Part shown: positions 1-48,861 of the stretch, in pieces
Layout: the number at the start of each line of letters is the position of its first letter
Position numbering within the stretch: the first letter of the stretch is position 1
Origin: Planctomycetia bacterium
GTDB lineage: Bacteria; Planctomycetota; Phycisphaerae; Phycisphaerales; SM1A02
Assembly: GCA_005790605.1 (NCBI GenBank)
Contig: SXUI01000009.1
Span: forward strand, 1-48,861
Length of the DNA: 48,861 bases
Direction: 5' to 3'
Program-made: the position numbers and the translations under genes
The notes under the pieces: generated by a model
What the model saw: only the letters and a program-made list of their open reading frames with translations
Databases searched by the model: none
Told to the model about the DNA's origin: nothing

Positions 1-1830
1 ATCTACGAGCGCATCCGCGAGGAGTTGGAAAAGGGCGAGCGACTGAAAGAGGCGATCAAGAACGCGTACTCGCGTGCGCTCAGCGCAATCGTCGACGGCA
101 ATGTCACCAACTTGATTGCGTGCGTTGTTCTTTACAATGTCGGCGCGACCGAAGTGAAGGGATTCGCCCTCACCATGAGCATCGGCGTGTTTACGACGCT
201 GTTCACCGGCCTTTGGGTGACTCGCCTGTTCTTCAACATTCTGACGGGACCGCTCGGCGTGACGAAGCTTCCCATGCTTCCGTCGGTTGTGCCAGCCGTC
301 TCGAGCGCCCTTCGTCCGCACGCGGACTGGGTGAAGCTCAAGCCAGCACTGCTGACGGTCAGCTCGATCACTGCGATTTTCGCGGTCGTCGCGCTGTTCG
401 CGCGCGGCAACGACATCTTCGAGACTGAGTTCCGCGGCGGTGTTGCGATGACGCTTTCGACGAGAGCGGCGCGACCTGGCGAGCAAGCTGACGCCGAGGG
501 CAGGCTGTTGCTCCATCGCGCGGATGTTGAGGCTCGCGTTCGCAAGATCGGCGAGGATCATCCAGACGACATCGTGCTGCGCGAACTCCGCTCAGCCAAT
601 GTGCTCACGCTCGGTGCCGGTGGCGCCGAGAGTAACGCGTCGAGTTTCCAGATCCGCGCGGGCAATCCGTCGTCGCTTCCGGAAGGCTTCGACGAGTCGA
701 AGATCACCGAGAACATCGTCGCTTCCGTGGTTCGCGAGTTCGCCAACGATCGCGACATGAAGCTCCCGCTTGCGTTTGCGGGCGCTGGTTCGACCGATCA
801 TCGGCAGTACACGAAGCGGCCCGACCGCGCGACGGTCGGTGAATCGATCGGTCGTCCAAATGCTTCGACGCAGCCGATCGGCGAGTTCCGAAGTGGTGTG
901 GCGGTTGTGATCGACAGCATCGATCCTCCAGTCGCCCCTGAAGACGCGGCCGAGCGGATCATGCAGATGCGCCTTCAGCCGGAGTGGTCGTCTACTGCCG
1001 GCCGAAAGACCCAAGTCGTCCCGCTCGCGTTCGTCGATCCATCCGATCCAAGCAAGGGCGCCACCGCGCTCGCCGTCTTGGTCACCGATCCGGCCGGAAA
1101 CTGGGCTGAGATCGACGCGGAGGCTTGGGACCGGACGGTCGCCAACGAAGAGTGGAAGGTCGTCTCAACCGCTCTTTCGCAGCAGGCGAGCCTCGATCAA
1201 GTCTCCAGCTTCTCGCCAGTGGTTGCTCAGAGCCTTGCCGCGAGCGCCCTCGTAGCGACGGTGCTCGCGCTCATCCTCATGCTCGGGTACATCTGGATCC
1301 GGTTCGGTAGCTTCCGATTCTCTGCGGCAACCGTGGTCGCCGTCAGTTTCAATGTCATCGTATGCCTCGGGTTCCTTGCCATCAGCATTCCCATGGCGAG
1401 CACAGGAATCGGTTCTGCGCTTTACATCGAGGAGTATCGCATCGACATCAATGTCATTGCGGGTCTCCTGACGATCATCGGGTACTCCCTGAATGACACG
1501 GTGGTCATCCTTGACCGCGTTCGCGAGAACCGCGGGAAGCGAAGTTGGGTAAGTCGAGAGTGTCTGAATGACTCGATCAACCAGACCTTCAGCCGAACCG
1601 TGCTGACTGGTGGTAGCACGCTCGCCACGGCGATCATGCTGATCGCGTTCGGCGGCACGGGCATTCGGCCTTTCGCCTATACCTTCCTCATCGGCCTCAT
1701 CGCAGGTACTTTCAGTTCCGTTGCGATCGCCGCGCCGCTCGCTTACAGCGCGAAGGTCGAGGAAGAAGAGCGGAAAAAGGCCGCGCTCGCTGCGGCTCCG
1801 AAGCATGCGACGAGTCTGACCTCGGTCTGA
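1..1830 (+). CDS. secDF: SecDF protein-export membrane protein (5' truncated; SecD C terminus fused to SecF)
   Basis: The reading frame is open from base 1, so the gene starts outside the window. The first ~80 residues are the end of SecD (IYERIREEL, then DGNVTNL and VKGFA..MSIGVF..LFT..WVTR). A short linker leads into SecF: first membrane helix near residues 110-130, the FRGG motif, a periplasmic region, then five C-terminal helices with the conserved IGYSLNDTVVILDRVREN segment. SecDF works with SecYEG and uses the proton motive force to complete export of preproteins. SecF's first periplasmic domain is about 270 residues here against roughly 100 in E. coli SecF. The gene ends in a charged EEEERKK cytoplasmic tail and is followed by a strong terminator. 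Assignment is firm; only the missing 5' end is unknown. Confidence 0.96.
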   Translation: MYERIREELEKGERLKEAIKNAYSRALSAIVDGNVTNLIACVVLYNVGATEVKGFALTMSIGVFTTLFTGLWVTRLFFNILTGPLGVTKLPMLPSVVPAVSSALRPHADWVKLKPALLTVSSITAIFAVVALFARGNDIFETEFRGGVAMTLSTRAARPGEQADAEGRLLLHRADVEARVRKIGEDHPDDIVLRELRSANVLTLGAGGAESNASSFQIRAGNPSSLPEGFDESKITENIVASVVREFANDRDMKLPLAFAGAGSTDHRQYTKRPDRATVGESIGRPNASTQPIGEFRSGVAVVIDSIDPPVAPEDAAERIMQMRLQPEWSSTAGRKTQVVPLAFVDPSDPSKGATALAVLVTDPAGNWAEIDAEAWDRTVANEEWKVVSTALSQQASLDQVSSFSPVVAQSLAASALVATVLALILMLGYIWIRFGSFRFSAATVVAVSFNVIVCLGFLAISIPMASTGIGSALYIEEYRIDINVIAGLLTIIGYSLNDTVVILDRVRENRGKRSWVSRECLNDSINQTFSRTVLTGGSTLATAIMLIAFGGTGIRPFAYTFLIGLIAGTFSSVAIAAPLAYSAKVEEEERKKAALAAAPKHATSLTSV

Positions 1831-1869
1831 GCATCAGCCTCGCACACAAGTGTCGCGCCAACAGATTCT

Positions 1870-1909
1870 CGAGCGCCTTCAAAAATTTGAAGGCGCTCGT
1901 TTTCATTTT
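1870..1909 (+). terminator. Rho-independent terminator after secDF
   Basis: A perfect 14-bp inverted repeat (1870-1883 with 1886-1899, two-base centre) is followed by TTTTCATTTT. It lies 40 bases after the secDF stop codon and isolates it from the LysM gene. Confidence 0.9.
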
Positions 1910-2110
1910 GCACGCGAAGACGCCCGCGCGTCGATGAATTCGTTACAGTGGTAGCGAGTGGTGAGCAACCACCACTTCAAGAATCAATGTCGCGTCTTCT
2001 CCCCCGGAACGGATGCCGGAGTCAGGGAGGAGCGCTCGCAATGGATCTCAGAATTTGGCTCAAAACAAGCAGTTCTGCGATCTGAATGAATTTCAGGGAA
2101 GGCCTCTCTC

Positions 2111-3211
2111 ATGAACATGCCAACCGGTACCAAGATCGCGGTAGGCGCTCTCGTGGTGATCGTCGGTGGAACGATCATCTACACATGGACTTCGACGCCT
2201 AAGGCGAAGACTCCTGTTACCCCACCTGTGAACACCACCCTTGGTAGTGGAACGGGTGGAATCCCGACCAACACCTTCGGGGCGAATTCTGGCTCGACGA
2301 CACCAGGCTTGCCTGGGTCCGGCGCAGCGAATGGCTTCCCGCTGCCACCATCGACTGGTCCAGCAACCCTCACGCTTTCGCCTAATCCAACCGTGCCAGC
2401 TCCAGCGCCAAACTCAGGCGCGCCAGTGGGCGTCCCTGCCGCTCGCCCCTTTGTTGACCCTCGCATCGCAACCGGCGATTCGTCGAACGGCGCAGGCAGT
2501 GGCGGGGGCAAGGGCGACTACCCAGCAACGACTCCTGGAAGCGGCAACGGATCGACGCTCGGCAACCAAGGCACCAACGGATTCCGTAACGGTTTCCCCG
2601 CGCCAGCACCCGTCACGATCGCGAACAATGGCAACAACGGCTCTGGCAACTTCTCCACGCCAGGCTCGTCAAGTCCGAACAACGGTTCGCCGCGGCCAAT
2701 CAGCACGACGCCAACGAACACGACAGACGGAGGCTCTAGCTCGCCGGCCGGAGCAGCCAGCGGCGAGTCGACCTACACCGTTGCGTCGGGTGACACCCTT
2801 GGCGGCATCGCGTCTCGCTTGCTCGGCTCTGAATCGAAGTGGACCGCGATTGCCAAGGCAAACCCATCGGTTGATCCCAACCGCATGAAGGTTGGAACAA
2901 AGCTCCGAATCCCTTCGAAGGACTCGTTCGCGAGCGCCTCTTCAGCCTCGCCAGTTTCGACTCCGCGTACCGCAGCGCCAGCAGTGACCTCGAACACCGC
3001 AGGATCCTCCAACGGCGGCGGCAACTACACCGTCGTCGCAGGCGACACCCTCTCGAAGATCGCCCGCAAGTCCTACGGCAACAGCAAGCTCTGGCAGAAG
3101 ATCTATGCGGCGAACAAGGGCGCGATCGGTAGCGATCCAGCCAACCTTCGCGTGGGTATGAAGCTCACGATTCCCGCCGAAGCGATCGCCGGCGTCCGCA
3201 CAGATTCATGA
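2111..3211 (+). CDS. Membrane-anchored protein with two LysM domains
   Basis: The 366-residue product begins with an uncleaved-looking membrane helix (KIAVGALVVIVGGTIIYTW, residues ~8-27). A ~190-residue linker rich in Pro, Gly, Ser, Thr and Asn follows, then two LysM domains at about residues 219-267 (YTVASGDTLGGIASRLLG... ending LRIP) and 305-356 (YTVVAGDTLSKIARKSYG... ending LTIP). LysM domains bind N-acetylglucosamine-containing glycans, so the protein probably reaches into peptidoglycan from the inner membrane. No catalytic domain is present, which suggests an anchor or scaffold. The ATG at 2111 is followed two codons later by another ATG (2117); either could be used, and no strong Shine-Dalgarno separates them. 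The gene is flanked by terminators on both sides and is likely monocistronic. Confidence 0.88.
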   Translation: MNMPTGTKIAVGALVVIVGGTIIYTWTSTPKAKTPVTPPVNTTLGSGTGGIPTNTFGANSGSTTPGLPGSGAANGFPLPPSTGPATLTLSPNPTVPAPAPNSGAPVGVPAARPFVDPRIATGDSSNGAGSGGGKGDYPATTPGSGNGSTLGNQGTNGFRNGFPAPAPVTIANNGNNGSGNFSTPGSSSPNNGSPRPISTTPTNTTDGGSSSPAGAASGESTYTVASGDTLGGIASRLLGSESKWTAIAKANPSVDPNRMKVGTKLRIPSKDSFASASSASPVSTPRTAAPAVTSNTAGSSNGGGNYTVVAGDTLSKIARKSYGNSKLWQKIYAANKGAIGSDPANLRVGMKLTIPAEAIAGVRTDS

Positions 3212-3236
3212 TCTGATCGAATTCCTTGAAATCTCA

Positions 3237-3271
3237 AGCGAGGGTCGCGTTTCGCGACCCTCGCTTTGTTT
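3237..3271 (+). terminator. Rho-independent terminator after the LysM gene
   Basis: A perfect 13-bp stem (3237-3249 with 3253-3265, loop TTT) followed by TTGTTT lies 25 bases after the LysM stop. It faces the convergent aldo/keto reductase gene and may act in both directions. Confidence 0.88.
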
Positions 3272-3356
3272 CATGGTCGCTTGCGGTGTGCTGCTCGTGC
3301 GTGAGCGAGATCGACGGTGGCGTTCTTCGGAGCGGCGTGGGATGCCGAGCGCCTCT

Positions 3357-4166
3357 TCAGATCGTCGAATTCGGCTCGGAGCGGTTCTGCTCGAACTCCA
3401 CTGCGAGACGGCAATTCTCCGCGAAGTTCTCTCGGCTCAGCGTGCCGATTACGAGTGTTGTGACGCCCGGCTCCGCGAGGCAGAATGGGATCGCTTCTTT
3501 CGGCGGAACTCGACCCGAGGCAAGCGGCTTTTTCACGAGGATTGCCACACCTCGTTCGTGCGCTTCTCGAATGACGCTTCGATGGGAGTCATCGAGAGGG
3601 TGAAACTCGACTATGAGCGCGTCGACGGCGCCGCTCATCAATGCCAACCGATTGCCTTCAACCGTCTTCCCACTGAAACCAATGCGTGAGATGAGCCCTT
3701 CAGCCTGCAGTTCGCGAAGGGTGCCGATCGTTCCATCGCGCTCGAGGATGCGACGATCCGAACCGTCAGAGTGGACGCATACGAGGTCGAGCTTGGTGCG
3801 TCGAAGTCGTGTCAGACTCTCTTGCACGCTCAAACGCACAGCGCGCGGCGAAAAGTCGTAACTCGAAGTGTCATGCTCAAATCGTTCACCCACTTTCGTC
3901 GAGATCAACATCCCGCCGCTTGGTTGGAGGAGCGCACCGAGTCGCGTCTCGCTGCTTCCGTAGGCTGGAGCAGTGTCGATGAGATTTGCACCGCACGCGC
4001 GGACTTGGTCGAGAAGGCGCTCGACTTCGGCATCGCTTGGGAGCGCGTACGGTTGCGCGTACTTCGTTTGGGTGTTGCGCCCGATCTTGAACGCACCAAA
4101 CGCGATCACTCCAAGGTCAATGCCAAGTCGCGTCGAACTTCGGCGCGGCAGCTTCAATGTGTCCAC
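3357..4166 (-). CDS. Aldo/keto reductase family protein
   Basis: This 269-residue protein has the aldo/keto reductase tetrad: Asp64 and Tyr69 in IDTAPAYGSSE, Lys91 in LISTKVG and His132 in LVCVHSDG. The barrel continues through GFSGKTVEGN, the Asn/Glu strand VEFHPLDD and the cofactor strand TLVIGTLSREN. The family reduces carbonyl groups with NAD(P)H; the substrate cannot be told from sequence. It is shorter than typical members (~300-330). The start is GTG at 4166, inside the end of the upstream FAD oxidoreductase gene (13-base overlap), so the two are almost certainly co-transcribed and may act on the same metabolite. Confidence 0.88.
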   Translation of the reverse strand: MDTLKLPRRSSTRLGIDLGVIAFGAFKIGRNTQTKYAQPYALPSDAEVERLLDQVRACGANLIDTAPAYGSSETRLGALLQPSGGMLISTKVGERFEHDTSSYDFSPRAVRLSVQESLTRLRRTKLDLVCVHSDGSDRRILERDGTIGTLRELQAEGLISRIGFSGKTVEGNRLALMSGAVDALIVEFHPLDDSHRSVIREAHERGVAILVKKPLASGRVPPKEAIPFCLAEPGVTTLVIGTLSRENFAENCRLAVEFEQNRSEPNSTI

Positions 4167-5434
4167 TCGCGCTCCTCCCAGGGAAAACGACCGACGACCG
4201 GCGTTGCAAGCACTTTGCGGCTCGTTGTTGGCGTGGCGTGCGGTTGAAGTCCTTGCGCCCTGAGTTCCGCCTCGATGCGCTCCGCGAGGAGAGGCGCGAG
4301 TGCTAGTTTCAAAGGCAGTGCGACGCTGATCGCTTGGCTTACTCGCTCGAGTGCTGCATCCTCTTGCCTTGAGACGCCGGCGAACTCCACCCGATCAACG
4401 CGGTAACTCGCGAACTCAAGGACATCTTGCGGAAGAAGCGGGAGCACTTCACGAAGCTCGGCTTGGAGGCGCGATCGAAACTCGCCTTCAGACATGGCAA
4501 CCCCGTCCTCTGCGATTTTTCCGCCAACCTGCCAGACGCACCCTCTCTGAGCGTCAACACCGCTGGTGATCGTCACGCGAGTTTGTTTGCCATCCACATT
4601 GTGCCCACAGAACGCAGGTAACGGTGGACATCCAGCTCGAGCGCGGACCAATCCCATGTGCAAGGGGCGGCGGACGAATCGTGGTGAATCCGAGGTTGCG
4701 ACGCCAAGTTGTTCGACGATCGCCTCGCTTGCTCCGCCCGCAGCCACAATGATCTGCCGTACAGACTTGCACTCGATCACGCCCGCATGCGCGGTCTTGA
4801 GGCGCAGACGAGCGTTGCTCCACTCAAGGGCACCGATCCCATCCGCTGCGAGCATCGCGTCTTGATGCGCGCGTCGGATCGTCTCGAGCACACTCGCTGT
4901 CTGCACGACGGGCTCATCGACGCGGTACACGCTTCCGGTTGCCGAGCGAAGGAGCGCGGGAACCTCAGCGTCAGGAACAAGCGTTGGAGCAGTTTGCAAT
5001 CCGGCTCGCGCGCCGATCATGCCTAAGGCCGCTGCAAGGCCGCTTGATCGCCAAAGAAGGCAGTGCTCAGAGAGGACCGTCGCGCCAGTGAGACTTGGGT
5101 CGCCAAGTTCCGGTTTTCCAGCGAGCGCTGCCCGCCACCGCGAGGGCATCGCTGCGACCGCAGCTGCGCGTTGGTTGAAGAGCCCGCTGAGCGTGTACTT
5201 CAATCCGCCGTGAATGATGCCTTGCGATGCAAGGGTCTGGCCCTGTCCCAATCGCCCAGGTTCGATGAGGGCAACGCGAAATCCGCGCCCTCGGAGTCTC
5301 GCAAGGGTCCAGAGCGCCGCTATACCTCCGCCCATGAGGAGTATCTCGGCGCTTTCCACGCTGCATGCGCTTTCGCAAGTCGCAGCCGAATCGGCGGCGA
5401 TTTGCGAGGGTGATTCTTGGGAGTGCTCCTGCAC
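4154..5434 (-). CDS. FAD-dependent oxidoreductase (DAO-like, glycerol-3-phosphate dehydrogenase-like fold)
   Basis: An N-terminal Rossmann dinucleotide fold is clear: AEILLMGGGIAALWTL followed by an acidic strand end (VALIE). It is followed by QGIIHGGLKYTLSG, which resembles the flavin-contacting loop of DAO/GlpD enzymes, and later by IIVAAGGASEAIVEQLG, the second FAD-contacting strand. It likely oxidises a small hydroxy- or amino-acid; the substrate is unknown. The 5' end is uncertain: the frame is open to 5533 (a TTG overlapping the isocitrate dehydrogenase start), but the Rossmann fold begins only near 5360. The GTG at 5434 is my choice and a GTG at 5359 is possible. No ribosome binding site decides between them. 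It overlaps the downstream aldo/keto reductase gene. Confidence 0.75.
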   Translation of the reverse strand: MQEHSQESPSQIAADSAATCESACSVESAEILLMGGGIAALWTLARLRGRGFRVALIEPGRLGQGQTLASQGIIHGGLKYTLSGLFNQRAAAVAAMPSRWRAALAGKPELGDPSLTGATVLSEHCLLWRSSGLAAALGMIGARAGLQTAPTLVPDAEVPALLRSATGSVYRVDEPVVQTASVLETIRRAHQDAMLAADGIGALEWSNARLRLKTAHAGVIECKSVRQIIVAAGGASEAIVEQLGVATSDSPRFVRRPLHMGLVRARAGCPPLPAFCGHNVDGKQTRVTITSGVDAQRGCVWQVGGKIAEDGVAMSEGEFRSRLQAELREVLPLLPQDVLEFASYRVDRVEFAGVSRQEDAALERVSQAISVALPLKLALAPLLAERIEAELRAQGLQPHATPTTSRKVLATPVVGRFPWEEREWTH

Positions 5435-5526
5435 GAGGCGCCGATCATACGGCTCTGCGCAGCGACGCGGGCAACCGCTATTCTGCGCGACTTTCCATCG
5501 CAGACCTAGCCTCAAAGTAGTCCCCC

Positions 5527-6549
5527 ATGTCAACGAAAGTAGTCCTCATTCCCGGCGACGGGATTGGTCCAGAAGTTGCGGTCGCCACTCGCAAGGTCAT
5601 TGACGCAACTGACGTGGACATCGAATGGATTGAGCGAAACGCTGGCGAGGCGGCGCTCCGCGCGGGTGAAAAGGAGCTGCTTCCGGCGTCGACGCTCTCC
5701 ACGATCGCGGAGTGTGGCGTCGCGCTCAAGGGGCCATGCACGACACCGATTGGGAGCGGGTTTCGCTCGGTCAATGTGCTGCTGCGCAAGACGCTTGACC
5801 TCTACAGCGCAGTGCGTCCGGTTCGCACGATGCACGGTGTGAAGACGCGCTACGACCAAGTGGATCTCGTGATCATCCGAGAGAACACCGAGGGTCTGTA
5901 TGTCGGGATCGAAAATCAACTCACGCCTCAAGTCGCGACGAGCATCAAGCTGACGACCGAAGAGGCATCCAAGCGCATTGCGCGCTTTGCGTTCCGATAC
6001 GCAAGAGAGCGCGGGCGCAAGAAGGTGAGTGCGTTTCACAAAGCCAACATCATGAAACTGACGGATGGCATGTTCATCCGATGCGCGCGGGAAGTGCATG
6101 ACGCTGAGTTCCCTGATGTCGCCTATGAAGAACTCATCATCGACGCCGCATGCATGCGCATGGTGCAAGACCCAACGCGCTTCGATGTTATTCTTGCGGA
6201 GAATCTTTACGGCGACATCATGAGTGACCTCTGCGCCGGTCTTGTCGGCGGTCTTGGCGTGACGCCGGGCTCGAACATCGGTGAGAAGGGTGCGGTGTTT
6301 GAGGCGGTGCACGGCTCTGCCCCGGATATCGCAGGCAAGGGCATTGCGAATCCGCTCGCGCTCATCATGTCGGGCGTGATGATGCTGAATTGGATGACGC
6401 AGTCGCGTGGGGACGCGAAGTTCGCCGCAGCGGCGACGCGTATTCGAAACGCATACGACGGGGCTCTCGCAGCGGGTGAGAAGACCGGCGACATCGGCGG
6501 AAAGCTCGGGACTCTTGCGTTCGCGGACGCGCTCATATCGCGTCTTTAA
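5527..6549 (+). CDS. NAD-dependent isocitrate dehydrogenase
   Basis: The 340-residue product belongs to the isocitrate/isopropylmalate dehydrogenase family (LIPGDGIGPEV at the N terminus). Substrate residues match isocitrate dehydrogenase: Ser81 and Asn83 in RSVNVLLRK with Arg87, Arg97, Arg118 and Tyr125, plus Lys172 and metal-binding Asp206, Asp230 and Asp234. In the coenzyme loop (AVHGSAPDIAGKGIANP) Asp267-Ile268 replace the Lys-Tyr pair of NADP-dependent E. coli Icd, which indicates NAD use. It catalyses oxidative decarboxylation of isocitrate to 2-oxoglutarate in the TCA cycle. A homoisocitrate or isopropylmalate role is less likely given the Ser/Asn signature. No Shine-Dalgarno is evident before the ATG. 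It is divergent from the FAD oxidoreductase gene. Confidence 0.92.
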   Translation: MSTKVVLIPGDGIGPEVAVATRKVIDATDVDIEWIERNAGEAALRAGEKELLPASTLSTIAECGVALKGPCTTPIGSGFRSVNVLLRKTLDLYSAVRPVRTMHGVKTRYDQVDLVIIRENTEGLYVGIENQLTPQVATSIKLTTEEASKRIARFAFRYARERGRKKVSAFHKANIMKLTDGMFIRCAREVHDAEFPDVAYEELIIDAACMRMVQDPTRFDVILAENLYGDIMSDLCAGLVGGLGVTPGSNIGEKGAVFEAVHGSAPDIAGKGIANPLALIMSGVMMLNWMTQSRGDAKFAAAATRIRNAYDGALAAGEKTGDIGGKLGTLAFADALISRL

Positions 6550-6681
6550 CACCTGTTCGGACCCCGCATCGCACGCATAACCCGCACGACCGGTCAAGTC
6601 GCTTGGGTGTGATTTCGTAGGATCGCTGCATCGCACGCGCGCAGGGTGATCGCATCTGACATTGGAGGCACGCGAATTCCC

Positions 6682-7488
6682 ATGCTTGCTGTTTTTGCAC
6701 TCACCATTCTTGGATCGTCGCACGCGATGACGGTGCCGCCGATGAAAATCGTTGTGCGCGGCCGAGACGGCGTGGTCATGGAGTCCGTGTGTGAAGGCGA
6801 GTCAGTCGCCGGTGGCGGATGGAGTTGGACCGGGACGACCGCGCTGGAAAGCGGAGCTCAGATGGAGTGGGCCTATTCGATTCCGCCGATGGCATCGCAC
6901 GCGCAAGGCACAAGGAGTATGGAAGTCACTGGCTCGTGCACGGTCCGCAACCGAAGCGACCGTCAGTTGCCCTTCGACGCAACGCTCGAATTTCCACTCC
7001 CAGGTGCCGTTCCACCGGGATCTGCGTTTGACGGAAGGATGCAACTCGTTCTTGATGCGGATGACGACGGAGGCATGCTTGGCGTGGAAGCGGGTGTGAG
7101 CGCGGTGAGCATCGCGTCCGATGGTGTCGCATTTGCTGCGGCGCTTCCTGGCCCGTCGGATCTTCGCACGGTACCCCGACGGGCCGCGGAACTGCGCGCG
7201 GCGGTCGCGATCGCGGCGCATGATCCAACCGCGCGCCGTAAACAAGTTGAGTCCGCGATGCTTCCCGCATTTGGCGAGTCCATCGCGATTCGCCAGCGGT
7301 ATCTCGTCGGATCGCACGACGCCGCGACGCTTTCCACGACGCTGCAACTCTCTGGAATTCTCGCGGAAGGCACCGTGGCGGGCACAAGTATCGGAACGCA
7401 CACGACGAGTTCGCAAACCACAATCGGCGCGAGTGACAACCAGCGCATCATCATTGGTGCAAAGCGCACCGTGCGCCGGCGCAAGTGA
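6682..7488 (+). CDS. Secreted hypothetical protein
   Basis: I do not recognise this 268-residue protein. The start is placed at ATG 6682, preceded by GGAGG at 6664-6668, which gives a clean signal peptide (MLAVFALTILGSSHA). A GTG at 6646 would add 12 residues and spoil it. The mature part is rich in Ala, Gly and Ser with predicted beta strands (VTGSCTVRNRSD, DATLEFPLP, MQLVLDADDDGG), a charged stretch and a basic C terminus (KRTVRRRK). There is no recognisable catalytic motif or lipobox. It follows isocitrate dehydrogenase by 132 bases with no terminator visible and is convergent with the transglutaminase-like gene 18 bases away. Confidence 0.75.
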   Translation: MLAVFALTILGSSHAMTVPPMKIVVRGRDGVVMESVCEGESVAGGGWSWTGTTALESGAQMEWAYSIPPMASHAQGTRSMEVTGSCTVRNRSDRQLPFDATLEFPLPGAVPPGSAFDGRMQLVLDADDDGGMLGVEAGVSAVSIASDGVAFAAALPGPSDLRTVPRRAAELRAAVAIAAHDPTARRKQVESAMLPAFGESIAIRQRYLVGSHDAATLSTTLQLSGILAEGTVAGTSIGTHTTSSQTTIGASDNQRIIIGAKRTVRRRK

Positions 7489-7506
7489 TCGTCGGCATCA
7501 AACGAG

Positions 7507-8796
7507 TTAGGACGGCAGGCGCGGCGCGGGCTCTTGGTTGACTTTGCCTCGACCTCGGCTCGTAAATCGGAGCGTCACATTGGTGATCGCGCTCTGCGGA
7601 TTGTTGTTGAGCATGTTCTGCGGCGTCCATCCGATGTTGGGACCTGTCCAGCCCCAGAGTGCAGGCCAGTCTGCGCAGTTGCTTCCGCGCGGGATCGGCG
7701 TGTATGAGTACGGAATCCACTCATCGAGCCAATCGAGATTGCCAAAGCCCTTCCACGCCTTTGAGAGGTCCATGGTCCCATTGACGCGACTCTTCAAGAA
7801 CGCAGGGTCAAAGGGAATCCAGCCGGCGCTCGGAAGATAGAACTCACACCATGTGATGTAGGTGGTGCTGCTCGCTCGTTCGCCGCCTCGTACCGCGCCG
7901 TTCTCGCGTGTTCCGCCATACACCACACGCGCTGGAATGCCGGCATTTCTGAGAACCGCAACGCAGGAAAGCGCCGCGTCGACCGAAGTTCCGTTGCCAA
8001 TCATCGCGGCATTGGAGAAGTTGCCGCCGAAGTTCAGGCCGCGAATCGAACCGTTCCATCCCCGCAGCGTGTATTGCGCAGAGTAGTTCTTGAAGGACTT
8101 GAGCGTCGCAAGCACAAGTTCTTTGGCGGCGTCATAGGGCGAGACAGTTCGGAGATTGCCCTTTGTCGTCTGCGCAACGAACGCATTGATCATCGGATCG
8201 CTCGGATGGATGAAATCATCCTCTGCAAGGAATGGGCGAACGACTTCGGGCCATTCACGCGGCCAGGCGATCTTTCTCGCGGCCGCCTCATCGATCTCGA
8301 TCTTCCAGAGTTGCATGAGCGCGCGAATGTTGACGCGGATGCTGGTGCAATTTGTGCTCGGAATCCCGATATCGACTTTGGTCGCTCCCGCAACCGATGG
8401 CTGCATGACGATCGAGAGCTTCGCAGCGGGAACCTCCTTGCCCTCGAACCATACGCGCGCGCCGCCGAAACTTGGGTCGAGGTCTGCGCTCGTGCCTTTC
8501 TGAATGAGCGGAAGCGAAAAGGTCGTCGGACCAAGTTGCCAAAGCACGGAACCATTTTGATTCACGCTGCCTTGTGAACCCACCATCACTTCAAACTCGA
8601 TCTCAGAAATCCTCGGGGACTTTCGCATGAGAACAACGGGTGCGTTCTCATCGGTGGTGGAGACCGGCGGAGTATCGGGGCTCGTTTGCAGTGGTTCCTT
8701 GGTTTGCGCGATCGCTGGAGGCGTCAAGAGGAGCAGCGTCAACATGAACGCGCGCAGCGGTGCGATCGTGTAAGCGGTTCTGGTGAGATCGTGCAT
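7507..8796 (-). CDS. Secreted transglutaminase-like protein, probably catalytically inactive
   Basis: The 429-residue protein has a signal peptide (hydrophobic FMLTLLLLTPPAIA) and a C-terminal transglutaminase-like core recognisable by VLRNAGIPARVVYGG and W-C-E-F-Y-LP-S-A-GW-IPFDPA. In active relatives the core carries Cys (15 residues before GIPAR), His (two before the Trp of W.E.Y) and Asp (FDP). Here the Cys position is Ser271 and the His position is Ile314; only Asp330 remains. Cys278 lies seven residues on but does not align. The N-terminal ~200 residues look like a beta-rich domain (EIEFEVMVGSQGS). A GAGGAA Shine-Dalgarno 6-10 bases upstream supports ATG 8796. It lies 35 bases after the MlaE-like gene on the same strand, so an operon is likely. 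Role: perhaps a peptide- or glycan-binding protein. Confidence 0.82.
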   Translation of the reverse strand: MHDLTRTAYTIAPLRAFMLTLLLLTPPAIAQTKEPLQTSPDTPPVSTTDENAPVVLMRKSPRISEIEFEVMVGSQGSVNQNGSVLWQLGPTTFSLPLIQKGTSADLDPSFGGARVWFEGKEVPAAKLSIVMQPSVAGATKVDIGIPSTNCTSIRVNIRALMQLWKIEIDEAAARKIAWPREWPEVVRPFLAEDDFIHPSDPMINAFVAQTTKGNLRTVSPYDAAKELVLATLKSFKNYSAQYTLRGWNGSIRGLNFGGNFSNAAMIGNGTSVDAALSCVAVLRNAGIPARVVYGGTRENGAVRGGERASSTTYITWCEFYLPSAGWIPFDPAFLKSRVNGTMDLSKAWKGFGNLDWLDEWIPYSYTPIPRGSNCADWPALWGWTGPNIGWTPQNMLNNNPQSAITNVTLRFTSRGRGKVNQEPAPRLPS

Positions 8797-8831
8797 ACGA
8801 GTTCCTCAGGCGTTGTCTCTATGCACCGGCG

Positions 8832-9668
8832 CTAACTTGCGAGGGTGCGAAGCGTCTCTGGATCCATCCAACGCTGCAGGCTTTGCAGGAATTGCGCGAG
8901 CACAAGATTGATGACGATGATCGTGAGAAAGCTCGTGACGAAGCTCTGCGTCGACGCTCGTCCAACGCCCGCCGCTCCGCCCTCGCAGCGGAATCCGCGA
9001 TAGCAGCTAATCAGCCCGATTGCGAGTCCAAATGCGAGGCTCTTCAGCACGCCGTTGAGTGGATCCCAACCGCTCAGGAACTGCGTCGTCGAGTACCAGT
9101 AGTCAGCGCGAGTGACGCCGTACAACCCACAGATGATGCCGAAGCTCCCGAGGATGCCTAGAAGATCCGAGTAGATCGTCAAGATTGGGGTCATCACAAC
9201 GCACGCGACCACACGGGGAACGACCAGTGTCTTGATCGGATCTGCGCTCATCGCGCGCATCGCGTCGAGTTGTTCGGTGACATTCATCGTGCCGAGCTCG
9301 GCGGCAAGCGCGCCTCCAACGCGGCCGGCGAGCATCACCGCTGCCAAGACTGGGCCGATTTGCTTCACGACAGCTGCCGCGATCACGCCTCCCATTTGCG
9401 CTTCTTGCCCGAGCGCCGCGAACTGGTCGTAGCCCTCGAGCGCGAGGATCATGCCGATGAATGCTCCAGTGATGCTGACGACGACGACGCTTGAAGCGCC
9501 GACCGAGAAGAGCAGGGGACCGATGTTGCGCCATCGCATCCACGCCGAAGGATGAGTTCCAACGAGCGTGAGCGTTCGGGCGGAAAACCGCGAGAAACGA
9601 CCGATCCGATCAAAGAACAGTCGAACGCTGATGCCGAGCGAGGAGAGTCGGGCGAGTGCGAGCACCAT
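8832..9668 (-). CDS. mlaE: MlaE-family ABC transporter permease (phospholipid transport)
   Basis: About five membrane segments and family motifs identify it: SITGAFIGMILALEGYDQF, ELGTMNVTEQLDAMRAMSADPI (the conserved EL..M...EQ.DA...M..DP loop), LVVPRVVACVVMTPIL and the C-terminal CEGGAAGVGRASTQSFV. MlaE-type permeases, with an MlaF ATPase and MCE proteins, move phospholipids between inner and outer membranes; the partner genes are not in this window. The start is placed at ATG 9668 because the longer open frame (to 9737) would translate through the terminator hairpin of the preceding gene. This gives 278 residues, close to the family norm of about 260. The transglutaminase-like gene follows by 35 bases. 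Confidence 0.9.
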   Translation of the reverse strand: MVLALARLSSLGISVRLFFDRIGRFSRFSARTLTLVGTHPSAWMRWRNIGPLLFSVGASSVVVVSITGAFIGMILALEGYDQFAALGQEAQMGGVIAAAVVKQIGPVLAAVMLAGRVGGALAAELGTMNVTEQLDAMRAMSADPIKTLVVPRVVACVVMTPILTIYSDLLGILGSFGIICGLYGVTRADYWYSTTQFLSGWDPLNGVLKSLAFGLAIGLISCYRGFRCEGGAAGVGRASTQSFVTSFLTIIVINLVLAQFLQSLQRWMDPETLRTLAS

Positions 9669-9687
9669 GGAACGCTCGCAAGCGTAG

Positions 9688-9727
9688 CAAATATGCACAA
9701 CACCCTCGGACGAGTCCGAGGGTGTTG
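9688..9727 (-). terminator. Putative terminator after the 990-residue secreted protein gene
   Basis: A perfect 14-bp stem (9698-9711 with 9714-9727, centre GA) lies 31 bases after the stop codon on the minus strand. The following minus-strand sequence is TGCATATTTGC, so the T-tract is weak. Confidence 0.7.
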
Positions 9728-9758
9728 GTGGATGCAATCGGAAGACAGGGCTCAGTGC

Positions 9759-12731
9759 TTACGGGCACGCGCCCCAAGCGTTGAGCACAGTTGCGAGGTC
9801 AGCGGCGTCCGTTGTGCCGTTGCCATCGAGATCGGTCGCGCCAGATGCGCCCCAACCATTCAGGAGCGACGCCAAGTCCGCAGCGTCGGTGACGCCGTCG
9901 GCGTTGAAGTCGGTGACGCAAGGATTGCTGGTCTTGTCGCAACCAACGCTCACCGCGCCCGGCGTGTCAAGCGTTCCGGCTGCGGCTGGGTCTTGCAACC
10001 CGATCGCCCACGCGGCGCTCGTCGAGCAGTAGCTCACCTGGAACGGTACGGAAGGCGTGGCGCCGGAAGCGTCCGGTCCAATGCGATTCGCGCTGTATGC
10101 CCACTCTGTACCGACCGGTGGAAGAACCTCAGACTCGATCAGAGAGACCGAATCCACGATGTGGGTCCACGGCGTGAAGTCGAGTCCACCATCGTCATCG
10201 ACATCGAGATCCATCCCGATGTTTCCGGTGAACCCGTACACGAGCATGTGCGTCACATTGTCGCTGTTCTCAAAGAGAATGTACGGACTGACCAGATCGG
10301 CGGCTGAAAGCGTGAAGGTCGAGGTACCTGCCACGAAGTATCCACTTGCAGGAATCTCAGTGCAATCGAGGTCGACATAGCACTCGATGACTCCCGAGCC
10401 TTGAACCGCGACACCGTCGCCGATCACAACATAGGTGAATCCCGAGAGGCTCGTGCCTGGTGCGCCCGCCAACTCGAAGTACTCCTGGAGATCAGCTGCC
10501 AGTGCAACATCATCGATGCGAATCTCGTTGATTCGAACCTCTGCGGGAAGCGCATCGGGGTAGCACGAGCAGTTTGCACGATCCGCACACGCTTGATCCC
10601 ACACGATTTCGCAGCACGTCGGGTCAATGGAGCAGACGCTGTCGCAGCAAACCGCATCCGAGCAGCCTGGAGTTGCCACCGCAACGCGGCAGTCAGACTT
10701 GTTCGGCGCACCGCAGGAATTGATCGCTGGGCAGATCGCGCCGGGCGCAAGGCCTGGCGTGTCGTAGCCGGTGAGATCGAATGGATCGTAGTGACCCATG
10801 CGCGGTGAACCATCGGCGCAGCGGAAGAAGTGAGGCGCGAGGTTCGTGCCATCTGGGCCGACGCTCACGGGGGCGTAGGCGCAGTTCACTTCATTGTCGA
10901 GAAGCGCAACCGCATCGATCACGCTCTGCCAGGGAGTGACGTCAAACGTGCAGTCATCGTTCGTGTCGAGGTCATCGCCGACGATGCCTGTGAAGTTGTA
11001 GACGAGGTAGTAGTTCTTCGTGCCTGAGTCGTTGAACGAGAGGAAGCGAAGCGCATCGGGGAGCGCGTCCATGGTGAACGATGCTTCGGTGAGCAGAATG
11101 CGACCGTCCTTCGCGATCGAAAGACCGTTCATGCTCACAGTGGCTTCGATTCTGCCCTGATTCACGCCTGCGTTTTGTGAGGAGATCACGACGAGCGTCA
11201 CGCCGTTGAGCGACGCGCCTGGTGCGCCAGTCAACTCCACATACTCATTGACATCGGTCGCACTGGGATCAGAGACGCGCAGTTCCGCGATTTGCAGTGC
11301 CGGAGCTGGAGCACCGTTGATGCATGCTGTTTGCGCCGTCGTGACGCAGGAGGCATCCCAAGTCGCGTCGCAGCACACTGGATTCACAACACAAACTGCG
11401 TTGCAGCAGTCGATGTCTGCGCAGCCCGGCGTGAGCGCTGCAACAAAGCAGCTTCCCGTTCCAGGTCCGCACGCCGTGCAAACATCGTTTGCGTCACCGG
11501 CCGAATCGCGTCCGAGCGCTGCGCCATCGAAGGGGCCAATCTTCCAAGTGCCTGCGGGGGTGCAGCGGTACGCGTGGCTCGCAACGAAGGTTGTGTCAGG
11601 CCCGACGGTGGTCGTGGAGTACCACCACTCATCGCCGGTCGCGGGAACTCCCGTGTTTGGCTTCACGAGTGCGACAGAGTCGACAACGGCTGTCCACGGA
11701 GTGATGTCGAGCACGCCGTCTTCGTTCGTGTCGAGGTCCTGTAGCAAGGTGCCGGTAAATCCTGAAACCAGGAGGTGAGTCACATTGTCGCTGTTCTCGA
11801 AATTGATCGCTGCAATCGGTCCCACATCCACGCTGCCCGCAAAGACGAGCGTCGCGAGTTTCGAAACGGAGATCAAACCATCTCCGGGGATGGTGTAGGT
11901 GTCGAGCGGCACGACGCACTCAATCACGCCGTTCTTCGTGGTCGCAACGGAGCCGTCGCCGATGACGATGTAGGTGAGACCAGCGAGCGATGAGCCGGGC
12001 GCGCCCTTGAGCTCAAAGTACTCATCCGTGTCGGCGCCGGGGTGGTCGATACGAATCTCGTTGATCACAACAGGCTCTGGCTCGCACAGTCCGTTCGCCG
12101 CGCCAGGCGAATCGATGCCAGCGTATGGATCTTGCGTGCCGACGTTCCACTGCGCGGTGAGTTCGCACTTCCACGAAGAATAGGGAACGAATCCTGCGTC
12201 TGGACCGACGCGATTAAGAGAGTAGACAAAGTCGTCGATGACGCCATCGGCGAGGCCGTTCCACATTGACACGCTGTCGGCGAGGTTAGCCCACGGCAGC
12301 ACATCGAGCGTGCCGTCATCGTTGGTATCGAGATCATCACCAACCGCGCCGGTGAATCCTTGGACGAGAAAAATCGTGACATTGTCGGTGTTCTCAATCG
12401 CGAGTGGCGCGATGAGATCGGGAACCGCAAGCGTCAGGGTTGATTTCGCGCAGACGAAGTACCCGCTCGCAGGGATGCTTCCTCGAAGGGAAATGACTTG
12501 TTCAATCGAACCGTTCTGCGCTGGCGGAAGTTGATTGTCGTCATCGCCAACGATGACGAGGCTGTATCCCTTCAACGAGGTTGCAGCCGGACCCTTCAGC
12601 TCGACGTACTCCTCAGTGTCGCTTCCGGGCTGATCCGCGCGAACCTCATGGAGTGTGACTTGGGCGAAGGAAGTATTGGCGAAAGCCAAACCTGTCGCCA
12701 TGTACAGACAAGCGGGAAGAGCGCGTCGCAT
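9759..12731 (-). CDS. Large secreted repeat protein with Cys-rich modules and C-terminal dockerin-like domain
   Basis: The 990-residue protein has a signal peptide (~residues 1-23). Four related ~190-residue domains follow, at about 24-216, 221-418, 478-666 and 732-929. Each opens like a lamin-tail domain (VVINEIRIDHPGADTDEYFEL and similar) and contains a DLDTN-DDG-x-LD acidic loop followed by PW, resembling a calcium site. Two Cys-rich modules (418-470 and 673-723) share the pattern CC..VC..dP.CC...WD..C. Residues 938-990 form two dockerin-like repeats (DFNADGVTDAADLASLLNGWG and a second copy) ending WGACP, the arrangement seen in Phycisphaerales GC-type dockerin-anchored proteins. It probably acts at the cell surface; no enzyme domain is seen. 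GGAGA lies ~10 bases before ATG 12731. Confidence 0.88.
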   Translation of the reverse strand: MRRALPACLYMATGLAFANTSFAQVTLHEVRADQPGSDTEEYVELKGPAATSLKGYSLVIVGDDDNQLPPAQNGSIEQVISLRGSIPASGYFVCAKSTLTLAVPDLIAPLAIENTDNVTIFLVQGFTGAVGDDLDTNDDGTLDVLPWANLADSVSMWNGLADGVIDDFVYSLNRVGPDAGFVPYSSWKCELTAQWNVGTQDPYAGIDSPGAANGLCEPEPVVINEIRIDHPGADTDEYFELKGAPGSSLAGLTYIVIGDGSVATTKNGVIECVVPLDTYTIPGDGLISVSKLATLVFAGSVDVGPIAAINFENSDNVTHLLVSGFTGTLLQDLDTNEDGVLDITPWTAVVDSVALVKPNTGVPATGDEWWYSTTTVGPDTTFVASHAYRCTPAGTWKIGPFDGAALGRDSAGDANDVCTACGPGTGSCFVAALTPGCADIDCCNAVCVVNPVCCDATWDASCVTTAQTACINGAPAPALQIAELRVSDPSATDVNEYVELTGAPGASLNGVTLVVISSQNAGVNQGRIEATVSMNGLSIAKDGRILLTEASFTMDALPDALRFLSFNDSGTKNYYLVYNFTGIVGDDLDTNDDCTFDVTPWQSVIDAVALLDNEVNCAYAPVSVGPDGTNLAPHFFRCADGSPRMGHYDPFDLTGYDTPGLAPGAICPAINSCGAPNKSDCRVAVATPGCSDAVCCDSVCSIDPTCCEIVWDQACADRANCSCYPDALPAEVRINEIRIDDVALAADLQEYFELAGAPGTSLSGFTYVVIGDGVAVQGSGVIECYVDLDCTEIPASGYFVAGTSTFTLSAADLVSPYILFENSDNVTHMLVYGFTGNIGMDLDVDDDGGLDFTPWTHIVDSVSLIESEVLPPVGTEWAYSANRIGPDASGATPSVPFQVSYCSTSAAWAIGLQDPAAAGTLDTPGAVSVGCDKTSNPCVTDFNADGVTDAADLASLLNGWGASGATDLDGNGTTDAADLATVLNAWGACP
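9945..12662 (-). repeat. Four diverged coding repeats (lamin-tail-like domains)
   Basis: Within the 990-residue protein, copies lie at about 12084-12662, 11478-12071, 10734-11300 and 9945-10538. Each runs from an [IL]xE[IV]R opening strand through EY.EL.G, a GFTG motif, the DLDT..D acidic loop and a closing GPD segment. Copies 2 and 4 are most alike by eye; copy 3 is the most diverged. Cys-rich modules separate copies 2/3 and 3/4 but not 1/2. Confidence 0.8.
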
Positions 12732-13119
12732 CTTTGATCAATCTCCAGGAGGGTTTGCAGACCAGCAGGGCGAGAACCTCGACGACGCACCCTAGGCGCG
12801 TGATCGAGCGGGGTTCTCTGAGTCTAGATCAGAACGGTCGATTTCCAAATCAGATTCGATGTTGTTCGTGTGAAGGAATGGCGAGCCCCTTCGATCATTG
12901 CGTCCTGAAAATTCGTTGATTTCAGACGCGAAACGAGGAATTCTCCGCACTTGCGCCACGGGAACGAACGCGCCGCTGCAACCCAACGGCGCCGCGCAGA
13001 AGGGCACAACGCCGCGCAGGGCGCGGCGTTGTGCTTGGATCTTGGAAAGGCCTGAATCACTGCTCGATCGGAGCAGTTCGGTGAACTCTCGAGCTGTGCG
13101 CGCCCTAGGCCGCGCACGC
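12732..13119. other. 388-base intergenic region
   Basis: This lies between the OmpA-type gene (stop at 13120) and the start of the 990-residue secreted protein, both on the minus strand. It should hold the 3' end of the first transcript and the promoter of the second. It contains one strong GC hairpin (13005-13033, listed separately) and a GGAGA ribosome binding site next to 12731. I could not identify a convincing -35/-10 pair, small RNA or further gene. Confidence 0.6.
13005..13033 (-). terminator. GC-rich hairpin, possible terminator for the OmpA-type gene
   Basis: A perfect 13-bp stem (13005-13017 with 13021-13033, loop of three) lies about 90 bases beyond the OmpA stop. Neither flank carries a T-run, so it may need Rho or serve as an RNA 3'-end stabiliser. 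Confidence 0.45.
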
Positions 13120-13974
13120 TCACTTCACGTTGTCGTCGTCGGTGCTTGTCGTCGCGACTGGCGTTGTGGTGGATGTGGTCTCGGTCGTCTTCGCCGCAGT
13201 TGCGGTTGGGGTCGACTCGGTCGAGGGCTTCAGGTAGAGCTCCACCCGGCGATTCGCTTGCGAACCCTTTGCGGTGTTCTCGCTGACGGGACGGAACTCA
13301 CCGTATCCTGCAACCATGAATCGGCTCGCGCCCACCCCATCGGTGACGAGCGCCTCGCGAACGGAAATGGCGCGGTGCGCCGAGAGGTGCATGTTGGTTG
13401 GATGGGCAGCTGCAGTCGAAGCTCGGCGAATCCCGACATTGTCAGTGTGGCCGACAACTTGAACTTCGAGTCCGCTCGCGGATCCTCCGTTGAGCACGCT
13501 CGCGACTTGCGCGAGTACGCCCTTGGCCTTGTCGGTGAGTTGTGCGGAACCAGAATCGAAAGTGACATCACTCGAGAAGCGAAGCATGCCCTTCGCCTTG
13601 TCGAAGGTCAGCAGTCCGCCACTCGCTGCAGCGATTTCTTCAAGCGCTGCCGACACATCACTTGGAAGCACATCGAGTGCGTTCACTTGGCTAAGCAATT
13701 TGTTGTAGCGATCCGTGAGTGCTTGAATGTCGCTGTCACTCGCGCCAGCAAGCGTCTTCGCCTTCAACAAATCCGCTGCAGCTTCCGCGAGCTGTTTTCG
13801 CAGCATTTCCTCGTTCGCGGTTGAGGTATCGAGTTCGCCCTGGAGTTGCGCAACCTGCTGTTTCAGGCTGCGATTGTTCGTCATGAGGTCGTCGTACTGC
13901 GTCTGTGGGATGCAGCCGCTGAGCGTGGCGAGTGCGAGTGTTGAAGTGCCGAGGACGATGAGGTCGAAGCGCAT
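13120..13974 (-). CDS. OmpA-family peptidoglycan-binding lipoprotein
   Basis: Starting at ATG 13974 gives 284 residues with a lipoprotein signal (LALATLSGC, lipid on Cys about residue 19). An open frame to 14100 exists but would bury this signal. A coiled coil follows (NRSLKQQVAQLQGELDTS...EEMLRKQLAEAAADLLKA), then an OmpA C-terminal domain: VTFDSGSAQLTDKAKGVL, VVGHTDNVGIRR, LSAHRAISVREALVTDGV, GYGEFRPV and QANRRVELYL. The Asp of GHTDN and Arg of NRRVE are the residues that bind diaminopimelate in this family. The layout matches a Pal-like tether between outer membrane and cell wall. A Thr/Ala-rich tail ending TDDDNVK is unusual. It is divergent from the Minf_1886-type gene. Confidence 0.9.
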   Translation of the reverse strand: MRFDLIVLGTSTLALATLSGCIPQTQYDDLMTNNRSLKQQVAQLQGELDTSTANEEMLRKQLAEAAADLLKAKTLAGASDSDIQALTDRYNKLLSQVNALDVLPSDVSAALEEIAAASGGLLTFDKAKGMLRFSSDVTFDSGSAQLTDKAKGVLAQVASVLNGGSASGLEVQVVGHTDNVGIRRASTAAAHPTNMHLSAHRAISVREALVTDGVGASRFMVAGYGEFRPVSENTAKGSQANRRVELYLKPSTESTPTATAAKTTETTSTTTPVATTSTDDDNVK

Positions 13975-14245
13975 ATGAATGCCTTGAGCTGCTGTTGAAT
14001 TTTTGAAAGCGCACGCTTCGATCGCTCCATGATCGAAACTCCTTGAATCTCCAAAGGGTGGCCTGCGGCAAGTCTCCGCAGGTGCGCTGTTCGAAGGCAA
14101 ACGGCAGCAATTCCTTGAACGGCGCGAGTGTAGCGTCCGCGGGTGAGCTTGCGTGAAAACTCAAGCAGGAATTGCGCGTCTTGAACGGGAAAGGGCTCCC
14201 GCTACGGGAAACGGGCGGCGGTGGTCGATAGGATCCGTACCACCC

Positions 14246-14656
14246 ATGAGCCTCGCTCGCGAAGAACTTCACGACTTCCTCCGTTCGCGCGGACCCTATC
14301 CGCTTGAGGCCTACGAGTTTCTCCAGCAGGGGCTTCAGCACACGGTCGAGAGGCTCTCGCAGGGTCAAGCCGCACAGTCCGTCGAACCCTTCCGTGGCGG
14401 ACACATCTCCGGTCAGCAGCTCTGCTTCGGACTACGCGACCTCGCGATTTCTCGCTACGGATTTCTTGCCCCGGTCGTCCTGCGGCATTGGGGGGTGGAC
14501 CGAACCATGGATTTCGGCACGATGGTTTACACGCTGATTGAGGCTGGACTCATGAGCCGAAATGAGCAGGATTCCCTCGAGGATTTCGGCAGCGTGTATG
14601 AGTTTGAAGAGGCTTTTTCTCAGCGTGAACTGGCGAACTCCATCGGGCGCGGGTAA
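14246..14656 (+). CDS. Minf_1886-type protein (Planctomycetes/Verrucomicrobia-restricted family)
   Basis: This 136-residue soluble protein matches, from memory, the conserved family named after Minf_1886 (Verruc_Plancto-restricted protein). Characteristic segments are YPLEAYEFLQQGLQHTVERL, GQQLCFGLRDLAISRYGFLA, VVLRHWGVDRTMDFGTMVY and IEAGLMSRNEQDSLEDFGSV. Its function is unknown. The start at ATG 14246 fits the usual family N terminus; an in-frame ATG at 14153 would add 31 low-complexity residues. It is upstream of the AI-2E-type transporter on the same strand, with a hairpin between them. Confidence 0.82.
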   Translation: MSLAREELHDFLRSRGPYPLEAYEFLQQGLQHTVERLSQGQAAQSVEPFRGGHISGQQLCFGLRDLAISRYGFLAPVVLRHWGVDRTMDFGTMVYTLIEAGLMSRNEQDSLEDFGSVYEFEEAFSQRELANSIGRG

Positions 14657-14668
14657 GCCCCGATCTCC

Positions 14669-14688
14669 GCGGCTTCCGTGGAAGCCGC
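14669..14688 (+). terminator. Small perfect hairpin after the Minf_1886-type gene
   Basis: A 9-bp perfect stem (14669-14677 with 14680-14688) begins 12 bases after the stop codon. It has no T-run, so termination is only possible, not shown. Confidence 0.4.
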
Positions 14689-14789
14689 ATTGGAGCACCC
14701 TCAACCCTGGCGTAACTTGAGTAGGATGCGGCAGTCGCGCGCGAGGCCAATTCTGGCGCTCACGCGACTTGCAGATTGGAGCTCCATGG

Positions 14790-16142
14790 ATGGCGACTCC
14801 GGAACCCACTGATTCTTCGTCGCGGGCGAACCCGCCTTGCACCTGCGCCTCCTGTGGAAGCGCGAGCAGGGCTCAGTCGCCGAACCTCCACCGGTTGCAT
14901 CTTTGGCAGATCCAAGGCATCCGAGACATTCTCGTGGTCGGCGTGGTGCTCGCGATTCTGTATCTGGGCTATCAGATGCGAACGGTGACTGTGCCGCTGC
15001 TCGTGGCACTCACGCTCGCGTATCTGATGGAACCCGTCGTGCGGTACCTCTGCACCTTCCGATTTGTATCGCGACCGGTGGCTGTCAGTTTGATTCTCCT
15101 CGTCAGTGGGTTGTTCCTCGCCATCGCGCTCGCGATTGGAGTGCCCATCGTCATCGGGCAAGGCGTCGAACTCCTCGAGTCAGCGCGGAGCGGGCGTTAC
15201 GACGGCGCGCTCTCGAGCGCGATCGACGGACTTCCCGCGGAGTATCAACAGAGCGCGAAGGACCTCTTAGACCGTATCGGGCATCCGCTCCCTTCGAGCG
15301 AGGGTGCGATCGATTCAGTTCCGCCCAGCGTGACGGAAGGATCGGTCGTTCCACCGGATGCGACGAATCCTGCCCAAGCTTCCGGCATCGTGAACGAGAT
15401 TGCGGACGGCATCGCGGCGATCGAGATTCCTTGGGTGTCACTCCTCGGCACGAGCGCGAGCCAAATGCTTGCATTCGCACTGACGGTGTTCCGCATCAGT
15501 CTTGTGACCTTCCTCATTCCGTTTTACTTCTGGTTTTTTAGCGTTTCGTTTCCTCGCGTCGTCGCATTTGCGCGTGAACTCATTCCCGACGAGAAGAAGG
15601 AAATGGTGTTGAGTGTGGTCGCGGACATGGATCGCGCAGTTGCGGGATTCGTCCGAGGACGCATCGTGATTTGTGTTCTCATGGGCATCGGATTTGGCGT
15701 GGGCTGGCACTTCTGCGGAGTGCCTTACGCGATTGCGCTTGGTGCGCTCACTGGTGCACTTTCCATCGTTCCCTATCTCGGCGGTGTTGGCGTCCCACTC
15801 GCGATTGGCATGCTCCTTGTTTCACAGTACGAACTGCCGATCGAGCAACGGATGGGACTTCTCGCGATCGTGCTTTGGCCGGTCATCATCTTCACGATCG
15901 TGCAGTCGATCGAGGGCTACATTCTGACGCCGATCATCGCGGGAAAGGCAACGAATCTCGATCCAGTCACGATCGTGGTTGCAATTCTCGCAGGCGGTTC
16001 CATCGCAGGGATCTACGGCATGTTGCTCGCCATTCCCGCGGCGGCGTGCGGCAAGATCGCCATTCAACGACAAGTGTTACCGCGATTGAAGGATTGGGCG
16101 CGAGGTCGCGTTGCTGATCCACTTCCCATCGATCACGATTGA
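14790..16142 (+). CDS. AI-2E/PerM-family transporter
   Basis: The 450-residue product has about eight membrane segments in the family arrangement: an N-terminal pair (ILVVGVVLAILYLGYQM and VPLLVALTLAYLMEPVVRYL), a periplasmic stretch, then FVRGRIVICVLMGIGFGVGW, IALGALTGALSIVPYLGGVG and EGYILTPIIAGKATNLDPVTI. The family includes AI-2 exporters and Na+/H+ antiporters, so substrate cannot be assigned. A soluble insertion between helices 3 and 4 (about residues 130-210) is longer than usual. GGAG at 14778-14781 supports ATG 14790; a TTG at 14769 is also in frame. The N terminus has a CTCASCGS segment of unknown role. The stop codon abuts the murE open frame, so it is probably co-transcribed with it. 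Confidence 0.88.
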   Translation: MATPEPTDSSSRANPPCTCASCGSASRAQSPNLHRLHLWQIQGIRDILVVGVVLAILYLGYQMRTVTVPLLVALTLAYLMEPVVRYLCTFRFVSRPVAVSLILLVSGLFLAIALAIGVPIVIGQGVELLESARSGRYDGALSSAIDGLPAEYQQSAKDLLDRIGHPLPSSEGAIDSVPPSVTEGSVVPPDATNPAQASGIVNEIADGIAAIEIPWVSLLGTSASQMLAFALTVFRISLVTFLIPFYFWFFSVSFPRVVAFARELIPDEKKEMVLSVVADMDRAVAGFVRGRIVICVLMGIGFGVGWHFCGVPYAIALGALTGALSIVPYLGGVGVPLAIGMLLVSQYELPIEQRMGLLAIVLWPVIIFTIVQSIEGYILTPIIAGKATNLDPVTIVVAILAGGSIAGIYGMLLAIPAAACGKIAIQRQVLPRLKDWARGRVADPLPIDHD

Positions 16143-16154
16143 GTGTTTGTACCG

Positions 16155-17675
16155 ATGCGATTCTCGAAACTGATTGCTGGCGTCGCTTCGGCGGCGAGTG
16201 AAAACGGTGCGGATCCAGAAATTTGGAGCCTCTGCGAAGACTCTCGGCTTGCGAAGCCGAAGTGTCTCTTTTTGGCTCGCGCTGGAACGAAGACGGATGG
16301 TTCCGCGTACATCGCTCAAGCGGTCGCGGCGGGAGCGTCCGCAATCGTCGCAGCCGAGGGCGCGGCGCTTCCAACGGGATTGCCGAGGTCCGTCGCAATC
16401 GCTTTTGTCTCTGACCCGGCAGCCGCCGCAGCTGAGATCGCGGAACGATTTCATGGGCATCCAGCGAAATCGCTGCATGTCATCGGAGTCACAGGAACGA
16501 ACGGGAAGACCACGACGAGTTACCTCCTACAGCAGCTGCTCACAAAGGGGACACGCCGGTGTGGCTTGATTGGCACTGTTGAGACCCATGACGGACTCAT
16601 GCGTGCGCCATCGAACCTGACCACGCCACCGGCGTTCGAACTCTCAAATCTCTTCGCGCGCATGCTTGACAATGGTTGCGCCGCTGTCGCAATGGAAGTC
16701 TCGAGCCATTCCCTCGTGCAGCATCGTGTCGCGGCGGTTCCGTTTCAGACTGCAATCTTCACGAATCTTACCGGTGATCATCTTGATTATCACGGGTCGA
16801 TGGAGGAGTACGCCAAGGCGAAGGCAATGCTCTTCTCGATGCTCCAACCTGAAGGCGTCGCGGTTATCAATGCCGATGATCCGTTCGCGAGCACCATGAT
16901 CGACGCGGCGAAGCGAGCCGGTGCTTTCCCGTGGTGCGTGAGTTTGAGGGACATCCGAGCGGACTACAGCGGGGAGATCACTGAGATGTCTGCGGATGGG
17001 ATGAACGTCACAGTTCGAGGCGTCGACTTTGGACCAGGAGAGGCGCACCCGATTCGGTTGCGCCTTGTAGGTCGGCATAACGCGATGAATGCGCTGCAGG
17101 CGCTCGCGGCCGCGATCGCTGCAGGCATGCCAAGTATGGAAGCGCTTCGGGCCCTCGAGCGTTGCGAAGCGCCTCCGGGAAGACTGCAACCGATTGCAAC
17201 GGGCGGCGCAGGATTTAGCGTCCTCGTCGACTACGCCCACTCTGACGATGCGCTCGCCAATGTTCTTCGGACGCTGCGCGAGACGCTTCCGCCTGGTGGG
17301 CGACTTCGCGTCGTCTTCGGCTGTGGTGGAGACCGCGATCGTACGAAGCGACCGCGCATGGCCAAAGTTGCGTGCGAAGGTGCAGACGATGTCGTGATCA
17401 CGAGCGACAATCCGCGGACCGAAGATCCCCACGCGATCATTGCGGAAGTCAAAGAAGGCGTGCCAAGTTCCTCGCGTGCGAGCGTCGTTATCGAAGTGGA
17501 TCGATCGAAGGCGATCGCGTATGCCGTATCGATGGCTCGCGAGGGCGATGTCGTGCTCATCGCCGGAAAGGGACACGAGGATTACCAAATCATCGGAACG
17601 CAGAAATTCTCATTCGATGACAGGACGCAGGCCGCCGAGGCGCTTCGACAGCGTGCAGGTGGTGGGAAGCCATGA
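16155..17675 (+). CDS. murE: UDP-N-acetylmuramoyl-tripeptide synthetase MurE (meso-DAP adding)
   Basis: This Mur ligase adds the third amino acid to UDP-MurNAc-L-Ala-D-Glu in the cytoplasm. Visible are the P-loop GVTGTNGKTTT (~residues 112-121), TTPPAFEL, EVSSHSLVQHRV with FTNLTGDHLDYHGSMEEYA..K (UDP-MurNAc/Mg sites and the carbamylated Lys), and C-terminal YAHSDDAL, VFGCGGDRDRTKRP and SDNPRTEDP. The DNPR motif (~418-421) specifies meso-diaminopimelate rather than lysine. The common 'YAHTPDAL' reads YAHSDDAL here. The ATG at 16155 is used; a GTG at 16143, directly after the previous stop, is the alternative. It overlaps murF by ATGA. Confidence 0.95.
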   Translation: MRFSKLIAGVASAASENGADPEIWSLCEDSRLAKPKCLFLARAGTKTDGSAYIAQAVAAGASAIVAAEGAALPTGLPRSVAIAFVSDPAAAAAEIAERFHGHPAKSLHVIGVTGTNGKTTTSYLLQQLLTKGTRRCGLIGTVETHDGLMRAPSNLTTPPAFELSNLFARMLDNGCAAVAMEVSSHSLVQHRVAAVPFQTAIFTNLTGDHLDYHGSMEEYAKAKAMLFSMLQPEGVAVINADDPFASTMIDAAKRAGAFPWCVSLRDIRADYSGEITEMSADGMNVTVRGVDFGPGEAHPIRLRLVGRHNAMNALQALAAAIAAGMPSMEALRALERCEAPPGRLQPIATGGAGFSVLVDYAHSDDALANVLRTLRETLPPGGRLRVVFGCGGDRDRTKRPRMAKVACEGADDVVITSDNPRTEDPHAIIAEVKEGVPSSSRASVVIEVDRSKAIAYAVSMAREGDVVLIAGKGHEDYQIIGTQKFSFDDRTQAAEALRQRAGGGKP

Positions 17676-19108
17676 GCTCGGAATTGCCGGAGTTCCTCTC
17701 CTTTGATGATATCGCGCAGGCGTTGGGGAGCGAGTGGTCGTCAGTACCACGGGCACATCCGACTGGGGTCGCAACCGACACGCGCGAGGCGATGCAGGGG
17801 AAGCTCTTCATAGCGCTGCGTGGAGATCGATTTGACGCGCATGACTTTCTAGACGCCGCGTTCGCGCAGGGCGCGAGCGGCACGATCATCGAGCAAAGCC
17901 GGGTCGCGCAATCACGCGTCGCTGGTCCAACACTCGCCGTTGAAAACACACGACGCGCCTTGGCAGAGCTCGCGCGGGCGTGGCGCAGCAAACTCACCGA
18001 CCTCACGGTGGCAGCTGTCACAGGGAGTGCTGGCAAGACGACGACTCGTCGACTGATCGAAGCCGCCTGCGCAACGGTCGGGAAGACGTGTGCAAGCGTC
18101 AAGAGCTTCAACAATGACATCGGGGTCCCGCTGACCATGTTCGCGGCACGCAAGAGTCATGCATTCCTCGTCGCGGAAATCGGTATGAACCATCCCGGCG
18201 AGATTCTTCCGCTTGCGAGGATCGTTTCGCCGCATGTTGCTGTCGTGACGATGGCCGGGCGCGCCCATCTCGAGGGCATGGGTTCGATGGAAGCTGTCGC
18301 GGAGGAGAAGGCTTCCATCTTCTCTGCACTCTCTGATGGCGGTTGCGCTGTCCTGCCCAGCGACGCAGGCCCGCTCACGGACGCAATTGAGCGACTCGCG
18401 CTCCCACGGCGTGGAGTGCGAGTGATTCGGTTTGGCAGCGAAGCGCATGCTGAGGTTCGCTTGCTCAGTCGAGCGCCAGCGACGGAAGCGAAGCAACGGG
18501 TGAGGTTGCAGATCGCGGCTTCGCTCTGTACCGCAGAGCAGTCTGCGCAAGTCGTGGAGTTCGACTGCGCGCTTCCTGGTGCGCACAACGCGCGCAACGC
18601 CGCAGCAGCCATCGCCGCAGCACTCGCGCTAGGTGTCGACCTCGACGCTGCGATTCGCGGGGTCGAAGCGGTTGTCCCTTCAGAGATGCGGTTCGTGCGT
18701 GAGGATCGGCGTGGGGTGACATTTTTCAATGACACGTACAACGCGAATCCTGACGCGATGCTCGCGGCGCTTCGGACCTTCGCGGAACTTGCCGCGAGAG
18801 CACCGCGGCGCGTCGCGTTCCTCGGCGAGATGCGCGAACTCGGCGCCAACGCCGCCGGTCTCCATCGCGAGATAGGCCGTGAGGCGGCTACGACCGGCCT
18901 CGATGCCATGATCGCGGTTGGGCCCTTCGCGTGCGAAGTCAAGGATGCGTATGAGCAAGAGGGCGGTCGGGGTACCGCGCTCGCATTTGAGGAGTTTGGG
19001 AGTGATGCGATGGAGGCCGCGTTGCGCCACGCGACGCCGGGCACGTCCGTGCTCGTGAAAGGTTCGAGGGGCGCGAGAATGGAGCGATTCCTCGCGGAAT
19101 TCCGATGA
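17672..19108 (+). CDS. murF: UDP-N-acetylmuramoyl-tripeptide--D-alanyl-D-alanine ligase MurF
   Basis: MurF adds D-Ala-D-Ala to complete the UDP-MurNAc-pentapeptide. The 478-residue protein has the N-terminal DTREAMQGKLFIALRGDRFD domain, P-loop VTGSAGKTTTR (~117-126), KSFNNDIGVPLT, EIGMNHPGEI, AHLEGMGSMEAVAEEKASIF, GAHNARNAAAAIA and the C-terminal FFNDTYNANPDAML and FLGEMRELG motifs, all typical of MurF. The start ATG overlaps the murE stop (ATGA), indicating translational coupling. mraY follows after 40 bases. Confidence 0.95.
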   Translation: MSSELPEFLSFDDIAQALGSEWSSVPRAHPTGVATDTREAMQGKLFIALRGDRFDAHDFLDAAFAQGASGTIIEQSRVAQSRVAGPTLAVENTRRALAELARAWRSKLTDLTVAAVTGSAGKTTTRRLIEAACATVGKTCASVKSFNNDIGVPLTMFAARKSHAFLVAEIGMNHPGEILPLARIVSPHVAVVTMAGRAHLEGMGSMEAVAEEKASIFSALSDGGCAVLPSDAGPLTDAIERLALPRRGVRVIRFGSEAHAEVRLLSRAPATEAKQRVRLQIAASLCTAEQSAQVVEFDCALPGAHNARNAAAAIAAALALGVDLDAAIRGVEAVVPSEMRFVREDRRGVTFFNDTYNANPDAMLAALRTFAELAARAPRRVAFLGEMRELGANAAGLHREIGREAATTGLDAMIAVGPFACEVKDAYEQEGGRGTALAFEEFGSDAMEAALRHATPGTSVLVKGSRGARMERFLAEFR

Positions 19109-19148
19109 AGCATTGCACCCCTGAACTCGATCTGAGGACCTCCATTTC

Positions 19149-20339
19149 GTGCTGTATTTCCTGACGCAGGAGTATCAATCTTGGCTCGACTCGATTGGCC
19201 TCTACCGTGTGATTCAAGTATTCACGCAGTTGGAGTTCCGCGCATTCGCGTCGGTGCTCCTCGCCTTTACCTATGTCCTGCTCGTTGGTCCGCGCACGAT
19301 CGAGTGGCTGCGTCGGTGCAAGGTGGGCGACAATCCGAAGTTCGATGATGCAGTGATTGATGGCCTTTCGGAAAACAAGCGTGGCACGCCGACGATGGGC
19401 GGCATTGTCATTTGTGGCGCGATTCTGATCTCGACGCTTCTGCTCGCAGATGTCGTCCACAGCAAGTACATCCTGTGGACGCTCGTGACGCTTGGTTGGT
19501 TCGGCGGGATTGGGCTGTTCGATGACTGGCTGAAACTGGAGGCGAGTCGACGGCCCACCAAGTCTCGCCATGGATTGCGAACCAAAGAGAAGCTTGCGTA
19601 TCAATGCGGAGGCGCGGTGCTCATCGTGCTTGCGCTTTTCTATACCGCGCAAGGTGACACGAACCCCGCAGCGGTTTCACTCAATCTCCCGTTTCAGCGA
19701 ACGTACGAACTTGCCACCCGTAGCGCCTTTGAGGGTGCGCTCCTCAATCCGTCTGTCCTCGTGCTCGGCATCTTCTGGTTCACGGCCATTGGTTCCGTGT
19801 GGGTCGTTGGGTTCTCGAACGCCGTCAATCTCACCGATGGACTCGATGGGCTCGCAGCCGGAACGATGACAGTCGCGAGTTTCGTGATGATGGTCCTGTG
19901 CTTCATGTCTTCCTCCCGTGAAGCAGCGTCCTTTCTGATGGTGCCACATGTGCCGGGAGCTTCGGAGCTCATGGTTGTCTCGGGTGCCATGGCAGGTGCG
20001 TGCTTGGGCTTTCTCTGGTTCAACTGCAATCCTGCCAGAGTGTTCATGGGGGACACAGGCTCGTTGCCCCTTGGCGCGTTGCTGGGCTTCATCGCGGTGG
20101 CGATCCGTCAAGAGGTCCTCCTCCTCGTCGTCGGGGGCGTCTTCGTCATGGAAGCGGGGAGTGTCTTGATGCAAACGAGTTACTTCAAGTTGACCAAGGG
20201 AAAACGCATTTTCCTCATGACACCGATCCACCACACCTTCCAAAAACATGGTTGGACGGAGACGCAAGTGGTCACGCGGTTCTGGGTGATCTGCGCCATT
20301 CTTGGCATGCTTGCATTGGCATCGGTCAAGATGCGCTGA
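19149..20339 (+). CDS. mraY: Phospho-N-acetylmuramoyl-pentapeptide transferase MraY
   Basis: MraY transfers phospho-MurNAc-pentapeptide to undecaprenyl phosphate, forming lipid I at the inner membrane. The 396-residue protein has about ten membrane segments and the family motifs: KRGTPTMGG, the Asp-Asp pair in IGLFDDWLK (Asp125-Asp126), SNAVNLTDGLDGLAAG (~223-237), FMGDTGSLPLGALLG, and the C-terminal MTPIHHTFQKHGW histidine motif. The start is GTG at 19149 with GAGGA about 12 bases upstream. It sits between murF and the PBP2 gene. Length exceeds the ~360 of E. coli MraY mainly at the N terminus and around residues 170-200. Confidence 0.95.
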   Translation: MLYFLTQEYQSWLDSIGLYRVIQVFTQLEFRAFASVLLAFTYVLLVGPRTIEWLRRCKVGDNPKFDDAVIDGLSENKRGTPTMGGIVICGAILISTLLLADVVHSKYILWTLVTLGWFGGIGLFDDWLKLEASRRPTKSRHGLRTKEKLAYQCGGAVLIVLALFYTAQGDTNPAAVSLNLPFQRTYELATRSAFEGALLNPSVLVLGIFWFTAIGSVWVVGFSNAVNLTDGLDGLAAGTMTVASFVMMVLCFMSSSREAASFLMVPHVPGASELMVVSGAMAGACLGFLWFNCNPARVFMGDTGSLPLGALLGFIAVAIRQEVLLLVVGGVFVMEAGSVLMQTSYFKLTKGKRIFLMTPIHHTFQKHGWTETQVVTRFWVICAILGMLALASVKMR

Positions 20340-20397
20340 GCACCTTCGCGTTCCGTTTTCCTATGATGAAGGCTCGAAGTGTCTTCGCGCTTCACGC

Positions 20398-22734
20398 ATG
20401 TCTTCATTCTCGTCCCCACTCCTTGACCGATTCCAGCGCCGACTGCTGCTTCTTGGATGCATCGGTTGTGTGATGCTGCTGTTGCTCGGCGCACAACTGT
20501 TTCGATTGGCGTTCATCGAGCATGCAGCGCACGCGCAAGAGACGGCGCGATTTCTCACGACACGGCGATTGCTCCCGGCATCTCGGGGAACAATCTATGA
20601 CCGGCGTGGAGAAGTGCTCGCGCGTGATCGCGCCAGTTGGAATGTATTGGTTGACTACGATGCGATCACTGGGCGTTGGGCGGTGAATCGCGCTCGGGCG
20701 CAGGCATTGCAAGAGATCGGCCGCGCCGCATGGTTGGAGTTGAGCCCGCAGCGTCGCACGACCGCGGTGCTGCAGCGGCTCGATGCGTGGGAACAAACAC
20801 TCGAAACGCAGATCTTCGCAGCGCTTGCGAGTGCGGGGGGATTTGAGCGAAGCGAGTTGGAGCGCCGGTTCGATGAAATCGTTGCCCGCGCAGAGCGGCA
20901 AGCGCTCACGCGGCGAGACTCGCTGCGAGAGGCGGCCATTCGTCGCTACGGCGCCGACGCTCGCATCGATGGTCTTGAAGCGGAACTCGTCGCGGCGCAA
21001 CGCGAGTCGCATGTGATTCTTACCGATGTCGGTGATGAGGTCGCGTTCGCGTTCCAGCGGTTGAGTGATGCGTACCCCAAGACGGTTTCGGTGCAGGCGG
21101 CAAGCGAGCGCGTGCGGCCGTGGGAACATGTTGTGTTTGATCTTTCGCGACGCGATTTCGTCTCCCCCGCGCGCCGAGATCAACCGGTGCAGGTCGAACT
21201 GCATGGCGTGCTTGATCACCTTCTCGGGAGCACGCGGACGCAGGTGTTTCCTGAGGACCTCGCGCGACGGAGACTCTTCGCTGAGGGCACAAGTGAAATC
21301 GTCGATCTCGGTGGATACCGCGCTGATCGCGACATCATCGGTTCAAGTGGAATCGAGCGACGGGCGGAAGATCACTTGCGGGGACTGCGCGGAGTCGTAG
21401 AGCGGGATCTTGAGCGCGCGACGGAGTCGCGTCTTGATCCGATTGCGGGCGCGGATGTCACGCTTTCCATCGACATTCGCCTGCAGTCGCGGGTGCAAGC
21501 CCTTTTCTGTGAAAAGTCAGGGCTTGCGGAGATTCAACAGTGGCAGCGAGGTTGGGAACCGGAAGGTTCGCCGCGCGCTGGTCCGCTTCCTGTGGGCTGG
21601 AAACTGAATGGCGCGTTCGTGGTCCTCGATGTGGAGCGCGGCGAAGTCATCGCGGCGGGGAGTAGCCCGACACTTGCGGAAGGGCGCGCGATGGACGCCG
21701 CGCAGCGAGGCGCCGAGCATCCGCAGATTTTTCGACCATTTGAGGGCGCGTACCCGCCTGGTTCGATTCTCAAGCCGCTCATTTTCGCTGCAGCTGCTGC
21801 GGAGGGTGTTGTGCAGCAGGGCGAGATGATTGCATGCAATGGGCACTTCTTCGAAGAGGCCGTGGACAGCGTGCGATGCTGGATTTTTCGCCCGAATGAA
21901 GGACGCAACGGAACGCACGGCGCGCTCGCGGCATCCGAAGCGCTCGCGCGAAGTTGCAACATCTTTTTCTACACGCTCGCGCAGCGACTTGGTCCTCTCC
22001 GACTCGTGCAGTGGATGCGCGCGTTTGGTTTGGGGCGCGCGCTCGATCTCGACTTCGCGGTTGAGCGCGTGACCGAGGATGGAAAGAGTGTGTGGAGTGG
22101 CATCTCCACAGGCTCGCTTCCCGATGAGACGCTGATTGCGGATTGGAAGTCCAAACGAGACCGAACGAGTCCTGTGATGCTCGGCATTGGCCAGGGAGCG
22201 ATGAGTTGGACGCCGCTCCAGGCGGCGAATGCGTTTGCGACGCTCGCTCGCGGTGGTGTTGCGGTGGAGCCGACGGTCATACTTCGCTCGGAGATTCCTC
22301 GTGGCAGTAACCTCAACATTCCTGCGTGGGCTATCGATGCGGCGCTTGAAGGGCTCCGGCAGTCTGTGCGTGAGTCCTACGGGACTGGGCATCATGTGAC
22401 GCTTGAGAACGGGACGAAGGAGCCGCTTTTTGAGATCCCCGGACTGAGCGTGTGGGGGAAAACCGGAACAGCGACCGCATCCTTGCTCTCGCTCGACAAT
22501 GACGCAGATGGCGACACAGACCTTCGCGTACGCACGGATCACGCGTGGTTCGTGGGTCTCGTTGCGCCCCGCGGCGAGCATCCGAGATATGCCGTCGCGG
22601 TGATCCTCGAGCACGGTGGCTCAGGGGGAAAAGTTGCCGGCCCGCTCGCAGCGCAGATCTTTCGTGCGCTCGCTGCTGAGGGTTATCTCCACGCATCGCA
22701 AAGCGCGCCACCGCCTGATCGGAGCCCGAGGTGA
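20398..22734 (+). CDS. mrdA: Penicillin-binding protein 2-type transpeptidase (class B PBP)
   Basis: This is a class B PBP cross-linking peptidoglycan. One N-terminal membrane helix (CIGCVMLLLLGAQLFRLAFI) is followed by ASRGTIYDRRGEVLARD of the pedestal domain. The transpeptidase motifs are SxxK at Ser456 (YPPGSILKP), SxN at Ser519 (ARSCNIFFYTLA) and KTGT at 688-691. YPPGS, the RCW...HG segment and the following rodA gene favour PBP2 (elongation) over FtsI (division), but this is an inference. At 778 residues it is larger than E. coli PBP2 (~630): an extra helical, Arg/Glu-rich region lies at roughly residues 95-300. The start is ATG 20398; the open frame extends to 20302 inside mraY without support. 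It overlaps rodA. Confidence 0.88.
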   Translation: MSSFSSPLLDRFQRRLLLLGCIGCVMLLLLGAQLFRLAFIEHAAHAQETARFLTTRRLLPASRGTIYDRRGEVLARDRASWNVLVDYDAITGRWAVNRARAQALQEIGRAAWLELSPQRRTTAVLQRLDAWEQTLETQIFAALASAGGFERSELERRFDEIVARAERQALTRRDSLREAAIRRYGADARIDGLEAELVAAQRESHVILTDVGDEVAFAFQRLSDAYPKTVSVQAASERVRPWEHVVFDLSRRDFVSPARRDQPVQVELHGVLDHLLGSTRTQVFPEDLARRRLFAEGTSEIVDLGGYRADRDIIGSSGIERRAEDHLRGLRGVVERDLERATESRLDPIAGADVTLSIDIRLQSRVQALFCEKSGLAEIQQWQRGWEPEGSPRAGPLPVGWKLNGAFVVLDVERGEVIAAGSSPTLAEGRAMDAAQRGAEHPQIFRPFEGAYPPGSILKPLIFAAAAAEGVVQQGEMIACNGHFFEEAVDSVRCWIFRPNEGRNGTHGALAASEALARSCNIFFYTLAQRLGPLRLVQWMRAFGLGRALDLDFAVERVTEDGKSVWSGISTGSLPDETLIADWKSKRDRTSPVMLGIGQGAMSWTPLQAANAFATLARGGVAVEPTVILRSEIPRGSNLNIPAWAIDAALEGLRQSVRESYGTGHHVTLENGTKEPLFEIPGLSVWGKTGTATASLLSLDNDADGDTDLRVRTDHAWFVGLVAPRGEHPRYAVAVILEHGGSGGKVAGPLAAQIFRALAAEGYLHASQSAPPPDRSPR

Positions 22735-23912
22735 TGGGCGGGGTTGGACCTGCGTCGCTGTTCCGTGGCACGAGCGAAACGGGACGAAAGCGGTGGAGTC
22801 TCGCGACCTTCGCGTGGTTGTCGGTGATCGCCGCGATTGGACTGAGTGCGATCGGAATCAACGCCATTGCATTGACCCGTCCGGAGCTTGCCGCACGCCA
22901 AGGAGTTTTTCTTCTCGTCGGGATTCTCGGCGGAGTCCTCGCAGTCATCCCGCAACCGCGATTCCTTCGCGTCGCGTGCTGGGGGCTGTGCGCTGTCGTC
23001 CTCGGTCTGCTCGTGTTCGTACTCCTTCCGTTCGCGCCAGCGTCCCTCGTCACGCCGCGCAACGGCGCGCGCGCGTGGATTGCGCTTGGTGCGTTCGATC
23101 TGCAGCCAAGCGAACTCGCAAAGATCGCATTCATCCTTTGTTTGTCGCAGTGGCTCTCGATCCGCGCGAGTCCTCGCAGCGTGCGAAGTTTGGTGATTCC
23201 CGTCCTGCTCTTCCTCGTGCCTGTTGGTTTGATCGTGCTTGAACCAGACCTCGGGAGCGCGCTCCTCTTTGGTCCGACGCTGCTCGCCATCCTGATTGCA
23301 TCAGGAGCGAGATTCGGACATCTTGCGTCGGTCCTCGTTGTCGCGGCGTGCCTTGTCCCTGTCGCGTACTTCACGGTCCTCAAGCCGTATCAGCAGGCGC
23401 GGATCGATGCCATCATCGCGCAGGTCCGAGGAGACACTCGCTTCGAGAACGACATTGGCTTTCAAGGCTGGCGAGCAATGCGCCTGGTTGGCACTGGGGG
23501 CGTGTTCGGCAATGAGGCTTCGCACGCCAAAGCGCTCGTCAAACTGAACGCGTTGCCGGAGGAACACAACGACATGGTGTTTGCGGTTGTGTGCTGCCGG
23601 CATGGCCTCGTCGGCGGAGCGCTTGTGTGGCTTCTTATGACGCTCTATGCGGTTGGGGCGCTGCTCGTTGCGGCCAGTGCGCGCGATGGATTTACCAAAC
23701 TTGTCGCCGTCGGCATCGGGGCCATTCTCTTTGCACAGACTTTCGTGAACACGGGGATGACGATCGGAATTCTCCCGATTACGGGCGTGACGCTGCCATT
23801 TGTGAGTTATGGAGGCTCGAGCCTCGTAGCATCATGGATCATGACAGGCGTCCTGTTTGGGCTTGGGTTTCACCGCGTGCATGGCGGTGAGAAAGACCGA
23901 TTTGATGAGTGA
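22731..23912 (+). CDS. rodA: RodA/FtsW-type SEDS peptidoglycan polymerase
   Basis: SEDS proteins polymerise glycan strands from lipid II and work with a partner class B PBP. The 393-residue protein has about ten membrane segments. Family motifs are NGARAWIALGAFDLQPSELAK, EPDLGSALL, LPEEHNDMVFAVVCCRHGLVGG (the essential Asp is probably Asp281) and NTGMTIGILPITGVTLPFVSYGGSS. NIGMTIGLLPITG-type wording is typical of RodA, fitting the preceding PBP2 gene. The first codon GTG (22731) overlaps the mrdA stop; an ATG follows immediately at 22734. The stop overlaps the start of rsmG by eight bases, so the three genes are coupled. Confidence 0.9.
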   Translation: MMGGVGPASLFRGTSETGRKRWSLATFAWLSVIAAIGLSAIGINAIALTRPELAARQGVFLLVGILGGVLAVIPQPRFLRVACWGLCAVVLGLLVFVLLPFAPASLVTPRNGARAWIALGAFDLQPSELAKIAFILCLSQWLSIRASPRSVRSLVIPVLLFLVPVGLIVLEPDLGSALLFGPTLLAILIASGARFGHLASVLVVAACLVPVAYFTVLKPYQQARIDAIIAQVRGDTRFENDIGFQGWRAMRLVGTGGVFGNEASHAKALVKLNALPEEHNDMVFAVVCCRHGLVGGALVWLLMTLYAVGALLVAASARDGFTKLVAVGIGAILFAQTFVNTGMTIGILPITGVTLPFVSYGGSSLVASWIMTGVLFGLGFHRVHGGEKDRFDE

Positions 23913-24741
23913 GTTCCATTTTCCCAACGGCCATTCGCAAAGGTCTGCGCGCGCGGCGGCGCAGCCGAGTGGGGCGCGTCCGGGCAACCGCGGTGCCCAG
24001 GAGTCCGAGGGCGATCGCCTCCGCGCACGCGAGGAAGAGCTCACCGAGTGGTTGCGTTTTGCGCCTCCGCCGGAACCTATTCCTCGGGACCCCGCGACGA
24101 TTGAACGGTTGCGTGAACAGGGGATTGAACTCGAGGAATCGGAGCTCGAATTGCTCGAACGGTACCTGGGCTTGCTCTTCGCGACCAATGCACGGTTCAA
24201 CCTGACGGCGATCACGAAGGAAGATGCTTGGAACCGGCATGTGCTCGACTCTCTGAGTCTCCTTCCGCCGCTCGATGCTCTTGAAGTGACACGCGCGATG
24301 GATCTCGGATCAGGGGGCGGATTGCCAGGCATTCCGCTCGCGATATGCCGCGGCGACATCCATTGGACGCTCCTTGAAGCCACGGCGAAGAAGGCGCGCT
24401 TTCTGCAGGCGGTGGCCGACCATCTTGGCTTGTCGAATGTCACGGTGCTCCACAGTCGTGCTGAGGCGACCAAGCAGAACGGCATCGTGGAGGAGCTCGA
24501 TGTGGTGGTCGCGCGTGCGGTTGGCGCGTTTGGCCCGCTGGCACAGTTAGCGGTTCCCTATCTTCGCATCGGTGGAGTCATGCTCGCGATCAAAGGGCTC
24601 AAGGCCGAGGAGGAAGTCATTGAGGCCAAGGCGCGACTCCATGCACTTCATGCGCAAGTCATCAATCAGATTCGCACCCCGACCAACACGATCGTCGTGA
24701 TGGAGAAGATGCGAAAGACACCCGCGAAGTATTTTCAGTGA
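23905..24741 (+). CDS. rsmG: 16S rRNA (guanine-N7)-methyltransferase RsmG
   Basis: RsmG methylates N7 of G527 of 16S rRNA using S-adenosylmethionine. Motifs seen are RFNLTAI..EDAWNRHVLDSL, the SAM-binding AMDLGSGGGLPGIPLA, LLEATAKKARFLQ, VVVARAVGAFGPLAQL and GGVMLAIKG. The 278-residue protein has an N-terminal extension of about 70 charged residues before the conserved domain, longer than E. coli RsmG (207). The start ATG at 23905 overlaps the end of rodA; an upstream in-frame ATG (23857) lies deep within rodA and is less likely. It is the last gene of the mur cluster and is convergent with the next gene, seven bases away. Confidence 0.92.
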   Translation: MSEFHFPNGHSQRSARAAAQPSGARPGNRGAQESEGDRLRAREEELTEWLRFAPPPEPIPRDPATIERLREQGIELEESELELLERYLGLLFATNARFNLTAITKEDAWNRHVLDSLSLLPPLDALEVTRAMDLGSGGGLPGIPLAICRGDIHWTLLEATAKKARFLQAVADHLGLSNVTVLHSRAEATKQNGIVEELDVVVARAVGAFGPLAQLAVPYLRIGGVMLAIKGLKAEEEVIEAKARLHALHAQVINQIRTPTNTIVVMEKMRKTPAKYFQ

Positions 24742-24748
24742 ACGCGTT

Positions 24749-25168
24749 CTAGCGCAGCAAAGGTTGACTGTAGGTTCCACCGGGGAAACCGAGAACGGCC
24801 GGAAGGTTTGTGAGGAGCACTTTTTGTTGTCCGCCGCTCGCGGTGTCCACTTCAAACAATTCAAACTGAACGACCTGCCCACGCACCTCGAAGCCGATGA
24901 GCCGCGACGCTGTCCATCCCGCGCCCCGTTCCACTCGCCAACGCAGTCGGGAGAACGAGCCCGACAGTGCTTGGATTCCATCGCGACCATCGCCTTGAAG
25001 TAGGAGCTGTGCATCACACTCCTGTGCGGCATCCTGATTGGAATTGCAGTCGATCCGCGCGACCAGCGACGAACCGACAAGTGGCCAGGTCGCCGTGAGC
25101 ACGACTCGTGTCGATGTCGGCGCCGAACTCGCGGCATGCTGCGGATGAGGCGTAAGCACCGAACTCAT
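24749..25168 (-). CDS. Hypothetical protein coupled to the GbsR-type regulator
   Basis: This 139-residue protein is not recognised. There is no signal peptide or membrane helix. The central and C-terminal parts look like a beta-rich fold (RVVLTATWPLVGSSLVARI, ASRLIGFEVRGQVVQFELF, QQKVLLTNLPAVL). Its ATG at 25168 overlaps the regulator's stop codon (ATGA), so both are translated from one message and it is presumably under the regulator's own control. It could be the regulator's functional target or partner. Confidence 0.65.
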   Translation of the reverse strand: MSSVLTPHPQHAASSAPTSTRVVLTATWPLVGSSLVARIDCNSNQDAAQECDAQLLLQGDGRDGIQALSGSFSRLRWRVERGAGWTASRLIGFEVRGQVVQFELFEVDTASGGQQKVLLTNLPAVLGFPGGTYSQPLLR

Positions 25169-25761
25169 CGGCTCACGGCTCCGAGCACTTTGCCAAGCGT
25201 CTTCACTGCGCGTTCGAAGCCCTTTTCAGACTTCGAGATCGCGTTGGAGAGGGACTCAAACACTTTCAAGAGTTGCAACAGTTCGTCGATGCGCCGATCG
25301 TGCGCGGCGCGAGCGGTTGATTGGGTGTCGGACTTCCGACCTGATCCTCTGACTGGTCTACAGGAAGACAATTGTTCAAGAAGCGGATCAAACTCGCGGC
25401 GCTTGCGCGCACGAAGGATAGTGATGAAGAGCTTCCAGACATCCTGCTCGGCCTGATGAAACTCGCGACGGTCTCCGCGCACCTTGACACATTGCACGAG
25501 GCGCCAATCTGCGAGTTGGCGGATGCAAGTGGATGCGCTCCCGCGCGAGATTCCCAAGCGCGTCATGATCTCTTCCGCTGCAAGCGGTTCGCCCGCGATA
25601 AAGAGCAGGGCGTGCACTTCTGCCATCGCTCGCTGCACGCCCCATCGAGTGCCCATCTCCCCCCACAGCGCAATGAAGCGATCCTGCGCGTCCACCAACT
25701 CTGAGTCTGTCGCGCGAGTGGTCGCGGGCAAGGGCGCGGATGCGGCGAGTGAAGGAGGCAT
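25165..25761 (-). CDS. GbsR/MarR-type winged-helix transcriptional regulator
   Basis: The 198-residue protein fits the GbsR branch of MarR-type regulators: FIALWGEMGTRWGVQRAMAEVHALLFIAGEPLAAEEI, then the recognition region MTRLGISRGSASTCIRQLADWRLV and the wing KVRGDRREFHQ. The C-terminal third is helical (RRIDELLQLLKVFESLSNAISKSEKGFERAV), probably for dimerisation. GbsR relatives control osmoprotectant genes in Bacillus; the inducer here is unknown. ATG 25761 is preferred, with GGAGG-like sequence (gaaggaggcat on the plus strand) not helping either way, because the other start (25800) lies inside a perfect palindrome that looks like its operator. It is translationally coupled to the downstream hypothetical gene. 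Confidence 0.83.
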   Translation of the reverse strand: MPPSLAASAPLPATTRATDSELVDAQDRFIALWGEMGTRWGVQRAMAEVHALLFIAGEPLAAEEIMTRLGISRGSASTCIRQLADWRLVQCVKVRGDRREFHQAEQDVWKLFITILRARKRREFDPLLEQLSSCRPVRGSGRKSDTQSTARAAHDRRIDELLQLLKVFESLSNAISKSEKGFERAVKTLGKVLGAVSR

Positions 25762-25799
25762 GCGACCCAACGATAGCACGCCTCGTACAGGCGCGTGCA

Positions 25800-25827
25800 T
25801 GAAGTTTCAGAATGTACTGAAACTTCA
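25800..25827. promoter_or_regulatory. Palindromic operator candidate upstream of the GbsR-type gene
   Basis: Perfect inverted repeat with 11-base arms TGAAGTTTCAG (25800-25810) and CTGAAACTTCA (25817-25827) around a 6-base spacer. Its centre is about 50 bases upstream of the preferred start, where autorepressors of the MarR/GbsR group usually bind. There is no T-run, and it is AT-richer than its surroundings, unlike the terminators in this window. Confidence 0.72.
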
Positions 25828-25856
25828 CGCACACGGATTCTCTCTCTGCATCCATC

Positions 25857-25890
25857 AATGAAAACCGCCCCGCAATGTCTTGCGGGGCGG
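25857..25890 (-). terminator. Rho-independent terminator after the S8 peptidase gene
   Basis: A perfect 11-bp GC stem (25865-25875 with 25880-25890, four-base loop), read on the minus strand, is followed by TTTTCATT. It lies 24 bases after the protease stop and separates it from the regulator's operator. Confidence 0.9.
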
Positions 25891-25914
25891 TCGAGAAATC
25901 GATGCAAAATCAGA

Positions 25915-28900
25915 TCAAGGCACTGGGACGAGCGGATCGTTCACCGCGAGATCGATGAGGTCGTACCACGTCGCGTACTGCTTCACATTGCCGAGTCCGA
26001 GCGTGTAGAGGCGAACCACGAACTCGCCGTCTGGACCGACATAGTTGTCGTAGCCAAGGTAGCCAGGCACGGTGAAATTCATCGTGGAGTCGGCCGTTCC
26101 GAGGACTTGATTCCCGATGTACATGTTGCGACGATTGACGTGGTCATACATGTACGCAATCATCATCACGGGGGTGCGGGTCGTCCTTGCAACGATGTCA
26201 AGCCGCAGGTCGTAGATGTTGCCGACATCTCCAACCGTGTTCGGCGCTCGGCATCGAACATCTGTCGTCCACCCCGTCCCGAGGTACGTAAAGCCTTCGA
26301 CGCGAGTTCCTTGATTCATGCGCGTCGATACAACCTTGTTGTAGCTGAGATCCTGAGCGCGAATCTTGAAGTTCGTGATTGGCGGTGTCCCCGTGCCAGT
26401 CAGAATCTCAAAGCCCATCTGATCGCCGTCATAGAAGCCACTCGAGAGAATGGAGTAGGCGCTATCGATGGAGTTGGGGAAGTTGTTGATGACCTTGAAG
26501 AAGCAGTCGCAATCATTTGGATTGCAGCCATCGGGTGTTTGGCAGCAGAAGTCGCCGATGTTGGCGCCCTCAGCTTCCATCGACCGACTCACGTCGCACT
26601 GAGGAGCGCCGGTCAAAGAAGAGCGCATCTGTTCGGGCGTAATAGGGGCGCCGTACAGTTGCTTCGCCCAGCCTTGGAGGATCGCAACCATGCCTGACAC
26701 GGTCGGAGCAGCGGAACTCGTTCCGTTGAACGCGCTCGTGTAGGTCCGAAGCATGTTGTCTTCGTTGGCGTCGACTCCGGTGGGATCGTTCGCGCCTCGG
26801 AACAGCGCGCCGTAGCCAGTTGTGCAGACTGCGGTGCCCCATCCGAAGCAGTGCACAGCACCGTTCTCAGCATCTGGATTCGTGTAGTTGCTGAACGACT
26901 GACGGACATAGCTCAACATGCAGCACTGTCCTGGTGGGTGGTACTCACCACCTGCGCCACCAGCGCCAACGATGATTGCACCAGTGTCAAACGGCGCATC
27001 GGCAATCGCCATGCCGTCGTTTCCCGCGGAGCAGCACTGTGTGACGCCAAGGTCAGACCCAACTCGCACAAGTGTTGCGAGTGGCTCGAGGCGATCCATC
27101 GGACCGATGCCCGGGTAACCCCACGAGTTGTTGACAACATCGCCTGGGCCGAAGATCTCCCAACAGCTCGTGAGGGCGTTCTGCGAGCGACCGCCCTCTT
27201 CCACACTCACGATGGGGAAGAAGTAGCCTTGCGCGTTCTTCGCGATACCAGTTACGCCGAACTGGTTTTCTCCAGCGACGATTTCGCCGAGCGTTGCGGT
27301 GCCGTGCTGGGGCTCATTTTCTGGCATCAACACAATGGTCTGATCGGCTTCGGGAATCACGCGTGGAATCGTGTAGCTCGGACCAGAATCAACATTCGCC
27401 CAGAGCGCCGGATCGGCGGGATCTGTCGGGACGCCTGAGCGCACAAACTCCTCGTGCTTCACGAAGGCCGCGAACTCAATCACTGCCACTTTGGAGCCCT
27501 CGCCGTAGAGCACGGCTGGCATGCCACCTTGGTAATAATCAGAGAACTGTTGTTGCCAAGTTGCCATGCCGGTCAGATTGAATCCACGACCGTTGAAATT
27601 CCCAAGCCCCGTCCAAATGTTGTTTGCGGGATCCGCGAATCCATCCTCCGGAACAACGCGCGAAGAGAGGTAGAACTGAGCGCCGCCTTCGAGCGCACCT
27701 GTCGCTGGGAAAGGGACATAGTTGTTTGGAGTTGGTCCCGCGACAGCATTTCCTACGCATGCTGGTGTATTGACTGCAAGCGCAACGCAGGAAGAATCCC
27801 AACCAGCCTGACCATTGCAGCAGGTCGGATCGACCAAGCAGACCGCCGCGCAGCAACTTGGTTGGCTGCAACCAGCACCACCGTGCGGTTCAAAGCAGAG
27901 ACCCTGCTGGATGTTATTGATGACGAAAGATGGCCAAGCAACCGGATCCGCGGGAACGCCAGGCGCGCTCCAATCCGGACCAATGACGGACGCAGTTCCT
28001 GGGAAATAGCCGGTTTGAGCAGGAGCAGTCTGTGGCTCTGGGCAGCTCCAACCGCCGCCACCATCACAGATGCCATCTGGTGTCTCTGCGCGGAGCAGGA
28101 ACGAAGTGAAGCAGGCGTCGTAACGCTCATATGCCGCCAACTGAGGATTCGACGCGGGATCGTAGATCTGACCAATGCACTGGAGATTCGCGATGGCTGC
28201 GCAGAGGAAGTCCCAACCACGAGGAGAGGTGTCGTCTGTGCAGGTTGGGTCAACGGTTCCGACCAGGTTGCAGCAGCCGGCATCCGCACAGCCATAAAGT
28301 GGATTCTGACCACCCGGATCAGGATTGCAGTTGAAGTAGCGCGGATCGGGGCACGCAATGTTTGGTTCATTGCAAGTCACCGGATTCATCGGGTCGCAGC
28401 CTTGCTGATGCACAGCAGGCAGCGGATCGATGCTCGTCCACTCCACGACGCCGAGTGCTTGGAATGCGCGCGCGGCCTCAAGCAAGCGCTCTGCTGGGAT
28501 GTTGTCGACTTCAACAATGCTCGCGAGATCTGGCTGGTGTCGTCCGCTGTAGTTCTCCGCGCGAATTTCAATCGCTCGAAGTCGCGCAGGGCTCTTGTTG
28601 ATCCACTGACGAATCGTTCCCTTGTGCTGTGCAAGGATCTCTGTGACTGCTTGCATGTCGGCGCCGGCGAGCGACGCGACTTCGCTGCTGTCTCCCTGTG
28701 GCGCGCGAGCGACGAGTTCATCGTTGAACTTCACGATGATCTTGCCGGTGAGCGGAAGGAGTTCTCCGGTCACACCGTGACGGGGAAGGACGATTTCTTC
28801 TACGAGCTTCTTTCGAGCACGGACGCGCGGCGCGAGGCCGAGTTCATCCACGTCGCCACCATTGGTGCTCGCTGGCGGAATCGCCATCGGCGTTGGCGCA

Positions 28901-29028
28901 GCCTTCGCTGCTTCAAGTCCGATCCCAAATGCCGCGACAAGCGCAAGCGTCAGGTTGATTGTGGAGACTCGGTCGAAGCGCGAGACGCGAGTTGCGAGCG
29001 AACGGATGTTCGGAAGCAGAGAGGACAT
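25915..29028 (-). CDS. Secreted subtilisin-family (S8) peptidase with Cys-rich modules
   Basis: The 1037-residue protein has a signal segment (INLTLALVAAFGIGLEAAKA), a probable propeptide (TGKIIVKFNDELV...VVEWTSIDPLP, ~94-205), two Cys-rich modules (~247-284 and ~387-424) with the CC..v..vDPtC....WD..C pattern also found in the 990-residue secreted protein, then an S8 domain (~505-800). Catalytic positions are Glu518 (VAVIEFAAF, normally Asp), His575 (QHGTATLGEI), oxyanion Asn634 (NNSWGYPG) and Ser771 (NGTSSAAPTVSG). The last ~190 residues form a beta-rich domain without a recognisable anchor. Activity is uncertain because of the Asp-to-Glu change. AGGAG nine bases before ATG 29028 supports the start. 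It probably degrades or processes extracellular protein. Confidence 0.87.
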   Translation of the reverse strand: MSSLLPNIRSLATRVSRFDRVSTINLTLALVAAFGIGLEAAKAAPTPMAIPPASTNGGDVDELGLAPRVRARKKLVEEIVLPRHGVTGELLPLTGKIIVKFNDELVARAPQGDSSEVASLAGADMQAVTEILAQHKGTIRQWINKSPARLRAIEIRAENYSGRHQPDLASIVEVDNIPAERLLEAARAFQALGVVEWTSIDPLPAVHQQGCDPMNPVTCNEPNIACPDPRYFNCNPDPGGQNPLYGCADAGCCNLVGTVDPTCTDDTSPRGWDFLCAAIANLQCIGQIYDPASNPQLAAYERYDACFTSFLLRAETPDGICDGGGGWSCPEPQTAPAQTGYFPGTASVIGPDWSAPGVPADPVAWPSFVINNIQQGLCFEPHGGAGCSQPSCCAAVCLVDPTCCNGQAGWDSSCVALAVNTPACVGNAVAGPTPNNYVPFPATGALEGGAQFYLSSRVVPEDGFADPANNIWTGLGNFNGRGFNLTGMATWQQQFSDYYQGGMPAVLYGEGSKVAVIEFAAFVKHEEFVRSGVPTDPADPALWANVDSGPSYTIPRVIPEADQTIVLMPENEPQHGTATLGEIVAGENQFGVTGIAKNAQGYFFPIVSVEEGGRSQNALTSCWEIFGPGDVVNNSWGYPGIGPMDRLEPLATLVRVGSDLGVTQCCSAGNDGMAIADAPFDTGAIIVGAGGAGGEYHPPGQCCMLSYVRQSFSNYTNPDAENGAVHCFGWGTAVCTTGYGALFRGANDPTGVDANEDNMLRTYTSAFNGTSSAAPTVSGMVAILQGWAKQLYGAPITPEQMRSSLTGAPQCDVSRSMEAEGANIGDFCCQTPDGCNPNDCDCFFKVINNFPNSIDSAYSILSSGFYDGDQMGFEILTGTGTPPITNFKIRAQDLSYNKVVSTRMNQGTRVEGFTYLGTGWTTDVRCRAPNTVGDVGNIYDLRLDIVARTTRTPVMMIAYMYDHVNRRNMYIGNQVLGTADSTMNFTVPGYLGYDNYVGPDGEFVVRLYTLGLGNVKQYATWYDLIDLAVNDPLVPVP

Positions 29029-29260
29029 GCAGCTGAGCTCCTAAAGGGGCTTTGATCGATCTGGCATCAGGCAAGTTCGCGCATAGAGATACGCGCGCAG
29101 ACGAATAGCAGAGCGCAGACCCACTTTGGGCAGGACGGCGTTCTGCGTGGAATATACGGCAATCGATTTCGATTGGGAGCACGAAGGGCAAAATAATCAG
29201 ACGGATTTCGCCTATGCGGAATACGCACATAAGGCGCGTTCGATGGAATCGCCGTCCGTG

Positions 29261-30571
29261 CTAGCGACCGATGTCGGTTCGATAGAACGCGCCTTCAAAA
29301 CGGATCTTTTCAGCCGCGAGCCGCGAGAGTTCTGCGGCGCGCGCGACGGTTCCTGCGAGCGCGGTGACGCCGATGACTCGGCCGCCATTGGTGAGCACTT
29401 CGTTCCCCTTGCCTCGCGAGGTCGCCGAGTGAAAGAGGACGACATCCTCTCGCGGTCCTCGCTCGATGGCGCGGGCTTCACCAAGGCCCGTCACAGGGAG
29501 CCCCTTTGCAAACGCGCCCGGGTAACCCTTCGAGCAAACCATAGTGCAACAAGAGGCGCGCGAGTCGAATTCAACATCGACATCAGCCAGTGTTCCGGTC
29601 GTTGTTGCCCACAACAGTGAGATGAGATCGCTCTTGAGTCGGGCAATCGTCGCTTGTGTTTCTGGGTCGCCAAAGCGCGTGTTGAACTCCAACACCTTGG
29701 GCCCCGCTGGAGTGAGCATGATGCCAGCGTAAAGCGCGCCCCGAAACGGAATCTCGAGGCGTTTCATCGCGTCGATGGTTGGGATGAACACATCGCGATG
29801 GATCTGGTGGAGCAGTTCTTTGGTAGTTGTCGGCGTTGGGCTGAACGCGCCCATTCCACCGGTGTTTGGGCCCGTGTCGCCGTCCCCAACGCGCTTGTGA
29901 TCTTGTGCTGGATCAAGAATAGTGAAAGTGCGGCCGTCGGTGAGCGCGATGACGCTCATCTCGGTGCCCGTGAGTTTCTCTTCGATGAGGATGGTCGACC
30001 CTGCGTCGCCGAATGCTTTCTTCCCCAGACACAAGTCGATTGCAGCGAGCGCTTCAGTCGCATTGTTGCAGACGATCACGCCCTTTCCTGCGCAGAGACC
30101 TGTTGCTTTGATGACACAACCATCGGTCCGTGTCAGTGCGAAAGTCTTCGCTTGTTCTAGATCGGTGAAGGCCTTGCTGTCCGCTGTTGGCACACTTCCG
30201 TGGCGCATCACCTGCTTGGCGAAGGCCTTGTCCCACTCGAGCCTTGCTCCTTCCTTGGATGGTCCGAAGACTTGGCGGTGTGGAGCGGCCAACTTTGTTG
30301 CGAGTCCCTCCGACAGTGGCTGTTCCGGACCAATGACAACGAGGTGAATACTTTCTCGATCGCACCATTGCGTGAGGCGAAAGACATCACCGCTCGTTGG
30401 TTCAGGGCAGGCCTTCGCGATGTCTAACATCCCTGCATTCGCATGCGCTTCGACCCACAGGGTGCCGATTCGCGGGCTCTGCTTGAGTTTCCACGCCAGT
30501 GCGTGCTCGCGACCTCCCGTGCCGAGGAGGAGGATGTTGACTTTTTCAGGAAGGCGGGGGGGCTTGCTCAC
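29261..30571 (-). CDS. purD: Phosphoribosylamine--glycine ligase
   Basis: PurD makes glycinamide ribonucleotide in de novo purine synthesis. The 436-residue protein shows the N-terminal LLLGTGGREHALAWKL, VVIGPEQPLSEGLA, and the ATP-grasp core: VIKATGLCAGKGVIV, LIEEKLTGTEMSV, DHKRVGDGDTGPNTGGMGAFSP, GALYAGIMLT and VLEFNTRFGDPETQ, the last containing the metal-binding Glu and Asn. Length is normal for the family (~430). The start is GTG at 30571. It is divergent from the secreted hypothetical gene, with 140 bases between them. CCTMV replaces the more usual 'a.cvv' strand and is unremarkable. Confidence 0.95.
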   Translation of the reverse strand: MSKPPRLPEKVNILLLGTGGREHALAWKLKQSPRIGTLWVEAHANAGMLDIAKACPEPTSGDVFRLTQWCDRESIHLVVIGPEQPLSEGLATKLAAPHRQVFGPSKEGARLEWDKAFAKQVMRHGSVPTADSKAFTDLEQAKTFALTRTDGCVIKATGLCAGKGVIVCNNATEALAAIDLCLGKKAFGDAGSTILIEEKLTGTEMSVIALTDGRTFTILDPAQDHKRVGDGDTGPNTGGMGAFSPTPTTTKELLHQIHRDVFIPTIDAMKRLEIPFRGALYAGIMLTPAGPKVLEFNTRFGDPETQATIARLKSDLISLLWATTTGTLADVDVEFDSRASCCTMVCSKGYPGAFAKGLPVTGLGEARAIERGPREDVVLFHSATSRGKGNEVLTNGGRVIGVTALAGTVARAAELSRLAAEKIRFEGAFYRTDIGR

Positions 30572-30711
30572 GGGGTGACGGATTCCTAGTGCGAATGGCT
30601 GCGGAGGAGGGCGCGGAGTGTACGGGAGCCGCGATCGCGATACATTGGTATGTCCTTCGGTGCGCGCGAATCCATCGTGGCGACCTTCGTGACTTTTGGA
30701 CCTACCGACCT

Positions 30712-32205
30712 ATGCTCGTGAAATCGCAACTTTCTTTCGCAGGCGCGTCGCTTCTCGCGGCCGTTGCCGCACTTCCATGCTTCGCCACTGAAACGGACAT
30801 CGCGGCGGTTCTTGCGAAGCTCAACGAGCCGTATACCCGCGTCGCTGCTTCTGGAAAGAGCGCGCCGAAGCTCTTCGTGGCGTACCTCGATGTGACGCCC
30901 GCGCCTCAATCGATCGGACCTGACTTCAACCTCACCACGATCTGGCCCGGTATGGATGAGTGGGATGCGACCTCAAAGTGGGCTTCGGCAAATCAAGGTT
31001 TTCTGAAGGTGCTCTCCGAGGTGCAGAACGCGCTGATCCTCGGTGTGCCCTATGGAACCGAAGGTGTTGATCCGCGCTTCGTCGAGCACGGTCTCGTCGC
31101 GCTTGTGGGAACTGACGGCGAACTCCGCAAGGTTTCGTTTCCTTATCTCGACGCGCTTCGTACGATGAGCGCGCTTGTGGTCGCTGACATGTACCGCGCC
31201 TGCGAGGCGGGCGAGTTTGACGCAGCATTCGCCGTCGGCGTAGCCCACTTGCGCGTGCTTCGCCAAGCGTGCGACTGCGCGATGTACGCCGAAAAAGTCG
31301 CTGCAATGACGCTGCTCGCGGACAGTCTGAGCGTTCACCGAGACATTCTTTGGAGCTACGAGGGCAAGCTCTCAGGCGACCTCACGCGCAAACTCGCGAC
31401 GATGGAGTATTCGTACCTCAAACCAGCCGACAACGAGCGTTTGAAGCGACTCGAGATGCCGGAGGGTGACCGCATCGTCGCCGAGGCGCTCATCGCGGAA
31501 GTGTTCGATGCAGCCGGTCAGCCCGATTTGCAGAAGTTCGCGTCGGTGTTCAGTCAACTGCAGTCTGAGGGTGAGCCGCTGACGCAGTTTGGTTCATCGA
31601 AGCACTGGGAAATGATTGCCGGTGTCCACGGCTCGCTCGATGCATCCGAGGCGAAGTTGAAGGGCATCTATGACAACTGGTGGCGTCGATGGCGCCTTCG
31701 CCAATACGACCCGATCATGGGCGTTCCCACGGAGATGTCGCGATTGAATGCCGTGCGCTACGCGGCTGTTGCGTTGGCGGTGAAGGACATCGAGTCACTG
31801 TTCGCGCTGCGCCGTCGCGTCGTCGCGGAGCAGAACGGAACCGTCCTCGCAGCAGGACTGTGCGCGTATCGCACCCAGTTCGGCGATTGGCCCAACGACA
31901 TTGAAAAGGCGTATGCCGTCTACATCCCCAAGCGTTTTGACTTCGATCCTTACGACGCGAAGTATGGTCACTTGATCTATCGCGCGCTTCCATCCCCGAA
32001 GTTCGTTGACAGCGAGTTTGGGCGGGTAGAGGTAAAGAGTTGCATCCTCTTCGCGCGTAACGACGATCACGAACCGAGTGGGTATTCCAAGCACGCAGCA
32101 GGCGGCGCTGCGGATGACTTCGTCCTCTGGCCGGCACTGCGCGCTTTGTCTCGTGGTGCAGGAGGCGAGGAGACGACCCTCAAGACTGGTGAGGCTGGAC
32201 AGTGA
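30712..32205 (+). CDS. Secreted hypothetical protein upstream of trxB
   Basis: This 497-residue protein is not recognised as a named family. ATG 30712 gives a signal peptide (LSFAGASLLAAVAALPCFATE). The mature protein is mainly helical, with no CxxC or membrane segment. Near the C terminus, GTVLAAGLCAYRTQFGDWPNDIEKAYAVYI-P followed by F-DPYD and HLIY resembles the 'al..YR..hG.wP..l..l.P.yl...p.DPf.g..l.Y' motif common in planctomycete secreted hypotheticals. An open frame extends to 30589 without a better start. Its stop overlaps the trxB start (GTGA), so the two are translated together. Confidence 0.78.
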   Translation: MLVKSQLSFAGASLLAAVAALPCFATETDIAAVLAKLNEPYTRVAASGKSAPKLFVAYLDVTPAPQSIGPDFNLTTIWPGMDEWDATSKWASANQGFLKVLSEVQNALILGVPYGTEGVDPRFVEHGLVALVGTDGELRKVSFPYLDALRTMSALVVADMYRACEAGEFDAAFAVGVAHLRVLRQACDCAMYAEKVAAMTLLADSLSVHRDILWSYEGKLSGDLTRKLATMEYSYLKPADNERLKRLEMPEGDRIVAEALIAEVFDAAGQPDLQKFASVFSQLQSEGEPLTQFGSSKHWEMIAGVHGSLDASEAKLKGIYDNWWRRWRLRQYDPIMGVPTEMSRLNAVRYAAVALAVKDIESLFALRRRVVAEQNGTVLAAGLCAYRTQFGDWPNDIEKAYAVYIPKRFDFDPYDAKYGHLIYRALPSPKFVDSEFGRVEVKSCILFARNDDHEPSGYSKHAAGGAADDFVLWPALRALSRGAGGEETTLKTGEAGQ

Positions 32206-33188
32206 ACGCGGCGACCGATGGCGCTGAAAAAGTCGTGATCATCGGCTCCGGTCCCGCAGGTTGGACGGCCGCGATTTACGCGGCGCGAGCGAACCTCAAT
32301 CCGCTCGCGATCATCGGGGTTCCTGCGTCAACGCCAGCGCCAGTGCTTCCAGGTGGGCAGCTGATGCTCACGACCGAAGTTGAAAACTATCCCGGCTTCC
32401 CGCACGGTGTCTCGGGTCCCGAGATGATGGAGAAGTTCCGCGAGCAGGCGGTGCGATTCGAAACACGCATCCTTGACAACGATGTTGTGCACTGCGACTT
32501 TCAGGCGAAGCCGATGCGGTTGACACTTTGCGATGGCAAGGTGATCGCCACCCACAGCGTCATCATCGCGACGGGAGCGACCGCGAACTGGATTGGGTGC
32601 CCGAACGAGTTGCGACTCGCGCAGAGCGGTGGCGGGGTGAGCGCGTGCGCCGTCTGCGACGGCGCACTTCCGGTCTATCGAAACAAAGTGCTCGCAGTCG
32701 TTGGCGGCGGTGATACGGCGATGGAAGAGGCGAGCTACCTCACGAAGTTTGCTTCGAAGGTGTACATCGTGCATCGACGCGATTCGTTTCGCGCGTCGCG
32801 CGCGATGCAGGCGCGTGTCCTTTCGCATCCGAAGGTTGAAGTGCTCTGGAACTCAACCGTTGTGGATGTCAAGGGTGAGCAGAAGATCGAAGCGATCGAG
32901 CTTGAGCACACACTGACGAAAGCGCGCACGACGGTCGCTGTCGCCGGGCTCTTCGTGGCCATTGGACATTCACCCGCGACGAGTTTCCTGAAGGACAGCG
33001 GCGTCGAGTTCGATGAGAAGGGCTACATCCTTCTTCGTACTCGCTCAAGCGAAACGAATCTCAAGGGCGTCTTTGCCGCTGGAGATGTCGCGGACGCGCA
33101 TTACCGACAGGCCGTAAGCGCTGCTGGAATGGGTTGCCAAGCGGCGATCGATTGCGAGCGGTATCTCGCGGCCAACGAAGTGCATTAG
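32202..33188 (+). CDS. trxB: Thioredoxin reductase (NADPH)
   Basis: This FAD enzyme reduces thioredoxin with NADPH. The 328-residue protein has the FAD motif VVIIGSGPAGWTAAIYAARA, GGQLMLTTEVENYPGFP, the redox pair Cys149/Cys152 in SACAVCDGALP, the NADPH fold VVGGGDTAMEEA with HRRDSFRAS (arginines for the 2'-phosphate), and the C-terminal GVFAAGDVADAHYRQAVSAAGMGCQAA. All match bacterial low-molecular-weight TrxB. The start is GTG 32202 inside the previous gene's stop, showing translational coupling to a secreted protein of unknown function. It is convergent with the symporter gene. Confidence 0.94.
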   Translation: MNAATDGAEKVVIIGSGPAGWTAAIYAARANLNPLAIIGVPASTPAPVLPGGQLMLTTEVENYPGFPHGVSGPEMMEKFREQAVRFETRILDNDVVHCDFQAKPMRLTLCDGKVIATHSVIIATGATANWIGCPNELRLAQSGGGVSACAVCDGALPVYRNKVLAVVGGGDTAMEEASYLTKFASKVYIVHRRDSFRASRAMQARVLSHPKVEVLWNSTVVDVKGEQKIEAIELEHTLTKARTTVAVAGLFVAIGHSPATSFLKDSGVEFDEKGYILLRTRSSETNLKGVFAAGDVADAHYRQAVSAAGMGCQAAIDCERYLAANEVH

Positions 33189-33236
33189 GCGTCCTTGCGG
33201 CGTTTTCGTAGGGTTTTCGGCGATCGACTCGACGCC

Positions 33237-34547
33237 TCACTTGCGTTCGATGTGTGTGACGATCTTGGCTCCCACGCAGTCGCCCCACACATTCACAGTT
33301 GTGCGAGCCATGTCGAGCAGTCGATCTACGCCAATGATGATCCCGATCGCGCTCACCGGAATCTCGGCAACGCCTCGACCGTGAAGGCTCGCATTGACCG
33401 CGGTGATCACGATGACGAGGGTGACGAGCCCTGCAGACGGAATGCCGGCGGCGCCGATCGCTGCGAGTGTCGCCGTGAGTACGGCGATGATGAGGTCTGA
33501 TGTTGTGAGATCAACACCACAAAGCTGAAACAGGAAGAGTGCGGCGACCGCTTCGTAGAGCGCGGTGCCATCAAGATTCAGTGTGGCTCCGAGTGGAATC
33601 ACAAAGTTCGTAGCTCGACTCGAGCAGCCTCCCGCTCCGGTGCACTCGCGCACCGTGACGGGAAGCGTTGCGTTGGAAGAACTCGTCGCAAAGCCCGTGA
33701 AAAGCGCGCGACGCACGCTCCACATGAACACCCATCCATTGGTGCGAGCGAACATGCAGGTAAGGAGAGGAAGGATGAGGAAACCGTGGATGGTGAGCCC
33801 GAGCAGGACCGTAAGCATGTATGCGCCGACGGGACCTGCAACGCTCTCGAGTCCGACGCGACCGACGATGCCGACGAGGAAGCAGAACAGTCCGATCGGC
33901 ATCATCCACAGGATCCAGCCAATGACGCGGAGCATGGCGTGGAAGAGCCCCTCGACGACCTCGCGCGCGCGCTGCGTTCGTTCGCCGCCTGACGCGAGCC
34001 CAAGGCCAATCAAGATCGAAAACACGATCACGCCAATCGTGTTGCCAGCGGCTGCCTCTCCAAGCGGCGACTTGGGGAGAAGTTGTTGCGCAATGCCTTT
34101 GAAGGCTCCGAGGATGCCCGTGGTCTGGTTCGCCTGCAGCGTGGCGAGGCGTGAGGCATCGCTCTGATACGCCGCGTCACCGTTGGCGAGGAGTTGCGCA
34201 CTTACCTCGGCACTCAGGCCATCGCCGGGACGGATGGATTCGACGAGGAGTGTCCCGAGAGTCGCCGCGCAGAGCATGCATCCGAGATAGAACCCAGCGA
34301 CGAGCAGGCCGAGTTTTCCGAGCTGCTTCGGGTCGCCAATCGACGCGATCCCGTGGATGACAGCGACCACCACCATCGGGATCAGGATCATCTGAAGTGG
34401 TCGAAGCAGAAGCAGATTCCCTGCGAACATCCAACCAGAGTCTGCTTCAAGCGCGCCTTGGCTGCGGAACAGCAATTCGCCGACGACGACGCCGAGCGCG
34501 AGCGCGCTGAGCATGATGATCGTCTGCAGTCGGCCGTGGTTAGCCAC
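33237..34547 (-). CDS. Dicarboxylate/amino acid:cation symporter (DAACS/GltP-DctA family)
   Basis: The 436-residue inner-membrane protein has about eight membrane helices plus re-entrant loops. Family motifs are LRPLQMILIPMVVVAVIHGI, the Ser-rich hairpin SSSNATLPVTV, IPLGATLNLDGTALYEAVAALFL, and DRLLDMARTTVNVWGD (substrate-binding Asp/Arg and Asn region). It imports C4-dicarboxylates, glutamate or aspartate with Na+ or H+; the exact substrate is not decidable here. The start is GTG 34547, overlapping the aspS stop by eight bases, so it is co-transcribed downstream of aspartyl-tRNA synthetase, which would fit aspartate supply. Confidence 0.92.
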   Translation of the reverse strand: MANHGRLQTIIMLSALALGVVVGELLFRSQGALEADSGWMFAGNLLLLRPLQMILIPMVVVAVIHGIASIGDPKQLGKLGLLVAGFYLGCMLCAATLGTLLVESIRPGDGLSAEVSAQLLANGDAAYQSDASRLATLQANQTTGILGAFKGIAQQLLPKSPLGEAAAGNTIGVIVFSILIGLGLASGGERTQRAREVVEGLFHAMLRVIGWILWMMPIGLFCFLVGIVGRVGLESVAGPVGAYMLTVLLGLTIHGFLILPLLTCMFARTNGWVFMWSVRRALFTGFATSSSNATLPVTVRECTGAGGCSSRATNFVIPLGATLNLDGTALYEAVAALFLFQLCGVDLTTSDLIIAVLTATLAAIGAAGIPSAGLVTLVIVITAVNASLHGRGVAEIPVSAIGIIIGVDRLLDMARTTVNVWGDCVGAKIVTHIERK

Positions 34548-36339
34548 CCGCCGGAACCTCGGCGGTGCTCTTCACATGGACTTCATCAAGCTGCGATTGG
34601 TCCGCCGGTCCAGGTGCACCGATCATCAGGTCCATGCCGCTTTGCGTCTTGGGGAACGCAATGACATCGCGAATGTTGTCAGTGCCGACGATGTGCATCA
34701 CAAGTCGGTCAAGGCCGAACGCGATGCCGCCGTGCGGTGGAGCGCCATACTTCAGCGCATCGAGGAGGAATCCAAACTTCATCGACGCTTCTTCCTTCGA
34801 CAAACCGATGAGGTCGAAGACGCGATCTTGGACTTGCGTGTTGTGAATACGGATCGAACCTCCGGCGACTTCGCTTCCGTTGAGAACCAAGTCGTAACCA
34901 GCGCTCAAGCACGCGCCAGGATCGGACTCCAAGATTCCAAACTGCCCTGGATTTGGGCTCGTAAATGGATGGTGGAGCGCAACCCAGCGCTTGCCCTCTT
35001 CGTCGTACTCAAACATCGGGAAGTCGACGACCCACACGAAGTTCCAACGACCTTCTGGCACGATCGCGAGGTCTTGCGCGACCTTCTGGCGCAACTCACC
35101 CAAGACCTTGGTGGCGATGTCCCAATGGTCAGCGGCGAAGAGCACGACATCGCCTTGCACGAGACCGAGCGCTTCGACGATCTCCGCGCGAACGGGCTCA
35201 AGAAACTTCGCGATGCCCGTTTCAAATCCGTTGGCTCCCATCTTCGTGAACGGGATCCCGCCAGCCTTGAAACCCTTGGCAAACTCGCTGTAGCCATCAA
35301 GCACTTTGCGCGTGAGTTTCTCGCATGGAGCAGGCACACGAATCGCCTTGACCACGCCCTTCTTGCCGCGCCGGTCGAGGGCGAGTGCGTCCTTGAAGAC
35401 CGCGAATTCGGTCTTCGCGGCGATCGTGGAAACATCGCGAATCTCGAGTCCGTAGCGCGTGTCGGGTCGGTCGATGCCGTAGCGCTCCATCGCGTCGGCG
35501 TAGGTAATGCGCGGGACATCACCGATGTCGTACTTGAAGAGTTCTTTCCAGAGGAGGCTCACGAAGCCTGTCATCATGTGCATGACTTCTTCGCGCTCCA
35601 CGAAACTCATCTCGAGATCGATTTGCGTGAACTCTGCTTGGCGATCAGCGCGCGGGTCTTCGTCGCGCAAACACTTGCAAATCTGCAGATACCGATCGCA
35701 GCCAGCAACCATCAAAATCTGCTTGAAGAGTTGAGGGCTCTGAGGAAGCGCATACCAAGCACCCTCATGGAGTCGGCTTGGCACGATGAAGTCGCGGGCA
35801 CCTTCGGGGGTCGTCTTGATGAGGAGTGGAGTCTCGATCTCAAGAAATCCGTTGGACTGGAAGTAGTCGCGTGCGAGCTTGGTGATGAGCGATCGCGTGC
35901 GCAGGATCTCCTGCATTCGCGGCCGCCGAAGATCGATGTAGCGATAGCGCAGGCGCATCTCTTCATTCGTCTTCACCGCGTCGTACTCGTCGATCGAGAT
36001 CGGCGGTGGCTCGGAGGCGTTGTGCACTTCCACTTCGATCGCGACAATCTCGACCTCACCCGTCGCGAGCTTCGGATTCGCGCCACCCGCGCGGGGGCGC
36101 ACTCGTCCTCGGACACTTGCGACATACTCGCGACGCAATCCGCGAGACGCCGCGATGACATCCTCCGGAACCTCTTCAAGGTTGAAGACAACTTGCACGA
36201 GTCCTTCGCGGTCCCGAAGGTCGCAGAAAATGAGTCCCTTGCCTTGATCTCGATAGGTGTTGACCCATCCAGAGACGATGACTTCTTGACCGACATGGCT
36301 CGTACGAAGCGAGCCGCACAGGTGTGTGCGCTTGAGCAT
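34540..36339 (-). CDS. aspS: Aspartyl-tRNA synthetase (bacterial type)
   Basis: The 599-residue protein has an N-terminal OB fold (VIVSGWVNTYRDQGKGLIF), class II motif 1, motif 2 (YLQICKCLRDEDPRADRQAEFTQ), the bacterial GAD insertion, and motif 3 (GGIAFGLDRLVM), with LHHPFTSP and GSEVAGGSIRIHN before it. It charges tRNA-Asp. The residue after the YRD that is His in non-discriminating AspRS (P. aeruginosa) and Leu in E. coli is Gln here, so tRNA specificity is unclear. ATG 36339 fits the family N terminus; the open frame to 37233 is antisense to lpxB and is rejected. No Shine-Dalgarno is evident. It overlaps the symporter gene and is divergent from lpxB. Confidence 0.95.
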   Translation of the reverse strand: MLKRTHLCGSLRTSHVGQEVIVSGWVNTYRDQGKGLIFCDLRDREGLVQVVFNLEEVPEDVIAASRGLRREYVASVRGRVRPRAGGANPKLATGEVEIVAIEVEVHNASEPPPISIDEYDAVKTNEEMRLRYRYIDLRRPRMQEILRTRSLITKLARDYFQSNGFLEIETPLLIKTTPEGARDFIVPSRLHEGAWYALPQSPQLFKQILMVAGCDRYLQICKCLRDEDPRADRQAEFTQIDLEMSFVEREEVMHMMTGFVSLLWKELFKYDIGDVPRITYADAMERYGIDRPDTRYGLEIRDVSTIAAKTEFAVFKDALALDRRGKKGVVKAIRVPAPCEKLTRKVLDGYSEFAKGFKAGGIPFTKMGANGFETGIAKFLEPVRAEIVEALGLVQGDVVLFAADHWDIATKVLGELRQKVAQDLAIVPEGRWNFVWVVDFPMFEYDEEGKRWVALHHPFTSPNPGQFGILESDPGACLSAGYDLVLNGSEVAGGSIRIHNTQVQDRVFDLIGLSKEEASMKFGFLLDALKYGAPPHGGIAFGLDRLVMHIVGTDNIRDVIAFPKTQSGMDLMIGAPGPADQSQLDEVHVKSTAEVPAGG

Positions 36340-36480
36340 TGGAAAATGTGAGTGAGAAAAGGACTTGCGAGCGACGGAGATCGAATGGGGCAGGGTAGCG
36401 TCGTTGGCGGTGGAACGCGCTGTCTTCTGAAGCCGTGCCAAACCTCGCCAACTGCGCAATTCCCGTATCCTGCGACACGC

Positions 36481-37698
36481 ATGACGGATTCGACCGATCG
36501 TCGCCTCATTCTCTTGACTGCGTTCGAGCCTTCGGGAGATCTCCACGCCGCGCCAGTTATCGCAGCGCTCAAGGAACGTTGCCCTGATTGGGAAATCGTC
36601 GCGTGGGGCGGACCGCATATGGAGGCGGCGGGCGCCACGATCATGGGAAACACGGCGACCGATGGAGTGATGGGTATTCGCGGCGCGACTCGAGCGCTTG
36701 AGGTTCGAAAGATTCACCAAGAAATTTTGCGATGGGGGGAGCACCGCAAGATCGTGGTCCATCTCGCGGTTGATTCTCCGTCTGCAAATCTGCCCCTTTC
36801 CGCTCAACTGAAGACGCGAGGCACGCGCGTCCTGAATCTCGTCGCGCCGCAACTGTGGGCTTGGGGCGCCTGGCGGGCGAAGAAGGTTCGACGAATCAGC
36901 GATGGACTCCTTTGTCTCCTTCCGTTTGAGGAACGGTGGTTTCGAGAGCGAGAGTTCGTGGCGAAATATGTTGGGCATCCAGTGCTTTGCCAGCCGCTCG
37001 ATCCCGAGATCCTGAAGACAGAGCGCGATGGACTTCCGCCAGGCGGCCCGCGCATTTTGCTGCTTCCGGGCTCGCGCACGAGCGAGATTCGTGCGAACGC
37101 TCGATTGCTCGTGCGCGCGTTCGAACTCGTGCAGGGTCGACATCGAAGCGCTGTCGCAACCGTGGTCTGCACGACCGACACCACCGCACGCGTGTTCCGC
37201 GAGCAATTCGATCGACTCCCTAGCGCGGTCCATGTTCGCGTGGGCGGACTTGAGGGCGCGATTGATTGGTCGGAGATCGCGATTGCAGTGAGCGGGACAG
37301 TCAGTCTTGATCTCGCTCGGCAGGCCAAGCCCATGGTCGGTGTCTATCGAACGAGTTTCTTCTCTTGCCTCGGCGCGAAGTTACTGATCAAAGCGCCGTA
37401 TCTCTTGCTTCCCAACATCATTGCTGGTCGGGAAATCGTGCCGGAGTTTGTTCCATACTCCGGCGGGCCGGAGAAGATTGCGCAAGCTGCCGTCGAATTC
37501 ATTGGCGATGGACGGAAGAGGGCGCAGGCAGCGGACGACCTTCGTCGCGTCGCGAATTCGTTTGGCGACCGAGACCCTGGGATGCTGGCCTCGTTGGCCG
37601 TGGAGCACCTTGCGAGAACTGGTTCGATCACCAATGCAGCGCTCGATGCGATTGTGCAGACACAGACCCTTCCAGGCGAGCCAAACGCAAGTTCATGA
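36481..37698 (+). CDS. lpxB: Lipid-A-disaccharide synthase
   Basis: LpxB joins UDP-2,3-diacylglucosamine and lipid X in lipid A synthesis, so the presence of this gene implies lipopolysaccharide. The 405-residue GT19 protein shows TAFEPSGDLHAAPVI (family GE.SGD.hga), WGGPHMEAAGAT, VNLVAPQLWAWGAWR-type active-site region, YVGHPVL, LLPGSRTSEIRAN, VSGTVSLDLARQAKPMVGVYR and LLPNIIAGREIVPEF. The first motif has Phe-Glu-Pro where most have Gly-Glu-Ala/Xaa. ATG 36481 is chosen; the open frame to 36352 lacks family support. It is divergent from aspS (141 bases). Confidence 0.9.
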   Translation: MTDSTDRRLILLTAFEPSGDLHAAPVIAALKERCPDWEIVAWGGPHMEAAGATIMGNTATDGVMGIRGATRALEVRKIHQEILRWGEHRKIVVHLAVDSPSANLPLSAQLKTRGTRVLNLVAPQLWAWGAWRAKKVRRISDGLLCLLPFEERWFREREFVAKYVGHPVLCQPLDPEILKTERDGLPPGGPRILLLPGSRTSEIRANARLLVRAFELVQGRHRSAVATVVCTTDTTARVFREQFDRLPSAVHVRVGGLEGAIDWSEIAIAVSGTVSLDLARQAKPMVGVYRTSFFSCLGAKLLIKAPYLLLPNIIAGREIVPEFVPYSGGPEKIAQAAVEFIGDGRKRAQAADDLRRVANSFGDRDPGMLASLAVEHLARTGSITNAALDAIVQTQTLPGEPNASS

Positions 37699-37814
37699 CT
37701 CAGGCCTTCGCGCGATCCTCCAAGCAGACTTTCGATAGACTCAGCAACCCCGCAGGCGGTCACTCCCACCCCTCCTGTGCGTCGCCAAGATCGAACTCAT
37801 TGTTCTTGCATCTG

Positions 37815-39059
37815 ATGAAAGCCACTATGCAGCGAAACACTTCCACTCTCCTCACCAGTCTCACGGCCTGCGCACTCGCAATTGGTACGCAGACGATGCA
37901 GGCGCAGACTTCCGCAACCCCTCTGCCCGCGACCATCAAGATTGTCTCGAGCCTTCCCCGAACTGGAAGCGCGAACGCGCAAACGACTTCAATGGTGAAC
38001 GGCATCCGCATGGCGCTGACAGAGGTCGGCGGCAAAGTGCATGGCGTCGAAGTGCTCTACGAGGACTGGGACGACGCGAGCCCTCAACGCGGCAACTGGG
38101 ATCCCGCGATCGAGGCAGCAAACGCCGACAAGGGCATCGCTGACTCCATGGTTGTCGCGTACATCGGTACCTACAACTCCGGTGCGGCGAAAGTCTCCAT
38201 GCCCAAGTTGAATGCGGCTGGTCTCGCGATGGTTTCCCCAGGCAACACCTACCCCGGACTCACGAAGCCAGGAACCGGAGAGGCGAACGAACCGATGGTC
38301 TACCGCCCGAGCGGTTCGATCAATTACTTCCGTGTCGTGCCAACCGACGATGTGCAAGGATTTGTCGCCGCGGAGTTCGCGAAGTCGTTGAATGCCACGA
38401 AGGTGTTCGTGCTGCATGATCGCGAGCTGTACGGTAAGGGGATCGCGGATGTCTTCAACGCGAGTGCGAAGGCACTCGGCATGGAAGTTGTTGCGTTCGA
38501 TGGACTCGACACGAAAGCTGCAAATTACAAGGCGATCGCGACGAAGATCAAGCAGTCCAAGGCCGAAGTTGTGTTCTACGGCGGAACGACGCAAACAAAC
38601 GCGGCGCAGCTTGCGAAAGATCTTCTCGCGCAAAAGGTCGACGCCAAACTCATCGTTCCTGACGGCTGCTTTGAAGAGGCATTCATCAAGGCTGCAGGCG
38701 CCAACGCTCTTGAAGGACGCTGCTTCATCACGTTCGGTGGAGTCGAGCCGAAGCTGCTCGGCGGCAAGGGGCAGGTCTTCTACGAAAACTACAAGCGTCT
38801 CTACGGCAAAGAGCCAGAGGCGTATGCCGCGTATGGATACGAAGCAGCAAAGGTCGTGTTGACGGCGATGGAACGCGCTGCGGAAGCAGGTTCGCTGTCG
38901 CGCGCGGCAGTGCTCAAAGAGATTGCCGCGACCAAGGATTTCAGTGGCGCCCTCGGCAACTGGAGTTTCGACGCGAATGGCGACACCACGAACAAGGTCA
39001 TGAGCGTGAACACCGTGAAGGACGGCAAGTTCGAGACCGTGAAGGTCGTCGGCAGCTGA
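37815..39059 (+). CDS. livK: Branched-chain amino acid ABC transporter, substrate-binding protein
   Basis: This is the periplasmic binding protein of the following HMGF transporter. The 414-residue product has a signal peptide (TLLTSLTACALAIGTQTMQAQ) and the type I periplasmic-binding fold: TIKIVSSLPRTGSANAQTTSMVNGIRMAL, VVAYIGTYNSGAAKVSMPKLNAAGLAMVSPGNTYP, KVFVLHDRELYGKGIADVF, KAEVVFYGGTTQTNAAQL and AYAAYGYEAAKVVLTAM. There is no lipobox Cys at the cleavage site. The ligand is likely branched-chain or other amino acids or amides; urea and sugar-acid members exist. ATG 37815 and 37827 are both possible starts. A hairpin separates it from livH. Confidence 0.9.
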   Translation: MKATMQRNTSTLLTSLTACALAIGTQTMQAQTSATPLPATIKIVSSLPRTGSANAQTTSMVNGIRMALTEVGGKVHGVEVLYEDWDDASPQRGNWDPAIEAANADKGIADSMVVAYIGTYNSGAAKVSMPKLNAAGLAMVSPGNTYPGLTKPGTGEANEPMVYRPSGSINYFRVVPTDDVQGFVAAEFAKSLNATKVFVLHDRELYGKGIADVFNASAKALGMEVVAFDGLDTKAANYKAIATKIKQSKAEVVFYGGTTQTNAAQLAKDLLAQKVDAKLIVPDGCFEEAFIKAAGANALEGRCFITFGGVEPKLLGGKGQVFYENYKRLYGKEPEAYAAYGYEAAKVVLTAMERAAEAGSLSRAAVLKEIAATKDFSGALGNWSFDANGDTTNKVMSVNTVKDGKFETVKVVGS

Positions 39060-39068
39060 TCGCGGGTA

Positions 39069-39091
39069 CACGGCGAGCGCATGCTCGCGTG
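39069..39091 (+). other. Intercistronic hairpin between livK and livH
   Basis: CACgGCGAGC pairs with GCTCGCGTG around a GCAT loop (nine pairs, one bulged G). There is no T-run. Such hairpins often stabilise the message for the abundant binding protein relative to the membrane genes; that role is inferred. Confidence 0.5.
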
Positions 39092-39127
39092 CAACTGACT
39101 CCCTCCTGACCTGCGAGTGTTCTGCCC

Positions 39128-40114
39128 ATGTTCGAATGGTTCGATAGCGATGTTCTGCTGCAACAGCTCCTGTTGGGTCTCTCCAATGGCATGATCATCG
39201 CATTGATTGCGCTTGGTTACACGATGGTCTACGGGATCATCGAACTGATCAACTTCGCGCACGGCGATCTCTTCATGCTTGGGAGTTTCCTCGCGCTCAC
39301 GCTCGTGGGCGTCGCGATGAATTGTGGGATCGTCGATCCCGAATTGATGGGCGCGTCGAGCCACTGGTGGCTCCTTGGAACTCTCGTGCTCGTGTGCGGC
39401 GTGTTTTGTGGCGGGCTGAATCTCTGCATCGACCACTTTGCGTACAAGCCACTCCGTCGCGCGTCCAAGCTTTCGCAATTGGTCGCAGCGATCGGCGTGA
39501 GCTTCATCATTGTGAATGTCGGGCTCTTCTGGGGCGGCTTGCCGATGGACATCCTCGGCGGCGGCGGCGCGGCGGCTGCTCCCAAAGACTTCCCGCACCT
39601 CGTGAGTGACACGAACTTGCTGGGTGAAGAGTCGTTCGTTGTCATGACTTGGAACGATGTCGTGATCTTCGTCGTGACGATTCCGCTGATGATCGCGCTC
39701 ACGCTCTTCGTGAAGTTCACGAAGCTCGGGATGGCGATGCGTGCGACGGCGCAACACGCGACCGCCGCTCGGTTGATGGGCGTCGATGTCAACAAGGTGA
39801 TCGCCGCGACCTTCGCGATCGGTGGCTTCCTCGGGGGCGCCGCGAGCGTGCTCTACGCGAACTACAACAGCACCGTCTCGTTTCAGATGGGATTCCGCGC
39901 TGGTATGGACGCCTTCACCGCAGCTGTGTTAGGCGGAATTGGGAGTTTGCCTGGCGCGATGCTCGGTGGATTGCTGATCGGGCTCGTGCGAGCTATGAGT
40001 GATCAGTATGTTGGGAGCGAATGGACGAATGTCGTTGTGTTCTCCCTTCTTGTGCTCATTCTGATTTTCCGACCGACAGGCTTGTTGGGCCTGAAGCAAA
40101 GGGAGAAGGTTTGA
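39128..40114 (+). CDS. livH: Branched-chain amino acid ABC transporter permease LivH
   Basis: The 328-residue inner-membrane protein has about eight helices. Family motifs are LLLGLSNGMIIALIALGYTMVYGIIELINFAHGDLFMLG near the N terminus, MAMRATAQHATAARLMGVDV (the cytoplasmic loop contacting the ATPase), FAIGGFLGGAASVLY, and FTAAVLGGIGSLPGAMLGGLLIG. A Gly/Ala-rich loop (ILGGGGAAAAPKD) sits in a periplasmic loop and is longer than usual. It pairs with LivM to form the channel. Its stop codon shares one base with the livM start (TGATG). Confidence 0.93.
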   Translation: MFEWFDSDVLLQQLLLGLSNGMIIALIALGYTMVYGIIELINFAHGDLFMLGSFLALTLVGVAMNCGIVDPELMGASSHWWLLGTLVLVCGVFCGGLNLCIDHFAYKPLRRASKLSQLVAAIGVSFIIVNVGLFWGGLPMDILGGGGAAAAPKDFPHLVSDTNLLGEESFVVMTWNDVVIFVVTIPLMIALTLFVKFTKLGMAMRATAQHATAARLMGVDVNKVIAATFAIGGFLGGAASVLYANYNSTVSFQMGFRAGMDAFTAAVLGGIGSLPGAMLGGLLIGLVRAMSDQYVGSEWTNVVVFSLLVLILIFRPTGLLGLKQREKV

Positions 40115-41151
40115 TGAGCCAATCTCCTTCCACCGTGCATCGACCTGCAGGACTTCTCTCGCGAGGGCAGTGCATTCTGTTTGGCGCACTCTTGGCGCTT
40201 CCGCTCCTCGAGCTCGTCTTCGATCTCGGGATCAGCGCGCCGACGCGATTCGTTCTCGGCTTTGCGATCGTTGGGATCGGGCTCAATGTGGTGGTTGGAT
40301 TCACCGGGCTGCTGCATCTCGGTATCGCGGCATTTATGGCGATCGGCGCGTACGCCTTCGCGATTCTCACTTGCACGATCTACCCGTTTCAGATCGGGTT
40401 CTGGCCAGGTCTGCTTGCTGCGCTGCTCATTGGCGCTGTCGCGGGCGCGTTCCTCGGAGCCCCGACCCTCCGACTTCGGGGCGACTACTTGGCGATCGTC
40501 ACCTTGGGCTTCGGCGAGATCGTGCAGGATCTGTTGAAGAATCTCGAACTCATCACGAAGGGCACGCAGGGCATCAATCCGTTGCCCACACCGTGGTTCT
40601 TCGGTGCGACATTTGCGAGCGACACGCCGAAGTCTTGGTACTTCCTCTATCTGGGGATCTTGCTGGCGTGCACGATGCTCGTTCGAAACCTTGAGCACAG
40701 CCGCATCGGGCGGCAGTGGTTTGCGGTGCGTGAGGATGAACTTGCTGCGCGGTGCATGGCGATTCGACCCGACCGAGTCAAACTCACGGCGCTCGCGGTG
40801 GGAGCCGGACTTGCCGCAGTTGGGGGTGCGCTTCTCGCGAGCCTGATTTCATCGACGGGCGAGCCAGGGAATTACGACTTCCAAATTTCGATTCTCGCGC
40901 TTTGCATCGTCATTGTCGGCGGGATCGGGAGTCTCACCGGCGTCATCGTTGGCGCGCTTGTGATGGTTGGCATGAACTCGATCTTGCTTCCGATGCTTGG
41001 CCAAAAGTTGCAGCAAGCGGGCATTGGAACAACGACAAGCGTGTATCTCGCTCCTGACAACTACAAGTATCTGTTGTTCGGTCTCGCGCTTGTCTTGATG
41101 ATGCGCTTCAAGCCAAAGGGCATCGTTGCCGCGAAAGAGGAGGACCACTGA
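40114..41151 (+). CDS. livM: Branched-chain amino acid ABC transporter permease LivM
   Basis: The 345-residue second permease has about nine helices: VGIGLNVVVGFTGLLHLGIAAFMAIGAYAFAI, LGAPTLRLRGDYLAIVTLGFGEIVQDLLKNLE, GRQWFAVREDELAARCMAIRPDRVKLTALAVGAGLAAVGGAL and ALCIVIVGGIGSLTGVIVGALV are diagnostic. GGAGAAGG at 40102-40109 places the start at ATG 40114, one base overlapping the livH stop; the longer open frame from 40021 is antisense-like noise within livH. Its own stop overlaps the livG start by one base. Confidence 0.93.
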   Translation: MSQSPSTVHRPAGLLSRGQCILFGALLALPLLELVFDLGISAPTRFVLGFAIVGIGLNVVVGFTGLLHLGIAAFMAIGAYAFAILTCTIYPFQIGFWPGLLAALLIGAVAGAFLGAPTLRLRGDYLAIVTLGFGEIVQDLLKNLELITKGTQGINPLPTPWFFGATFASDTPKSWYFLYLGILLACTMLVRNLEHSRIGRQWFAVREDELAARCMAIRPDRVKLTALAVGAGLAAVGGALLASLISSTGEPGNYDFQISILALCIVIVGGIGSLTGVIVGALVMVGMNSILLPMLGQKLQQAGIGTTTSVYLAPDNYKYLLFGLALVLMMRFKPKGIVAAKEEDH

Positions 41152-42182
41152 TGAGTGCGGTCCCGATCATCGAAGTGGACGGCGTGACCATGCGCTTTGG
41201 CGGCCTTGTCGCGGTGAACGATGTCTCGTTGATGGTCGATCAGGGTTCCATCACCGCCGTGATCGGCCCCAACGGCGCAGGGAAGACGACGCTCTTCAAT
41301 GCCATCACTGGTGTCTACGACCCGAGCGCGGGTCGCGTCCTTATCGCAGGAAAGGAGACCGTCGTTCCACTCGACGCAAAGGCGTGGTGGTCCTTCGCGG
41401 TCTTCGGCATCAGCTCGGCTTTTCTCGCTGCCGTTTTCTTACATGCCGAAGGACTTTGGCTTCACGCGGTGACTGAAAATTACGAGTACTTGAAGCCATT
41501 CCCTTGGATGAAGGGGATCATGGATGCCGCGGCGTATGTCATCGCGCACGGTGGGTGGGCAGCGCTCGTCGGAGGGATTCTTGGCGCTGCTGGCCGTTTC
41601 GCGATTTGGTCGCGCACGCGACGCACGCCTGAAATCGTTGCAGAGTCTGGCGTCGCGCGGACGTTTCAGAACATTCGGCTCTTCCCAGAACTCTCGCTTG
41701 CTGAGAATGTGATGGTCGGCATGGACCGAAGAATGCGGGCGGGATTCTGCGCTTCGCTCCTGCGACTTCCGAGCGCCAGCCTCGAGCGTCGGCATGCGCG
41801 TGAGGAAGCGGCTCGTCTGATCGAATTCGTCGGACTCGGAACGAAGATCGACGCGCTTGCTCGAAGTCTTCCCTACGGTCACCAACGACGGCTCGAGATC
41901 GCGCGAGCACTAGCATCGCGGCCGAGTGTCGTCCTGCTTGACGAGCCAGCGGCCGGCATGAACCCGACCGAGACAGTCGAGTTGATGGAGTTGATTCGAA
42001 GGATCCAATCCACGCGCACGACCGTGGTGCTCATCGAGCACCACATGCGCGTGGTGATGGGTATCTCCGAAAAGATTGCAGTGCTTGATCACGGCGAGAA
42101 AATCGCGCAGGGAAACCCGACCGAGATTCGCAATGATCCTCGGTGCATCGAGGCGTATCTTGGCAAGGAGGACCTCGGATGA
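41151..42182 (+). CDS. livG: Branched-chain amino acid ABC transporter ATPase LivG with transmembrane-hairpin insertion
   Basis: The ATPase core is complete: Walker A GPNGAGKTT (39-47), Q-loop ARTFQNIRLFPELSLAENV (Gln173), signature LPYGHQRRLEIARAL (~240-253), Walker B VVLLDEPAAGMNP (Asp264-Glu265) and switch His in VLIEHHM. At 343 residues it is ~90 longer than normal LivG (~255). The excess is one in-frame insertion, residues ~71-160 (41361-41630), between the strand after Walker A and the Q-loop. It holds two hydrophobic helices (AWWSFAVFGISSAFLAAVFL, ~79-98, and GWAALVGGILGAAGRFAIW, ~135-153) followed by the basic SRTRR, so a membrane hairpin with a ~35-residue external loop is predicted. 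AGGAGG near 41139 supports ATG 41151. It overlaps livF. Confidence 0.93.
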   Translation: MSAVPIIEVDGVTMRFGGLVAVNDVSLMVDQGSITAVIGPNGAGKTTLFNAITGVYDPSAGRVLIAGKETVVPLDAKAWWSFAVFGISSAFLAAVFLHAEGLWLHAVTENYEYLKPFPWMKGIMDAAAYVIAHGGWAALVGGILGAAGRFAIWSRTRRTPEIVAESGVARTFQNIRLFPELSLAENVMVGMDRRMRAGFCASLLRLPSASLERRHAREEAARLIEFVGLGTKIDALARSLPYGHQRRLEIARALASRPSVVLLDEPAAGMNPTETVELMELIRRIQSTRTTVVLIEHHMRVVMGISEKIAVLDHGEKIAQGNPTEIRNDPRCIEAYLGKEDLG

Positions 42183-42904
42183 GCGACTCGCGTGTTCCTC
42201 TTCTTTCGGTGCAGACTCTGACGGCCGGATATGGATCGATCGAGGTTCTGCATGGCGTTTCGCTCGAAGTCCATGAGGGAGAAATCGTTTCGCTCATTGG
42301 CGGAAACGGCGCCGGAAAGTCCACTTCGCTATCGTGCATTTCAGGCGTCGTTCCGCTGCGCGCCGGCGAGGTCCGCTTCGCAGGAGAGTCGCTCGCTCGT
42401 GTTCCCGCGCACGCGATCGTGAAGCGAGGGCTCGTGCAAGTTCCGGAAGGTCGCAAGATCTTTCCGCGCATGACCGTGCTTGAGAACTTGCGCATGGGAG
42501 CGTACACACGCAACGACCGCGCGGGCGTCGAGAGTGACCTTGAGGAGGTCTATGCGCTCTTTGAGATTCTCAAGGATCGATCGGGTCAACTTGGTGGGAC
42601 GCTGAGCGGTGGCGAACAGCAGATGCTTGCGATCGGGCGAGCACTGATGAGTCGACCCAAGTTGTTGATGATGGATGAGCCTTCGATGGGTATCGCGCCG
42701 TTGCTTGTCGCAAAGATTTTTCACGCCGTGAAGAGCTTGCGCGCGCGCGGGCTCACGATCTTGCTTGTGGAACAGAATGCACGCGCGGCGCTCAAACTTG
42801 CGGACCGCGGTTATGTGCTTGAGACGGGGCGCATTGTGCTTGCGGGAACTGGCGCGGAACTGCTGTCTGATCGCCGGGTGCAAGCGGCCTATCTCGGCGA
42901 ATGA
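42179..42904 (+). CDS. livF: Branched-chain amino acid ABC transporter ATPase LivF
   Basis: The second ATPase is of normal size (241 residues) with no insertion: GYGSIEVLHGVSLEVHEGEIVSLIGGNGAGKST (Walker A), Q-loop LVQVPEGRKIFPRMTVLENLRMG, signature LSGGEQQMLAIGRALMSRP, Walker B LLMMDEPSMGIAP and switch His position replaced by the usual LivF 'LVEQNA'. It forms a heterodimer with LivG beneath LivHM. ATG 42179 overlaps the livG stop (ATGA), with AAGGAGG at ~42165. It ends the liv operon. Confidence 0.94.
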   Translation: MSDSRVPLLSVQTLTAGYGSIEVLHGVSLEVHEGEIVSLIGGNGAGKSTSLSCISGVVPLRAGEVRFAGESLARVPAHAIVKRGLVQVPEGRKIFPRMTVLENLRMGAYTRNDRAGVESDLEEVYALFEILKDRSGQLGGTLSGGEQQMLAIGRALMSRPKLLMMDEPSMGIAPLLVAKIFHAVKSLRARGLTILLVEQNARAALKLADRGYVLETGRIVLAGTGAELLSDRRVQAAYLGE

Positions 42905-42974
42905 TGCGAATTCGAGCGTTTCGTGACATCCTGCGCGCGTGACTTCTCCGAGTTGCCTGCGCTAGGATGGGTCC

Positions 42975-43997
42975 ATGCGAGAGTTTCGAGTGCGGACCGA
43001 CATTGAGCGCCGAGCGCTGGGCGACTATCAGCTTCCACTTGGCGTTGAGCGCGCTTCGTTGCCGGAACCCGTGCAGGGATATGTGCTGACATCGGTGCAA
43101 GAAACAGACCGCGAGCCAGCCACCTGGCTCTTTCAAGTCTGCGTGAGCCATGAGCGACTTCGAACGGTCGCGGATGCTGCATTCAATCTTCTGCCTCGGA
43201 AGGTGACGGCGGTCGTTGAGATCGGCTCTCGAGATGCGTATCGGAGCGTGGATGTCTATGTGACGAATTCCGAGGAAGGCTCCGCGAGCCTCGTGGAGTT
43301 TCTTCGGACTTGGTATGAGTTCGAGGAGTTTCTGCTCGAGGATGTGTCGATTGGCGCGGGAGCAAACTCTGAAGAACCATTCATGGAAGTCTTCGTTGAT
43401 AGTTGGAAGGGGCTCTTGATCTCGGTACCCGACGAGATGCGCGATGAAGTGTCGAGCATGCTTGAGGGTCTTGGTCTGCAAGAGGTGGAAGAGACGTGGT
43501 CCGCGGAGGCCGAGAAGGAGGATGCGTACGATCCAAAGACGGAGGCTCGCGAAGTCTTGGAGCTTGTCGATGAGCACTCTCCTGATCTTGATGAGCTTCT
43601 GCTCGTCTTGCGCGATCGTTGGGCGCTTGAACTGAATGTCGACCCAGAAACAAATGTTGATGAGGGAGGCCGTCATCTCGGCATGACGCTCTGGCACGCG
43701 ATTGTTCTCGCTGGGCATATGTCCGGCGACTTGCAAAAGGGCGCTTACATTTCGGTCTGGCTGACCGCCGGAAGTCTTGCGCAAGCGGAGGAGTTGCTCG
43801 CCGATGCGCTTCTTGATCAGCGCGAGTGGGGATTTGAGAGCGTCTACTCTTTCGACCGCGTTGCGTTCGACGATCGACCGCCGGACTTACAGCATCTTGC
43901 GCCCGTGCGCCGCCGTGCTGCAGTGCATGCAACCACGGTGGACCCATGGGGTGAGGAGGGGCAAGCGCGGCCTGAACTTCCGGGTCGGGAGTCGTGA
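42975..43997 (+). CDS. Hypothetical protein, coupled to YkgJ-like genes
   Basis: I do not recognise this acidic, soluble 340-residue protein. It has no signal peptide, membrane helix or cysteine cluster. It appears to hold a repeated arrangement of alpha/beta segments (AVVEIGSRDAYRSVDVYVTNS; FMEVFVDSWKGLLISVPDEM) followed by helices and a C-terminal tail rich in Pro and Arg. ATG 42975 is 70 bases after livF. Its stop overlaps the next start (GTGA), linking it to the two CxxC proteins downstream. Confidence 0.75.
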   Translation: MREFRVRTDIERRALGDYQLPLGVERASLPEPVQGYVLTSVQETDREPATWLFQVCVSHERLRTVADAAFNLLPRKVTAVVEIGSRDAYRSVDVYVTNSEEGSASLVEFLRTWYEFEEFLLEDVSIGAGANSEEPFMEVFVDSWKGLLISVPDEMRDEVSSMLEGLGLQEVEETWSAEAEKEDAYDPKTEAREVLELVDEHSPDLDELLLVLRDRWALELNVDPETNVDEGGRHLGMTLWHAIVLAGHMSGDLQKGAYISVWLTAGSLAQAEELLADALLDQREWGFESVYSFDRVAFDDRPPDLQHLAPVRRRAAVHATTVDPWGEEGQARPELPGRES

Positions 43998-44497
43998 GCG
44001 ACGATCAGGCATCGGCTGCGCGCGAGTGGTACGCCGACGGATTGCGATTTGCTTGTACTTCATGCGGGAACTGCTGCTCCGGTCCTCCCGGAGCGGTGTG
44101 GATGAACGACGCGGAAATCGTGCAGCTCGCTGCGAGGTTCGGACTTTCCGTCGCGGACTTTCTTGATCGTCACGCACGAAAACTCGGATCGCGTTGGTCA
44201 TTGAACGAAGTCGCGGTCGGTATGGGCGGAGGCCGGCGTGGTTTCGATTGCATCTTTCTTGATCGTGAGAGAGTTCCTGGGAAGGCCGTGTGCTCCGTGT
44301 ATGAGGATCGACCGACGCAGTGCAGAACATGGCCCTTTTGGCCAGAGGTCCTCGAGAGCGAACGTGAGTGGGAGGCAACGAAGCGCGTCACGCCATGCCC
44401 TGGGATGGGCTCGGGTGCGCTTCACTCGCTGATGCAGATTCGCGTGCAGCGCGATACCGATCGAAGCGCGGGCGCGACACCCTCGCGCCATCCGTGA
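43994..44497 (+). CDS. YkgJ-family CxxCxxCC protein (zinc/iron-binding)
   Basis: The 167-residue protein has the family's metal-binding N terminus, FACTSCGNCCSGPPGAVWMN, followed by DAEIVQLAARFGLSVADFLDRH, CIFLD...CSVYEDRPTQCRTWPFWP (two more cysteines in the conserved C.vY..RP..CR.wPf pattern) and a final TPCPGMG. The family is thought to bind zinc or an iron-sulphur cluster; its role is not established. GTG 43994 overlaps the previous stop, and its own stop overlaps the next start, giving a three-gene coupled unit. Confidence 0.88.
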   Translation: MSDDQASAAREWYADGLRFACTSCGNCCSGPPGAVWMNDAEIVQLAARFGLSVADFLDRHARKLGSRWSLNEVAVGMGGGRRGFDCIFLDRERVPGKAVCSVYEDRPTQCRTWPFWPEVLESEREWEATKRVTPCPGMGSGALHSLMQIRVQRDTDRSAGATPSRHP

Positions 44498-45018
44498 GTC
44501 ATGCCATGGACGCAGAGCACCTCGAATCTTGTCTGGCACAAGCATGGTGGGAAGCAGCGTTGCGCGTTGATGTGCGAGACTTCTTTCTCGACGCGCGCGC
44601 GCAAGTCGATGCTCGCGTGACGCGTGAGCGACCACTTTGCCTAGCCAGCGGAGGTTGCTGCAACTTCGAGGCACATGGCCACCTGCTGTATGTGAGCGGG
44701 CTTGAAGCGGCGTTCACGGTGTTGCGTCTTTCCGCGCTGCACGGCATCGAAGTATCCGCCGACCAACTCCAAGCATCGAGGGAGCGGGGCGATTGTCCAT
44801 ATCTGCAAGGATTGTTTTGCGGCGCGCATCACGAGCGACCGCTCGGCTGTCGTATCTACTTCTGTGACGAGCGCGCGGTGCATTGGCAGTCAGAGCTCTA
44901 CGAATCGACGCATCAGGGTGTGCAGCGACTGCACGAGCGACTTGGGCTCCCGTATCGCTACATGGAATGGCGCGCGGCACTCCACTGCGTCTTGAGCGCA
45001 CGCGAGGCAGTAGGTTAA
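44494..45018 (+). CDS. Second, diverged YkgJ-like cysteine protein
   Basis: The 174-residue protein is a diverged relative of its neighbour: CLASGGCCNFEAHGHLLYVSGLE replaces CxxCxxCC (one cysteine missing and spacing changed), followed by CPYLQGLFCGAHHERPLGCRIYFCD, matching the C...FC..h..RPl.CR.fpC pattern. GTG 44494 gives a GTGA overlap with the first YkgJ gene as at the preceding junction; ATG 44506 is the alternative. The open frame to 44368 is rejected. It likely binds a metal with a different ligand set. Its stop codon overlaps that of the convergent globin gene in the sequence TTAA. Confidence 0.78.
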   Translation: MSHAMDAEHLESCLAQAWWEAALRVDVRDFFLDARAQVDARVTRERPLCLASGGCCNFEAHGHLLYVSGLEAAFTVLRLSALHGIEVSADQLQASRERGDCPYLQGLFCGAHHERPLGCRIYFCDERAVHWQSELYESTHQGVQRLHERLGLPYRYMEWRAALHCVLSAREAVG

Positions 45019-45521
45019 TCCGTGTTGATCATGAACTGAGAAACGCGGAAGAGATACTCGCCGATCTCAGCCTTGCACGCCGCGGGAATGTTGTGCTTGA
45101 GCGCGCTGTCTTCAAGCGATGCGAGCGCATGCTCGAGCCACGCTTCGCGTGCGGCTTGGTCGATCTTGAATCCCATGTGCCTGGCGCGGAGGCGTGGATG
45201 ACCCTTGCGCGCGGAATACTCTTGAGGTCCTCCGAAGTACTGAATGAAGAACTCCCGAAGATTGCGCACAGCTTCGCTTGCCGGTGAAAGGTCCTCGGGA
45301 AACATCGCGCGAATGCGCGTGTCCTTGTCGATCCTCTGGTAGTGCAACTCGACGAGCGTCGCGAATGGCGCGGCGCCGATCTGCTCGTAGACGGACGGGG
45401 TTGCATTGGTGGGAGGAGGCGATTGATTCATCATGGCAGGAGGTGGAGATGCACAACGGGACGAGGCAGTCTCGCATGCCCAGAGCATCGATGCCATGAG
45501 GGAAAGAAAGATCGCGCGCAT
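45015..45521 (-). CDS. Group II truncated haemoglobin with export signal
   Basis: The globin domain (residues ~44-140) has the group II (GlbO-like) hallmarks: YEQIGAAPFATLVELHYQRI with Tyr61 at B10, FPEDLSPASEAVRNLREFFIQYFGGP, KGHPRLRARHMGF with proximal His115, and Trp128 at G8. Such globins bind O2/NO/peroxide. Unusually, ATG 45521 gives an N terminus that looks like a lipoprotein or signal peptide (MRAIFLSLMASMLWAC, Cys16) followed by a Pro/Ser-rich linker, so the protein is predicted to be exported. The open frame extends to 45728 but would run through the rpoC terminator. It is downstream of rpoC on the same strand. Confidence 0.88.
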   Translation of the reverse strand: MRAIFLSLMASMLWACETASSRCASPPPAMMNQSPPPTNATPSVYEQIGAAPFATLVELHYQRIDKDTRIRAMFPEDLSPASEAVRNLREFFIQYFGGPQEYSARKGHPRLRARHMGFKIDQAAREAWLEHALASLEDSALKHNIPAACKAEIGEYLFRVSQFMINTD

Positions 45522-45647
45522 GCCAGGGCCTCGCAAGAATGACTCGCATCTTCGCACGCGGCGCGCCGTGCGGTTTGTGTCGAACCGGCGTGTCCTGCAC
45601 GGCACCAGGCGGGCAGAGATCGCGTGAGTTGCGCGGCGGGCGGCACC

Positions 45648-45683
45648 AGAAAGAAAAACCCCACTGGGGTGAGCCAGTGGGGT
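45648..45683 (-). terminator. Rho-independent terminator after rpoC
   Basis: Ten-bp perfect stem (45658-45667 with 45674-45683, six-base loop), followed on the minus strand by TTTTTCTTTC. It lies 41 bases after the rpoC stop and upstream of the globin start. Confidence 0.93.
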
Positions 45684-45724
45684 GTTGGGTTGTGCAACTA
45701 TCAGGCGCGGTTCAAGCGGAACGA

Positions 45725-48700
45725 TCACTCGTCGTCTGGCTCGCTCGCGAAAGGAGCGTCGTCCTTCTCTGGAGTCAGCTCAAGAGGAGACGCGATTGCA
45801 GCATCGAGACCGAATTCGCCGCCCGCCTCACTGAACTCGCCGCCCTGTGCATTCACAGCGGCCAATCGGGTGGCGACCGTCGTCATGCCGCCACCGCGTC
45901 GCTCAGCACCAAGCGATTCCGCCTCGTCTGCGGCGTCTGTGTACATCGAGTCGCTGTCGTCGTAGATCGGCTCTTCGACGAGGCGCTTGACCTTCGCCTT
46001 GGCGTAGGGATCGAATCCGGTACCTGCAGGAATGAGGTGTCCGAGGAGGACATTTTCCTTGAGGCCGAGGAGGTTGTCGACCGCGCCTTTGAGCGCAGCT
46101 TCAGTGAGCACCTTCGTCGTCTCTTGGAAGGATGCGCCGGAGAGGAAGCTCTCCGACTGGAGACTTGCCTTGGTGATACCCAAGAGCAGGGTCTGACCAC
46201 TCGCTGGCTTCGGCTTGCGTGTCTTGCAGGGGGACTTGCCCTCGGCTTCGGCACGCATGTTGGCCTCCTTGATCTCATCGCGATCAACGAGCGCGCCAAG
46301 CGGAAGATCGGTGCCACCTGCATCTTCAATGCGAAGACGGCGGGTGAGTTCTTCGTTCACTTGGCGGAACACGAACTTGTCGATCACATCGTTGGGGAGC
46401 AATGCCGAGTCGCCTGGCGACTTGACTTTCACCTTCGACAACATCTGTCGGAGGATGACTTCGATGTGCTTGTCGGAAATCGGCACGCCCTGCGCGCGAT
46501 AGACCTTCTGCACGCCATCGAGGAGGTAGGTGTAGAGCTCCTCCTCGCCCTTGATGCGCAGAATGTCTGCGGGGATCGCAGGTCCATCGGTGAGTGGATC
46601 GCCAGCGTTGATGTAGTCGCCCGTGTGGACGAGCAACTGACGGCCCTGTGCAACATGATGGTCATGCTCAAGGCCAGCATCGCTCACGACGCGAATCGTG
46701 ACCTTGCCCTTGCGCTTGTCATTGTGCAACTCGACGCGACCAGGGATTTCTCCAAGTACCGCAGCATCCTTGGGGATGCGTGCTTCAAAGATTTCCGTGA
46801 CGCGCGGGAGACCGCCGACGATGTCAGCCGATCGCGCCGTGTCCTTCGGCGTACGCGCAAGCATCTGACCCTCGACAATGGTGTCGCCGTCAGCCACTTC
46901 GATGCGTGCCTTCGCTGGAAGGTGGTGGAACGCAAGGATGTTGCCGCTCGGATCTTCGACGTTGATTTGCGGGTGACGGTCACCGGTGTGCTCCGTCACG
47001 ATCAACTCAATACCGCCGCCCTTCTTCTCTTCAGCGCGAACGGTGACGCCATCGATGATGTCCTTGAAGCGAACAGTACCGCTCTTCTCGGCAAGGACTG
47101 GCGTTGCGTGCGGTGCCCACTCGACGAGGAGTTGACCCTTGCGCACTTCGTCGCCGTTCTTTGCCTTGATGATCGCGCCGTACGCAACCTTGCGCTTATC
47201 GAGTTCGCGACCCTTCGCATCCTTGATGAAGAGTTCACCGCCGTTGCGCTTGAGGACGACGAACTCGCCTGGTGCGCCACCGGGGACCGGAACTTCATTG
47301 CAGTCTCGAATTGTGACGAAACCAGCGACTGCGGCCTTGTACTCGTTTTCACCGAGATCGCGAGCAGCAGCGCCACCGGTGTGGAAGGTGCGCATTGTGA
47401 GCTGCGTGCCTGGCTCACCGATCGACTGGGCTGCGATGATGCCGACAGCCATACCGACTTCCACCGGCTTTCCAGTAGACATGTCTTGGCCGTAGCACTT
47501 GGCGCAAACGCCGCGTGGGGTATTGCAGAGCAGTGCAGATCGAACAACCACGGTGGTGATGCCGAGTGCTTCGAGCTTCGCAGCTGCGCTGTCATCGACG
47601 AGTTCATTGCGCTCCACGATGACTTCATCCGTCATCGGATTCACAATGCGCTCAAGCGATGTGCGTCCGCGGATACGCTCGAAGAGCGCCACGTCGACTT
47701 CCTCGCCCTTGAACACCGCAGACTTCGTGACGCCCTTCATCGCGCCGCAATCCTCCTCGAGGACGACGACCGACTGTGCAACATCGCAGAGTTTGCGTGT
47801 GAGGTAACCAGAGTCAGCTGTCTTCAGCGCCGTATCGGCGCGACCCTGACGCGCACCGTGGGTGGACGCGAAGTACTCAAGCATCGAGAGACCTTCGCGG
47901 AAGTTCGCGCGAATAGGCGTCTCGATGATTTCGCCATTGGGCTTGGCCATAAGACCGCGCATACCAGCGAGCTGCGACATCTGGTTGATGTTGCCGCGTG
48001 CGCCGGAGTCGCTGAAGAGGAACACAGGGTTGATGAACTTCACGCCATCGGCGGTGCCGATCGCGGTCTCCGCGCCCGTCACGGGGTCGCGTCGATCGTT
48101 CTTGAGCGTCTCAAAGAGGACCTTCTGAAGATCGTTACGGCACGCGCTCCAAAGATCGAGCAGCGCGTTGTGACGCTCGCGTGTCGTGATCGCACCGCGA
48201 TCGCACTGCTTCTGGATGTTGTCTGCCTTCTTCTGGGCTTCGCTGAGGAGCTTCTCCTTGGCCTCCGGAATGCGGAGATCGGAGATGGCGAACGAGAGAC
48301 CCGAGAGTGTCGAGTAACGGAATCCGACAGCCTTCATGCGATCGAGGAGATCAATGGTCTCGCTCTTTCCGCGGCGGGCGAAGGTGTCATCGATGACGCG
48401 TGCCGCACCCTTCTTGCCGAGGGCGCAGTTGTAATACGGCATCCCATCAGGAAGGATCTCGCTGAAGAGCAACCGGCCCATCGTCGTGGTGATGCGCCGA
48501 TTGGCCGGCATCGCTTCCACAGGCTTGCGCTGCTCCGAGACGACTTCCGTGAACCGCTCGAGGCGGACTTCGATCTCGTCATGGAACGAGATGCGATTGC
48601 GGTCGCCGTGTGGAAGATTGAATGCAAGGAGTGCTTCCGCGAAATCCTTGAATCGACGAGGCGTGACCTTGCGGGTTGCGTCCACGTGACTGGAGGTGAG

Positions 48701-48861
48701 GAAGTACACACCCATGACGATGTCCTGCGAAGGACTGACGATGGGGTTGCCGTTCGCAGGGCTGAAGATGTTGTGCGTCGACATCATCAACACATGCGCT
48801 TCGGTCTGCGCTTCGAGTGAGAGCGGAAGATGGACTGCCATCTGATCGCCGTCGAAGTCGG
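45725..48861 (-). CDS. rpoC: DNA-directed RNA polymerase subunit beta' (5' truncated)
   Basis: The frame is open to the right edge, where [14 protein letters not shown], the Mg-binding catalytic loop (48840-48859), is encoded, so roughly the first 450 codons are missing. Continuing are the bridge-helix/trigger-loop segment [25 protein letters not shown] (about 47370-47445) and the second zinc site (EEDCGAMKG and [17 protein letters not shown], around 47490-47760). The C terminus ends in an acidic tail (ASEPDDE) after [12 protein letters not shown]-type residues. The transcript ends at the terminator at 45648-45683. rpoB presumably lies upstream outside the window. Confidence 0.97.

Follow-up and report, generated by a model that had tools for sequence, protein, structure and literature searches.

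A ten-cysteine module in apparently secreted proteins of planctomycetes and myxobacteria

Two proteins encoded in a 48,861-nucleotide stretch of planctomycete DNA (hereafter the window) each carry two copies of a ten-cysteine module. Judged by profile, all four copies belong to one family, of which those in an S8 peptidase are divergent members. This assigns a domain to many unannotated and apparently secreted proteins of myxobacteria and of a large planctomycete family, the latter being mostly known from metagenomes. The module family appears to be new, the general kind (a small disulphide-rich extracellular domain) being already known, and the function given below is what we infer for it. 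The outcome is a testable disulphide pattern and a profile ready for annotation.

Module copies in the window

The unit including its linker spans approximately 54 residues and ten cysteines, which were numbered C0 to C9 with C0 located in the preceding linker; the size of about 40 residues given in an earlier note on this DNA was hence too small. An HMM was trained on 33 copies of the same genome that lie outside the window and score at least 25 bits (of 35 outside). This window-free model gave 45.1 and 43.7 bits for the two modules of a 990-residue protein and 29.4 and 40.7 bits for those of the S8 protein, while the best of 4000 shuffled sequences (2000 per protein) reached 9.7 bits. Chance or plain cysteine richness as the source of these matches was thus ruled out. 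The two modules that the earlier note had placed in each protein were confirmed by the profile, with its coordinates correct except for the linker. The modules behind its motif CC..VC..DP.CC...WD..C are likewise real, though both S8 copies deviate from the literal motif.

The 990-residue protein (positions 9762–12731, reverse strand, as are all window features below) is apparently secreted and consists of a signal peptide recognized by eye, four repeats of approximately 200 residues, two modules, and a dockerin-like C-terminus. The first module with its linker cysteine covers 11316–11477 (core 11322–11453, residues 427–470), and the second with its linker covers 10557–10718 (core 10563–10694, residues 680–723); both keep all ten cysteines. 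In relatives of this protein at loci L045 and L046, both modules are found at conserved places. The repeats were located by hand from their alignment at 12084–12659, 11478–12071, 10731–11297, and 9939–10538, of which the third is flanked by both modules, and they exhibit 34–46% identity to the first in the alignment of four. The first resembles a lamin tail by eye only. Such an identity is unsupported, as the repeat gave no Pfam match at E ≤ 1 and no lamin tail appeared among its PDB matches at E ≤ 1. The dockerin-like domain (9780–9914) matched Pfam Dockerin_1 with 20.3 bits, which passes the cut-off only when combined with its in-frame neighbours (24.4 bits); hmmscan gave 15.3 bits against a cut-off of 22.9, and no NCBIfam match was obtained for it.

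The S8 peptidase protein (25918–29028, 1037 residues) carries both modules on the N-terminal side of its catalytic domain, which was assigned to 26614–27321 (residues 570–805) by Pfam Peptidase_S8 (7.9e-16). The His and Ser motifs are visible by eye, with Glu at the position expected for the catalytic Asp. The first module (28177–28308, residues 241–284; 2.6e-8) is without C1, C5, and C7. Compared with the motif, two cysteines are missing (that of VC and the last one of the second CC pair) and four residues are inserted before WD. The second module (27757–27900, residues 377–424; 2.4e-13) is without the linker cysteine C0 but retains C4, and two residues are inserted before WD.

Distribution and host proteins

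The source genome contains 39 module copies across 11 reading frames, 17 of them in one array. The module was detected in 165 of 181 genomes of the planctomycete family of this genome, and also in 49 of 188 genomes from the phylum to which a Polyangium genome belongs, indicating that it is not specific to planctomycetes as had been supposed. Two weak matches in the source genome, C21:24221–24349 (E 0.15), which the profile did not recover, and C21:26045–26128 (E 1.3), were discarded as chance. The only match outside the family in the draw from its phylum (G315, E 8.4e-4) looks spurious, since it lies in a 56-residue frame with three TGA codons. On viral contigs, 11 stretches fitted a peptide pattern and none was confirmed as a module, and a fold search of BFVD gave three matches, all with E above 5.

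Ten reading frames of the source genome have a readable N-terminus, and all ten look secreted from signal peptides judged by eye; secretion of the module proteins is therefore probable. As anticipated earlier, scanning with the profile brought up many apparently secreted proteins, some with differing catalytic domains. The domains recognized in the hosts are S8, M12 reprolysin, GBD_T9SS_assoc, M43, trypsin, C-type lectin, HYR, MAM, PPC, and β-helix, and many hosts have no domain that is known. A recognized catalytic domain is missing from most of the 62 module proteins scanned. One frame of the source genome consists of 17 tandem modules and gave no Pfam match. This array and those of L061 and L066 are collinear, and for each of the three pairs none of 500 permutations reached the observed value. 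Such collinearity is also expected from plain descent.

Cysteine pairing and predicted fold

Losses of cysteines were tallied in 272 copies, and in 273 copies of a second, independent alignment. All five copies without C5 are also without C7 in both alignments, C4 is missing in 9 of 11 copies without C0 (12 of 17 in the independent alignment), and C1 is missing in 9 of 9 copies without C2 (5 of 6), although these co-loss tests assume independent copies, which the copies are not. The paired losses support the predicted disulphides C5–C7, C0–C4, and C1–C2. The bonds C3–C9 and C6–C8 are proposed largely by elimination, and the co-loss of C3 and C9 drops to 4 of 13 if the position of C9 is allowed to shift. 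Losses off this pattern were also observed, namely C3 with C4 (10 of 13 C3 losses), C1 with C4 (13), C2 with C4 (6), and C0 with C3 (4), which come mostly from a CVC subtype and myxobacterial copies. C4 is missing in 32 copies, in 23 of which C0 was still scored under the rule of the script; by eye, several of these 23 calls are a displaced C9 or a signal-peptide cysteine. The converse, C0 missing with C4 kept, occurs twice, in the S8 module at 27757 and in a copy from L074. An extra cysteine next to C1 is present in 95 of 303 copies and tracks a cysteine at most six residues past C9 (0.97 of 64 versus 0.71 of 195 planctomycete copies), an association that is confounded because in arrays the residues there hold C0 of the next unit. 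A further bond from this extra cysteine is possible. The module cysteines are probably oxidized. Of the Pfam families DsbA, DsbB, and VKOR, the source genome yielded a match to DsbB only.

AlphaFold modelled the window copy at 11316–11477 with a pLDDT of 92.0 and a pTM of 0.74, placing helices at 22–31, 34–37, and 42–52. The same helices are repeated in the model of a three-module stretch of L066, for which the pLDDT of 88.1 and the pTM of 0.55 indicate beads that are well defined and a mutual order that is not. From these two models, a three-helix fold is predicted with confidence for the module. Apart from the cysteines, conservation is seen at W40, V28, A48, and three Asp columns that precede the helices (21, 32, and 41), and this pattern fits a structural role. 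The His at column 14 is 56% conserved, and 30 of the 53 columns have an entropy of 2.5–3.9 bits. Over the modules, Pfam gave no match in the two window proteins or in 8 hosts of the source genome. The Pfam scan of 62 members listed 17 families without positions, DUF4215 occurring in one member, and no model for the module was found in NCBIfam. A sequence search of the PDB gave chance matches only, to an aldolase at E 0.6, and Foldseek gave nothing for one module or three. Foldseek is weak on chains so short, so that this lack of a fold match is no proof of a new fold. No description of the module was found in the literature covered, which excludes most subscription journals.

Possible roles and known systems

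On balance, we favour a shuffled and disulphide-locked extracellular domain that would serve mainly as a rugged scaffold or spacer. In each unit, three short helices would be tied by up to five disulphides (C0–C4, C1–C2, C3–C9, C5–C7, and C6–C8), giving a small module that may fold independently and have spread by shuffling among secreted proteins. As a bead or spacer, it would separate and shield catalytic, lectin-like, and other domains, and repeated modules could be strung into a stalk. Anchoring, where present, would more likely be provided by a separate dockerin-like domain than by the module. The variable surface of the module is also compatible with a binding scaffold.

A recognition module, whose constant disulphide core would present a variable surface to glycans or proteins and whose arrays would bind polymers by avidity, appears rather unlikely, though it accounts for the freely varying columns, for the retained identity of the array units across genomes, and for hosts in which lectin and galactose-binding-like domains occur. 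A conserved binding surface, however, was not found, and a structural role could explain the most conserved residues other than cysteine, with the possible exception of the His of column 14; the collinear arrays follow from descent as well. A bolder form, in which an uncatalogued family of Planctomycetota and Myxococcota would have a new fold, mostly of helices and held by five disulphides, and would act as a general recognition scaffold in which each unit of the arrays of 17–18 has its own specificity, is doubtful. The surface-attachment or sorting domain proposed in the earlier note agrees with the secreted appearance of all ten readable frames, and in myxobacterial and deltaproteobacterial loci, where the very C-terminus is often made up of a single copy, the module may have such a role. 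As a general function it is improbable, as the module occurs in 1 to 18 copies per protein at the N-end, middle, or C-end. In addition, a dockerin-like domain separate from the module is matched above the Pfam cut-off in 7 of the 11 frames of the source genome, which makes this domain the better anchoring candidate, and the 69 such matches in the genome far outnumber the module proteins. Cohesin PF00963 gave no match there at E ≤ 1, a search that a divergent cohesin could escape; in a control search, matches were obtained in 2 of 14 genomes, above the cut-off in one.

A peptidase inhibitor or propeptide-like regulator is suggested by the peptidases among the hosts, by the S8 copies (residues 241–424) preceding their catalytic domain, and by such roles of many small tandem disulphide domains. 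The lack of a peptidase domain in most scanned proteins and of a conserved exposed loop of the inhibitor type makes this quite improbable. The density of cysteines could also point to a metal-binding or redox cluster, but the clearest losses are paired as for disulphide partners and the proteins look secreted, so that this reading deserves very little credence.

Cysteine-rich repeats are mentioned for a placozoan lysozyme (PMC12855814), and those of rusticalin were likened to a tick carboxypeptidase inhibitor (PMC6339383). The "planctosome" model of Nemodlikiaceae also concerns secreted planctomycete proteins, whose domains include dockerin, lamin-tail, and M12B reprolysin (PMC6461901), but the word cysteine is missing from the main text of that paper, and the present genome has dockerin matches without a Pfam cohesin match. 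Myxobacterial TraA (TIGR04201), as described in PMC3325183, combines a ligand-type domain, a cysteine-rich repeat proposed as a rigid stalk, and a C-terminal sorting tag. It is thus alike in being secreted, in its cysteine-rich repeat region and separate C-terminal tag, and in occurring in Myxococcota, whereas its repeat has three invariant and two marginally conserved cysteines (PMC3325183). TIGR04201 matched none of the 62 module proteins (E ≤ 0.01) and neither window protein (E ≤ 1). The GC-type dockerin NF041540, whose name denotes a dockerin-type anchor and not a cysteine module, matched 4 of the 62 proteins and neither window protein. The myxo_disulf_rpt model (TIGR02232), which is similarly a cysteine-rich (acidic) repeat of bacterial proteins, matched one of the 62, its location within the protein not being given. 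Animal EGF, WAP, and LDL-receptor A modules are short, disulphide-locked, shuffled, and arranged in tandem. The present module would be used in the same way, but it differs in being helical and in having no PDB match by sequence or fold. This suggests that bacteria too have evolved a shuffled, disulphide-locked extracellular module, which is used like the EGF- and WAP-type domains of animals.

Cysteine modules in the window and in its genome

The earlier note had placed two cysteine modules in each of two proteins, an apparently secreted 990-residue protein (9762–12731, minus strand) and a 1037-residue S8 peptidase (25918–29028, minus strand). This was confirmed with a profile built from 33 copies of the same genome, all located outside the window. 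The module cores of the 990-residue protein (11322–11453 and 10563–10694, both minus strand) scored 45.1 and 43.7 bits, and those of the S8 protein (28177–28308 and 27757–27900, both minus strand) scored 29.4 and 40.7 bits, against a top score of 9.7 bits among 4000 shuffled versions of both proteins. The two copies of the S8 protein are divergent. Including its linker, the unit spans approximately 54 residues and contains ten cysteines, numbered C0–C9. The linker ahead of the core supplies C0. C1 lies in SC, C2 in GC, C5 in VC, and C8 in WDxxC; C3 and C4 form the first CC, C6 and C7 the second, and C9 ends the unit.

By eye, the S8 protein carries Glu at the position expected for the catalytic Asp (VAVIEFAAF), while its His and Ser motifs look normal; judged from its sequence, this peptidase may be unusual or inactive. 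The 990-residue protein contains four repeats of approximately 200 residues (9939–12659), whose N-terminal end resembles a lamin tail domain by eye, and for which Pfam and PDB gave no match. Similar stretches occur in locus L050 and ahead of the module array of locus L055.

A profile search of the genome detected 39 module copies in 11 reading frames: two in each window protein, 17 in a frame of contig C52, five in C46, four and one in two frames of C21, three in C67, two in C77, and one each in C27, C55, and C76. All 10 frames with a readable N-terminus start like a signal peptide by eye, that of the S8 protein being the least typical. Pfam identified the C46 protein as an M12 reprolysin and located GBD_T9SS_assoc domains in a 666-residue frame of C21 that is truncated at the contig end, and gave no match for the 17-module protein. 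Protein sequence is shared between the contig ends at which the C27 and C21 frames break off, and these frames may together represent a single split gene. A single in-frame TAG lies inside the C76 module (C76:167071–167202, locus L035) of an otherwise long frame, representing a sequencing error or a real nonsense change.

Predicted fold and disulfide pairing

An AlphaFold model of a window copy with 150 aligned copies (pLDDT 92.0, pTM 0.74) showed helices at residues 22–31, 34–37, and 42–52. The same helices appeared three times, with a short linker helix, in a three-module stretch of locus L066 (pLDDT 88.1, pTM 0.55). In these models a single module bead is well defined, but the mutual arrangement of the beads is not. 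A PDB fold search with the predicted module structures gave no match.

Pairing was examined by counting joint cysteine losses among 272 distinct copies scoring 15 bits or more, with p values computed as if the copies were independent, although they are not. All five C5 losses coincided with loss of C7, which was lost in six copies (p = 5e-10); nine of 11 C0 losses coincided with loss of C4, lost in 32 (p = 7e-8); and all nine C2 losses coincided with loss of C1 (p = 5e-10), whose 29 losses are partly alignment slips by eye. The respective counts were 5/5, 8/10, and 3/3 in a reduced set (n = 259) omitting eight loci (myxobacterial, deltaproteobacterial, and L090), and 5/5, 12/17, and 5/6 in a separate earlier alignment of 273 copies. 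C9 was lost with C3 in 10 of 13 C3 losses under strict alignment, and in 4 of 13 once a shift of C9 was allowed. C6 was lost in no copy and the sole C8 loss was in a copy truncated at a locus end, so C6–C8 was paired by elimination. Several myxobacterial copies have eight cysteines from C1 to C9, as expected without a C0–C4 bond, often with extra flanking cysteines by eye. Contrary to this scheme, C4 was lost in 10 of 13 C3 losses (6/9 in the reduced set), and further joint losses involved C1 with C4 (13), C2 with C4 (6), and C0 with C3 (4). Against the C0–C4 pair, the window copy at 27757 and one copy of locus L074 lack C0 yet retain C4.

In a CVC subtype (30 of 303 copies; L034, L054, L062, and many of L090–L106), a cysteine precedes C5 by two residues, C4 is missing in 30/30 and C3 in 26/30, and 27/30 have an extra cysteine beside C1; its disulfide pairing must differ. 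Pfam detected DsbB in the genome of the window, and gave no match there for DsbA or VKOR.

Distribution, arrays, and host proteins

Within the family of the host planctomycete, module matches were found in 165 of 181 genomes and 43 of 45 genera, with no more than 40 copies counted per genome. An even draw of its phylum, with at most 18 candidates scored per genome, gave matches in 10 of 392 genomes; these comprised nine of the 10 family members drawn (this genome included) and one spurious-looking match outside the family. A consensus query against GTDB genomes gave 44 loci, titled as planctomycete (30), myxobacterial (5, including Polyangium and Enhygromyxa), deltaproteobacterial (3), and proteobacterial (1), with five lacking assignment. 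Four myxobacterial genomes behind such loci hold 3 to 18 copies apiece, and the phylum of the Polyangium genome showed matches in 49 of 188 genomes (Polyangium included), three of them with at least 35. No module was found in the viral contigs searched.

Module placement is conserved among relatives of the window proteins. Two relatives of the 990-residue protein, L046 (451 identities over 914 aligned residues) and L045 (375 over 788), have the two modules in corresponding positions. The S8 relative L043 also has two, the second aligned globally and the first by local match only. The 17-module arrays of this genome (L031, C52:21402–24419), L061, and L066 are collinear unit by unit at offset 0, and the own array is also collinear with that of L055, which has 18 modules, at an offset of 1. 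For each pair, we counted how many of 500 permutations reached the observed value, with L040 and L041 being partial arrays from stretches of approximately 3 kb. None did for the own array against L055, L061, L066, and L040, nor for L061–L066, L055–L066, and L061–L040. The counts were 1 for L066–L040, 2 for L055–L061, 5 each for own–L041 and L066–L041, 16 for L055–L040, 24 for L061–L041, 145 for L055–L041, and 231 for L040–L041. The frames of L055, L061, and L066 have an added N-terminal region; ahead of the array they include a stretch resembling the 200-residue repeat of the 990-residue protein (by tblastn for L055, by eye for L061 and L066), together with dockerin-like motifs.

Host domains were sampled in 62 module proteins, the two of the window and 60 from loci L047–L090 (Pfam, E ≤ 0.001). 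GBD_T9SS_assoc occurred in 11, Dockerin_1 in only five, and S8 in the window protein alone; NCBIfam dockerin_GC was found in four. Reprolysin, M43, trypsin, C-type lectin, HYR, PPC, MAM, beta-helix, FG-GAP, and DUF4215 domains were found in one host each; the trypsin host is 352 residues long, comes from a deltaproteobacterial MAG, and carries its module C-terminally. None of the Pfam or NCBIfam families found in these 62 hosts is known to correspond to the module, with DUF4215 and TIGR02232 (one protein each) left unplaced. A loose D-x-D-x-D-G-like pattern, scored without a control, lies within the last 75 residues of 32 of the 60 locus proteins. A recurring neighborhood, in which a four-copy protein of approximately 500–650 residues stands beside frames with 1–3 copies, was observed at L047–L049, L053, L058, L063, L068, L072, and L081.

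Role of the module and comparison with known systems

Conserved positions are the cysteines, W40, V28, A48, some Gly and Pro residues, and the Asp residues that precede the helices; column entropy is 2.5–3.9 bits in 30 of 53 columns, and a His at column 14 is retained in 56%. This pattern of conservation, together with free placement and free copy number, favors a scaffold or spacer, which we infer to be the best-fitting role. The main rival is that the module serves as a recognition scaffold. The sorting domain suggested in the earlier note is a weaker reading than the scaffold or spacer, since seven of the 11 module frames, and other places in the genome, have a dockerin-like domain distinct from the module. 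Dockerin_1 exceeded the cut-off in these seven frames, by hmmscan or jointly with in-frame neighbors (the 990-residue protein, C46, both C21 frames, C55, C77, and C76 past its TAG); it fell under the cut-off in C67 and was absent from the S8 protein, the 17-module protein, and the truncated C27 frame. At least 69 Dockerin_1 matches (E ≤ 0.01) were found when 150 of 174 candidates of the genome were scored. Pfam gave no cohesin match in this genome, so the dockerin-like domain possibly acts by a route other than the classical partner; the domains of this type in the genome may serve as tags for sorting and not to pair with cohesin.

We rate the cysteine module as a new family of an already known kind. 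The planctosome proposal (PMC6461901) deals with dockerin and reprolysin proteins of a similar sort; the cysteine module does not appear in the part of that source consulted. In the part of the TraA report consulted (PMC3325183), cysteine-rich repeats are proposed to form a rigid stalk, accompanied by a sorting tag. Although the TraA repeat itself differs, this stalk is the nearest to the module in use.
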